From contig JACQZZ010000059.1 of NCBI GenBank assembly GCA_016213625.1, forward strand, positions 1-47,971: a DNA stretch of 47,971 bases, read 5' to 3'. The notes below the pieces were generated by a model, which had not been told where the DNA came from, ran no database searches, and saw only the letters and a list, made by a program, of their open reading frames with translations. Below are positions 1 to 47,971 of the stretch, piece after piece (the stretch's first letter is position 1; each line of letters starts with the position of its first letter). Made by a program: the position numbers and the translations under genes. The DNA is from Actinomycetota bacterium. GTDB lineage: Bacteria > Actinomycetota > Acidimicrobiia > Acidimicrobiales > Ilumatobacteraceae.

Positions 1-248
1 CCCTCGGCCTTGGGCGCGGCGGCCTTCTTGGCGGCCGACTTCTTGACCGGCTTGGGCTCTTCGGGCTGCTCAGGGCGAGTGAGACCCTCCCGTTCGGCGC
101 GACGACGGAGACGATCGGCCTGCGCTTCGATGAGCGTGCTCGAGTGACTCTTCACCCCAACACCCATCACATCGCAGAGCGTCATCATCTCTGCATTCGT
201 CATCCCGAGCTCTTTGGCGAGCTCGTGCACCCTGAGATTCTTCGCCAA
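1..248 (-). CDS. infB: Translation initiation factor IF-2, N-terminal fragment
   Basis: IF-2 is the GTPase that places initiator tRNA on the 30S subunit. Only the first 82 or so codons are present; the gene runs off the left edge. The start chosen is TTG at 246-248, giving MAKNLRVHELAKELGMTNAE, which matches the small helical IF2_N module that opens most IF-2 proteins. After about residue 55 the sequence becomes a Lys/Ala/Pro/Glu-rich linker, as is usual before the G domain. The start lies 7 bases after the ylxR stop, and a purine-rich AAAGG lies inside the end of ylxR, so translation is probably coupled. The TTG start is inferred from family alignment; no ATG lies near. Confidence 0.88.
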   Translation of the reverse strand, partial: MAKNLRVHELAKELGMTNAEMMTLCDVMGVGVKSHSSTLIEAQADRLRRRAEREGLTRPEQPEEPKPVKKSAAKKAAAPKAE

Positions 249-255
249 ACCCTTG

Positions 256-600
256 TCAGCCTTTCGTTGGCGCCTTCACACCGGTGGAACCGGCAGTCGG
301 CAATTCTTCCATGTTGGTGATAACGGGTCCGAATGCGTTCTGCAACGCAGTCAGCACTCCTTCGAACTCCTGAGCGGGCACTGCCCGCCTCCATGCACGC
401 TCGAACGCCTTGCGGCGAATCGCGGTGTGCAGGCATGCAACCGAACACAACCACGCACCTCGGCCCGGAGCGACTCGGCTGACGGAAGGACCGTCGGGGC
501 CGAGCGCGCACCGCACCATGTCGTGCTGCGGCCGCTTGGAACGGCAGCCCACACAGGTGCGCAGCGGCGCTGCGATGGCATCAGGCGTCGCCGTCGTCAC
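256..600 (-). CDS. ylxR: YlxR family RNA-binding protein (DUF448)
   Basis: This is a small basic protein of about 114 residues in the nusA-infB operon. YlxR proteins bind RNA and have been linked to RNase P and to regulation. The family signature RTCVGCRSKRPQHDMVR is visible near residues 14-30, followed by PGRGAWLCSVACL, the second half of the DUF448 fold. I chose the GTG at 598-600, which overlaps the end of nusA by 20 bases and has GGAAG six bases upstream; a GTG one codon earlier is equally readable. The C-terminal 25 residues after the core are not recognisable. Its position between nusA and infB is the standard one, which supports the call. Confidence 0.85.
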   Translation of the reverse strand: MTTATPDAIAAPLRTCVGCRSKRPQHDMVRCALGPDGPSVSRVAPGRGAWLCSVACLHTAIRRKAFERAWRRAVPAQEFEGVLTALQNAFGPVITNMEELPTAGSTGVKAPTKG

Positions 601-1825
601 CACCTTCTTCCGCGACCTCGGTGGCTTCGGCGGGCGATTCCTCGCTCGACTCGGCGGCCGGGGCAGCTTCGTCCTCGGCCGGCGCAGCATCCGCCGCGTC
701 GGCCACTTCCGAGCCGGCCGAGGCGGCCTGCTCGTTCCACTGATCCTGGGTGAGCACGGTGCCGTCGGCAGCGTGCCATTCCATCGCGCCGGTGTCGGCG
801 TTCTGGACCCATTCACCCTCTTCATAGTCGCCCTCGTCGTCGAGGCCGTCGACCGGCTGGGTCTCGCCACGGATGTCGATGCGCACACCGGTGAGCCGGG
901 CGGCGAGGCGGGCGTTCTGGCCCTCCTTGCCGATGGCCAGGCTGAGCTGGTGGTCGGGCACGATGACGTCGGCCTGCGTGCCGTCGTCGCTGATGATGAC
1001 GTCCTTCACCTTCGCGGGCGAGAGCGCCTTGGCGACGAAGTCGGCCAGGTCCTCGCTGAAGGGAACGATGTCGATCTTCTCGCCGCGGAGTTCGTTGACG
1101 ACCATGCGGACGCGGCCACCACGGGCACCGACGCACGCGCCGACCGGATCGACGTTGTGGTCGTTGCTCCACACGGCGATCTTGGTGCGGTGACCTGGCT
1201 CACGAGCGCAGGCCTTGATCTCGACGATGCCGTCGGCGATCTCGGGGACCTCGAGCTCGAACAGTCGCTTGATGAGACCGGGGTGCGTACGGCTGACGAC
1301 GATCTGCGGGCCCTTGGCGGTCTTGCGGACCTCCACGATGTAGGCCTTCACACGGTCGCCAGGAGTGGGACGCTCGAACGGCACCTGCTCGGCCTTGGGC
1401 AGCAGGCTCTCGACCCGACCCAGGTCGAGCAGCGTGTACCGGTCGTCGGCCTGCTGGATGATGCCGGTGACGATGTCGCCCTCGCGGTTGGCGTACTCCT
1501 CGAACTTGCGGTCGCGCTCGGCCTCGCGGATCTTCTGGCTCATCACCTGACGGAAGGTCTGTGCCGCGATGCGACCCATCTCTTCGCGCTTGGGAGTGTC
1601 GTCGCGGGGGTTGACCCAGTTGCCGTCCTCGTCGACGTCGTACGCCGTGAACGAGAACTCCATCGTCTGCGGGTCGACCGAGACCTCCACCTCGTCGGCG
1701 GCGCCGGGTCGACGCTTGTACGCCAGCACGAGTGCATCGGCGAGCACCTGCAAGAGGGCGTCGACCGAGATGTTCTTCTCGTTGGCCAGCATCTTGATGG
1801 CTTCAGACATGTCCAAGTTGCTCAT
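581..1825 (-). CDS. nusA: Transcription termination/antitermination factor NusA
   Basis: NusA binds RNA polymerase and modulates pausing, termination and antitermination. The 414-residue protein has the expected order: polymerase-binding N-terminal domain (about 1-105), S1 domain (about 115-185, including DIVTGIIQQADDR), KH1 (VGARGG, about 232-237) and KH2 (AIGKEGQNARLA, about 305-316). The C-terminal 80 residues are very acidic and Ala/Glu-rich and replace the AR repeats of enterobacterial NusA; a shortened C terminus is common in Actinobacteria. The ATG at 1823-1825 overlaps the rimP stop as ATGA, so the two are translationally coupled. Confidence 0.97.
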   Translation of the reverse strand: MSNLDMSEAIKMLANEKNISVDALLQVLADALVLAYKRRPGAADEVEVSVDPQTMEFSFTAYDVDEDGNWVNPRDDTPKREEMGRIAAQTFRQVMSQKIREAERDRKFEEYANREGDIVTGIIQQADDRYTLLDLGRVESLLPKAEQVPFERPTPGDRVKAYIVEVRKTAKGPQIVVSRTHPGLIKRLFELEVPEIADGIVEIKACAREPGHRTKIAVWSNDHNVDPVGACVGARGGRVRMVVNELRGEKIDIVPFSEDLADFVAKALSPAKVKDVIISDDGTQADVIVPDHQLSLAIGKEGQNARLAARLTGVRIDIRGETQPVDGLDDEGDYEEGEWVQNADTGAMEWHAADGTVLTQDQWNEQAASAGSEVADAADAAPAEDEAAPAAESSEESPAEATEVAEEGGDDGDA

Positions 1826-2385
1826 GCTGAGGTTTCCTTCTTTGTCGCGGGCTTCTTGGAAGCAGGCTTCTTCTTCGGCGCTTCGCTGGGCTTCGGCGCC
1901 TTTTCCCAGATGAACACGGTCTTCGCCCGGTCGATCTGGGTGTAGGGAACGATGCGATCGACGAACGAGCCTTCGGCATCGAGTTCGTCGAGGCGAATGG
2001 TGGCCTCGGTGTCGGTGGCGGCCACGAGGACGCCCTGGAACCGGCGGGCGTCGTGGGTGGCGTCGCGCAGGCGCACCGAGACGGTCTTGCCCAGCTCGCG
2101 CTGGAAGTGGGCCGGAAGCCGAAGCTGGCGCTCGAGTCCAGGGCTGGTGACCTCGAGGGTGTAGTGCCCCGGCATGGGGTCGTCGTGATCGAGCTCGCGA
2201 GACAACAGGCGAGTGACCAGCGCGATGGATTCGAGGGTGACGCCGCCCTCGCTGCCAGGAGGCGTGTCGATGGTGATGCGCAGTACGCCACCGCGAAACT
2301 CCAGGTCGTAGAGGTCGAGCTTGAGGTCGGCGACGATGGGGGCGACGAGTGCGCGCACACGCTGCATGGGACCGCTGTCGCTCAT
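1822..2385 (-). CDS. rimP: Ribosome maturation factor RimP
   Basis: RimP helps assemble the 30S subunit. The 187-residue protein contains the RimP core: [17 protein letters not shown] near residues 15-30, [20 protein letters not shown] near residues 70-90, then the C-terminal Sm-like domain. The last 30 residues are a Lys/Ala/Pro-rich tail not needed for the fold. I chose the ATG at 2383-2385 because GAGGTGAAG lies just upstream; a longer reading frame upstream carries no conserved sequence. It is the first gene of the rimP-nusA-ylxR-infB operon, and its stop overlaps the nusA start. Confidence 0.95.
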
Positions 2386-2440
2386 CGCTTCACCTCGCTT
2401 TCCAGTCGATTTCCAGCCCGAACCGGGCACCATCAGAGAA

Positions 2441-2472
2441 GAAGGCGTGGGCCCTGTGGGACCCACGCCTTC
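2441..2472 (-). promoter_or_regulatory. Strong leader hairpin of the rimP-nusA operon
   Basis: Perfect 11-bp inverted repeat GAAGGCGTGGG / CCCACGCCTTC with a 10-base loop, in the 209-base gap between rimP and proS. Read toward rimP, the stem is followed at once by TTCTTCTCT, a pyrimidine run like that of an intrinsic terminator, so it could act as an attenuator about 55 bases before the rimP start. A possible -10 element, TATGCT, lies upstream at 2500-2505 on the minus strand. NusA-encoding operons are known to be autoregulated in other bacteria; that this hairpin does the job here is inference. Confidence 0.55.
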
Positions 2473-2530
2473 GGTTCGTCGAACTTCAAAGACCGGTCAA
2501 GCATAGCGGACGACCGGTAGTGTTCGGCCT

Positions 2531-2547
2531 GCACCCGACCAGGGTGC
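2531..2547. repeat. Small inverted repeat before proS
   Basis: GCACCC, a 5-base loop, then GGGTGC: a perfect 6-bp hairpin about 48 bases upstream of proS. No terminator-like tract follows. Its role is unknown. Confidence 0.3.
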
Positions 2548-2594
2548 GAGTCCTTCGGCCGCGTGTCGGCCCTTTCACCAACGAGGTGTCCATC

Positions 2595-4361
2595 GTGCTC
2601 CGAATGTCGACGTTGTTCCTGCGCACGCTGCGCGAGGACCCCGCCGATGCGGAGGTGTCCAGCCACCGTCTGCTGGTCCGCGGCGGCTACATCCGCCGTG
2701 CGGCCCCCGGCGGCTTCACGTGGCTCCCCCTCGGCTGGATGGTGTACCGCAACGTCGAGCGCATCGTGCGCGAAGAGATGGACCGTGAGGGCTTCCAGGA
2801 AGTCCACTTCCCGGCCCTGCTCCCCCGCGAGCCCTACGAGGCCAGCGGCCGCTGGACCGACTACGGCGACAACCTTTTCCGCCTGAAGGACCGCCGCGGC
2901 GCCGACATGCTGCTGGCCCCCACCCACGAAGAGATGTTCACCCTGCTGGTGAAGGACCTGTACAGCAGCTACAAGGACCTGCCGCTGGTGATCTACCAGA
3001 TCCAGAACAAGTTCCGCGACGAGGCCCGGCCCCGCGCCGGCCTGTTGCGCGGCCGCGAGTTCACGATGAAGGACAGCTACAGCTTCGACATCGACGACGC
3101 CGGACTCGACGCCAGCTACGCCAAGCACCGCGTGGCGTACCAGCGCACGTTCGACCGCCTGGGCATGCCCTACGTCATCGTCTCGGCCATGAGCGGCGCG
3201 ATGGGCGGCTCGAAGAGCGAGGAATTCCTCGCACCCATGAGCGTGGGCGAGGACACCTACGTGCGGTGCACGTCGTGCGACTACGCCGCCAACACCGAAG
3301 CGGTCCAGGTGGCAGCACCCGCACCCATCGCGTTCGACGGTCTGCCCGCGGCGCAGGTGGTCGACACGCCCGACACGCCCACCATCCAGACCCTCGTCGA
3401 CCTGTTCAACGCCCGCGACGACCTGCGCCGCGCCGACCGCGGGTGGACCGCTGCCGACACGTTGAAGAACCTGGTCGTGAAGCTCAAGTACCCCGACGGC
3501 ACCATCACCCCGCTCGCCATCGGCGTGCCCGGCGACCGCGAGGTCGACATGAAGCGCCTCGAGGCGCAGGTGGCACCCGCCGAGATCGAACCGTTCAGCG
3601 AGGCCGACTTCGCGGCCAACCCGCACCTCGCCAAGGGCTACATCGGCCCCGGAGCGCTGGGCGAGGACAAGCCTGCCGGCATCCGCTTCGTGGTGGATCC
3701 GCGCATCGTCGACGGCACGGCCTGGATCACCGGCGCCGACGCACCGGGCCAGCACGTCATGCACCTCGTGGCCGGCCGCGACTTCACCGCCGACGGCACC
3801 ATCGAGGCCGCCGAGGTGCACGGCGGCGACCCCTGCCCCAAGTGCGGTTCGGCGCTCGAGATCGCTCGTGGCATCGAGATCGGCCACATCTTCCAGCTCG
3901 GCCGCAAGTACGCCGAGGCCCTCGGCCTCACCGTGCTCGACGAGAACGGCAAGACCCGCGTGGTCACGATGGGTTCGTACGGCATCGGCGTGTCTCGTGC
4001 CGTGGCCGCCATCGCGGAACTGAACTGCGACGACAAGGGCCTCGTGTGGCCCCGGGAAGTGGCGCCCGCCGACGTGCACATCGTGGCCACCGGCAAGCCC
4101 ACCGACCCCCAACTCCCGGCCGCCGAGGCCCTTGCCGCCGGGTGCGAGGCCGCGGGTCTGCGCGTGCTGCTCGACGACCGCATGGGCGTCTCGCCCGGCG
4201 TGAAGTTCAACGACGCCGAGCTGGTGGGCGTGCCCACCATCGTGGTGGTGGGCCGCGGCCTCGTCGATGGCGTGGTGGAAGTGAAGAACCGGCGCACCGG
4301 CGAGCGCACCGACGTGCCCCTCGCCGATGTCGTGGCTGCGCTCCGCGAACTCAACGCCTGA
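2595..4361 (+). CDS. proS: Prolyl-tRNA synthetase (bacterial type, with editing domain)
   Basis: Charges tRNA-Pro with proline. The roughly 588-residue length and presence of an inserted editing domain (about residues 230-390, including [13 protein letters not shown]) identify the bacterial ProS type. The class II motif 2 region is [20 protein letters not shown], motif 3 is [17 protein letters not shown], and the C-terminal HGTP anticodon-binding domain follows. I prefer the GTG start at 2595 over the ATG at 2604: a GAGG lies 8 bases upstream of the GTG, and related proteins have a few residues before the MSxLFLRTL block. The 3' end overlaps the convergent cyclase gene by 11 bases. Confidence 0.96.
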
Positions 4362-7062
4362 GCGCGAGCTCCATCCGAGCAGTCGCCATCTGCACCGCTG
4401 CGAGCTGATCGAGGTCGGCGCCACGCGCTTCCCACCGCACCCACTCGCCAGGCGCAGCCGCAGCCTTTGCTCGCTCGAGGCACGCCGCGTCGTCTTGCGC
4501 TTCGGTGGGCAGCTGCGGCGCGTGCAGTTCGGTGAGCGTGGTGGCCCGATGGAGCATCGCCGCGTGCTCGGCGTCGCCCGCGTCCGCCAAACACAGCGCC
4601 GCCTGACGAACCGCCGACCACAGGTGCGAACGATGCCCTGCCCGACCCCACGTGTCGAACAGTTCACGCACGAGCATCATCGCGTCGGCCCAGCCACCGT
4701 GGCGACGACGGAGCGACGCGAGTCGGGTGGTGCACATCGCGCCGATCCACCCGTTCTCCACCGAGCGGGAGCGTTCCAGACCGTCCTCGTACAGCGCCTC
4801 GGCGTGCTCGGAATCGGTGGGTTCGACCGCCATGCCCTTGGCGAACAGCGCCCACGCGATGGTGGACGGGTTCTCGCTTCGACGCGCGGTCATCATCGCC
4901 GCGGAGGCCATCGACTGTGCCTGCTCGGGCCGACCGGCGAAGCTGTAGGCGAGGACGCGCAACACGTCGGCGTTCACCTGCCAGTAGGGGCTGGCCGAGT
5001 CCTTGGTGACGTCGAGCACCTCGGCCATCAACGCGCGTACATCGACGGCCATGCCTCCGTACTCGGCCGAGTTCATCAGCGCCATCCGCGCCGGCACCGA
5101 CCGTGTGGCGCCGGTGTCACGCTCGAGCCGCAATGATTCCTCGGCGAACGCCGCCGCCTTGGCGGGCTGCTCCCTCAACCAGTAGCCCATGGCGGTCACG
5201 CCGAGGACCATGGCGCGCAGCGGATGGTTCGCATCGGACCGGTCGGCCGCTGCCTCCCCCCAGTCGAAGATCTCCGACCGCATGCGCATGAACGCGAAGT
5301 CCCACAGCGCCGCGACGATGCGGACGGCGACGTCGGCGCCGTCGACCGACAACCCTCGTCCGTGCGCCGCGCGGAGATTGTCGAAGTCGAGTTCGATCTG
5401 CGACACCCACTTCGCCTCGTCGGGGCCGCGGAGTTCCTCCCCCGCTCGTTCGGCGACGTTGCAGTAGTGACGGAGGAACGCCGACCGCGCCGACGCCAGC
5501 TCTTCGGGGCGGCACCGGTGCTCGGCGAACGCGCGCACCGGCTCGAGCAGCCGGAAGCGGGTGCGGTCGCGGCGGGTCTCCGATGTGATGAGCGAACGGT
5601 CGACCAGCGACCGCAGCATCGTGAGGACCTCCGCGCCGTCGAGGGCCGGAGCTGCCACCGCGGCGAACGCCGCACGGTCGAACGAACCGGCGAACACCGA
5701 GCACCGGACGAACGCGTCGCGGCTCGCCGGGTCGAGGCGACCGAAGGCGAGCTCGAGTGCATCGACCACCGAACGGCGCCGGGTTCCCGAGCCGGTGACA
5801 CCGGGCAGCTCGCCCGCCTTCACCGCATCGAGGATGTCGAGCAGGGCCAGCGAGCCGGCGTTCGAGGCCGCGATCTCGATGGCCAGCGGCAGACCGTCGA
5901 CCGAACGACAGATCTGCTGCACCAAGAGGAGCGTGGCGGCCGAGTCATCGAAGTCGGCGCCGGCGCCGCGGGCGCGGTCGAAGAACAACTCCACGGCATC
6001 CGACCGGCCGGCGCCGACGTCGAGCGGCAGCAGTCGCGACACCTGTTCACCCTCGACGTCCAGCGGCTCGTGGCTGGTGGCGAGCACCTTGCAGCCGGCC
6101 GCCTCGAGGGTGATGGCGTGCACCAGTTCGCGCACGGCATCGGAGGCGTCCTCGCACGAGTCGAGCAGCAGCAACACCCGCTTGTCGCGCAGCCACTCCA
6201 CCACGCTCTCGTCCGCACTCCGCAGCGACCGACGCTCGACACCGAGCGACTTGGCCAGCGCGGCGCCCACCTGCGCCGGCGACACGCCGGTGAGCTCGGT
6301 CATGACGACACCATCCGTGAACGTCTCGCTGAGGAGCGACGCCACTTCCAGTGAGAGCCGGGTCTTGCCGATGCCGGCGATGCCGGCGATGCCGGTGATG
6401 GTGACCACCTGATGGCGTTGCAGTTCGCCGGCCACACGGTCCACGTCGGCGGCGCGACCGATGAACGAGGTGCGGGGCCTGGGCACCGACGTGGCCCGCC
6501 GCGCCGTGTCCCGCAATCCGTCGAAGTGCTCGAGCACCCCGACGCCGGTGACGCCGTAGACGCGGATGGGCTCGGCCACGTCGCGCAGATGGTGCAGGCC
6601 GAGGTCGATGAATTCGACGCCGGGTAGCCCGTCGCGACCGACCTCGGACATCGCGGCTCCCGACACCACCACCTGGCCGCCGTGGGCGAGGGCGTGCAGT
6701 CGGGAGGTGAAGTTCAGCGCCCACCCGTGGTGTTCACCTCCGCGCAGCAGCACATCGCCGCTGTGGATGCCCATACGAACCCGCAACGGCTCGACGTCGG
6801 GCCACTCGGTCTGCCCGAGACCGCGCTGCGCGGCCAGAGCGGCCCGCACGGCCGTCGCCGCACCGCGGAAGACGGCGATGATGCCGTCACCGGTGTGGCG
6901 GATGACGTCGCCGCCCGCGTCGCTGACGGCCTGGACGAGCACCTGGTCATGCAGGTCGAGTGCATCGAGCATCGCATCGGGGTACTGATCCCACATGCGG
7001 GTGCTGCTCTCGATGTCGGTGAACAGGAACGTGCGCCGAGAGGTGGAAGGTGGCGCGCTCAT
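4351..7062 (-). CDS. Adenylate/guanylate cyclase-AAA/NB-ARC ATPase regulator
   Basis: A 903-residue multidomain protein. Residues 10-175 form a class III nucleotide cyclase domain: metal-binding Asp16 in [10 protein letters not shown], Asp59 in HTGDGI, and the Asn...Arg pair in [11 protein letters not shown] are all present, so catalysis is plausible. A P-loop ATPase domain follows ([10 protein letters not shown] near 228-237, Walker [12 protein letters not shown] near 292-302), then a long helical, repeat-like C-terminal half. This architecture is common in Actinobacteria, where such proteins are usually called cyclase-domain transcriptional regulators or predicted ATPases; no DNA-binding domain is evident here. 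The ATG at 7060-7062 lies 8 bases after TACTGT, fitting a leaderless start. The P-loop contains a 9-bp triplication. Confidence 0.88.
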
Positions 7063-7070
7063 CGGCACGC

Positions 7071-7076
7071 ACAGTA
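7071..7076 (-). promoter_or_regulatory. Probable -10 box, leaderless promoter of the cyclase gene
   Basis: TACTGT on the minus strand, 8 bases before the ATG. It fits the TANNNT-N6-10-start pattern seen at many genes here. No clear -35 box. Confidence 0.5.
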
Positions 7077-7167
7077 GTGGACTGCCGTTCAGGGTCGCCC
7101 CGGCGCGGGCGGTGCTCGTGACCTTGGTCCCTGGCACCACGCGCGCTGCTCCGGTGGGATGTGGACC

Positions 7168-7728
7168 ATGAAGCTGCTCCTCATCGAATCCACGCCTGGG
7201 AACGCCACCGCCATCGAGTCCGACCTCGTCGCCGAGGGGCACGAGGTGCTCACCTGCAACGACGAGCACGGCGGTCCGTGCCGCGGTGTGGAGCATCATG
7301 CCGACTGCCCGATGGAGCAGCACATCGACATGGCCATCGTCACCCGCACCCCTGGCAGCGCGCACACGCTCGCCGAGATGGGGTCGGTCTGCGCCGCTCG
7401 CCACCGCGTGCCGCTGGTGGAGGTCGACCCTGCCGATGTCGCTGACGACCTGCCCAGCGTCACGGTGGCCAACGCGCTCGCCTCACGCCGCGTCGAGGCC
7501 GGCTTCGCCGCCGCCATCCGCCAGGAGCTCGGCCGGGTGGCCGCCATCGTCGACGTGAGCCGCGAAATCGATCGCATCCACGTGACCGTGCAGGTGCCCG
7601 CCAGCGAAGGCACGCCCGCCAAGCTGTCGAACGTGGCCGATCGTGCCCGGGCCGCGGTGCGCGAGCACGACCAGTTCGTGAGGGTGGTCGACGTCGCGGT
7701 GGTGACCTACCCGGATCCCAACGAGTAG
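7168..7728 (+). CDS. Unknown protein with receiver-like N terminus and Cys/His cluster
   Basis: Not recognised. The 186-residue product begins MKLLLIESTPGN, then a helix and HEVLTCND, a beta-alpha-beta pattern like the start of response-regulator receivers, and later IDMAIV where a receiver would carry its third strand. Between these lies a Cys/His cluster (CNDEHGGPCRG, then HHADCPMEQH) that could bind metal or be redox active. The C-terminal third (IHVTVQVPASEGT to VVTYPDPNE) looks like a small alpha-beta domain. I chose the ATG at 7168 rather than 7159 because GGTGGG lies 9 bases upstream. It is transcribed divergently from the cyclase gene; a functional link is only inference. Confidence 0.7.
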   Translation: MKLLLIESTPGNATAIESDLVAEGHEVLTCNDEHGGPCRGVEHHADCPMEQHIDMAIVTRTPGSAHTLAEMGSVCAARHRVPLVEVDPADVADDLPSVTVANALASRRVEAGFAAAIRQELGRVAAIVDVSREIDRIHVTVQVPASEGTPAKLSNVADRARAAVREHDQFVRVVDVAVVTYPDPNE

Positions 7729-7743
7729 GTCAACCTCCACGCG

Positions 7744-8598
7744 TCAGCTGAAGCGCACCAAGCCCTGGTCGATGACCACGCGGTCGCCGACCGACGTGGT
7801 GAACACGGCCTCGCCCGCACCCGTCCGCCAGGCGCGCACGGTGAGTGCGTCGCCCGGGAGCACCGGCGACGAGAACCGGCCCTCGATGTGGTGGAACCTG
7901 GTGACGTCGTTGTCGCACAGCGCGCCGAGCAGCGCACGACCCGTGAAGCCGTAGGTGCACAGGCCGTGCAGGATCGGCCGGTCGAACCCACCGAGGGCGG
8001 CGAACGACGGATCGGTGTGCAGCGGGTTGCGGTCGCCCGACAGCCGGTAGACGAACGCCTGGTCGGGCGACGTCTGCAGGGTGATCTCGTGATCTGGTGC
8101 GGTGTCGGCCGGCGGTTCGTTCTGCGGACCGGAGGGCCCGCGGTCGCCACCCCAACCGCCTTCACCACGGATGAACACCGACGAACGGGTGGTCCACAGC
8201 GGCTCACCGGATGCGAGCTTCACCTCGTTCTCCATCACGACGACGGCGGCCTTGGTCTTGTCGTACATCGCCACCACCTTGTCCTGCACGGTCGCCTCGG
8301 CTTCCACCGGGATGGGGCGGTGCAACGTGATGGACTGCGAGCCGTGCACGAGCAACGCGAAGTTGAACGAGCCGATCTTGCTCATCGCGCTGGCACCAGG
8401 TGACTGCGTGCCCGAGCCAGCGACCACGGCGAACGTCGGGTACACCACCTGCTGGGTGTCCTTGGTGTTCTCCGTGGTGAACGGCAGGTCGGCCTGGCCG
8501 GCGCCGATGCCGACGGCGTAGAGGAGCGCGTCCTTCGAGTTCCACCGCATGGTGCGGAGGTCGCCGACGCTGCCGACTGCTTCAGGATCGAGTGCCAT
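7744..8598 (-). CDS. MaoC-like (type 2) enoyl-CoA hydratase
   Basis: Hydrates 2-enoyl-CoA to (R)-3-hydroxyacyl-CoA. The 284-residue protein has the double-hotdog layout of the hydratase 2 domain of eukaryotic MFE-2. The second hotdog carries the signature YRLSGDRNPLHTDPSFA (about residues 204-220), with the catalytic Asp and His, then GGFDRPILHGLCTYG. The first hotdog lacks this motif, as expected. GAGG precedes the ATG at 8596-8598. It lies 9 bases downstream of an SDR gene on the same strand, and the pair resembles a split MFE-2 enzyme for beta-oxidation of fatty acyl or steroid side-chain CoA thioesters. Substrate is not deducible. Confidence 0.9.
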   Translation of the reverse strand: MALDPEAVGSVGDLRTMRWNSKDALLYAVGIGAGQADLPFTTENTKDTQQVVYPTFAVVAGSGTQSPGASAMSKIGSFNFALLVHGSQSITLHRPIPVEAEATVQDKVVAMYDKTKAAVVVMENEVKLASGEPLWTTRSSVFIRGEGGWGGDRGPSGPQNEPPADTAPDHEITLQTSPDQAFVYRLSGDRNPLHTDPSFAALGGFDRPILHGLCTYGFTGRALLGALCDNDVTRFHHIEGRFSSPVLPGDALTVRAWRTGAGEAVFTTSVGDRVVIDQGLVRFS

Positions 8599-8607
8599 CG
8601 TGGGTCC

Positions 8608-9534
8608 TCACTTCTTCAGGGTGGTCTGGGGCCAGCCACCGGGGTCGCCGTTCATCCCGCTGTTCGGCCGGGCCTGTGCCAGCAGGTCGGCCACGACCGG
8701 ACCAAGCTGCGTGGGGTCGTCGATGGGTTGCGTGCGAGGGCCACGCACCCAACCTTCGGCGACGGCCAGTACCTGACCGCTCGCCTCGAACACGCGACCG
8801 GTCACGTCGGCGGACTGCTCGGACGCGAGCCAGGTGACGATGGGGGCGATCCACCGCGGCGAACGAGCCTCGCGCTCTTCGTCGGTCTCAGGCGCCGGCC
8901 CGAGGCCTTCGGTCATGCGGGTGAGGGCCACCGGGCCCACCGCGTTGACCGTGACGCCATAGCGAGAGAGTTCGAGCGCAGCGATGTTCGTGAACGCCGC
9001 GATGCCGGCCTTGGCGGCGCCGTAGTTGGTCTGGCCCGGGTTGCCGTAGATGCCGCTGACCGACGTGGTGTTGATGATGCGGCCGGAGACCGGCTTGCCG
9101 GCCTTGCTCTGCTCGCGCCAGTAGGCGGCGGCCCAACGACTGGGGGCGAACGTGCCCTTGAGGTGCACGTTGATGACGGCGTCCCACTCCTCCTCGGTCA
9201 TGTTGACGAGGACGCGGTCGCGCAGGATGCCGGCGTTGTTGACCACCGCGTGGAGATCACCGAACGTCTCGACGGCCGTGTTGATGAGGCGCTGTGCGCC
9301 CTCCCACGACGACACGCTGTCGCCGTTGGCGACGGCCTCGCCACCCATGGCCTTGATCTCCTCCACCACCTGCTGTGCGGGCGAGAGGTCGCCACCCGAG
9401 CCGTCGACGTTGCCGCCCAGGTCGTTCACGACCACCTTCGCGCCGTGGTACGCCAGGCTCAACGCGTGCTCACGGCCGATGCCGCGGCCGGCGCCGGTGA
9501 CGATGGCCACGCGGCCTTCACACAGTCTGCTCAT
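8608..9534 (-). CDS. SDR family 3-hydroxyacyl-CoA dehydrogenase-like protein
   Basis: An NAD(P)-dependent short-chain dehydrogenase of 308 residues. The cofactor motif TGAGRGIG is at about 13-20, NNAG at about 92-95, the catalytic Ser in TTSVSG and the YGAAK motif follow. The N-terminal block GAKVVVNDLGG with a long insert is typical of the dehydrogenase part of MFE-2 and its actinobacterial relatives, which oxidise (R)-3-hydroxyacyl-CoA. It is translated from ATG at 9532-9534 behind GGAGG and is followed after 9 bases by the MaoC hydratase, so the two enzymes would catalyse consecutive steps. Confidence 0.9.
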   Translation of the reverse strand: MSRLCEGRVAIVTGAGRGIGREHALSLAYHGAKVVVNDLGGNVDGSGGDLSPAQQVVEEIKAMGGEAVANGDSVSSWEGAQRLINTAVETFGDLHAVVNNAGILRDRVLVNMTEEEWDAVINVHLKGTFAPSRWAAAYWREQSKAGKPVSGRIINTTSVSGIYGNPGQTNYGAAKAGIAAFTNIAALELSRYGVTVNAVGPVALTRMTEGLGPAPETDEEREARSPRWIAPIVTWLASEQSADVTGRVFEASGQVLAVAEGWVRGPRTQPIDDPTQLGPVVADLLAQARPNSGMNGDPGGWPQTTLKK

Positions 9535-9572
9535 TTCGATCCTCCGAGATCACGGGAGGCGACGTCCCCCCA

Positions 9573-9598
9573 GTCGTCCGCATCATAAGGTGGACGAC
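9573..9598. promoter_or_regulatory. Inverted repeat around the amidase -10 box
   Basis: GTCGTCC at 9573-9579 and GGACGAC at 9592-9598 form a perfect 7-bp inverted repeat. The likely -10 box TAAGGT (9586-9591) of the amidase gene sits between the arms, and the GTG start follows 7 bases later. This looks like an operator or RNA hairpin in the shared SDR/amidase promoter region. No regulator can be named. Confidence 0.4.
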
Positions 9599-10390
9599 GT
9601 GTGCGACTGCCAGCCGAAGACACCCCCGACCCGTCGCGAGCTGCTCATCGGCGCGGCCATCGCCGCGCCGGCCATCGCGCTCGCCGCGGTGCTCGGCCCG
9701 GGCCGACCCGCGCCTGCCGCCGCGGCCGTGGCACCGGTGGAGGTGATGCCGGGGTTGTCCATCCTGCCTCGCGACGCATGGGGTGCGGATCTCCCTCCGA
9801 AGGGTCCCATCGCACGCGAAGACCCCAAGTTCCTGCTCGTGCACCACACCGCGTCGCCCAACAACTACGCCGACGCGAGAGCGCTCATCCGGACCACGTA
9901 CCAATGGCACACCAGCAACGATCCCTCCAAGGGGTGGCCCGATGTGGCGTACGAGTTCTTCATCGGGCGCGACGGCGACGTGTGGGAAGGGCGGGCCGGT
10001 GCGCTGGCCGGGCCCGTGCAGGCCAGCGCCACCGGTGGCAGCCAGGGCTGGGGCCAACTCGTGTGTCTGCTCGGCGACTTCACCAGCGTCCAACCCACCG
10101 CGGCTGCGCAGGCGAGCCTCGTGAAAGTGCTCGCATGGCTGGCCGATCGCTACCAGATCGACACCACTCCCGGCGCCACGGTGTCGTTCGTGTCACGCGG
10201 CTCGCAGCGCTGGCCTGCCGGGGCCACGGTCACCGCCACCACCATCGCACCGCATCGCGACATGTCGTACACGTCGTGCCCGGGCGACGCCTTCGCCCCC
10301 TTCGTTCCCGGGTTGGCCACGCAGGTGCAGGCACAGCGAGCGGCCTGGTCCGGCATCATCAAACCCGCGGTGCGGCTCGGACGCCCGTAG
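9599..10390 (+). CDS. Exported N-acetylmuramoyl-L-alanine amidase (PGRP/Amidase_2 fold)
   Basis: Cleaves the MurNAc-L-Ala bond of peptidoglycan outside the membrane. The N terminus PPTRRELLIGAAIAAPAIAL has a twin Arg followed by a hydrophobic stretch and Ala-rich cleavage region, so Tat export is likely. The catalytic domain has the zinc ligands expected in the family: His in FLLVHHTAS, His in IAPHRD and Cys in YTSCPGDAF, and a Tyr in WPDVAYEFFI. About 263 residues. The start is GTG at 9599, seven bases after TAAGGT; a GTG at 9590 is possible but would overlap the box. The next gene starts 11 bases after the stop. Confidence 0.88.
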   Translation: MCDCQPKTPPTRRELLIGAAIAAPAIALAAVLGPGRPAPAAAAVAPVEVMPGLSILPRDAWGADLPPKGPIAREDPKFLLVHHTASPNNYADARALIRTTYQWHTSNDPSKGWPDVAYEFFIGRDGDVWEGRAGALAGPVQASATGGSQGWGQLVCLLGDFTSVQPTAAAQASLVKVLAWLADRYQIDTTPGATVSFVSRGSQRWPAGATVTATTIAPHRDMSYTSCPGDAFAPFVPGLATQVQAQRAAWSGIIKPAVRLGRP

Positions 10391-10393
10391 CCT
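10388..10393 (+). promoter_or_regulatory. Probable -10 box, leaderless promoter of the GGR-like gene
   Basis: TAGCCT, 8 bases before the GTG start at 10402 and overlapping the stop codon of the amidase gene. Confidence 0.4.
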
Positions 10394-10401
10394 GTGAGTC
10401 C

Positions 10402-11616
10402 GTGCCCGCCGAGTCGACCATCACCGCCGATGTCCTCGTCGTGGGCGGCGGTCCCGCCGGCAGCGCAGCGGCGATGGTGCTCGCTCGTGCAGGGTCCTCG
10501 ATCGTGGTCGTCGACAAGGCCGTGTTCCCCCGCGACAAGTGCTGCGGCGACGGTCTCACCACCCTGGCGCTGAGGGAACTCGAAGCGCTCGGGCTGCGGC
10601 CCGAACAGGTTCCCAACTGGCAGACGGTGGAGGCCGCATGGCTGCGGTCGCCATCGGGCCGCGAGGTGTGCCTGCCACTTCCTGCCGACGGCATCTACGC
10701 CGCCACCACCCCGCGACGCGAACTCGATGCGGCCCTGCTGCAGATGGCCCGCGACGCCGGAGCCGACGTACGCGAGGGGCACTCGATCACCGCGCTCGCG
10801 CAGTGGCACGATCGAGTCGAAGCCGAGATCGACGGGTTGGGCACCGTCGTGGCGAAGTACGTCATCGCCGCCGACGGCATGTGGTCACCCACACGGAAGC
10901 TGCTGCACCTCACCGACGACGGCTATCTCGGCGAGTGGCACGCCTTCCGCCAGTACGCCCGCAATGTCACCGGCCCGGCAGCGACACGGCTGTACGTGTG
11001 GTTCGAGCCCGACTTCCTGCCCGGGTATGCGTGGAGTTTCCCGCTGCCCGACGGCCGCGCCAACATCGGATTCGGTGTCGTGCGCGACGGCCGCCGCACG
11101 GGCAAGGACATGAAGGCCGAATGGGCGGGCCTCATCGATCGCCCGCACATCCGCGAGGCACTCGGCCCCGACGTGGAACTCGAGGACCGTCACACGGCGT
11201 GGCCCATCCCGGCCGGCATCGATCGGGCCGTGCTCAGCAGCGACCGCACGCTGTTCGTCGGCGACGCCGCGCGAGCCACCGACGTGATGACGGGCGAGGG
11301 CATCGGCCAGGCCGTGCTCACCGGACGGCTGGCCGCCGAAGCGGTGCTCGCCGGACGCGATCCGCGCGCGGTCCGCGAGCACTACGAAGCGGCCGCGCGT
11401 CACCACCTGTTCGCCGACCATCGCATGTCGAAGGTGCTCAACGGGTGGCTCGCCAAGCCGCTGCTCGCCCGGGGCGCCGTCCGCGTGGTGGGCCTCAACG
11501 GTTGGACTCGACGCAACTTCGTCCGCTGGATGTTCGAGGACGAGCCGCGAGCGGTGGTCCTCACCCCCCGCCGCTGGCACCGCCGCTTCCTGCGCCAACA
11601 CGGCACCTACCGCTGA
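10402..11616 (+). CDS. Geranylgeranyl reductase family FAD-dependent oxidoreductase
   Basis: A 404-residue flavoprotein of the GGR / p-hydroxybenzoate hydroxylase superfamily, members of which reduce polyprenyl chains such as menaquinone side chains or lipid precursors. The FAD motif VVGGGPAGSAAA is at residues 14-24, the family CCGDGLT block near 50, and the second FAD-binding motif FVGDAARATDVMTGEGIG is near 290. The C-terminal tail is Arg-rich (RRWHRRFLRQ), as in actinobacterial members. The GTG start at 10402 lies 8 bases after TAGCCT. The exact substrate is not deducible. A small hairpin overlaps the stop codon. Confidence 0.86.
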   Translation: MPAESTITADVLVVGGGPAGSAAAMVLARAGSSIVVVDKAVFPRDKCCGDGLTTLALRELEALGLRPEQVPNWQTVEAAWLRSPSGREVCLPLPADGIYAATTPRRELDAALLQMARDAGADVREGHSITALAQWHDRVEAEIDGLGTVVAKYVIAADGMWSPTRKLLHLTDDGYLGEWHAFRQYARNVTGPAATRLYVWFEPDFLPGYAWSFPLPDGRANIGFGVVRDGRRTGKDMKAEWAGLIDRPHIREALGPDVELEDRHTAWPIPAGIDRAVLSSDRTLFVGDAARATDVMTGEGIGQAVLTGRLAAEAVLAGRDPRAVREHYEAAARHHLFADHRMSKVLNGWLAKPLLARGAVRVVGLNGWTRRNFVRWMFEDEPRAVVLTPRRWHRRFLRQHGTYR

Positions 11617-11629
11617 CCCTGTCAGGGTC
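11615..11629 (+). terminator. Small hairpin at the end of the GGR-like gene
   Basis: GACCCT, loop GTC, AGGGTC: a perfect 6-bp stem starting on the stop codon of the upstream gene and running into the first 20-bp repeat unit. No U tract follows, so a terminator role is uncertain. Confidence 0.35.
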
Positions 11630-11706
11630 CGAGTGGGTGGCGTCCGCTCCGAGTGCCAGACCCCCCGTCCGAGTGTCAGACCCCCGGTCCGAGTGCCACA
11701 GCGTCA
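11627..11706 (+). repeat. Array of four 20-bp units with TCCGAGTG core (left arm)
   Basis: Four copies of [G/C]TCCGAGTG start at 11627, 11647, 11667 and 11687, an exact 20-base period. The remaining 11 bases of each unit vary, but units 2 and 3 share CAGACCCCC. A fifth, diverged core (ATGCGAGTG) begins 19 bases later and merges into a palindrome. The outermost unit GTCCGAGTGGGTGG matches the outermost unit of the array on the far side of the neighbouring gene in inverted orientation. There are no spacers of CRISPR type. Confidence 0.8.
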
Positions 11707-11708
11707 TG

Positions 11709-11747
11709 CGAGTGGGTACTCGCACCCAGAGTGCGAGTACCCACTCG
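11709..11747. repeat. Perfect 17-bp palindrome downstream of the nuclease-like gene
   Basis: CGAGTGGGTACTCGCAC, loop CCAGA, GTGCGAGTACCCACTCG. The arms are perfect complements. It begins 2 bases beyond the stop codon of the AbiEi/DUF559 gene, so as RNA it would form a strong 3' hairpin, but nearly the same palindrome also lies upstream of that gene, which a simple terminator would not explain. Confidence 0.85.
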
Positions 11748-11749
11748 GA

Positions 11750-12685
11750 TCAGCGACGTCGCGTCAGATGCTCGCACCGCAGGCGATAGTTCTCCGCCAA
11801 CTCGTCGCAGATGCCCTCCACGTCGAGGAGTTCGAGTTCGGTGACTCGCTCGACTTGCCAATCGATGCGATGACAGGCGCGGTCCCGGCGCTTGTCGCTC
11901 GACGTCCCAGGCAAGCTGAGATGCTCGGGGTGCACGTCGACCTCGACCGCCCATCGAACGGATTGAACGGACATGTCGAACCGGATGGGTCTGGCGCCAG
12001 GGGCAATCAGCTCACCGGCCTGCAACGTGATGGGCACCCCTCGGCGCTGCAGCCCCTCGGCGATCTGCACCTCGGGGTAGGACTCGGCCGCGCCGCCCGG
12101 TGCCCGACTCATCAGCGTGGCGACGAAGCGTGCAGATCCCGGACGAGCCGGATGGACGAGGTCCTTTCCGACCTTCGCCAACGTGGACATCGAGGTACGC
12201 CGCTCCTTCAACATCTGTTCGATCACCGATCGGTGATCGAGCGGAGACAGGTCGGCGGCCAGGTCGAACGCGAGCCTGGGCGGCGCCGCCACTCGGATGC
12301 CATCGCCACGGGTCACGACGTGGATCCGTTCGATCTTGGTCGTCTGCCGCAACTCCACCCCGTCGAACGGCCCGATGTGCGAGCCGTGGGGCACCGCGAA
12401 GTGGACTAACGGCGACGCGGGCATTCGTCGAAGACCGGAGAGGCGACCACCGGTCGGACCGGTGATGTAGCCCTGTCGAAACCCAAGGCACAGGGCAGCG
12501 CAACGAGCCTCGACGGTGACGGGTGACGACCTGATGCGGAACACGCGCTCGTACCAGACCTCCAACAGGCCATCGTCGACTGCCATGGCTCGGGCGCGCC
12601 GGCCCATCCCCGCAGTGGTGAGCATGGCAGCGGTGGCCATGCCGTGGTGCGACGCGAACGCCGCCATCGCTTCCTCGGTGAGCAT
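11750..12685 (-). CDS. AbiEi-type winged-helix plus DUF559 (Vsr-like) nuclease-fold protein
   Basis: A 311-residue protein with two parts. Residues 1-70 resemble the winged-helix N terminus of AbiEi-type antitoxins (helix, then ATAAMLTTAGMGRRARAMAVDDG and a YERVFRI strand). The C-terminal 100 residues resemble DUF559, a PD-(D/E)XK fold related to Vsr endonuclease: an Asp in RFDMSV, then AVEVDVHPEH and a basic DKRRDRACHRIDW segment ending in VERVTE. Proteins of this type are common and multicopy in Actinobacteria, function unknown. No AbiEii toxin gene is adjacent. The ATG at 12683-12685 has a strong GGAAGGAG upstream. The gene is bracketed by palindromes and mirrored 20-bp arrays. Confidence 0.75.
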   Translation of the reverse strand: MLTEEAMAAFASHHGMATAAMLTTAGMGRRARAMAVDDGLLEVWYERVFRIRSSPVTVEARCAALCLGFRQGYITGPTGGRLSGLRRMPASPLVHFAVPHGSHIGPFDGVELRQTTKIERIHVVTRGDGIRVAAPPRLAFDLAADLSPLDHRSVIEQMLKERRTSMSTLAKVGKDLVHPARPGSARFVATLMSRAPGGAAESYPEVQIAEGLQRRGVPITLQAGELIAPGARPIRFDMSVQSVRWAVEVDVHPEHLSLPGTSSDKRRDRACHRIDWQVERVTELELLDVEGICDELAENYRLRCEHLTRRR

Positions 12686-12739
12686 GCGTGCTCCTTCCCG
12701 ATGGAGGGACACATGGAGGAAGCCGTGTTCGAACCTATC

Positions 12740-12757
12740 GAGGAGCGTGACCTCCTC
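12740..12757 (-). repeat. Short hairpin in the leader of the nuclease-like gene
   Basis: GAGGAG, 6-base loop, CTCCTC. A 6-bp stem between the upstream palindrome and the start codon. It could sequester a Shine-Dalgarno-like sequence, but the real one lies closer to the ATG. Confidence 0.3.
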
Positions 12758-12774
12758 CGCCCAGCACATCTCTT

Positions 12775-12813
12775 CGAGTGGGTACTCGCACCCTGGTTGC
12801 GAGTACCCACTCG
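12775..12813. repeat. Perfect 16-bp palindrome upstream of the nuclease-like gene
   Basis: CGAGTGGGTACTCGCA, loop CCCTGGT, TGCGAGTACCCACTCG. Arm sequence is identical to that of the palindrome on the other side of the gene (11709-11747); only the loops differ. It is too far (90 bases) from the start codon to be a standard translation element. Confidence 0.85.
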
Positions 12814-12875
12814 GATGGCGCGCACCTACTCGGACCGGCGACCACCCACTCGGACCGGCGACCACCCACTCGGAC
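12808..12875 (-). repeat. Array of TCCGAGTG-core units (right arm, inverted)
   Basis: Read on the minus strand, cores GTCCGAGTG lie at 12867-12875 and 12847-12855, a variant GTCCGAGTA at 12827-12835, and ATCCGAGTG at 12808-12816 joining the palindrome. Spacing is 20, 20 and 19 bases, the mirror image of the left array. The two outer units are identical (GTCCGAGTGGGTGGTCGCCG). The outermost core lies where the -35 box of the nitronate monooxygenase gene would be expected. Confidence 0.8.
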
Positions 12876-12893
12876 CGGGCGTGAGGGTGGGAG

Positions 12894-12899
12894 TACGGT
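12894..12899 (+). promoter_or_regulatory. Probable -10 box, leaderless promoter of the nitronate monooxygenase gene
   Basis: TACGGT, 7 bases before the ATG at 12907. It supports that ATG over the in-frame GTG at 12898. Confidence 0.5.
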
Positions 12900-12906
12900 G
12901 CTGCGC

Positions 12907-13874
12907 ATGGCGCTGCGCACACGACTCACCGAACTGCTGGAGATCGAACACCCCGTGATGTTGGCGGGCATGGGTGGAGTGAGCTACCACCGGCTCGTCG
13001 CCGCGGTCAGCGAGGCCGGGGGCATCGGCACGCTCGGTGCGAGCACGATGGGGCCGGAGGAACTGCCCGAGGAGATGGCGCTCGTGCGCGGCCTCACCGA
13101 CAAGCCGTTCGGCGTCGACCTGTTGACGGCCATGCCCGGTCAGGTGGAGCGAGGCATCCAGAGTGTCATCGACGGGGGTGCGCGCATCTTCGTTGCCGGG
13201 CTCGGCGTGCCACGCGAAGTGATCGACCTGCTGCACGCGCACAACATCCTCGTCGGCAGCATGTGCGGCAAAGTGCGGCACGCGGTGGGCGCGGTGGCCA
13301 GTGGCGTCGACTTCGTGGTCGCACAGGGCACCGAAGGCGGTGGCCACACCGGTACGGTCGCCACGCTGGCGCTCGTGCCCCAGGTGGTCGACGCCGTGGG
13401 CGACCGGGTGCCGGTGGTGGCAGCGGGCGGGCTGTTCGACGGCCGTGGTCTCGCCGCCAGCCTCGCCCTCGGTGCCGATGGTGTGTGGATCGGCACGCGC
13501 TTCATCGCCACACCCGAGGCACGCGCGGTGAAGGGCTACAAGGAACGACTGGTGGAGATGCGCGAGGACGACACGGTCATCAGCCGCGCCTTCACGGGCA
13601 AGACCTGTCGAGTCGTGCGCAACGACTGGACGAACCACTACGAACAGCATCCCCAGGATCTGCAGCCCTTCCCGGCGCAGGCCATCGCGTCGGCCAAGGC
13701 CGGCGTGAACCACCTCGGCGCCGAGGACGGCACGGTGGTCGACGTGAACCGCGAGTTCATGCCCGCCGGTCAAGGCGTCGGAGCCATCACCGAGTTGATC
13801 CCCGCCGCCGACATCGTCACCTCGATGGTGCGTGAGGCCGAGCGCACGCTCGAGCGCATCGCCGCGGTGCGCCG

Positions 13875-13878
<4 letters not shown>
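12907..13878 (+). CDS. Nitronate monooxygenase family FMN enzyme
   Basis: A 323-residue TIM-barrel flavoprotein of the nitronate monooxygenase / 2-nitropropane dioxygenase family, which oxidises alkyl nitronates using FMN and oxygen. Family features seen are HPVMLAGMGGVS near residue 16, GAGGIGT-like AGGIGTLGAS near 38, the FMN-phosphate region VVAQGTEGGGHTG and VPVVAAGGLFDGRGLAASLALGADGVWIG-type segments (first half VPVVAAGGLFDGRG). Some members act as enoyl reductase-like enzymes, so the true substrate is open. The 3' end overlaps the next gene as ATGA. Its promoter abuts the right-hand repeat array. Confidence 0.88.
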
Positions 13879-15328
<1,450 letters not shown>

Positions 15329-15329
<1 letters not shown>

Positions 15330-16555
15330 TGCTGCAGATGCTGCGCACCAACCGCGACATGCGGTGGCTCTTCATCGCGCAGATCGTGTCGTTCATGGGC
15401 GACTGGTTCACGTTCGTCGCGCTCGCCGGCATGATCAAGGACGCCACCGGCAGCGAGTTCCTGGTGTCGCTCGCCTACGTGTCGTTCAGCCTGCCGGCGT
15501 TCCTCGCGTCGCCCATCGCCGGGCCGGTGGTCGACCGCTTCGACCGTCGCCGGCTGCTGGTGGTCGTCTCCGGGCTCCAGGCGGTGGCCGCCCTCGGGCT
15601 GCTGACGGCGTCGACCTCGCACGTGTGGCCGCTGTTCGTGTTCCAGGGCACCATCAGTGCCCTCGCCGCATTCGTCAAACCCGCCATCGACGCCGGCGTG
15701 CCCAACCTGGCCCATGACCCAGAAGAGATGCGGAAGGCGAACGCACTGTTCGGCAGCACGTGGGGTGTGATGCTCGCCGTCGGAGCCGCACTCGGCGGGG
15801 CGTTCAGCGAAGCGTTCGGCCGCGAGGCGGCCTTCCTGGCCGATGCGATTTCGTTCGTCATCGCCCTCGGCCTGTTCGCGCTGATCCGGCGCCCGATGCA
15901 AGAACCACAGCACGCCCACCGCGGTCGCGTGCGCGTGGTGGAGGACATGAAGGAAGCCGGTCGCTACGCGAAGAAGGACCACGTGGTGCTGGCCCTGCTC
16001 GCAAGCAAGGCGACGTTCGCCATCGGTGCCGGCACGGTGAGCCAATTGCCGGTTCTCGCGACCGAGGTGTTCGGTTGGGGCGACGGCGGCACCGGCGTCC
16101 TCCTCGGCGCTCGCGGGCTGGGCGCCGGGCTCGGACCGTTGGTGGCGTCGAGATTCGCCCGCGGGCAGCTCTCACGCGTGCTGCGCGTGTGCGGCGTGGC
16201 AGGGTTGTTCTTCAGCGCCTTCTACATGGCGGGCGCGTGGGCTCCGGTGATCTACCTCTCGGCGGCGGCGATCGCCATCGCCCACCTCGGCGGCGGCTCG
16301 CAATGGACCCTCAGCACCTACGGCTTGCAGGTCCGTGCACCCGACGCCATCCGGGGCCGGGTGATGGCCGGCGACTTCGCCATCGTCACGCTGGTGATGA
16401 GCATCAGCAGTCTCCTCGCCGGTGTCACCTCGGAGGCGGTGGGCGTGCAGTGGACCATCACCGTCTTCGCTGCCGCTGCTGGTGTCGCGAGCGTGCTCTA
16501 CATCGCCATCACCAAGCCGATCGTCGCCCGGCTCCTCGCCGAGGAGACCGCCTGA
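15329..16555 (+). CDS. MFS transporter (MFS_3 / EntS-like)
   Basis: A 408-residue inner-membrane transporter with about 12 predicted membrane segments. The first helix region (RWLFIAQIVSFMGDWFTFVAL) and the loop motif VVDRFDRRRLL between TM2 and TM3 (A-motif-like) fit the MFS_3 group, which exports siderophores, macrolides or other small molecules. It starts at ATG 15329, overlapping the peptidase stop; an ATG three codons downstream is also possible. Being last in the operon with an oxidase and a peptidase suggests it moves a related metabolite, but this is speculation. Confidence 0.88.
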
Positions 16556-16573
16556 CTGACGCGATGGCTCATC

Positions 16574-18136
16574 TCATGCGGATGGGCGCATCTTGGACCG
16601 GTCGAGGCGGATGGGCAGCTCGGAACGGATCAGGTCGTCGATCTCCTCGGGGATGTGCGACGGGTAGTGCGTGGCCAGCACGTCCTGCACCTTCTGGATG
16701 GCGCGGCCCAGCACCGACGGCCGCCCGAGCTCGGCCCACTCCTTGTGCGACAGGCGGTCGTGCATGTCGGGGTAGATGTACTCGGTCTGCATCATCTCGA
16801 GCGTCTGCTTCGAGCCGAGATAGTGACCGGGACCGCCGATGACCGCAGCACGGATGACGTCGAGCGACATCGTCTCGTCGCTGACCTCGATGCCCTTGAT
16901 GGTGCGCAGGCACGAGCCGATGATGTCGTTGTCGAGGACCACACCTTCGAGCGAGAAGCCGAGCAGGCTGGCGTGCATGCCCGCCGACTCGTAGATCAGG
17001 TTGGCACCGGCGTTGCCGACGAGCGCGTGGTTGTACCCCTTCTCCGCGCCGGCCTGCACGTCGGGCATCTTGGCGTCGCTGATGCCCGACGACGTGCCAC
17101 CGGTGAGGTCGTAGAAGTGCGCCATCTGCGCGCACGCCGACGACAACAGCGCCTGCTCGGGACTGCCACCCGACATGGCTCCGCTGCGCAGGTCGCTGAC
17201 GAACGGCCACAGGCCGAAGATGGCGGGCGCACCAGGCTGGATGGCGTTCACGTACACCAGGCCGGCCAGCACCTCGGCCACTTCCTGCACGAGCGAACCG
17301 GCCAGCGCGGCAGGTGCCGTGGCACCGGCTTGCCCCGCCGACAGCAGCAGGACCGGCATGCCGCCGCGCACCGCGACCTCGAGGCACTTGCAGGCGTCGG
17401 ACGCGAACTTCAACGGCGGCACCACGAAGCAGTTCGACTGGCTGACGAACGGGCGAGCCCGCCACTTGTCCTCACCACCGGCGATGTGGTGCAGCATCTG
17501 CAGCGAGGCCTCGAGGTGATCGGGGTGCACCCACGACGTGCCGACGTGCTTGGTGGTGCCGCTCACACTCAGGTAACAGGTGTTGATGTCCATCTCCGCC
17601 GGGTCGGGCAGATCGCGCGGCACCACCGTGCGCTGATAGAAGTGGATGTGCTCCATCGTGTCGACGAGACGAGCGATGTCGAAGCAGTCCTGCGCGGTGC
17701 TCTCGCGGTACGCGCCCGTGACCGGGTCGATGATCTGCACGGCGGCGCCGGCGGTGCCGTAGTACACCTTCTGCCCCCAGGGCTCCATGTCGTACTGGGG
17801 GTCCTGCGCGTACAGCGGGAAGTGGCGACCGGCGATGGTGAGCGTGTCCTCCACCAACGAGCGCGGGAAGAGCATGCGGCCCTCGGGGGTCATCGTGCAG
17901 CCCTTGGCGGTGAGCAGTTCGATGCACGACGGGATGGCGTCGGCCATGCCGATGTGCTCCAGCACGTCGAGCGCGGCGAGGTGGACCTTCATCACCTGGT
18001 CGTCGGTGAGCACCTTGTACCGGCCGCCCTGCATGCCCGGGTTCACCGGGCGCACGTCGCGCGCCAGCGGTGCCGCGCGCAGCGCTTTGCGAGCCTCGCG
18101 GCCCCCTCGACGGGCCGGTGCTTGAACGTCACTCAT
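16574..18136 (-). CDS. Trimethylamine/glycine betaine methyltransferase family (MttB-like, no pyrrolysine)
   Basis: A 520-residue TIM-barrel protein of the MttB superfamily. There is no in-frame UAG, so it belongs to the non-pyrrolysine branch, whose studied members demethylate glycine betaine or related quaternary amines and pass the methyl group to a corrinoid protein. Conserved stretches include GGRYKVLTDDQVMKVH at the N terminus and ESAGMHASLLGFSLEGVV near residue 395. GGAGGG sits 7 bases before the ATG at 18134-18136. No corrinoid protein or activator is encoded in this window. The neighbouring LysR and DMGDH-like genes point to methylated-glycine metabolism. Confidence 0.86.
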   Translation of the reverse strand: MSDVQAPARRGGREARKALRAAPLARDVRPVNPGMQGGRYKVLTDDQVMKVHLAALDVLEHIGMADAIPSCIELLTAKGCTMTPEGRMLFPRSLVEDTLTIAGRHFPLYAQDPQYDMEPWGQKVYYGTAGAAVQIIDPVTGAYRESTAQDCFDIARLVDTMEHIHFYQRTVVPRDLPDPAEMDINTCYLSVSGTTKHVGTSWVHPDHLEASLQMLHHIAGGEDKWRARPFVSQSNCFVVPPLKFASDACKCLEVAVRGGMPVLLLSAGQAGATAPAALAGSLVQEVAEVLAGLVYVNAIQPGAPAIFGLWPFVSDLRSGAMSGGSPEQALLSSACAQMAHFYDLTGGTSSGISDAKMPDVQAGAEKGYNHALVGNAGANLIYESAGMHASLLGFSLEGVVLDNDIIGSCLRTIKGIEVSDETMSLDVIRAAVIGGPGHYLGSKQTLEMMQTEYIYPDMHDRLSHKEWAELGRPSVLGRAIQKVQDVLATHYPSHIPEEIDDLIRSELPIRLDRSKMRPSA

Positions 18137-18191
18137 CAATGATCCCTCCGACGACAGATGCACACAGTCTGATCTGCGATGACGCGACCGG

Positions 18192-18218
18192 CAAGCGATT
18201 CTCTCTCATGAATCGATG
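18192..18218. promoter_or_regulatory. Candidate operator between mttB-like and lysR genes
   Basis: In the 107-base divergent gap, CTCAT, GAATCG, ATGAG forms an interrupted 5-bp palindrome near 18205-18220, the kind of half-site pair LysR regulators bind. Weak on its own; the divergent layout is what suggests it. Confidence 0.3.
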
Positions 18219-18231
18219 AGCTGCGTTCATG

Positions 18232-18237
18232 TATCGT
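18232..18237 (+). promoter_or_regulatory. Probable -10 box, leaderless promoter of the lysR gene
   Basis: TATCGT, 6 bases before the GTG at 18244. It argues that the ATG at 18229 lies upstream of the transcript start. Confidence 0.45.
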
Positions 18238-18243
18238 GCGATC

Positions 18244-19095
18244 GTGCAGAACCTTCCTCCCCTCGCCTCGCTGCGAGCGTTCGATGCCGCGGCACGCCAC
18301 CTCAGCTTTCGCGCGGCGGCGGAAGAACTGGCCGTCACGCAGTCGGCCATCAGCCATCAGGTGGCCGAACTCGAACGGCGCCTCGGCGTGTCGCTGTTCC
18401 ACCGGCGCAGCCGCCGAGTGGAACTCACCGAGGCCGGCGCCCAGTTCCAGCCGTACGTGCGCGACGCGTTCGAGAGCATCCGCCAGGGCACGTCGGTCGT
18501 CACGCGTTCCGGCACCACGCTCGACGTGCAGGTGTACGTCACCGTCGCCGTTCGATGGCTCATCCCCCGCCTGCACGACTTCACGTCGGCGCATCCCGAC
18601 ACACGGGTCCGGCTGAACACCAGCACGCTCGACTGGGAGTTCGACGAGACCGCCGGCGACGTGGCCATCGTCTGCACCGAACGCCCCGACCGGCCCGGCC
18701 TGCACGCCACTCATCTGTTCGACGCGCAGTTGACGGCGGTCTGCAGTCCCGCTGCCGAGCCGATCGACCTTGCGCAGCAGACCGTGCTCCAGCTGTACAC
18801 CGCGCCTGACGAAGCGGAGGCGTGGCTGCGTGCCGCCGGACTGCCAGGTGCGCTGAGCACCACTGGCTTCGACTCGTACCTGCTCGCCATCGAGGCCGCC
18901 ATCGACGGACAGGGACTCGCCGTCGTGCCGACGTTCCTGGTGGACGCCGACCTGCGCAACGGTCGGCTGGTCGCCCCGTCCGACGTGGTGATCCCCCAGC
19001 CGCGCCGGTGGTACATGGTGTGCCGCGCCGGCCAGCAACACCTCCCCCACGTGCAGGCCTTCACCGACTGGCTCCAGTCCCAGATCGCCGTGTGA
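18244..19095 (+). CDS. LysR family regulator (GcvA-like)
   Basis: A 283-residue LysR-type regulator. Residues 1-60 form the winged helix with LASLRAFDAAARHLSFRAAA and VTQSAISHQVAELERRLGV, closest in style to GcvA, the activator of glycine cleavage genes. The rest is a periplasmic-binding-protein-like effector domain. I chose GTG 18244 because GcvA-type proteins usually begin a few residues before PPLxxLRAF and because TATCGT sits 6 bases upstream; ATG 18229 would add five residues. Divergent from the mttB-like gene, so it most likely controls that gene in response to a methylated glycine or glycine itself. Confidence 0.88.
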   Translation: MQNLPPLASLRAFDAAARHLSFRAAAEELAVTQSAISHQVAELERRLGVSLFHRRSRRVELTEAGAQFQPYVRDAFESIRQGTSVVTRSGTTLDVQVYVTVAVRWLIPRLHDFTSAHPDTRVRLNTSTLDWEFDETAGDVAIVCTERPDRPGLHATHLFDAQLTAVCSPAAEPIDLAQQTVLQLYTAPDEAEAWLRAAGLPGALSTTGFDSYLLAIEAAIDGQGLAVVPTFLVDADLRNGRLVAPSDVVIPQPRRWYMVCRAGQQHLPHVQAFTDWLQSQIAV

Positions 19096-19116
19096 CCCCG
19101 GTAGCGCCTAATGCCC

Positions 19117-19171
19117 TGCGGTCTCAATGGATCATCGCAACACTTGGTCGGGGTGATCCATTGAGACCGCA
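19117..19171. repeat. Perfect 18-bp palindrome upstream of the DUF222-HNH gene
   Basis: TGCGGTCTCAATGGATCA at 19117-19134 and its exact complement TGATCCATTGAGACCGCA at 19154-19171, separated by 19 bases. It lies in the 195-base gap between lysR and the HNH gene. The arms are less GC-rich than the surroundings. As RNA it would be a long hairpin; as DNA it resembles a site for a dimeric protein or a mobile-element end. Confidence 0.85.
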
Positions 19172-19290
19172 CCCGATATGTGCGCTTGGCGTCAACGGCT
19201 GAAGCGTCGCGGTGCCCGAGCTGCATCAGTCGTGGAAGGACAGGACCGGGCTCGCCGAACCCTGTCACACCCCTCTGGTTGAGTGCAGCC

Positions 19291-20625
19291 ATGGACGATT
19301 TGCGGCTCCCGACCACCGAGGAACTGGTGATGATGTCGCCAGTGCAGGTCGAGATCGGCGCGCACGAGTTGGAATTCCAGCGCCGCAGGTTCGAAGCCGC
19401 CTCCGCGATGTTCATGTCGCGGGTCGACACGTGTGGAGCGTTCCTGGCCGATGGTCACCGCCGGGTCGCGGCGTGGGGGCGAGCGACGAACAACTGGTCG
19501 ACCCCGGAATCGAACCGCATGGCGAAACTCGCCCGAGCGTTTAAGGCCCTCCCGAAGTTCGCAGTCGCGTGCATGGAAGGTCGCATCGGTGTCGCGCAGA
19601 TGCACGCCGTCGCCGCCGTGGCCGCGAACCCTCGCGTGAAGGACTGGTTGGCCGACGCGGACGATCTGTTCGCCACCTCGGCGGAGGAACTCGAGTTCGA
19701 CGAGTTCGCGATGATGCTCCGCCACTGGGAAGAACTCGCCGACGCCGACGGTGCCCGTTCGAAGTACGACAAGGCCGTGTCGGCTCGTGATGCGGCACTC
19801 CGGTTCGTCGGCGAGAAGGCCTACCTCGACGCGCAGGGCCCCGCCCACGACGGTGTGCTGTTCGAGCAGGTGCTCAACCACTTCATCGACATCGAGTGGC
19901 GCACCGAGTGGGACATGCTGGCCGCCGTCCACGGCGACCAGATGCACCCATCGCTGATGGAACGCACTCCCGCCCAACGTCGCTTCGATGCACTGCAGCG
20001 AGTGTTCGCCGCTGCTGGCGAAGCAGCCGGGTCGGGTGCGGACGGTCGTGGGGCGTTGGTCAACATCCTCATCGACCAGCGGACGTGGGAACACGAACTC
20101 GAGCAGTTGCTCGGCGGTGACCCTGATCCGATCGACCCGTCGCATGCACCCGACCGACGCTGCCAGGACGCCGACGGTCACGTGCTCGATGCGCGTGCCG
20201 TCGTCGCTGCGGCAATGGTCGGCCAGGTGCGCCGGCTGGTGATCGGCGCCGCCGGTGTCCCGCTCGACATGGGTCGCAAGCAACGCCTCTTCCGCGGGTC
20301 CCTTCGCGAGGCCGTCCTGTTGGCCCACCGCAACTGCACCCACACCGGGTGCCTCGTCACCGGTGGCCGCTGCCAAGCCGACCATCTCCAGCCCCACGCC
20401 GAACAGGGCGAGACCAAGATCACCAACGGTGGGCCGTCGTGCAGGTTCCACAACCCGTTCAAGAACAACGGCTACCGCACCGTCAGAGACACCCGAGGCC
20501 GCTACATCACCGTCCGAGCCGACGGCACCACGATTGGCTGGCCCGTCCTTCTCCAACACACCGCACACCTCCGAACCGACGGCATCCCCGACCTCTCCCG
20601 CCAACCCGTCCGACCACCACCCTGA
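19291..20625 (+). CDS. DUF222 - HNH endonuclease (13E12 repeat family)
   Basis: A 444-residue protein of the family known from the mycobacterial 13E12 repeats. The N-terminal two thirds are the helical DUF222 domain. The C-terminal HNH site spans about residues 347-392: Cys in NCTHTGCLVTGGRC, the Asp-His pair in QADHLQP, Asn in ITNGGPSC and the final HNPFKNNG. Such genes are multicopy in Actinobacteria and are suspected of mobility or homing; activity is unproven. The start ATG at 19291 lacks a good Shine-Dalgarno. It sits between lysR and the XRE-cupin gene of an otherwise coherent metabolic locus, downstream of a perfect palindrome, which suggests insertion. Confidence 0.88.
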   Translation: MDDLRLPTTEELVMMSPVQVEIGAHELEFQRRRFEAASAMFMSRVDTCGAFLADGHRRVAAWGRATNNWSTPESNRMAKLARAFKALPKFAVACMEGRIGVAQMHAVAAVAANPRVKDWLADADDLFATSAEELEFDEFAMMLRHWEELADADGARSKYDKAVSARDAALRFVGEKAYLDAQGPAHDGVLFEQVLNHFIDIEWRTEWDMLAAVHGDQMHPSLMERTPAQRRFDALQRVFAAAGEAAGSGADGRGALVNILIDQRTWEHELEQLLGGDPDPIDPSHAPDRRCQDADGHVLDARAVVAAAMVGQVRRLVIGAAGVPLDMGRKQRLFRGSLREAVLLAHRNCTHTGCLVTGGRCQADHLQPHAEQGETKITNGGPSCRFHNPFKNNGYRTVRDTRGRYITVRADGTTIGWPVLLQHTAHLRTDGIPDLSRQPVRPPP

Positions 20626-20636
20626 ACTCGGCCGCC

Positions 20637-21257
20637 TCAGTAGTGGGGCGGGGTGATCACCCAGAACACCTTCACCGGTTCGGCGCCGCGGTTGGCGCAA
20701 CGGTGCGGCAGGGTGCTGTCGAACGCAAAGCTGTCGCCGGGCTGCAGCGTGAACTCGCGCTCGCCCACCCACAGCTCGAGCGTGCCCTGCACCACCAGGC
20801 CCGCTTCCGCGCCGTCATGCGCGTAGAACTCGCTGTCGGCTCCTGGGTGGATGGTGCTGATGAGCAGTTCGAGCGGGCCGCTGAGGTTCGGCGACAACAG
20901 CTCCTCGGTGATCCCCAACCCGGTGAAGGTGAGGTTCCGCCGATTCGCCGCGCGCACGACCACGTCGCGCTCGTCGGCCGGGCCTTCGGGGCCCTCGTGG
21001 AAGAACCAGTTCATGTGCACGCCGAGCGTGTCGGCGATCTGCTTCAACACGCCGATGGGCAACCTCGACACGTCGCGCTCGATCTGGCTCAGATAGCTCA
21101 CCGAGATGCCGACGGCTCCGGCCACGTCGCTCAGCGTGCGACCCTGCGCCTTGCGCAGTTCGCGGATACGCCCGCCGATGGGCGCGTCGGTGTCGTAGTG
21201 CGCATCGCCCTTCGGCGTCGTCGCCTCGTCGGCGGAACTGAGCGCCCTGATCGCCAT
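20637..21257 (-). CDS. XRE-cupin transcriptional regulator
   Basis: A 206-residue regulator. Residues about 28-83 are a Cro/C1-type helix-turn-helix (IRELRKAQGRTLSDVAGAVG then VSYLSQIERDVS). The C-terminal 90 residues form a cupin barrel (AGLVVQGTLELWVGE, then LQPGDSFAFDSTLPHRCAN) that would sense a small ligand. Regulators of this architecture often control amine and osmolyte catabolic genes. It follows the first DMGDH-like gene after 18 bases on the same strand behind GGGAAGGGG, so it is probably co-transcribed and may act on the divergent promoter at 23760-23841. Confidence 0.9.
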   Translation of the reverse strand: MAIRALSSADEATTPKGDAHYDTDAPIGGRIRELRKAQGRTLSDVAGAVGISVSYLSQIERDVSRLPIGVLKQIADTLGVHMNWFFHEGPEGPADERDVVVRAANRRNLTFTGLGITEELLSPNLSGPLELLISTIHPGADSEFYAHDGAEAGLVVQGTLELWVGEREFTLQPGDSFAFDSTLPHRCANRGAEPVKVFWVITPPHY

Positions 21258-21275
21258 CGTGTCCCCTTCCCTGGA

Positions 21276-23759
21276 TCAGGTTCGCACACGCGCGCTCTTG
21301 GGGTCGTAGAACGGCTCGAGCGACACGGTGGCGCCGATGCGCTCGCCGGCCACCTCGATCTCGTACTCGCCGGCGAGCACCCAGTCGCGCTCGCACACGC
21401 CGTCGGGGTGGTGCACGTAGCCCATGCCCAGCGACGCATCGACGGTGTGGCCGTACATCCCCGAGGTGATGTGGCCGACGATGACGCCGTCGCGCCAGAT
21501 GGGCTCGTTGTGGTAGAGCAGCCGATCGGGGTCGTGCAGGCGGAACTGCGCGAGCCGCTGGTGCACACCCTGTTCCTTCTGTGCCAGGAGCGCCTCGCGC
21601 CCGATGAAGCCGTCGGGCTTGTTCCACGCGACCACGAAACCGAGCCCGGCCTCCAGCGGGGTCTCGTCGGGCGAGATGTCGTGGCCCCAGTGGCGGTACC
21701 CCTTCTCCATCCGCAGCGAGTTCAGCGCGTGGTAGCCGCACAGCTGCAGTCCGTACTGCGGCCCGACCGCCATGATGGTGTCGAACACGTCCTGCACGCA
21801 CTCGGTGGCGATGTACAGCTCCCACCCCAGTTCGCCCACGTACGTGACACGGCTGGCTCGCACCCGGGCGTAGCCGAGGTCGATGATCTGCGACGTGCCG
21901 AACGGGAAGGCGTCGTTCGACAGGTCGAACGTGGTGAGCGACTGCAGCAGCGCACGCGAGTTCGGGCCCTGCACGTTGAGCACCGCCATCGACGAGGTGA
22001 TGTCGACGGCCACGCAACGCGCATCGGCGGGGATGTGGTCCTTCAGCCATGTGAAGTCGCGCACCTGCGTGGCGGCCGCGGTGACGACGAGGAACCGATC
22101 GTGCGCCTCGCGGGTGACGGTGAGGTCGGCCTCGATGGTGCCTCGGTCGTTCAGCCACTGCGTGTAGACGAGCTTGCCCACGGGCACCGACACGTCGTTG
22201 GCGCAGATCTGGTTCAGCACGGCCTCGGCGTCGGGGCCTTCGAGCAGGAACTTGCCGAACGACGACTGGTCGAACATGCCCACCGCGGTGCGGACGGCCG
22301 AGTGCTCGGCGCCCGAGTACGGGTGCCAGTTCTGCTTGCCGTAGGTGTACTCGTACACCGGCTGCACGCCCTCGGGAGCGAACCAGTTGGCCCGCTCCCA
22401 GCCGGCCACTTCGCCGAAGCACGCTCCCAAGGCGGCGAGGCGGTCGTGCACCGCACTGCGGCGTGCTCCACGAGCGGTCTCCGGCTGACGGTACGGCCAG
22501 TGCATCGCGTAGAGCAGACCGAGCGACTCCACCGTGCGGTCGTGCAGGTAGGAGCGGTTGCGCTGGAACTGCATCACTCGCCGCACGTCGACGTCCCAGA
22601 GGTCCATCGGGGGGTGTCCGTCGATGATCCAGTCGGCCAGCACCTTGCCGGCGCCGCCCGACGACTGGATGCCGATGGAGTTGAACCCGCAGGCCATGTA
22701 CAGCCCCTTCACCTCGGGCGACTCACCCAACAGGTAACGGTCGTCGGGGGTGAACGCCTCGGGGCCGTTGAAGAACAGACGGATACCCGTCTCGGCGATG
22801 AGCGGCATGCGGTTGGCGGCGCTCTCCATCAGCGGCGCGATGTGTTCGAAGTCCTCGGGCAACGACGTGAAGCAGAACTCCTCCGGGATGCCGCTCGCCC
22901 CTCCGAGACGGGGCATGCCCCAGGGCTTCGCCACCGGCTCGAACCAACCGACGAGCAGCTTGCCCGCATCCTCCTTGAAGTAGCCGCACCCGTCGGGGTC
23001 GCGCAGCACCGGCATCGTCGGGGAAATGCCCTCGACGGCTTCGGTGACGATGTAGAAGTGCTCGGCCGCGTGCAGCGGCACCGTCGCGCCGACCTGGTCG
23101 CCGAGTTCGCGACCCCACATGCCGGCCGCGTTCACGATGGCATCGGCGCGGATGATGCCGGTGTCGTCGGAGCCGTCGACGGAGTACTCGACGGCGACCG
23201 CGCGGCCCTGCTCGGTGAGGATGCGATCGACCTTGACGCCTTCGCGGATGACGACGCCGCGCGACCGGGCACCCTTGGCGAGCGCCATCGTGGTGTCGAT
23301 GGGGTTGGTGATGCCGTCGCCCGGCAGGTGCACGCCGCCGACGAGATCGTCGACGTTGGCGAGGGGGACGAGCGCCTTGATGTCGGCAGGGGTGATGATG
23401 TCGACGGGCAGGCCGAATACGCGCGCCATCGACGCGCCGCGCTTCAGTTCCTCGAACCGCTCCTCGTTCGGTGCCACGCTCACCGAGCCCCGCTGCTGGA
23501 AGCCGGTGGCCTGGCCGGTGTCGGCCTCGAGCGTGGCGAACAGGTTGGTGGTGTACTGCGCGAGCCGGGTGAGGTTGTGCGTGGCGCGCAGCTGGCCGAC
23601 GAGCCCGGCCGCGTGCCAGGTGGTGCCGCACGTGAGTTGCTTGCGTTCGAGCACCACCACATCGGTGACACCGCGCAGCGCCAAGTGATAGGCGACGCTG
23701 CATCCCACGATGCCGCCGCCGACGATGACGACACGAGCGCTGCCGGGCAGGTCGGCCAT
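21276..23759 (-). CDS. Dimethylglycine/sarcosine dehydrogenase-like FAD protein with GcvT domain (A)
   Basis: An 827-residue two-part enzyme. The N-terminal half is a DAO-type FAD domain (VVIVGGGIVGCSVAYHLA at residues 10-27) with TCGTTWHAAGL, whose His is where relatives bind FAD covalently. The C-terminal half from about residue 430 is a GcvT/aminomethyltransferase-like domain (YVGELGWELYIATE, LRMEKGYRHWGHDISPDETP) that would capture the released methyl group on tetrahydrofolate. The family oxidatively demethylates dimethylglycine or sarcosine. GGAGGAAG precedes the ATG. Divergent from a second, related gene and upstream of the XRE-cupin gene. Confidence 0.9.
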   Translation of the reverse strand: MADLPGSARVVIVGGGIVGCSVAYHLALRGVTDVVVLERKQLTCGTTWHAAGLVGQLRATHNLTRLAQYTTNLFATLEADTGQATGFQQRGSVSVAPNEERFEELKRGASMARVFGLPVDIITPADIKALVPLANVDDLVGGVHLPGDGITNPIDTTMALAKGARSRGVVIREGVKVDRILTEQGRAVAVEYSVDGSDDTGIIRADAIVNAAGMWGRELGDQVGATVPLHAAEHFYIVTEAVEGISPTMPVLRDPDGCGYFKEDAGKLLVGWFEPVAKPWGMPRLGGASGIPEEFCFTSLPEDFEHIAPLMESAANRMPLIAETGIRLFFNGPEAFTPDDRYLLGESPEVKGLYMACGFNSIGIQSSGGAGKVLADWIIDGHPPMDLWDVDVRRVMQFQRNRSYLHDRTVESLGLLYAMHWPYRQPETARGARRSAVHDRLAALGACFGEVAGWERANWFAPEGVQPVYEYTYGKQNWHPYSGAEHSAVRTAVGMFDQSSFGKFLLEGPDAEAVLNQICANDVSVPVGKLVYTQWLNDRGTIEADLTVTREAHDRFLVVTAAATQVRDFTWLKDHIPADARCVAVDITSSMAVLNVQGPNSRALLQSLTTFDLSNDAFPFGTSQIIDLGYARVRASRVTYVGELGWELYIATECVQDVFDTIMAVGPQYGLQLCGYHALNSLRMEKGYRHWGHDISPDETPLEAGLGFVVAWNKPDGFIGREALLAQKEQGVHQRLAQFRLHDPDRLLYHNEPIWRDGVIVGHITSGMYGHTVDASLGMGYVHHPDGVCERDWVLAGEYEIEVAGERIGATVSLEPFYDPKSARVRT

Positions 23760-23772
23760 GACTTCCTCCGCG

Positions 23773-23800
23773 TTGTGAAATTTTCGCTATTCTTACACAA
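23773..23800. promoter_or_regulatory. Candidate operator in the divergent DMGDH promoter
   Basis: TTGTGAAA, 12 bases, TTACACAA: 7 of 8 positions are complementary, in an AT-rich island within a GC-rich 82-base gap. TATTCT at 23788-23793 could be a -10 box for the rightward gene. It is the obvious place for the XRE-cupin regulator to bind, but this is inference. Confidence 0.45.
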
Positions 23801-23841
23801 GCCCGTCGGGATCGAGACAGGCACACGTCGCAGGGGGACTC

Positions 23842-26274
23842 ATGAACGAGCAGGCACGAATCGTCGTCATCGGCGGCGGCATCGCCGGAGTGAGCGTGGC
23901 CTACCACCTCGCGCTCATGGGCTGCACCGACGTGCTGCTGCTCGAGCGCGACGAACTCACGTCCGGCTCCACGTGGCACGCGGCGGGCAACGTGCCCACC
24001 TACTCCACCTCGTGGAGCGCGATGAAGGCGCAGAGCTACACGGCCCAGCTCTACCGCGAGCTGGCCGAGGAGTTCCCCATCAACTACCACGTCACCGGTT
24101 CGGTGCGCCTGGCGCACAGCGCCGAGCGCATCGCCGAGTTCCGCCACGTCACCTCCATGGCCAACGCGCAGGGCATGGGCTACGACATGCTCACCCCGGC
24201 ACAGCTGAAGGACATCTACCCGCTGGTCGAGACGCACGATCTGGTGGGCGCGCTGTGGGATCCGCTCGACGGCGACATCGACCCCTCACAGGTCACGCAG
24301 GCGCTCGCCACACGCACCCGCAACATGGGTGGCCGCATCCGCCGCTACGAGCGGGTCATCGGCCTGGTGCAGCACGCCAACTCGCACTGGACCGTCACCA
24401 GCAGGAAGAAGGACGGCACCGAGCAGGTCATCGACTGCGAGATCGTCGTCAATGCAGCCGGCTATCGCGCCGGCGAGGTGATGGCCCTGCTGGGCCGCCA
24501 CCACCCCATCGCCCAGATGAGCCACCAGTACTACGTGACCGACGAGATCCCTGAGCTCGCGGCTCGCGACACGCCGTTGCCGCTGCTGCGCGATCCCGAC
24601 ACGAGCTACTACCTCCGCCAGGAACGGCACAGCTACATCCTCGGGCCGTACGAGTGGAAGAGCACGGCGATGTGGCTCGACGGCATCCCCGACGAGTTCG
24701 CCAACATGCTGTGGGGCGAGGACCTCGAGCGGCTCGAGCCGCAGATCCTCGATGCCGGCGAGCGCGTGCCGGTGCTCGGCGAGGCCGGCATCGCCCGTGT
24801 GGTCAACGGCCCCATCCCCTACGCCCCCGACGGCTACCCGTACCTCGGCCCCGTGCGCGGGCTGCGCAACTTCTTCCACTGCAACACGTTCAGCTTCGGC
24901 ATCGCCCAGGGTGGTGGCGCCGGCCTCCTGACCGCACAGTGGATCCTGGAGGGTCGGCCCGGGTTCGATGTGTGGGGTTGGGACCGCCGCCGCTACAAGG
25001 AGTACGCCACCACCGAGTACACCATCGCCAAGGCACTCGAGCTGTACCAGCACGAGTATGCGATGGGCTTCCCCAACAAGGAGTGGCCCGCTGGTCGGCC
25101 GGGCTGGACCTCGCCGCTGTACGAGCAACTCCAGGCGAAGGGCGCTCACTTCGGCGCCCGCGGCGGCTGGGAACGGCCCACGTGGTTCGACCCCTCCGGC
25201 GAGGTGCCGGTCGACGACTACTCGTTCTTCCGCACACAGGCATGGCGCGGCCCCGTCGCCGCCGAGTGCGACGCGGTGCGCAACCGCGTCGGTGTGCTCG
25301 ACATGCCCGGCTTCACCAAGATCGAGGTGAAGGGGCCGGGTGCCGCCGCCTATCTCGACGAGTTGCTGTGCACGAAGCTGCCGCGCCTGGGCCGTATCAC
25401 GCTGGCCTACGCACTGCTGCCCGACGGCAAGATCCTCAGCGAGTTCACCGTCGCCCGCATCGCCGACGACCACTTCTACCTCGTCGGTGCGGCCGGCGCG
25501 GAGTGGCACGACATGGACGTGCTCGAGGCGGCGCTGCCCGCCGACGGTTCGGTCACGCTGCACAACATCAGCAAGGACTACGGCTCGCTGGTCGTCGTCG
25601 GCCCTCACGCCCGCGACGTGTTGTCGCAGGTCACCACCACCTCGCTGGAGAACGCCGACTTCCCGTGGCTGAGCATCCGCGACATCGACACCGCCGCCGG
25701 ATCGGTGCGCACGCTGCGCGTCGGGTACGTGGGTGAACTGGGCTGGGAACTGCATGCCGCCAACGACCAGCTCGTCGCGCTGTACGACGCCATCTGGGCA
25801 GCGGGCCAGCAGTACGGCATCGCCGACTTCGGCATCTACGCCGTCGACAGCCTGCGCCTCGACAAGGGATACCGCGGGTGGAAGGGCGATCTCGAAATCG
25901 GCTTCTCGCCGTTCGACGCGTCGCTCGACCGCTTCGTCGACATGACCAAGCCGTCATTCGTCGGCAAGGAAGCACTGGTCGAGGAGCTGCAGTTCGGCTC
26001 GACCTGGCGGTTCGTGAGCATCACGCTCGACGAGCCGGGCGACGCCGACGCTCCCGCGCTGTCGAGCATCTTCGACGGCGACGAGCGGGTCGGCCTGGTG
26101 ACGTCCGGCGGCTGGAGCTTCACCCTGAACCAGAGCATCGCCATCGGCTACGTGCGCCCCCAGTACGAGGCACCCGGCACCAAGGTGCAGGTGCTCGTCC
26201 ACGGCAACCGCGTCACCGCCACCGTCGGCGCCGAACCCCTCTACGACCCCACCAACGCGAGGCTCCGCGCCTGA
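23842..26274 (+). CDS. Dimethylglycine/sarcosine dehydrogenase-like FAD protein with GcvT domain (B)
   Basis: An 810-residue homologue of the divergent neighbour with the same plan: FAD motif IVVIGGGIAGVSVAYHLAL (residues 7-25), SGSTWHAAGNVPTY with the candidate flavin-linking His, and a GcvT-type C-terminal half (YVGELGWELHAANDQ, LRLDKGYRGWKGDLEIGF). It differs enough from copy A to suggest another substrate, for instance sarcosine versus dimethylglycine, or a different methylamine. AGGGGGACTC precedes the ATG. The shared divergent promoter implies joint control. Confidence 0.9.
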   Translation: MNEQARIVVIGGGIAGVSVAYHLALMGCTDVLLLERDELTSGSTWHAAGNVPTYSTSWSAMKAQSYTAQLYRELAEEFPINYHVTGSVRLAHSAERIAEFRHVTSMANAQGMGYDMLTPAQLKDIYPLVETHDLVGALWDPLDGDIDPSQVTQALATRTRNMGGRIRRYERVIGLVQHANSHWTVTSRKKDGTEQVIDCEIVVNAAGYRAGEVMALLGRHHPIAQMSHQYYVTDEIPELAARDTPLPLLRDPDTSYYLRQERHSYILGPYEWKSTAMWLDGIPDEFANMLWGEDLERLEPQILDAGERVPVLGEAGIARVVNGPIPYAPDGYPYLGPVRGLRNFFHCNTFSFGIAQGGGAGLLTAQWILEGRPGFDVWGWDRRRYKEYATTEYTIAKALELYQHEYAMGFPNKEWPAGRPGWTSPLYEQLQAKGAHFGARGGWERPTWFDPSGEVPVDDYSFFRTQAWRGPVAAECDAVRNRVGVLDMPGFTKIEVKGPGAAAYLDELLCTKLPRLGRITLAYALLPDGKILSEFTVARIADDHFYLVGAAGAEWHDMDVLEAALPADGSVTLHNISKDYGSLVVVGPHARDVLSQVTTTSLENADFPWLSIRDIDTAAGSVRTLRVGYVGELGWELHAANDQLVALYDAIWAAGQQYGIADFGIYAVDSLRLDKGYRGWKGDLEIGFSPFDASLDRFVDMTKPSFVGKEALVEELQFGSTWRFVSITLDEPGDADAPALSSIFDGDERVGLVTSGGWSFTLNQSIAIGYVRPQYEAPGTKVQVLVHGNRVTATVGAEPLYDPTNARLRA

Positions 26275-26289
26275 CCCTGCGGCGGGGAC

Positions 26290-27924
26290 TCAGGTTCGCA
26301 CGCGGACCTGCGTGGCGGCCTCGCCTGCGTGGTAGCTGCTGCGCGTGAGCGGGCTGGCTTCCACGTGGCCGATGCCGATCGACGACCCGAGCGTGGCCCA
26401 GCGGGTGAACTCGGCGGGCTCCACCCAGCGCGCCACCGGAAGGTGGTGCGAGGTGGGCCGTAGGTACTGGCCGATGGTGACGATGTCGACCCCGACGGTG
26501 GCGAGGTCGGCCAGCAGGCCATCGACCTCGTCGGACGTCTCCCCCAGCCCGACCATCAGGCCCGACTTCACCACGAGGCCCGCCGCCTTGGCACGGGCCA
26601 GCACCGACAGACTGCGCGAGTAGGACGCCGACGGGCGCACGGCGCGCTGCAGACGGGCGACGGTCTCGATGTTGTGGTTGAACACGTCGGGCCGGGCGTC
26701 GAACAGCAACTGCAGCGACGCGTCGTCACCCTTCGCGTCGCTCACCAACGTCTCCACCGTGGTGCCCATACGCGCGTCGCGGATCGCGTGCACGCACGCC
26801 GCCACGTGAGCGAAGCCGCCGTCGACGAGATCGTCGCGGGCCACCATCGTGAGCACCGCGTGCTGCAGGTCGCTCGACGCCACGGCAGCGGCCACACGCC
26901 GAGGTTCGTCGGCATCGGGCAGTTCGGGTTTCCGGGTGTCGACCAGACAGAAGCCGCACGCACGAGTGCACCGCTCACCCAACACCATGAACGTCGCGGT
27001 GCCCGCCGCCCAGCACTCACTGAGGTTGGGGCAACCCGCTTCCTCGCACACGGTGACCAGCCCGTGGTCGCGCACGGTCTTCTTCATCGCCAGCACGTCG
27101 GTGCCCAGTTGCACCTTGGGTCGCAGCCATTCGGGCTTGCGCGCCGAGATGCTCAGCCCCTCGGCCACACCGGCGGCTTCGAGCCGCACGAGCGCGCGGC
27201 CCATGAGCCCCGGGCCCTCACCGCGCGAGAAGGGAGCCAGATCGGTGGGCACGTGCTTCCACGCGACGTCCTGACGCTCGATGGTGCCGTCGCCCCAGAG
27301 CTCGGCCGCGCGGCGGGCGACGATGTCGGCCACCTGCTGCAACGACACGACGACACCCTCTTCGGCCAGCGAGGTGACCGGCTTGTCGCCGATGCCGCAC
27401 GGCACGATGTAGTCGCGCATGTAGCGCATGTCGGTGCTGACGTTCAGGGCGAAGCCGTGCATGGTGCGCGCATGCGCGAGCCGCACGCCGATGGCACAGA
27501 TCTTGCGAGGATTCGGGCCGCTGACGCCGACCCACACACCCGGGTACTCGTCGAGGCAACCCACGTCGGCCACGCCCAACTCCTGCAGCGTGCCGACGAC
27601 GAGGCGTTGGATGGCGCACACGTGGTCGCTCGCGCCCAGTGCATTGGGCACGTTGACGATGGGGTATCCCACCAGCTGACCGGGCCCGTGATAGGTGACG
27701 TCGCCACCACGCTTCACCGAGACCAACTCCGCACCCACCGACGCGGGCTCGACGAGGACGTTGGACGACAGCTCGGCACGCGGGCCGTGGGTGAACACGT
27801 GTGGGTGCTCGAGCAGCAGCAGATGATCGAGCGAACCGTGCTCGAACATCGACTGCTGCAGGGCGAGCGCCTCGCGGTACGGCACGCGTCCGAGCCAGCG
27901 GACGCGCAACGGACCGGAGGTCAT
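26290..27924 (-). CDS. lipBA: Fused octanoyltransferase LipB - lipoyl synthase LipA
   Basis: A single 544-residue frame encodes both enzymes of lipoate synthesis. Residues 1-225 are LipB: signature RGGDVTYHGPGQ at 72-83, catalytic Lys141 in RKICAIG and Cys176 in IVPCGIGDKPVTS. Residues from about 245 are LipA, a radical-SAM enzyme that inserts two sulfurs: auxiliary-cluster cysteines 293, 298 and 304 (C-x4-C-x5-C), radical-SAM cysteines 319, 323 and 326 (C-x3-C-x2-C) and the C-terminal RSSYHAGE. All key residues of both halves are present. The ATG lies 4 bases after the E2 gene stop, so the enzyme is made with its main substrate. Confidence 0.93.
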   Translation of the reverse strand: MTSGPLRVRWLGRVPYREALALQQSMFEHGSLDHLLLLEHPHVFTHGPRAELSSNVLVEPASVGAELVSVKRGGDVTYHGPGQLVGYPIVNVPNALGASDHVCAIQRLVVGTLQELGVADVGCLDEYPGVWVGVSGPNPRKICAIGVRLAHARTMHGFALNVSTDMRYMRDYIVPCGIGDKPVTSLAEEGVVVSLQQVADIVARRAAELWGDGTIERQDVAWKHVPTDLAPFSRGEGPGLMGRALVRLEAAGVAEGLSISARKPEWLRPKVQLGTDVLAMKKTVRDHGLVTVCEEAGCPNLSECWAAGTATFMVLGERCTRACGFCLVDTRKPELPDADEPRRVAAAVASSDLQHAVLTMVARDDLVDGGFAHVAACVHAIRDARMGTTVETLVSDAKGDDASLQLLFDARPDVFNHNIETVARLQRAVRPSASYSRSLSVLARAKAAGLVVKSGLMVGLGETSDEVDGLLADLATVGVDIVTIGQYLRPTSHHLPVARWVEPAEFTRWATLGSSIGIGHVEASPLTRSSYHAGEAATQVRVRT

Positions 27925-27928
27925 CGGG

Positions 27929-29377
27929 TCACAGCTCCGCAGCCCAGTCGCGGGTCTCCAGCTCGTGCTTGATGCGCGACAGGAACCCGGCGGCGTACGC
28001 ACCGTCGAACGCCCGGTGGTCCCAGCTCATCGCCAGCTGCCCCACGGGGTGGATGACGATCGCCTCGGTGCCGTCGGCCAGGTTGGCCACGACCGGCTTG
28101 CGCACGATGGCGTCGGTGGACAGGATGGCCACCTGCGGCTGGTTGATGATGGGCATCGTCAGCACACTGCCGGCGGAACCGTTGTTGCTGATGGTGAAGG
28201 TGCCGCCGGTGATCTCGTCGGGGCTCAGCTTGCGCGAACGAGCGCGACCGGCCAGGTCGTTGATCTCGCGGGCGATGGCCCGCAGGCGCTTGGTCTCGGC
28301 GGCACGAACCACCGGCACGAGCAGACCCTGGAAGTCGAGGTCGACGGCGATGCCGACGTCGATGAAGTTGTGCACGACCAGCTCGTCGTTGCCGACGCTG
28401 GCGTTCAGGTGCGGGAACTCGGCCAGTGCGTCGACCACCGCACGGGTGATGAACGGCAGGTACGTGAGGCTGAACCCCTCGGTGGCCTTCCACTCGCCCT
28501 TCACCTTCGCGCGGGTGGCGTCGACGTTGGCGTAGTCGACCTCGACCACGCTGAAGGCGTGCGGGCTGACGGCCTTGCTCATCACCATATGGCTGCCCGT
28601 GAGCTTGCGGATCTTGCTCAGGCCGACCGAGGAGTCGCGCTCGCCCGACACCACGGCTGGGGCCGCTGCCGGCGGCGTGACCACCGGTGCTGCGGCGGGT
28701 GCGACCGGTGCCGGCGCCACGGGGGCCGGCGCCACAGGTGCTGCCACCGCAGGGGCGGCAGGGGCTGCTGCAGGAGCCGCCGGTGCGGCACCCTGGCTGA
28801 TGCGGTCGATGTGGTCGAGCACGTCGTCGCGCGTGATGCGACCACCGGGGCCGGTGCCGGCGAGGTCGTCGGGGTTGATGCCGTGCTCGGCCACGAGGCG
28901 ACGAACGACCGGCGAGAGCAAACGGCTGTCGCCGGTGAGCGACTCGGCCGACACCGCGGCAGCCGCCGCGGCGGGCGCGACCTCAGCGACCGGGGCAGGG
29001 GCGGGAGCCGGGGTCGGGACGGGCGGCGGCGCGACCTCGACGACCGGAGCCGCAGCAGGCGCCGGGGCCGGAGCGGGCGCCGGCTCGGGCTCCGCCACGG
29101 GGGCGGCAGCCGGTGCCGGGGCAGGCGCAGGTGCGGCGGCGGAGTCGGTGCTGACCACGGCGATCACCGCACCCACGGGCACCGTGTCGCCTTCATTGGC
29201 GCGGATCTCGAGCAACACGCCCGCCACGGGCGACGGCACCTCGGTGTCCACCTTGTCGGTGCTCACCTCGAACAGCGCCTCGTCGGCGGCGACGGTGTCG
29301 CCGACCTTCTTGAACCACCGGGTGATGGTGCCTTCGGTGACGGTCTCGCCCAGTTGCGGCAGGGTGACGTCGGCCAT
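27929..29377 (-). CDS. 2-oxoacid dehydrogenase E2 (dihydrolipoamide acyltransferase)
   Basis: Core acyltransferase of a 2-oxoacid dehydrogenase complex, 482 residues. One lipoyl domain (1-78) carries Lys42 in EVSTDKVDTEV. A Pro/Ala-rich swinging arm follows (about 80-150), then the E1/E3-binding domain (about 151-188), a second Pro/Ala linker and the catalytic domain with HRAFDG (His454, Asp458) near the end. In mycobacteria the comparable DlaT serves pyruvate dehydrogenase with AceE and Lpd, and lies near lipB and lipA. Here it is flanked by lpd and lipBA, and aceE is 17 kb away, so PDH is the likely complex. I chose ATG 29375-29377 (GAGGAG upstream). Confidence 0.92.
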   Translation of the reverse strand: MADVTLPQLGETVTEGTITRWFKKVGDTVAADEALFEVSTDKVDTEVPSPVAGVLLEIRANEGDTVPVGAVIAVVSTDSAAAPAPAPAPAAAPVAEPEPAPAPAPAPAAAPVVEVAPPPVPTPAPAPAPVAEVAPAAAAAAVSAESLTGDSRLLSPVVRRLVAEHGINPDDLAGTGPGGRITRDDVLDHIDRISQGAAPAAPAAAPAAPAVAAPVAPAPVAPAPVAPAAAPVVTPPAAAPAVVSGERDSSVGLSKIRKLTGSHMVMSKAVSPHAFSVVEVDYANVDATRAKVKGEWKATEGFSLTYLPFITRAVVDALAEFPHLNASVGNDELVVHNFIDVGIAVDLDFQGLLVPVVRAAETKRLRAIAREINDLAGRARSRKLSPDEITGGTFTISNNGSAGSVLTMPIINQPQVAILSTDAIVRKPVVANLADGTEAIVIHPVGQLAMSWDHRAFDGAYAAGFLSRIKHELETRDWAAEL

Positions 29378-29432
29378 GGGTGCTGGTCTCCTCGTGAGAT
29401 GGATCGGGGTGGATTGCGGTGGGGCGTTGCGG

Positions 29433-30842
29433 TCAGGCGTTGAGGCTGCGGCCGGTGAGCGACAGCACGGTCTCGCCGAACAGTTCGGTGAGGCTGGGGT
29501 GGGGCTGGATGAACTCGGCCACTTCGGCCACGGTGGCCTCCCAGTTGACGGCGAGGTAGCCGCCGCTGAGCTGCTCGGTGACCCACGGGCCCACCATGTG
29601 CACACCGAGGATCTGCCCTGCCGAACCGTCGGCGTTCTTCTTGGCGATGATCTTCACCAGCCCGTCGAGCTCGCCGAGGATCTGCGCACGGCTGTTGGCA
29701 CGGAACTGGTGCTTGGCCACCACCACGTCGTGACCGGCCTCACGTGCGGCCTCTTCGCCGGGGCCGGCGAACGCGACTTCGGGGTGGCAGTAGATGGCCC
29801 ACGGCACCTTGTCGTAGGCGATGGGCATGGGCGATTCGCCGAGGATGTGCTTGGTGACGAGGATCGCCTCGGCGTACCCGACATGGGCGAGCGCCGGGGT
29901 GTTGATGAGGTCGCCGATGGCGTAGACGCCGGGTTCACCCGTGCGGCAGAACTGATCCACCTCGACGAACCCGCGATCGGTGACCGCGACCGACGTGCCC
30001 TGCAGGCCGAGCTGGTCGGCGAACGGACGCCGGCCGATGCTCACGACCACGGCGTCGACCTCGAGGTTCTTCACGTCGTCGTCGCCACCGAAGTGCACGG
30101 TGGTGCCGCCCTGGTCGTTCGGCGTGTGACCGAGCACCTTCACGCCGGTGACGATGTCGATGTTCTTCTTCTTGAAGCTGCGCACCACGACGTTGGCGAC
30201 GTCGATGTCGAGCCCGGGCAGGATCTTCGGCAGCCCCTCGAGGATGGTGACCTGCGAGCCGAGGTCGGCGAACGTGCTGGCGAACTCGCACCCGATGGCG
30301 CCGCCACCGATGACGGCCACGCGGGCCGGCAGCCGGTCGAGCATGAGCACTTCATCGCTGGTCATGACCGGGCCACTGGGCTCGAAGCCGGGGATGGTGC
30401 GCGGCACGGACCCGGCGGCGAGGATGACATTGGTGCCCTGCAGCGTGGACGTGGTGCCGTCGGGGTGGCGCACGGTGACGGTGCGGTTGGGGCCGAGCGA
30501 GCCGGTGCCGTCGAGGATGGTGATCTTCTTCGACTTCATGAAGGTGCCCAGGCTCTTCACGATGCCGTCGACGATCTTCTGCTTGCGCGCCTGGGCGGTG
30601 CCGAAGTTGACCACCGGAGCGCTGGACTCGATACCGAACTCGCCGGCGTGAGCGACGTGGCGCTGCACCGCCGCCGTCTCGAGGAACGCCTTGGCGGGAA
30701 TGCAGCCGCGGTTCAGACAGGTGCCGCCGAGGGTGTCCTTCTCGACGACCGCCACCTTGAGGCCCGCCGACGTGGCGTACAGCGCTGCGCCGTACCCACC
30801 GGGGCCGCCACCGATGACCACCAGGTCGAACTGCTCTTCCAT
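29433..30842 (-). CDS. lpdA: Dihydrolipoyl dehydrogenase (E3)
   Basis: Reoxidises dihydrolipoyl groups of the E2 with NAD. The 469-residue flavoprotein has FAD motif VVIGGGPGGYGAAL (8-21), redox disulfide Cys42/Cys47 in GGTCLNRGCIPAK, NAD-binding VAVIGGGAIGCEFA, second FAD motif YAIGDLINTPALAHV and the C-terminal catalytic HPSLTE. The ATG at 30840-30842 is preceded by GTGGAG. It heads the lpd-E2-lipBA operon, with a 55-base gap before the E2 gene. A weak -10-like GATACC lies upstream at about 30891-30896. Confidence 0.95.
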   Translation of the reverse strand: MEEQFDLVVIGGGPGGYGAALYATSAGLKVAVVEKDTLGGTCLNRGCIPAKAFLETAAVQRHVAHAGEFGIESSAPVVNFGTAQARKQKIVDGIVKSLGTFMKSKKITILDGTGSLGPNRTVTVRHPDGTTSTLQGTNVILAAGSVPRTIPGFEPSGPVMTSDEVLMLDRLPARVAVIGGGAIGCEFASTFADLGSQVTILEGLPKILPGLDIDVANVVVRSFKKKNIDIVTGVKVLGHTPNDQGGTTVHFGGDDDVKNLEVDAVVVSIGRRPFADQLGLQGTSVAVTDRGFVEVDQFCRTGEPGVYAIGDLINTPALAHVGYAEAILVTKHILGESPMPIAYDKVPWAIYCHPEVAFAGPGEEAAREAGHDVVVAKHQFRANSRAQILGELDGLVKIIAKKNADGSAGQILGVHMVGPWVTEQLSGGYLAVNWEATVAEVAEFIQPHPSLTELFGETVLSLTGRSLNA

Positions 30843-30924
30843 CGAATCGTGCTCCACTTCTGTCGGGCCGGTGGGGAGGATCTGCCCGGGCAACGGTATC
30901 GCTTCGAGGCCCTGGTCGCAGCGG

Positions 30925-30943
30925 GTGGTGTTGATGGCACCAC
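30925..30943. repeat. Hairpin between the unknown membrane protein gene and lpdA
   Basis: GTGGTG, 7-base loop, CACCAC: a perfect 6-bp stem in the 121-base gap that also holds the lpdA promoter. It may be a weak terminator for the upstream gene or an operator; no U tract follows. Confidence 0.35.
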
Positions 30944-30963
30944 AATCCCTGCGGGTGGCCGAC

Positions 30964-31383
30964 TCACGCCAGCTTCCACCGCACCGTCTGATCGGCTCTG
31001 GTGAACACCAGCAACCGGTCGGCGGTCTTCATCGCCGTCGTGGCGAACGAGAGCGTGCACGAGACCGGTTCCACGGTGAACCCGGTGCACGCGTCGTCGC
31101 CCGTGCCGCTGGGCTCGGACACCGCACCGGCACCCACCAGCGTGAAGCCCTGCAGCCCGTCGGGGTCGTCGACCCCCGACAGCGAGACGGTGACGACGGC
31201 GATCCCGTCCGCCTCGTCGTACGCCGTGACCTCGACCCTGGCATCGCCGGCTGTGGCCGACTCGCCGATGGCGAGCACGGTGGCCTTGTCCTGATTGGCC
31301 AGCCGCAACAACTGCACCGTGCCGGCGACGAGAATGGCGAGTCCGCAGGTGACGGCGAGCAGGAGCAACGTGCGGGTCTTCAT
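30964..31383 (-). CDS. Small membrane-anchored or exported protein of unknown function
   Basis: Not recognised. The 139-residue product starts MKTRTLLLLAVTCGLAIL, a single N-terminal hydrophobic segment with no lipobox, followed by a probably extracytoplasmic beta-rich domain. Two cysteines (DDACTGF and PVSCTLSF) are spaced so they could form a disulfide. The fold resembles small DUF4352-like immunoglobulin domains, but I cannot confirm this. ATG 31381-31383 lies 9 bases after TAGCCT. It is divergent from the thioredoxin-like lipoprotein gene with only 36 bases between the start codons; both products are predicted to act outside the membrane. Confidence 0.7.
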   Translation of the reverse strand: MKTRTLLLLAVTCGLAILVAGTVQLLRLANQDKATVLAIGESATAGDARVEVTAYDEADGIAVVTVSLSGVDDPDGLQGFTLVGAGAVSEPSGTGDDACTGFTVEPVSCTLSFATTAMKTADRLLVFTRADQTVRWKLA

Positions 31384-31419
31384 GGCGCACACAGGCTAGG
31401 GGCGGTAGGGTCCGCCGAC
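31384..31419. promoter_or_regulatory. Back-to-back leaderless promoters in 36 bases
   Basis: TAGCCT on the minus strand at 31393-31398 (9 bases before the ATG at 31383) and TAGGGT on the plus strand at 31406-31411 (8 bases before the ATG at 31420). Each -35 region would fall inside the opposite gene's transcript start, so the two promoters should exclude each other. Confidence 0.5.
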
Positions 31420-31953
31420 ATGCGTCGCTCGCTGCTCGCCCTCGCACTCGTCGGAGCCCTGCTCTCGGCATGCGGCGACGACCGCGTCACATCGTCGGCG
31501 TCCACGGATGCCGCATCGTCCACTGCCGCCACGACCGGTGACGGGGCAGTCCCGGAGGCGCTCGACTTCAGCGCGCCGTTGGTCAGCGGTGAACAGCTCG
31601 ATTTCCGCGGCTACGCGGGGGAGACGGTCGCGCTGTGGTTCTGGGCGCCCACTTGAGTGACCTGCAACCGTGAAGCCCCCTCGGTCGAGGCGGCGAGCAA
31701 CAAGTGGGCCGACACGGTGCGGTTCGTCGGCGTGGCCTGGTACGGCGACGACTCGTCGTTCCAGGGGTTCATCAGCGAGCACGGGCTCACGTTCCCGCAG
31801 GTGAGCGACGACGCCGGCGATGTCTTCTCCCGCTTCGGCGTGCCGTCCCAGCCGGCCCTCGTGGTGATCTCCCCGGACGGCGAAGTGCAGCAGCTGTTCG
31901 GTGCCGTCGACGAGGCACTCCTCGACGACATCCTCACCCGCGCCACTGGCTAG
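31420..31953 (+). CDS. Thioredoxin-like lipoprotein, putative selenoprotein (UxxC)
   Basis: A 177-residue TlpA/DsbF-like lipoprotein if the in-frame TGA at 31654-31656 is read as selenocysteine. Residues 1-18 are a lipoprotein signal (GALLSAC, lipid on Cys18). The thioredoxin motif reads WFWAPT-[TGA]-VTC: the UGA is residue 79, exactly where relatives have the attacking Cys of CxxC. The frame and homology continue unbroken after it (NREAPSVEAASNKWAD, PQVSDDAGDVFSRFGVP, the cis-Pro site VPSQPALVV). A GGUC-loop hairpin 26 bases downstream fits a bacterial SECIS. Role: an extracytoplasmic disulfide or peroxide reductase. Alternative: a nonsense mutation or sequencing error. Confidence 0.8.
31675..31694 (+). 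promoter_or_regulatory. Candidate bacterial SECIS element
   Basis: In RNA, GCCCCCUC-GGUC-GAGGCGGC: a 4-bp upper stem (CCUC/GAGG), one C-C mismatch, then 3 more pairs. The tetraloop GGUC begins after 26 bases from the UGA. Bacterial SECIS elements have an apical loop roughly 16-37 bases from the UGA with G at the first loop positions, often GGU. The match is good, but such short GC stems are common in this genome. Confidence 0.6.
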
Positions 31954-31956
31954 CCT
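31951..31956 (+). promoter_or_regulatory. Probable -10 box of the OB-fold gene
   Basis: TAGCCT, overlapping the TAG stop of the selenoprotein gene, 7 bases before the ATG at 31964. Suggests the OB-fold gene also has its own leaderless transcript. Confidence 0.4.
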
Positions 31957-31963
31957 GCCTTGC

Positions 31964-32320
31964 ATGGGCCTCCGCGATCTCGCCAAGCGTCTCACCGCCT
32001 CCGTCGAGCAGATCGACGAAGAGCGGTTGCAGGACCGGTTCTTCGGCCTTCAGCTCACCCAACTCGGCGATCTGGAAGCTCGCGTGCCCGCACGCGTCGG
32101 CGGAGAGGTCACTCGCACGCGCATCGCACCGCGCTCGGGCGTGAACGCGTACGAGATCACCATCTCCGACGGCAGCGGCACCGCTGTGGCCGTGTTCACC
32201 GGTCGTCGGTACGTGCCCGGGCTGGAGCACAACCGTGCGGTGGTGTTGGAAGGCGTCGCCCGTTCCGAGCGTGGCCGTCTGGTGATGTTGAACCCGGCGT
32301 ACACGCTGCTGGCGCCCTGA
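31964..32320 (+). CDS. OB-fold nucleic-acid-binding-like protein
   Basis: A 118-residue protein with a short helical N terminus (MGLRDLAKRLTASVEQIDEE) followed by a single OB-fold of five strands (GEVTRTRIAPRSGVNAYEIT, ISDGSGTAVAVFTGRR, GLEHNRAVVLEGVARSE, RGRLVMLNPAYTLL). This is the tRNA-anticodon-like OB type found in many Actinobacteria next to the trkA pair; I recall the same arrangement in mycobacteria. Function unknown; single-stranded nucleic-acid binding is a guess from the fold. It ends convergently 12 bases from the second trkA gene. Confidence 0.8.
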   Translation: MGLRDLAKRLTASVEQIDEERLQDRFFGLQLTQLGDLEARVPARVGGEVTRTRIAPRSGVNAYEITISDGSGTAVAVFTGRRYVPGLEHNRAVVLEGVARSERGRLVMLNPAYTLLAP

Positions 32321-32331
32321 CCCTCGAGGGG
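32321..32331. terminator. Short GC hairpin between convergent OB-fold and trkA genes
   Basis: CCCTC/GAGGG palindrome occupying the 12-base gap between two stop codons. Too tight a loop to be strong; it could act as a weak bidirectional terminator. Confidence 0.25.
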
Positions 32332-32332
32332 A

Positions 32333-32995
32333 TCAGCCGACCAACAGTGCGCGCACCGCGTCTTCGCTCTCGCTGGTGACCAGCACGAGCACTTCGTCGC
32401 CGAGCCGCAGGATGGTGTCGCCGCGGGGTACGACCACCTTCTCCTCGCGCAAGATGGCCACCACGGTGGTGTCGCGGGGAAAGCCCAACTCGGCGATCTC
32501 CTTGTCGGCGGCCGGCGACCCTTCGGCCAAGGTGACCTCGGCCAGCTTGGCGCGGCCACCCTCGAATGACAGCAGACGCACGAACGAGCCGACACTGACG
32601 GCTTCCTGCACGAGGCCGGTGATGAGGTGCGGGGTGCTGACCGACACGTCGACACCCCAGGTCTCGTTGAACATCCACTCGTTCTTGGGGTTGTTCACAC
32701 GAGCGACGACGCGGGGCACCGCGAACTCCTGCTTCGCCAACAGCGACACGACCAGGTTGTCCTCGTCGTCGCCCGTGACCGAGGCCATCACGTCGGCCCG
32801 CTCGAGGCCCGCTTGGCGAAGGATGTCCATGTCGCATGCGTCACCCTTGATCCAGGTGACGTTCTCGAGGGTCTCGTGATGCCGAGCGACGACATCGGCG
32901 TCGCCGTCGATGATGGTGATGAGATGTCCGGTGCTGACGAGCTGTTCGGCGATGAAGCGGCCCACGCTGCCGCCGCCGGCGATGACGATGTTCAT
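32333..32995 (-). CDS. TrkA/RCK potassium-transport regulatory protein 2
   Basis: A 220-residue cytoplasmic RCK protein. Residues 1-130 are the NAD-binding TrkA-N domain (MNIVIAGGGSVGRFIAEQL, IDGDADVVARHHE); the remainder is a TrkA-C domain (AELGFPRDTTVVAILREEKVVVPRGDTILRLGDEVLVLV, seen as separate short strands). Such proteins gate potassium channels or transporters in response to nucleotides. AGGAG precedes the ATG, and the gene begins 8 bases after its paralogue, so the two are co-expressed and probably form a hetero-octamer, as proposed for mycobacterial CeoB/CeoC. Confidence 0.92.
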   Translation of the reverse strand: MNIVIAGGGSVGRFIAEQLVSTGHLITIIDGDADVVARHHETLENVTWIKGDACDMDILRQAGLERADVMASVTGDDEDNLVVSLLAKQEFAVPRVVARVNNPKNEWMFNETWGVDVSVSTPHLITGLVQEAVSVGSFVRLLSFEGGRAKLAEVTLAEGSPAADKEIAELGFPRDTTVVAILREEKVVVPRGDTILRLGDEVLVLVTSESEDAVRALLVG

Positions 32996-33003
32996 GGTTG
33001 CTC

Positions 33004-33669
33004 CTAGTGACCGTGGCCGGCGGTGGGACCGTTGATGAGGTCGTCGAGACGACCGAGGGCGTCGTGGTTGACGGCGAAGTAGACGACATCGCCCTCCTGC
33101 GCCACCAGTCCCTCGTGGGGCAGCATCGCCGAGCCGAGGCGGCTGACCGCCACCAGGCGGACGCCGTCCTGTTCGAGTTCGAGCACCTTGTGACCGGCCC
33201 AGGTCTTGGCGAGTGAACGCTCGACGAGCGACACCTTGGCGCTCGGGTCGACCCATTCCACGGCGCCCGCCTCGGGGACGAGACGGCGCAGCACGCGCTC
33301 GGTGGTCCACAACGCCGGCGCCACCGTGGCGATACCCAAGCGCTGATAGATGGCGGCGCGACGGGGGTCGTAGATGCGGGCGACGACCCGCTCGATACCG
33401 AAGGTCTCGCGGGCGACGCGGGCGACGAGGATGTTCGAGTTGTCGCCGTTGGTGACCGCGGCCACTGCCTCGGCACGCTCGATGCCGGCCCGGACCAGCA
33501 GATCGCGGTCGAATCCGATGCCCGCGAACGTCTGGCCGGTGAATCCCTGACCGAGACGCTCGAACGCGCCGGCCTTGCGATCGACCACCGACACCGTGTG
33601 CCCGTCGTCGATGAGGTGACGTGCCAGCGAGGATCCGACCCTGCCGCACCCGACGATCACCACATGCAC
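33004..33669 (-). CDS. TrkA/RCK potassium-transport regulatory protein 1
   Basis: A 221-residue paralogue of the downstream gene. The TrkA-N domain starts MHVVIVGCGRVGSSLARHL, with VDRKAGAFERL at the end of the second strand, and the C-terminal TrkA-C domain includes MLPHEGLVAQEGDVVYFAV. I chose GTG at 33667-33669 because AGGAGG lies 7 bases upstream and the product then aligns with related proteins that begin directly at the Rossmann strand. Divergent from the KimA-like transporter by 57 bases. No TrkH/KtrB channel gene is in the window. Confidence 0.92.
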   Translation of the reverse strand: MHVVIVGCGRVGSSLARHLIDDGHTVSVVDRKAGAFERLGQGFTGQTFAGIGFDRDLLVRAGIERAEAVAAVTNGDNSNILVARVARETFGIERVVARIYDPRRAAIYQRLGIATVAPALWTTERVLRRLVPEAGAVEWVDPSAKVSLVERSLAKTWAGHKVLELEQDGVRLVAVSRLGSAMLPHEGLVAQEGDVVYFAVNHDALGRLDDLINGPTAGHGH

Positions 33670-33726
33670 GATGTTGCCTCCTAGTTCCCTCGGGCACTGT
33701 AACTGGTCGTAGTGTCGGGACCACTT

Positions 33727-35577
33727 ATGTTCCAATCGCTCAAGCGCCTCTTCATCGGCCGCCCCATCGCCACCATCGACGAAGGCCACCAACGGCTCAG
33801 CAAGAAGATCGCGCTCCCGGTCTTCGCGAGCGATGCCATCTCGTCCACCGCCTACGCGACCGACGAAATCCTCGTCGTGCTCCTGCTGCAGGCGAGCGTC
33901 GGCAGCAAGGCATGGGGAACCATCACCCCCATCGCGATCATCGTCTGCGTGCTCCTCATCATCGTGGTGCTCAGCTATCGACAGACCATCCACGCCTATC
34001 CCAGCGGCGGCGGCAGCTACATCGTCAGCAAGGAGAACCTCGGCAAGGTGCCGTCGCTCATCGCCGGATCGTCGCTGCTGGTCGACTACATCCTCACCGT
34101 GGCCGTGTCGGTGGCCGGTGGCGTCCTGGCCATTCGAACGGCCACCGGGCTCGGGCACGAGTGGGCGGTCCCCCTGTGTCTCATCTGCGTGCTCGTGATG
34201 ACCCTCGCCAACCTTCGCGGCGTGAAGGAGTCGGGCGCGCTGTTCGCCGGACCCAGCTACTTCTACGTCGTGATGCTGATCATCCTCATCTGCACCGGCC
34301 TCTACCGGATCTTCGTCCAGCACATCGGCCCCATTCCCGAGAGTCTGCTGTCGGAGGAAGCCATCGAGGCCAGCAAGGCCACGGGCGCGTTGAGCATCTA
34401 CATGCTGCTGCGAGCGTTCTCCAGTGGTGCCGTCGCGCTGTCGGGTGTGGAGGCCGTGAGCAACGGCGTCCCTGCGTTCAAGAAACCCGAGTCCAAGAAC
34501 GCCAGCACCACGCTCGTCGTGATGGCCGTCATCATCGGTTCGTGCTTCCTCGGGGTCAGCATCCTCGCCTCGCACCTGAAGCCCTACCGCGGCGAGAGCG
34601 ACGGCAACGGACTGGGTCTCATGGCCGAGTACCTCTACGACGGCAAGGGCGTGATGTTCTGGCTGACGATGATCGGTACGTTCAGCATCCTCATCCTCGC
34701 CGCCAACACCGCCTACGCCGACTTTCCACGGCTCTCGAGCCTCATCGCCAAGGACGGCTTCCTCCCGCACCAGTTCGCCAACCGCGGCGATCGCCTCGTG
34801 TTCTCCAACGGCGTCATCTTCCTGGCGGTGGTCGCGAGCATCCTGATCGTCGTCTTCAACGGCGACATCTCCGCCCTCATCCCGCTGTACGCGTTCGGTG
34901 TCTTCACCGGCTTCACCTTCAGCCAGGCCGGCATGGTGATGCACCACATCAAGCTGAAGGAACCCCACTGGAAGCCGAGCCTGGCCATCAACGCCATCGG
35001 CGCGGTCACCACCGGTCTCATCGCCGGCATCGTCGTCTATTCCAAGTTCACCGAGGGCGCCTGGATCCCCGCCGTGCTCATCCCGATCATGGTGTTCATC
35101 TTCTACTCCATCGGGAAGCACTACCAGCACGTGAAGAAGTCGCTGGCCGTGCCGCCCGGCTACAAGGTGCAGCGCCACACGCACTACGTGGTCGTGCTGG
35201 TCGGCAAGGTGAACCGCGGCGTGCTCGAGGCCATCGGCTACGCCAAGAGCCTCTCCCCCGAGCGCATCATCGCGTTGTCGGTCGTGCAGGACCCCGAGGA
35301 GGAACGCCACCTGCACGAGCAGTGGGACGAATACGACATCCCCATCGAACTGCACACCGTGTCGTCGCCGTACCGAGAGCTCACCCGTCCGGTGTTCGCG
35401 TTCCTCGACGAGATCGACCAGGAGCGCGACGACGACATCATCACCGTCGTCATCCCCGAGTCGGTCACCAAGGTGCAGAGCCAGTGGCTGCACAACCAGT
35501 CGGCCCTGGCACTGAAGGCCCGCCTGTTGTACCGCCCCCACACCGTCGTGGTGAGCGTGCCCGTCCACGTCGACTGA
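33727..35577 (+). CDS. KimA-like APC-superfamily potassium importer
   Basis: A 616-residue membrane protein with about 12 membrane segments and a cytoplasmic C-terminal domain (from about residue 465). From memory it resembles Bacillus KimA (YdaO) strongly: KRLFIGRPI at the N terminus, SDAISSTAYATDEIL, YRQTIHAYPSGGGSYIVSKE, AGSSLLVDYILTVAVS, AFSSGAVALSGVEAVSNGVP and FANRGDRLVFSNGVIFL. KimA imports K+ with protons and is inhibited by c-di-AMP bound to its C-terminal domain. Older annotation would say amino-acid permease. ATG 33727 has GGGA upstream; a GTG five codons earlier is possible. The divergent RCK pair supports a potassium role. Confidence 0.85.
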   Translation: MFQSLKRLFIGRPIATIDEGHQRLSKKIALPVFASDAISSTAYATDEILVVLLLQASVGSKAWGTITPIAIIVCVLLIIVVLSYRQTIHAYPSGGGSYIVSKENLGKVPSLIAGSSLLVDYILTVAVSVAGGVLAIRTATGLGHEWAVPLCLICVLVMTLANLRGVKESGALFAGPSYFYVVMLIILICTGLYRIFVQHIGPIPESLLSEEAIEASKATGALSIYMLLRAFSSGAVALSGVEAVSNGVPAFKKPESKNASTTLVVMAVIIGSCFLGVSILASHLKPYRGESDGNGLGLMAEYLYDGKGVMFWLTMIGTFSILILAANTAYADFPRLSSLIAKDGFLPHQFANRGDRLVFSNGVIFLAVVASILIVVFNGDISALIPLYAFGVFTGFTFSQAGMVMHHIKLKEPHWKPSLAINAIGAVTTGLIAGIVVYSKFTEGAWIPAVLIPIMVFIFYSIGKHYQHVKKSLAVPPGYKVQRHTHYVVVLVGKVNRGVLEAIGYAKSLSPERIIALSVVQDPEEERHLHEQWDEYDIPIELHTVSSPYRELTRPVFAFLDEIDQERDDDIITVVIPESVTKVQSQWLHNQSALALKARLLYRPHTVVVSVPVHVD

Positions 35578-35628
35578 CCGCTCGGGCCGTTTTCCGTGCT
35601 GGCCGCAGCGCGTTCGCCGATTCGGGCG

Positions 35629-35634
35629 TACGGT
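35629..35634 (+). promoter_or_regulatory. Probable -10 box, leaderless promoter of the TIGR01777 gene
   Basis: TACGGT, 6 bases before the ATG at 35641. Confidence 0.45.
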
Positions 35635-35640
35635 GCGGTC

Positions 35641-36531
35641 ATGCGAGTCATCATCTCCGGCGCCAGCGGACTCATCGGTTCCGCGTTGTCATCCGACCTG
35701 CGGACTGCGGGGCACGACGTGGTCGCGCTCGTCCGCCGCCCTGCGGGTACCGGCGAGGTGCAGTGGGACCCTGCTGCCGGGAAGCTCGACGCCGAAGCGC
35801 TCGCGGGCGCCGATGCCGTGGTGCACCTGGCTGGTGCCGGCATCGGCGACCATCGCTGGACCGATGCCTACAAGCAGGAGATCCTCGACAGCCGTGTGCG
35901 TTCCACGACGTTGCTCGCCGAACGCATCGCCGAGTGCAGCCAGCGGCCACCGGTGCTGCTGAGCGGTTCCGCCATCGGCGCGTACGGCGCCAGTGACGAC
36001 CGCGTGCTCGACGAGTCCTCGCCATTCGGCACCGGCTTCCTCGCCGACGTGTGCCGCCAGTGGGAGGAGTCCGCGGCCCCCGCCGCCGCCGCCGGCGCCC
36101 GGGTCGCGTTCTTGCGGACCGGCATCGTGCTCACCGGTCGCGGTGGCGCGCTGAAGAAGATGCTGCCGCTGTTCAAGGTGGGTCTCGGCGGCAAGTTCGG
36201 CAACGGACGCCAGTGGCAGAGCTGGATTGCGTTGGCCGACGAGGTCGGTGCCATCCAGCACCTGCTCACCGCCGACGTGTCGGGCCCGGTGAACCTCACT
36301 GCACCGAACCCGGTCACCAGCGCCGAGTTCGCCAAGGTGCTCGGCGGAGTGCTCCACCGTCCGGCGAAGGTGCCGGTGCCGGCGTTCGGCCCGAAGCTGC
36401 TGCTGGGCGGTGAACTCGCCGACGCGTTGTTGTTCACGGGCCAGCGGGTGATGCCGAAGGTGTTGCAGCAGTCGGGCTACACGTTCCAGCACGCAACCCT
36501 CGACAGCGCCTTGAAGGCAGCGCTGGACTGA
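35641..36531 (+). CDS. TIGR01777 family NAD(P)-dependent epimerase-like protein
   Basis: A 296-residue extended-SDR protein. Residues 1-25 carry the cofactor loop ISGASGLIGSAL; VVHLAGAGIGDHRWTDAYK near 60-78 and SGSAIGAYG near 103-111 are TIGR01777 hallmarks, followed by FLRTGIVLTGRGGALKKMLP and the C-terminal DUF1731 part. Family members (YfcH in E. coli, Rv2216 in M. tuberculosis) have no established reaction. In mycobacteria the homologue lies beside dlaT and lipB, whereas here it is 6-8 kb from the corresponding genes. Predicted leaderless start. Confidence 0.9.
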   Translation: MRVIISGASGLIGSALSSDLRTAGHDVVALVRRPAGTGEVQWDPAAGKLDAEALAGADAVVHLAGAGIGDHRWTDAYKQEILDSRVRSTTLLAERIAECSQRPPVLLSGSAIGAYGASDDRVLDESSPFGTGFLADVCRQWEESAAPAAAAGARVAFLRTGIVLTGRGGALKKMLPLFKVGLGGKFGNGRQWQSWIALADEVGAIQHLLTADVSGPVNLTAPNPVTSAEFAKVLGGVLHRPAKVPVPAFGPKLLLGGELADALLFTGQRVMPKVLQQSGYTFQHATLDSALKAALD

Positions 36532-36536
36532 CGCCG

Positions 36537-36555
36537 GCTCGGCCGAACGCCGAGC
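36537..36555. terminator. Hairpin between convergent genes (TIGR01777 and VOC)
   Basis: GCTCGGC, loop CGAAC, GCCGAGC: a perfect 7-bp stem filling the 25-base gap between two convergent stop codons. It probably acts as a bidirectional terminator, although no U tract is present. Confidence 0.5.
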
Positions 36556-36556
36556 A

Positions 36557-37024
36557 TCACTGGTCGGCGGTGTCCACACCCGGCCAGCGCGCGAGCGCAC
36601 CCTCGAGGTCGAGCCGCCAGGTGCCCACGTCGCTGGGCCAGTCGACGCGAGGCACGGCCCACATCACCTCGAACTCGATGCCGTCGGGATCCTTGGCGTA
36701 GAGGCTCTTGCTCACGCCGTGATCGCTCTCACCCACGAGCACGCCCACCTCCACGAGGCGGGCACGCATCGCGGCGAGCTCTTCCAGGGTGTGGACCTGC
36801 CATGCCAGGTGATACAGACCGATCGAATGAGGGGCCGTCGGTCGGTCGCCCACCTGCATCAGTGCCAGGTCGTGGTCGTTGTCGGAGCCGTCAGCCCGGA
36901 GGAAGTACGCCTGGTCGCCCATCTGGGCGCGCACCGTGAATCCCAGCACCTGTGTGTAGAACGCCGCCGAAGTGGGAGCGTGGCGCACGTACAACACGGC
37001 GTGGTTCAGTCGTTTGATGCTCAT
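36557..37024 (-). CDS. VOC (glyoxalase/dioxygenase fold) protein
   Basis: A 155-residue vicinal-oxygen-chelate protein, close in pattern to one-module ring-cleavage dioxygenases. Metal ligands expected in the fold are present: His8 in LNHAVLYV, His in GLYHLAWQV and Glu in DGIEFEVMW. GNPxG-type segments such as KSLYAKDPDGIEFEV are typical. It could be a dioxygenase, a glyoxalase or a resistance protein; context gives no clue. The ATG follows GGAGGAGTACGTC, a strong ribosome site. Confidence 0.82.
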   Translation of the reverse strand: MSIKRLNHAVLYVRHAPTSAAFYTQVLGFTVRAQMGDQAYFLRADGSDNDHDLALMQVGDRPTAPHSIGLYHLAWQVHTLEELAAMRARLVEVGVLVGESDHGVSKSLYAKDPDGIEFEVMWAVPRVDWPSDVGTWRLDLEGALARWPGVDTADQ

Positions 37025-37080
37025 GACGTACTCCTCCGGGCCGTGGCCCTGTTCGTATGGTGGCCCTGTTTGTGCGGGGC

Positions 37081-37647
37081 TCAGCCCTTGAGGGCTTCGA
37101 TCTCGAGGATGATCTTCACCTTGTCACCGACGAGCACACCACCGGACTCGAGTGCAGCATTCCACTCCAGACCGAAGTCCTTGCGACTGATCTCGGTCTC
37201 GGCGGTGAAGCCGGCCTTGGTGTTGCCCCACGGGTCCTGCACGACGCCCTCGAACTCGAGGTCGAAATCGACCGCCTTGGTGACACCGTGCACGGTGAGG
37301 TCGGCGTGCAGCACGTAGTCGGCGCCGCGGGTCTCGATGCCGGTGGACACCAGCTCGAGCGTGGGGTACTGCTCGATCTCGAAGAAGTCGGCGCTCTTCA
37401 GGTGGCCGTCGCGGCCTTCGTCGTTGGTGGTGATGGACGCGGCCTGCACGGTGGCTTCGACCTTCGACTCGAGCGGGTTCTCGCCGACGGTGATGGTGCC
37501 CGAGAACTCGGCGAAGTGGCCGCGCACCTTGGCGACCATGAGGTGGCGAACGACGAAGCCGACGTTCGAGTGGCCGGCATCGACGGTCCACGTGCCGGGG
37601 GTGAGGGCCTGGAGGCCGGTGGCGGAGGTGCTGGTGGTGTTCGACAT
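37081..37647 (-). CDS. YceI family lipid-binding lipocalin-like protein
   Basis: A 188-residue YceI-like beta-barrel that binds amphiphilic or isoprenoid molecules. Family landmarks: WTVDAGHSNVGFVVRHLMVAKVRG-type start (first half WTVDAGHSNVGFVVRHLM), FSGTI, LKSADFFEIEQYPTLEL, ADLTVHGVTKAVDF and DFGLEWNAALESGGVLVGD. There is no signal peptide, so unlike E. coli YceI it is cytoplasmic, as is usual in Actinobacteria. AGGAG lies 8 bases before the ATG. It is divergent from a MarR gene across a repeat-rich 149-base gap; YceI/MarR pairs are common and MarR is the likely repressor. Confidence 0.92.
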   Translation of the reverse strand: MSNTTSTSATGLQALTPGTWTVDAGHSNVGFVVRHLMVAKVRGHFAEFSGTITVGENPLESKVEATVQAASITTNDEGRDGHLKSADFFEIEQYPTLELVSTGIETRGADYVLHADLTVHGVTKAVDFDLEFEGVVQDPWGNTKAGFTAETEISRKDFGLEWNAALESGGVLVGDKVKIILEIEALKG

Positions 37648-37663
37648 GGAAGGGTCTCCTGTT

Positions 37664-37707
37664 GGTGTCGTGTACTTGAGGGTGTCGTGTACTTGAGGGT
37701 GTCGTGA
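37664..37707. repeat. 17-bp tandem repeat in the yceI leader
   Basis: GGTGTCGTGTACTTGAG occurs twice in tandem (37664-37680, 37681-37697), then a partial third copy GGTGTCGTGA. The heptamer GTACTTG recurs at 37672, 37689 and 37711, the last one inside the putative MarR palindrome, so the repeats may be extra half-sites. Confidence 0.7.
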
Positions 37708-37710
37708 TAG

Positions 37711-37728
37711 GTACTTGCGTGTGCAACG
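37711..37728. promoter_or_regulatory. Candidate MarR operator between yceI and marR
   Basis: ACTTGC-GTGT-GCAAC: TTGC and GCAA form a palindrome at 37715-37726, the size and style of MarR-family sites. It lies between the divergent yceI and marR genes. Confidence 0.5.
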
Positions 37729-37738
37729 AACCATAGCG

Positions 37739-37770
37739 GCAATTATTCCATCCCGCAACTATTCACTCCC
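37739..37770. repeat. Two 16-bp direct repeats upstream of marR
   Basis: GCAATTATTCCATCCC followed directly by GCAACTATTCACTCCC, 13 of 16 bases identical. AT-richer than the surroundings; covers the probable -35 region of marR. Could bind a regulator. Confidence 0.5.
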
Positions 37771-37783
37771 ACAAGGCCGCGGC

Positions 37784-37789
37784 TACACT
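37784..37789 (+). promoter_or_regulatory. Probable -10 box, leaderless promoter of marR
   Basis: TACACT, 7 bases before the ATG at 37797. Confidence 0.45.
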
Positions 37790-37796
37790 GCTTCAC

Positions 37797-38264
37797 ATGA
37801 CAACGAAGTGGCTCTCCCAGGCCGAACAGGCGTCGTGGCGCAACTACATCCTCACCGCGCACGACCTCGCCGCCGCCCTGGAAGCGGACCTCGCAGTGCA
37901 CGACCTCACGATGGGTGACTACGAAGTGTTGGTGTGGCTGTCCGAGGCCGAGGACAACCGCATGCGCATGTGCGATCTGGCACAGTCGCTGCAGCTCTCC
38001 CCCAGCGGCCTCACCCGTCGACTCGACGGCATGGTGAAGGCCGGATGGGTCGAGCGCGCGTCGTGCGCGCAGGACCGACGGGTGATGTACGCACACCTCA
38101 CGACCACCGGTCGCGCCAAGATGGAGGCCGCGGCCCCCACCCACGTCGACAGCGTCCGCCGTCACGTGCTCGATCCGCTCGGCGCGGAAGGGGTCGCTCA
38201 GTTGGGCGAGATCTTCGGCCGCATCCGCGAGCACCTGCTCGAGCTCGAACTCACCCGCGTATGA
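37797..38264 (+). CDS. MarR family transcriptional regulator
   Basis: A 155-residue winged-helix dimeric regulator. The DNA-binding part includes VLVWLSEAEDNRMRMCDLAQ and LSPSGLTRRLDGMVKAGWVE, then the wing RASCAQDRRVMYAHLTTTG. MarR proteins usually repress a divergent gene and are released by phenolics, oxidants or lipophilic ligands. The divergent yceI gene is the likely target. Its stop overlaps the argJ start (ATGA), so argJ is translationally coupled to it, an unusual partner for a MarR gene. Confidence 0.92.
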   Translation: MTTKWLSQAEQASWRNYILTAHDLAAALEADLAVHDLTMGDYEVLVWLSEAEDNRMRMCDLAQSLQLSPSGLTRRLDGMVKAGWVERASCAQDRRVMYAHLTTTGRAKMEAAAPTHVDSVRRHVLDPLGAEGVAQLGEIFGRIREHLLELELTRV

Positions 38265-39418
38265 CCCTCGCGCTCCCCCGCGGCTTTCGCGCGCACGTCA
38301 CCAACGTGGGCGTGAAGGACCACACCGACGACTTCACGATCGTCGCCGCCGACGCACCGTGCGCGGCCGCAGCCGTGTTCACCCAGAGCTCGTTCGCCGG
38401 TCCGAGTGTGCTGGTGAGCCGACGGCACGTGGCGGCGGGCTCCGCGCGTGCGATGGTCGTCATCTCCAAGAACGCCAACGTCGCCACCGGCGCGCAGGGA
38501 CTCGCCGATGCCGAGGAAGTGGTGGCCGGGGTGGCCACCGCGCTCGGCTGTGCGCCACACGAGGTGCTCATCGCCAGCACCGGTGTCATCGGCCGCACCT
38601 ATCCGATGGATCGCATCCGCGACGGACTCGCCGCCATTCCGAGTCCCCTGCCCGGCGTCGACGCCGACTCGGTCGCACGCGGCATCATGACCACCGACAC
38701 CGTGCCCAAGACCGCGGTCGCCACCGCTGGCGCGGCCTCGGTGGTGGGCGTCGCCAAGGGCGTGGGCATGATCGAGCCGAACATGGCCACGATGATCGCG
38801 ATGGTGTTCACCGACGCCGACCTCACCTCGACGGCACTCGGCCGCGTGTTCCGTCGTGTGGTCGACCGCACCTTCAACTGCGTCTCGGTCGACACCGACA
38901 CGTCCACCAGCGACACCGCCGTCATCCTCGCCAGTGGTGTCGCCGGTCCCGTCGATGCCGACGAGTTCGAGCGCGCCCTGTACTCGGTGTGCGTGTCACT
39001 CACGCAACAGATCGCCCGCGACGGCGAGGGCGCTGAGAAGCTCGTCGAAGTGGTCGTCGACCAAGCAGCGAACGACGAACAGGCCAAGCGCGTGGCGAAG
39101 GCCATCGTCAACTCCCCGTTGGTGAAGACCGCGGTCCACGGCGCCGACCCCAACTGGGGCCGAGTGGCCATGGCGGTGGGCAAGAGCACCACTGAGGACG
39201 AGATCGACCAGGCCGCCGTGGTCATCCGTTTCGGCCACATGGAGGTGTACCCCGCCCCGTTGGGCGAGGCGGACCTCGACGCGTTGGCCGCCTACATGCG
39301 CGGCACCGACGTGCGCATCCACGTCAGCCTCGCCACTGGCGGCACGAGCGCCGCCACCGTGTGGGGCTGCGACCTCACCGACGGCTACGTGCGCATCAAC
39401 GCCGACTACACCACCTGA
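38261..39418 (+). CDS. argJ: Glutamate N-acetyltransferase / ornithine acetyltransferase
   Basis: Transfers the acetyl group from N-acetylornithine to glutamate in the cyclic arginine pathway. The 385-residue precursor has the self-cleavage motif KGVGMIEPNMATM, with the nucleophile Thr177 that becomes the N terminus of the beta chain. Other family blocks: STGVIGRTYPMD near 107-117, VDTDTSTSDTAVILASG and HGADPNWGRVAMAVGKS. In most Actinobacteria argJ lies in argCJBD; here it follows a MarR gene with an ATGA overlap, and no other arg gene is nearby. Whether it also accepts acetyl-CoA cannot be told. Confidence 0.94.
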   Translation: MTLALPRGFRAHVTNVGVKDHTDDFTIVAADAPCAAAAVFTQSSFAGPSVLVSRRHVAAGSARAMVVISKNANVATGAQGLADAEEVVAGVATALGCAPHEVLIASTGVIGRTYPMDRIRDGLAAIPSPLPGVDADSVARGIMTTDTVPKTAVATAGAASVVGVAKGVGMIEPNMATMIAMVFTDADLTSTALGRVFRRVVDRTFNCVSVDTDTSTSDTAVILASGVAGPVDADEFERALYSVCVSLTQQIARDGEGAEKLVEVVVDQAANDEQAKRVAKAIVNSPLVKTAVHGADPNWGRVAMAVGKSTTEDEIDQAAVVIRFGHMEVYPAPLGEADLDALAAYMRGTDVRIHVSLATGGTSAATVWGCDLTDGYVRINADYTT

Positions 39419-39442
39419 GCCGACCAGCTGGTCCGGCAACGG

Positions 39443-39781
39443 TCACGTCGCCTGGCGGCGCTCCACGTCGTCCCACAGCGCGGTCGCGTTCACCACGTCG
39501 ACGCTGAGCTTCTGGAAGCCGAAGCCCATGGTGCGCAGGAACATCTCTGCCTCGCGCAGTCCCGCAGCACCAGCCGCTTCGTCGTCGGCGGCGCCACGCA
39601 CCTCGTAGCGAAGGTTGAAGAACGCGATGCGGTCGTCGTAGGTGAAGGTGCCCTCGACGGTGTAGCCGGACTTGAAGATGTCGTGGTCCGGCTGGGCGCG
39701 CACCAGGTATCGGCGCGCCTCGTCGGTCAACTGGTGGAAGCGTCCACGAACCGTCACCCGATGCACCAGTGCACTGCTCAT
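39443..39781 (-). CDS. DUF6204 family protein
   Basis: A 112-residue cytoplasmic protein. The pattern VTVRGRFHQLTDEARRYLV, then an Asp-His pair, FTYDDRIAFFNLRYEVRG and an acidic Ala-rich loop resembles the actinobacterial DUF6204 family, which has no known function. GAGG lies 9 bases before the ATG at 39779-39781. It is 22 bases downstream of an SDR gene on the same strand and may be co-transcribed with it. Confidence 0.72.
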   Translation of the reverse strand: MSSALVHRVTVRGRFHQLTDEARRYLVRAQPDHDIFKSGYTVEGTFTYDDRIAFFNLRYEVRGAADDEAAGAAGLREAEMFLRTMGFGFQKLSVDVVNATALWDDVERRQAT

Positions 39782-39803
39782 GGACGCGACCTCACGGTTC
39801 AGA

Positions 39804-40586
39804 TCACTTCGGTGGCATGCGGATGCCGCCGTCGACGCGAATGGTCTCGGCGTTCATGTAGCTGTTGGTGATGCACTCGACCACCATCGAGGCGAGCTCG
39901 CTCTGGAAGCCCAGGCGCTGCGGGAAGAGCACACCCTTCTGCAGCTGCGCCTTGAACGCCTCGCTGCCTTCGCCCTGGCCGTAGATGGGCGTGTCGATGA
40001 GACCCGGGGCCACGGTGTTGACGCGCACGCCGATGGCGGCGAGGTCGCGGGCGATGGGGAGGGTCATGCCGACCACGCCACCCTTGGAAGCCGAGTAGCT
40101 GGCCTGGCCGATCTGGCCGTCGAACGCCGCCACGGAGGCGATGTTGACGATGGCGCCGCGCTCGCCGTACTCCAGCGGCTCGGTGGTGCTCATCGCAGTG
40201 GCCGCGATGCGGATGCAGTCGAAGCTGCCCACGAGGTTGATGGCGATGACCTTCTTGAACGCGTCGAGGTTGGCGGCCGAGTCGTAGCTGCCGTCCTTGC
40301 CGACCGTGCGCTGCGCCCAGCCGATGCCGGCCGAGTTGACCAGCACGCGGAGCGGCCCCATGCTCTTCGCCATCTCCACTGCGTTCATGATGTCGTCGGT
40401 GTTGGTGACGTCGACGGCGCAGAACGCGCCGCCGATCTCGTCGGCGAGGGCCGTGCCCTTCTCGGTCTGATGCGGCAGATCGGCCACAACGACCTTGGCG
40501 CCCTTCGCGGCGAGCAGACGGGCGGAAGCGGCACCGATACCCGAGGCGCCGCCGGTGACGATTGCACTGACTCCATTGATGTCCAT
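39804..40586 (-). CDS. SDR oxidoreductase, 3-hydroxyacyl-CoA dehydrogenase type 2-like
   Basis: A 260-residue classical SDR. Motifs: TGGASGIG (about 10-17), an Asp after the second strand in VVVADLPHQ indicating NAD preference, NSAGIG, catalytic Ser in NIASVAAFDG, and YSASKGG. The insert around residues 95-115 and the PLRVLVNSAGIGWAQRT style fit HSD17B10-like 3-hydroxyacyl-CoA dehydrogenases. The ATG lies 8 bases after TAACGT. It is divergent from a CoA-transferase gene, which supports acyl-CoA metabolism. Confidence 0.88.
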   Translation of the reverse strand: MDINGVSAIVTGGASGIGAASARLLAAKGAKVVVADLPHQTEKGTALADEIGGAFCAVDVTNTDDIMNAVEMAKSMGPLRVLVNSAGIGWAQRTVGKDGSYDSAANLDAFKKVIAINLVGSFDCIRIAATAMSTTEPLEYGERGAIVNIASVAAFDGQIGQASYSASKGGVVGMTLPIARDLAAIGVRVNTVAPGLIDTPIYGQGEGSEAFKAQLQKGVLFPQRLGFQSELASMVVECITNSYMNAETIRVDGGIRMPPK

Positions 40587-40594
40587 GAGGGCAG

Positions 40595-40600
40595 ACGTTA
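40595..40600 (-). promoter_or_regulatory. Probable -10 box, leaderless promoter of the SDR gene
   Basis: TAACGT on the minus strand, 8 bases before the ATG at 40586. Confidence 0.45.
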
Positions 40601-40638
40601 GGCGCAGGCACGCTGCGATCACCAAGTGGAGGGGCGGC

Positions 40639-40644
40639 TACGGT
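40639..40644 (+). promoter_or_regulatory. Probable -10 box, leaderless promoter of the CoA-transferase gene
   Basis: TACGGT, 8 bases before the ATG at 40653. It supports that ATG over an upstream in-frame GTG at 40626. Confidence 0.45.
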
Positions 40645-40652
40645 GCCTGCGC

Positions 40653-41843
40653 ATGCCGGGACCGCTCGAAGGATTCACCGTTGTCGAGGCGTGCCAGATG
40701 GTGGCCGGACCGATGGCCGCCATGCTGTGTGCCGATCTCGGCGCCGAGGTCGTCAAGGTGGAACAGCCCAAGGGCGGCGACCGCATGCGGCTGCTCGGTC
40801 ACCGCGTCGGCGGCGTCGGCGCGCTGTGGGCGGGCGTCAACCGCGGCAAGCGGAGCCTGGTCGTCGACCTCCAGCGCCCGGGTGGCGTGGCGGTGCTGCG
40901 CGACCTCGTGGCCACCTCCGACGTGTTCATCCAGAACTTCCGTCCAGGGGTGGCCGCCCGACTCGGCATCGATGAGGACGCACTGCGCTCCGTCAACTCG
41001 CACCTCGTGTACGTGTCGGTCAGCGGGTTCGGCGAGAGCGGCCCGTACATCGACCAGAAGAGCTACGACTACGTCATCCAGATGCTGTCGGGCATGGCGG
41101 CACTGCAGGGCGGCGACGGACCGCCGCAGCTCATCCGCAACATCGTCATCGACAAGGTCACGGCGATGACCGCGACGCAGTCCATCCTGGCCGCGTTGCT
41201 CGCTCGCGAACGCGGCAGCGGCGGCCAGCACATCCGGCTGTCGATGATCGACACGGCCCTCGCGTTCCTGTGGCCCGACGGGATGATGCAGCACGCATTG
41301 CTCGACACCGACCGTGTCACCCCCGGCCCCCACATGGCCGACGACTATGTCGTCCGGCCCACCAGCGACTCGTTCCTCGCGATGATCGCCACCTCGAACT
41401 CGCAGTGGCCCGGTCTGTGCGCAGCGCTCGACCGCCCGGAATGGCTCACCGACCCCCGCTTCGCCACGCTGGCCGATCGCGAGGCGAACGCCGAGGTGCT
41501 GAGCGACCTGATCACCGTCGAGGTCGCCCGTCACGACGGCCGGACACTGGTGGAGGCGCTGCACTCCCACGACGTGCCGTGCGCGCTGTCGAACCCGGTG
41601 CACGAGGTGCACCTCGACCCACAAGTGCGGCACAACGACATCCTCGTCGAGCACGAGCGCCCGTGGTTGGGCACGGTGCGCGAGCCGAAGCCACCGGCTC
41701 GGTTCTCCGTCACCCCCACTTCACTGGGGCGTCACGCGCCGAAGCTCGACGAACACACCGACGAGATCCTCGCCGAGTTGGGCCGCACCCCCGACGACAT
41801 CGCTGCCCTGCGTGCCGCCGGCGACATCGGCCCCCGCCGCTGA
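40653..41843 (+). CDS. CaiB/BaiF (family III) CoA-transferase
   Basis: Moves CoA between acids by a covalent aspartyl-CoA intermediate. The 396-residue protein shows the family features MVAGPMAAMLCADLGAEVVK near residue 15, VNRGKRSLVVDL near 66 and NFRPGVAARLGID near 99. The catalytic Asp is in KSYDYVIQMLSGMAALQGG. The C-terminal part HDVPCALSNPVHEVHLDPQV is typical of carnitine/bile-acid/formyl-CoA transferases. Its acyl substrate is unknown; the divergent SDR gene suggests a small fatty-acid or steroid catabolic unit. Confidence 0.92.
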   Translation: MPGPLEGFTVVEACQMVAGPMAAMLCADLGAEVVKVEQPKGGDRMRLLGHRVGGVGALWAGVNRGKRSLVVDLQRPGGVAVLRDLVATSDVFIQNFRPGVAARLGIDEDALRSVNSHLVYVSVSGFGESGPYIDQKSYDYVIQMLSGMAALQGGDGPPQLIRNIVIDKVTAMTATQSILAALLARERGSGGQHIRLSMIDTALAFLWPDGMMQHALLDTDRVTPGPHMADDYVVRPTSDSFLAMIATSNSQWPGLCAALDRPEWLTDPRFATLADREANAEVLSDLITVEVARHDGRTLVEALHSHDVPCALSNPVHEVHLDPQVRHNDILVEHERPWLGTVREPKPPARFSVTPTSLGRHAPKLDEHTDEILAELGRTPDDIAALRAAGDIGPRR

Positions 41844-41858
41844 CCCCGCTCACGCGAG

Positions 41859-42350
41859 TCAGAGGTCGAAGAGGCGGTCCTGCGCGGGGGACTGCACGGG
41901 AGTCTCGTCGCGATCGGCGGCGAAGGGACCCTTGGCAGCTGCCACGGCGAGCTGATCGACGAGGTCGTTCATGCGGTTGCCCGAGTGGCCCTTCACCCAG
42001 CGGAACTGCGGCTGCCGCTCGAGCACCAGTTGGATGAGCGGCTCCCACAAATCGACGTTGGCCACGGGCTCCTTCTTCGAGTTCTTCCAGCCGTTGCGCT
42101 GCCACTTCACGTACCACTTGTCGCGGAAGCAGTGCACGACATAGGTGGAGTCGCTGACGATGACGATCGGTCCCTCGTTGGCGCGCAGCGCCTCGAGCAC
42201 CGCCTGTACCTCCATCCGCTGATTGGTCGTGCGCGGCGAGCCACCGCTGCCATGGCGTTCGCCGTCGGGTGCCACGGCCCACGCCCATCCGCCGGGACCC
42301 GGATTCCCCTGACACGCTCCGTCGGTGAAGATCTCGATGGGGTCGCTCAT
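41859..42350 (-). CDS. rnhA: Ribonuclease HI with C-terminal sliding-clamp-binding motif
   Basis: Degrades RNA in RNA-DNA hybrids. The 163-residue protein has all catalytic residues: Asp10 (IFTDGACQGNPGPGG), Glu47 (NQRMEVQA), Asp67 (VSDSTYVV), His122 (KGHSGN) and Asp132 (DLVDQLA). After the fold ends near residue 142 a 20-residue tail closes with QDRLFDL; QxxLF is the consensus for binding the DNA polymerase III beta clamp. The ATG overlaps the stop of the upstream acyltransferase gene (ATGA), so the two are coupled although unrelated in function. Confidence 0.94.
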   Translation of the reverse strand: MSDPIEIFTDGACQGNPGPGGWAWAVAPDGERHGSGGSPRTTNQRMEVQAVLEALRANEGPIVIVSDSTYVVHCFRDKWYVKWQRNGWKNSKKEPVANVDLWEPLIQLVLERQPQFRWVKGHSGNRMNDLVDQLAVAAAKGPFAADRDETPVQSPAQDRLFDL

Positions 42351-44356
42351 GTCAGCGCCGCCCGCAGCAGCGCCTGCCCGAGGAACTCATTGGCGATGAT
42401 CGTGGCGGCCTCGGTGGTGAAGTGCACGTGGTCCGGCCGCACGGCGGGGTCGTCGAGCATCGGCGACCCCTCGAGCCAACCCTCCAGGTCGATCACGCTC
42501 ACCTGGCCGGGCCGATCGGCTGCAATCTCGTCGATGATGCGATGCAGCACTGCGTAGCGCTCCGGCTCGGACTGCGCGTCTTCCGGCGCCAACGGACTGG
42601 GGGTCGGCACGGGGCCGTTCACCCACGCGATGCGCGGCACCCCGCGGGCGAGCAGCCCATCGGTGAGCGCGCCGAGGGAGGTGGCCATCACGGTCTCCAG
42701 TTCGGGGTCGGTGGGTGAGAGCTGGGGGCCCCCGGCAACGAGGCTGCGGTCGTGCGCGTCCCACACCGAGGTGACGATCATCACCAGGTCGGGTTGCAGC
42801 TCGGCCACCCGGTCGGGCATCAATTCGCTGACGTAGGGCCCACAGGTCTCGGTGACGTCGCGGAGTCCGAACGACAGGTCCTGGTAGCCGTCGAGCACGA
42901 GACCGCACCCCACGCCGGTGACCAGCTCCACCTGGGCCAGCTGGGGGTTGGCGGCGGCCCACGCCACCACACCGGCACCGGTGGCTTCGGCGACCGAGTC
43001 GCCCACCACCGCGATGCGCACCGGGCGCGGCGGGACGATGGCGGTCGTCGTGGTGGACGCCGGCACCGTGCTGGTGGGCGCCGACTCCGTGGCGGCCGAT
43101 CCGGTGGTGCTCGGGGCGGACGACGGCGGCACTGTCGTGAGGGGGACCAGCGGTGCGACCGACCCGGTGTCGATGGCAGCTGCATCGGCCGACTCGCTGT
43201 CGATGCCGTAGAACTTCGCAGTGGCGGGCACCACGAAGACCAGCCCGACCACGACGGCCGTGCCGGCGATGGCGGCCACCAACGTGCGCCGTGGCACGAG
43301 CCAGGTGCTGCGACGAACGGGTCGCTCGATGGCCCAATAGGACACGACCGCCAGCGCACCGGTGATGGCCCATTTCACGGCGAGGTCGGCTGCGACCGGC
43401 ATGTCCCACGCCTGCCGATCGACCAGGACGTAGACCGGCCAGTGGTACAGGTACACGCCGTAGCTCACCTTGCCGAGCGCGACGAGCGGTCGCACCGACA
43501 GCACGCGCCGCACCGCGCTCGGGGCCTGCAGCCCGTACACGAGCAGCGCGCTCAGCGCGCCGATGAGCGGCAGTGCACCTTCGTACGCAGGGCCGCTGCC
43601 GTCGGGGAACAGCACGCACGCCACCGTCAGCGCCACCAGCGCGGCAGGTGCCCACCATGCGGCTCTGGCTCCCACGGGCCGCACGGCCACCACGCACGCC
43701 ACCAGCGCGCCGAACAGGATTTCGGCCACTCGCGCCGGCGTCGCCCAGTACGCCGCGTCGGGACCCCACACCTGAGCGATGACCGGTGCGCTCACGGTGA
43801 ACAATGCCACCAGCACCGCCACCACCCGCAGCGGCGACGTGCCCCGACGGCGGCACCACCACAGGATGCCCAGGAAGGCGAGCGGCCAGCACCAGTAGAA
43901 CTGCTCCTCGATGGCCAACGACCAGTAGTGATCGAGCGGTCGGCGCAACCCGGCTTCGGCGGCGGTGAGGTCCGCATAGCTCTCGCCGCTCGCCAGCTTC
44001 ACCCAGTTGAACACCTGGAAGAGCGCGCCGAGCACGTCGCGCCGCAGTTTTTCGAGGCCGTCGAACGCGCCCGCTGCGGCCAGCACGCACACCGCGGCGA
44101 GGCACACCAGGCTGGCGGGCAACAGGCGCCGCGCGCGGCGGGTGAAGAACGCCTTCGCGTCGATGGCGCCCGTGCTCTGGTGCTCACGCAGCAGCAACGA
44201 CGTGATGAGGAATCCACTGAGCGTGAAGAACACCGACACGCCCAGATAGCCGCCGCTCATCCACGACAATCCGCCGTGGAACAGCAACACCGCCGACACG
44301 GCGAGCGCGCGCACGCCGTCGAGCGCGGGCTGATAGGCGATGGTGGAGCGGCTCAT
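42347..44356 (-). CDS. OafA-like membrane acyltransferase with SGNH domain
   Basis: A 669-residue protein that probably O-acetylates a cell-surface polysaccharide or lipid. Residues 1-360 form the Acyltransferase_3 membrane domain with about 10-11 helices; YQPALDGVRALAVSAVLLFH at the start and SLAIEEQFYWCWPLAFLG are typical. A Thr/Ser/Pro-rich linker (about 395-450) leads to an extracytoplasmic SGNH esterase-like domain with AVVGDSVAEATG and the C-terminal DHVHFT. The two-part plan resembles OatA. Start ATG 44354-44356 lacks a Shine-Dalgarno and lies 10 bases after TACCAT, so it is probably leaderless. Confidence 0.9.
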   Translation of the reverse strand: MSRSTIAYQPALDGVRALAVSAVLLFHGGLSWMSGGYLGVSVFFTLSGFLITSLLLREHQSTGAIDAKAFFTRRARRLLPASLVCLAAVCVLAAAGAFDGLEKLRRDVLGALFQVFNWVKLASGESYADLTAAEAGLRRPLDHYWSLAIEEQFYWCWPLAFLGILWWCRRRGTSPLRVVAVLVALFTVSAPVIAQVWGPDAAYWATPARVAEILFGALVACVVAVRPVGARAAWWAPAALVALTVACVLFPDGSGPAYEGALPLIGALSALLVYGLQAPSAVRRVLSVRPLVALGKVSYGVYLYHWPVYVLVDRQAWDMPVAADLAVKWAITGALAVVSYWAIERPVRRSTWLVPRRTLVAAIAGTAVVVGLVFVVPATAKFYGIDSESADAAAIDTGSVAPLVPLTTVPPSSAPSTTGSAATESAPTSTVPASTTTTAIVPPRPVRIAVVGDSVAEATGAGVVAWAAANPQLAQVELVTGVGCGLVLDGYQDLSFGLRDVTETCGPYVSELMPDRVAELQPDLVMIVTSVWDAHDRSLVAGGPQLSPTDPELETVMATSLGALTDGLLARGVPRIAWVNGPVPTPSPLAPEDAQSEPERYAVLHRIIDEIAADRPGQVSVIDLEGWLEGSPMLDDPAVRPDHVHFTTEAATIIANEFLGQALLRAALT

Positions 44357-44366
44357 TCGGGGGCCG

Positions 44367-44372
44367 ATGGTA
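44367..44372 (-). promoter_or_regulatory. Probable -10 box of the acyltransferase gene
   Basis: TACCAT on the minus strand, 10 bases before the ATG at 44356. Confidence 0.4.
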
Positions 44373-44405
44373 GGGCGCGACCGGGCCGCGCGTGCAGTAG
44401 CCCCG

Positions 44406-44843
44406 TCAGCCGGTGACCACCGGCAGGCCGGCCGCCATCCAGTCGGCGATGCCGCCCAGGTCGTACACCTGCGTGAATCCGGCGGCCACCATCGCATCGG
44501 CAGCGATGCCGCTGCGGCGTCCCGAGTGGCAGTACACCATGTACGGCTTCGCCCGATCGAGCGGCTCGATGAGTGCGCTGAACTGGCCGCCCTCGATGTC
44601 GTAGTTCACGGCACCCTCGAGATGGCCCGACGCGTACTCCTCGGCGGTGCGCACGTCGATGACCGTCAGTTCCGCGCCGAGCTGCTGGATGAGCTCCTGA
44701 CCGTGCTGCGGCGTGACCTTCGACAGCGCCTCGTTGGCCGTGGGAAGGGTGACGGACTCCGACGACGAATCGTCACCGCAGGCGGATGCGCCGAGCACCA
44801 ACGCGGCAGCGAGCAGACACGAACTGATCAGGCGACGTTCCAT
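44406..44843 (-). CDS. Rhodanese-domain lipoprotein (sulfurtransferase)
   Basis: A 145-residue exported single-domain rhodanese. The N terminus MERRLISSCLLAAALVLGAS with Cys22 looks like a lipoprotein signal, although the residue at -3 is Ala rather than Leu. The rhodanese fold includes VIDVRTAEEYASGHLEGAVN and the active-site loop VYCHSGRRSG with Cys105, which would carry the persulfide. It is probably anchored on the outside of the membrane and moves or detoxifies reactive sulfur. The promoter carries a CsoR/CstR-like palindrome, which fits persulfide or copper control. Confidence 0.9.
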   Translation of the reverse strand: MERRLISSCLLAAALVLGASACGDDSSSESVTLPTANEALSKVTPQHGQELIQQLGAELTVIDVRTAEEYASGHLEGAVNYDIEGGQFSALIEPLDRAKPYMVYCHSGRRSGIAADAMVAAGFTQVYDLGGIADWMAAGLPVVTG

Positions 44844-44849
44844 GCTGTC

Positions 44850-44855
44850 AGCCTA
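44850..44855 (-). promoter_or_regulatory. Probable -10 box of the rhodanese gene
   Basis: TAGGCT on the minus strand, 6 bases before the ATG at 44843, next to the palindrome at 44857-44870. Confidence 0.5.
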
Positions 44856-44856
44856 G

Positions 44857-44870
44857 TACCCCTAGGGGTA
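44857..44870. promoter_or_regulatory. CsoR/CstR-type operator
   Basis: TACCCCTAGGGGTA, a perfect 14-bp palindrome immediately upstream of the rhodanese -10 box, filling the -10/-35 spacer. It matches the C-tract/G-tract operators (TACCCC...GGGGTA) bound by CsoR-family repressors, including the persulfide sensor CstR, whose regulons contain rhodaneses. The regulator itself is not in the window. Confidence 0.65.
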
Positions 44871-44923
44871 TTCAGCGTCGTACCCGCCGACGGTTTCCCG
44901 ACCGTCCATGGGAGACTGGATCG

Positions 44924-46759
44924 ATGCGCTCCCGATTGTTGCTCGCCGCGGCGCTGGCATTCGTCGTACCCGTCGTGGCCGTGTCGGCCCCTCCGGCACA
45001 TGCCGCGCCCGCCGGGTGCAGGGCCAACGCCAACGGCGTCACCGAGTTCTGCGATCACTTCGACCCCACCGGTCGCAACCGCGGGGCCATCGGCCTGGTG
45101 GGCGATTCGGTGCTGCTGGGCTCGTCGCCCGGCATGAGCACGCCGAGCCTGCCCGCGTTGCTCGCCAGCAGCGGGTGGGGGCCGGTGCGGATGAGCACCG
45201 CGCTCGGAATGAGGACGTACGCATCCGCGCCGAACCTGCGTGACGCATCGCTGTTCCACTGGTTCGCCCGGTGGAAGTCCGAGGGCTTCACCCCCCGGGC
45301 CATCGCCGTGAACGTCGGGGGGAACAACCTGTCCACCTGCAGTTGGCCGAACATCGCACCCTGCAAGGCCGCCATCGACCAGGTCCTGAACGAGATCGCC
45401 GCGCAGTACCCGGCCGCCACCGTGTGGTGGGCGAAGACGAACTACCGGATGTACCCGTCGAACCAGTTCAGTCCGGGCATGCTCGGCTGGAACGCGGCAC
45501 TCGACCAGGCTGCCGCCGAGCGCAGCAACCTGCTGCTCTGGGACTGGCCGGCCGCGCTCTTGAACGCCAACCCGCCCATCATCACCGACCTGGGTGCGGT
45601 GCATCCCGTGTCGGGCACCGAGTACGTGAAGCGCAGCCGGCTCATCGCCACCGACCTCGACACCCGCATGCCCGCCAACTTCGCGGGGCCACGCATCACC
45701 CCGCCGGCACTGCCCGGCACGTCGATGGCTTTCACCCCGACGGAGGCCTCCACCGTGTACGACACCCGCACCAGCGGCGCGATGACGGCCGGGGAACATC
45801 GCACCATCGCGCTCGGTGCCGCCGCACCCGCGGCGACCGGCGTGGCGCTCACCGTCACCGCTCGCGAGGCCTCAGCGGGCGGCTATCTCCGGTTCTACGC
45901 CTGTGGCACCCCCGAGCCGGCCACGTCGAACATCAACTTCCAGCCCGGTGTCGTCCGTACGGCCCAGGTGCTCGTCGCGCTCGACGCGACGCAACAACTG
46001 TGCGTGTACTCGAACGTCGCGGTCCACTTCGACCTGGCGCTGCAGGGCACGTTCGGCCCGACCGGCCTCGGTCTCACCGCCATCACACCCACCCGCACCC
46101 TCGACACGCGGATCAGCGGACGGGCCAACGATCTCGTCGTCGCCGTGCCCGCGTCGCAGGCCGTGGCGGCGTCGATCGTGGCCGTCGGCCCGTCGGCCGG
46201 TGGCACGGTCACCGTGTACCAGTGCGGTACCGCCATCCCGTCGGCGTTCACGTTCTCGTTCGAACCCGACGAGGTGATCGCGGGCTCGATCTTCGTGGCC
46301 ACCTCAGCCAGCAACACCATCTGCGTGCACGTGAACGCCAACGACACACGCGGTGTCGACATCGTCGTCGACATCACCGGCACGTTCTCGAACGACCCGG
46401 CGGGGCTGCGCTTCTCGCCGGTCACCGGCACCCGTCTGCTGGACACTCGGTCCGGTGAGGGCGGGTGGTACGGGCGTCAGGCGCCGGGTCAGAGCATCAA
46501 CATCGTGGGCGCTCCCGGCGGCGTGGCCGCGGTCAGCGGCACGCTCACGATGGTGCAACCGCCGTCGAACTCGCACCTGCGCGCCTGGCAGTGCGGCACC
46601 GCGCTGCCGCCCACCTCGGCGGTCAATGCCCGGGGCGGGCTCGCCGCCGCGAACAACGTCACCACTGCCATCGCCGGCGATCTCACCCTCTGCGTGTGGG
46701 CCTCACAGAACACCTCGACCCTTTTCGACGTGATGGGCTACTGGGTCCACCCCGGCTGA
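44924..46759 (+). CDS. Exported SGNH-hydrolase-like protein with three C-terminal beta repeats
   Basis: A 611-residue surface or secreted protein. A Sec signal peptide ends near residue 28 (PPAHAAPAG). Residues 30-260 resemble an SGNH hydrolase: GDSVLLG at 60-66 with Ser62, an Asn-rich VNVGGNN block, and GAVHPVSG near the end. Three repeats of about 115 residues follow, starting near 268, 385 and 497, each with a [F/L]xPx-x-R-x-x-DTR signature (STVYDTRTSG, TRTLDTRISG, TRLLDTRSGE) and paired cysteines. Similar repeats occur in other actinobacterial surface proteins; their role may be cell-wall binding. Polysaccharide deacetylation is a guess. Confidence 0.78.
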   Translation: MRSRLLLAAALAFVVPVVAVSAPPAHAAPAGCRANANGVTEFCDHFDPTGRNRGAIGLVGDSVLLGSSPGMSTPSLPALLASSGWGPVRMSTALGMRTYASAPNLRDASLFHWFARWKSEGFTPRAIAVNVGGNNLSTCSWPNIAPCKAAIDQVLNEIAAQYPAATVWWAKTNYRMYPSNQFSPGMLGWNAALDQAAAERSNLLLWDWPAALLNANPPIITDLGAVHPVSGTEYVKRSRLIATDLDTRMPANFAGPRITPPALPGTSMAFTPTEASTVYDTRTSGAMTAGEHRTIALGAAAPAATGVALTVTAREASAGGYLRFYACGTPEPATSNINFQPGVVRTAQVLVALDATQQLCVYSNVAVHFDLALQGTFGPTGLGLTAITPTRTLDTRISGRANDLVVAVPASQAVAASIVAVGPSAGGTVTVYQCGTAIPSAFTFSFEPDEVIAGSIFVATSASNTICVHVNANDTRGVDIVVDITGTFSNDPAGLRFSPVTGTRLLDTRSGEGGWYGRQAPGQSINIVGAPGGVAAVSGTLTMVQPPSNSHLRAWQCGTALPPTSAVNARGGLAAANNVTTAIAGDLTLCVWASQNTSTLFDVMGYWVHPG

Positions 46760-46805
46760 CCGGACTCGCCTGTGAACCGCCGCTGACGGTGGCAGACTGC
46801 TGCCC

Positions 46806-47971
<1,166 letters not shown>

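Follow-up and report, generated by a model that had tools for sequence, protein, structure and literature searches.

A predicted selenoprotein with UGA at the catalytic cysteine position of a DsbF/MPT53-like thioredoxin fold in Ilumatobacteraceae

Is a thioredoxin-like gene with TGA in place of its attacking cysteine a broken gene, two genes, or a single gene in which UGA is read as an amino acid, and, if so, as which one? This question is raised by a stretch of 47,971 nucleotides, here called the window, which is positions 1 to 47,971 of contig JACQZZ010000059.1 (assembly GCA_016213625.1; Actinomycetota, Ilumatobacteraceae). An original prediction, made from the letters of the window, proposed a selenoprotein. 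Upon re-reading, the frame is as it had been described: it runs from ATG 31420 to TAG 31951-31953 and its sole internal stop is TGA 31654-31656, i.e., codon and residue 79. The translation is MRRSLLALALVGALLSACG...WFWAPT*VTCNREAPSVE...SQPALVV...TG*. When read through, a hydrophobic start with LSAC is followed by a low-complexity linker and then by a domain matching PF00578 and PF08534. The features to which we refer are these:

31420..31953, + strand: predicted selenoprotein gene, 177 residues, UGA at codon 79, DsbF/MPT53-like thioredoxin fold (frame, sequence and fold matches)
31462..31473, + strand: lipobox-like LSAC, residues 15-18, with Cys18 as the predicted lipid anchor (sequence reading, simple lipobox pattern)
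31654..31656, + strand: in-frame TGA, predicted Sec79, at the position of the attacking Cys (frame, DsbF/MPT53 alignment, family genomes)
31663..31665, + strand: Cys82, second residue of UxxC, resolving Cys by homology (invariant in a 50-row alignment)
31675..31694, + strand: predicted SECIS hairpin GCC-C-CCUC-[GGUC]-GAGG-C-GGC, loop 31683-31686 (conservation, covariation)
31852..31854, + strand: Pro145 of a QPA motif, cis-Pro site by homology (Pro invariant in the 50-row alignment)
30964..31392, - strand: divergent neighbour, 142 aa, with a hydrophobic N-terminus and a Cx9C pair (conserved beside the gene, no Pfam match)

UGA at the site of a catalytic cysteine, a conserved hairpin behind it and four selenocysteine genes in the same genome lead us to predict that UGA is read as selenocysteine. 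The gene would thus encode a UxxC enzyme, probably one held by a lipid anchor on the membrane's outer side. We put the probability of this reading at roughly 0.94.

The read-through protein matches DsbF (3ios, E 9e-21, query residues 41-166) and MPT53 (1lu4, E 2.8e-20), in both cases on either side of the TGA. The first Cys of the CxxC motif of both proteins aligns with the TGA codon, exactly as had been claimed for the attacking residue. The best Pfam models are PF00578 (55.6 bits) and PF08534 (52.6 bits); among NCBIfam models 16 families appeared at E < 0.1, all of them under their own cut-offs. An AlphaFold2 model computed from 50 aligned sequences has a mean pLDDT of 88.3 and exceeds 90 from about residue 41 onward. 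In this model residue 79 lies directly before the helix 80-95 and Pro145 occupies the cis-Pro site, i.e., U79 and C82 form a UxxC at the start of the first long helix. Among solved structures the model is closest to the same two, 3ios with a TM by target of 0.94 (rmsd 1.3) and 1lu4 with 0.90, and the thioredoxin-fold topology is the same as in DsbF and MPT53. Residue 79 (read as Cys), C82 and P145 are invariant in an alignment of 50 rows which were picked for having the UGA and whose protein identity goes down to about 39-40%. Conservation past the UGA up to and including the cis-Pro, another part of the original prediction, is therefore borne out by the matches on both sides and by the invariant Pro145. 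A simple lipobox pattern is present in 71 of 84 UGA loci, and the protein is likely a lipoprotein located outside the membrane.

How widespread is the UGA? A match at E<=1e-20 was obtained in 140 of 221 genomes of the same bacterial family, and the best match contains an in-frame TGA in 137 of the 140. From these 137 genomes 78 were fetched and read; in all 78 the TGA is situated at the active site. The other three (G203, G133, G123) have a Cys paralogue, WFWAPWC..CRGEAP, as their best match. Beyond the family the codon is met again. A sample of the class yielded matches at E<=1e-18 in 53 of 395 genomes, 30 of them outside the family, and in 22 of these 30 a TGA falls within the best match. 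Seven of these loci were read: five have the TGA at the site, one has Cys and one lacks a match to the site pattern. In a sample of the phylum 43 of 396 genomes match, 33 of them outside the family; TGA occurs in 16 of the 33, always at the site. Four loci (L129, L163, L165, L166) did not match the site pattern, the last three of them from genomes counted as being without TGA. Thus the UGA is conserved in frame and aligned with the catalytic Cys of homologues.

Sense codons at this position in close relatives are the exception. P0002, a full-length relative of 170 aa on a contig of 760 bases, has Leu (WFWAPTLTTC), which may be a real substitution or a sequencing error. The genome G121 has a tandem pair (L068, G121:C154:59948-62228) in which a Cys copy without the hairpin precedes the UGA copy by 0.3 kb. 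In a tree of 55 rows, computed with the site masked, this Cys copy sits inside the UGA clade and is for this reason best read as a likely change from Sec to Cys. On the same tree the Sec and Cys labels need 4 changes, at least 3 of them required by well-supported branches; the deep branches are weak.

Database entries present a different picture of the gene. The set of 55 homologues, to which the window itself contributes one, contains 48 entries with a length of 97-100 aa and a query coverage of 44-55%. "Peroxiredoxin" is the name given to 18 of the 55 and most of the remaining ones are nameless; taxonomic labels among the relatives include Ilumatobacteraceae, Ilumatobacter sp. and Acidimicrobiaceae. 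The starts of three of the 48 half-length entries were read (P0004, P0022, P0034), and these, like the longer P0015 and P0016, start directly after the TGA.

The second line of evidence is the RNA behind the UGA. It was analyzed in 84 loci, 77 after removal of near-copies; the pattern by which they were picked required UGA at the site, hence the counts apply to UGA genes alone. All 77 genes have TCG (Ser) as the ninth and GTC (Val) as the tenth codon after the UGA, whereas the identities expected from codon usage are 0.22 and 0.35. Codons 8 and 1 are likewise biased, and beyond column 24 none of the columns with more than 25 rows lay above expectation by more than 0.35. The consensus is GCC-n-CCUC-[GGUC]-GAGG-n-GGC with a loop which begins 26 nt after the UGA, and RNAalifold recovers exactly this structure unprompted. 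In 76 distinct rows 97.9% of the cells are paired; sliding the partner by 1-3 columns lowers pairing to 27-61%. Two-sided changes within a pair were counted in 21 cells, whereas the shuffles averaged 3.0; the covariation score of 0.174 exceeds the 0.080 of the shuffles, and no shuffle out of 500 reached either value. Counted by pairs instead of cells, two-sided changes (2 against 1.3) do not rise above the shuffles (149/500). Four rows have GAA at codon 11, each with CCT at codon 8, i.e., a paired synonymous change. As a 20-nt piece the hairpin folds as drawn in 77 of 77 genes and attains -7.5 kcal/mol or lower in 67 (-9.9 kcal/mol in the window). The inner 4 bp together with the loop GGUC are complete in all 77 UGA genes versus none of the nine Cys homologues read.

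The limits for bacterial SECIS elements given in the part of PMC13188914 used here are a loop of 3-9 nt, an upper stem of at least 4 bp, a G in the first two loop positions, a distance of 16-37 nt from the UGA and an MFE <= -7.5. The hairpin of the window lies within them (loop GGUC, 4 bp + 3 bp, 26 nt, -9.9 kcal/mol). When these limits are applied loosely, so that any hairpin counts, 71 of 77 UGA genes pass and so do 8 of 9 Cys genes; such a search does not separate the two groups and does not serve as main support. It misses 6 of the 77 and also the UGA relative L136. Single-sequence stability is unremarkable (z -1.78; further values 0.00, 1.14, -0.48 and -0.32) and is consequently left out of the argument, and an Rfam scan of the window gave no match above cut-off. 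The weight of the case for the hairpin is carried by conservation and covariation. Five more distant UGA genes (L103, L132, L147, L150, L155) have the loop GGUC at the same place on a different, fully paired stem. L131, L134, L136 and a second gene of the window's own genome are without this hairpin, and for L136 no hairpin whatever passes.

The third line is the machinery. The genome of the window (4.5 Mb in 117 contigs, 92% complete) encodes SelA and SelD. About 1.6 kb behind SelA, on the same contig, is a SelB winged-helix domain, and the identification of SelB is based on this domain only. A single tRNA-Sec scores above the Rfam cut-off (66 bits) and ARAGORN agrees, with anticodon tca. A search of the genome for selA, selB, selC and selD had been suggested as a check of the original prediction, and all four are there. 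Family-wide, SelA was found in 163 and tRNA-Sec in 147 of 221 genomes. In the 137 UGA genomes the figures are 122 for SelA, 110 for tRNA-Sec and 133 for either, versus 43 with either in the 84 other genomes of the family; Fisher's test gives 1e-16, which is no strict probability because the genomes are related. With the count restricted to UGA genomes of >= 90% completeness and <= 5% contamination, SelA or tRNA-Sec is present in 52 of 52. Outside the family the phylum sample has SelA in 15 of 16 genomes with TGA versus 10 of 17 without (p 0.04). One genome, G831 (93% complete), has the UGA gene and no SelA match.

Which other explanations are conceivable? Taken alone, a single internal stop in one draft genome of 117 contigs would fit an ordinary thioredoxin gene of the Cys type, either broken by a nonsense mutation or affected by an assembly error. 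Yet the identical TGA stands in every one of the 78 family genomes read, at protein identities down to about 39-40%, the frame is conserved past it, and synonymous sites are frozen beneath the hairpin. An assembly error is excluded by this recurrence across many genomes, and a broken gene as such has practically no chance of being correct. It is also very improbable, if slightly less so, that the second half is a separate protein of 98 aa, as the databases have it. It would begin at the GTG which in the window is the codon right behind the UGA, and the 97-100 aa of most database homologues agree with this. However, a start codon (GTG) follows the UGA in only 2 of 77 UGA genes. Moreover, the part before the UGA is conserved too, as the beginning of the thioredoxin domain that continues behind it, and the short protein would be devoid of the first strands and of the first active-site residue.

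The remaining alternative accepts read-through and dispenses with selenium: UGA might be read by another tRNA, e.g., for Trp or Cys, through general or leaky recoding. In its favor one may cite four of the 137 UGA genomes (G018, G026, G037, G168) with neither SelA nor tRNA-Sec and the Leu at the site of P0002. All four genomes are, however, less than 90% complete. Further, several orthologues, e.g., L017 and L019, use TGA as their ordinary stop; UGA thus is no general sense codon. A tRNA-Sec with anticodon tca is present together with SelA, SelB and SelD, and reading by another tRNA leaves the conserved hairpin unexplained. We regard this alternative as improbable, with a little more room left to it than to the other two. 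Reading of the UGA as selenocysteine remains the preferred explanation.

If so, selenocysteine synthesis and insertion would take the following course. SelD would make selenophosphate, SelA would convert Ser-tRNA(Sec) to Sec-tRNA(Sec), and SelB bound to the hairpin 26 nt past the UGA would deliver this tRNA. The chain would then be exported via its signal and anchored through Cys18. Outside the membrane Sec79 would attack exported proteins at their disulfides, or at oxidised thiols, and the mixed bond would be resolved by Cys82. Attack by Sec79 and resolution by Cys82 are likely by analogy with the related families; selenium incorporation, export, lipidation, enzyme activity, redox direction (oxidase, reductase or isomerase) and substrates are in this scheme inferred.

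A lead to a substrate may be found next door. In 29 of the 33 loci tested the gene has a divergently encoded protein (142 aa; 30964-31392 in the window) as its neighbour. This protein has no Pfam match, and its Cx9C pair was seen in each of the 27 rows covering it, some of which are near-copies. Possibly this protein is a dedicated substrate or partner of the thioredoxin-like protein. An lpd gene was found in 23 of 33 loci, with flanks of limited length. Elsewhere in the window, at 26290-28002 (- strand), a single frame of 570 aa seemingly consists of a LipB-like part followed by a LipA-like part. Judged by its motifs, the frame is possibly a natural LipB-LipA fusion.

Does the genome have other demands for selenocysteine? 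Two further UGA genes lie on contig C91, to which paralogues had led. One, a further TlpA-like gene (L105, - strand), has TGA at L105:6511-6513 in the context WLWAPH-U-PYC and a strong hairpin, GUCGAGC[AGUUC]GCUCGAC, whose loop is 34 nt after the UGA (z -3.38); a Cys paralogue with WFWAPWCVVC is located about 3.7 kb away. The other is a GrdB-like gene at L105:66-1100 (+ strand; PF07355, 41.9 bits) with TGA at L105:912-914 in VPV-U-PVCH; a hairpin with loop AGUUG follows, the loop 17 nt past the UGA. Each is a selenoprotein candidate from a single sequence. The best match to the alpha subunit of formate dehydrogenase has no TGA inside and reads CARVCHSPT, a Cys form, and SelD of this genome is a Cys form as well (SCGGCAAK). 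With both as Cys forms, neither supplies the demand for selenocysteine in this 92% complete genome. According to the part of PMC1794560 consulted, each selenoproteome in an early survey contained FdhA or SelD, and these were proposed to maintain the trait. Set against the Cys forms in the genome of the window, that proposal turns what keeps the Sec trait into a testable question.

What do these data mean? A predicted selenoprotein family is encoded in most genomes of one bacterial family (137/221) and also in other families of the class and the phylum, while the databases hold it mainly as half-length pieces, often under the name peroxiredoxin. The family offers natural Sec/Cys comparisons, the tandem pair of G121 included, on what selenium gives an extracytoplasmic thioredoxin. 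One may tentatively go further and imagine that exported selenoenzymes of this kind form a family that has long been overlooked, runs through the Actinomycetota and is retained even by bacteria with small genomes. It would act on a dedicated, back-to-back encoded and membrane-anchored Cx9C partner and, together with a few further selenoproteins of the thiol type and in place of formate dehydrogenase or SelD, would keep the Sec machinery alive. In its entirety we consider this broader picture rather doubtful.

Finally, how does the protein compare with known systems? With peroxiredoxins it shares the matches to AhpC/TSA and redoxin domains. The peroxidatic motif of peroxiredoxins is PxxxT/SxxC; the active site here is WFWAPTUVTC, i.e., a WFWAPxUxxC context without PxxxT/SxxC, and the active site gives the name peroxiredoxin no support. 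ResA, TlpA and DsbE belong to the same fold superfamily, but the ResA structures rank behind DsbF and MPT53, the protein scores 58.9 bits with the ResA model, far under the cut-off of 170, and these proteins have CxxC where the window protein has UxxC. Selenocysteine at the catalytic Cys of thioredoxin folds, which the original prediction had called known from other bacteria, is indeed well documented in the parts of PMC13188914 and PMC1088965 at hand. UxxC types described there comprise a Prx-like thiol:disulfide oxidoreductase, redoxin-family and thiol-disulfide isomerase-like proteins (PF00578, PF08534, cd02966). Compared by description alone, they share with the protein of the window the UxxC and the broad domain families; those same parts make no mention of a DsbF-like lipoprotein. 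No paper on a DsbF-like actinobacterial selenoprotein family was found among open-licence PMC papers, which is no proof of absence in print. UxxC selenoproteins of the thioredoxin fold are thus already known; apparently new here are the DsbF-like actinobacterial family, its unusually broad conservation and its widespread truncated annotation. Most similar are DsbF and MPT53 of M. tuberculosis, which resemble the protein in the active site, the cis-Pro region and the length of the domain. They differ at the decisive position: DsbF and MPT53 have Cys preceded by Trp, the gene of the window has UGA preceded by Thr.
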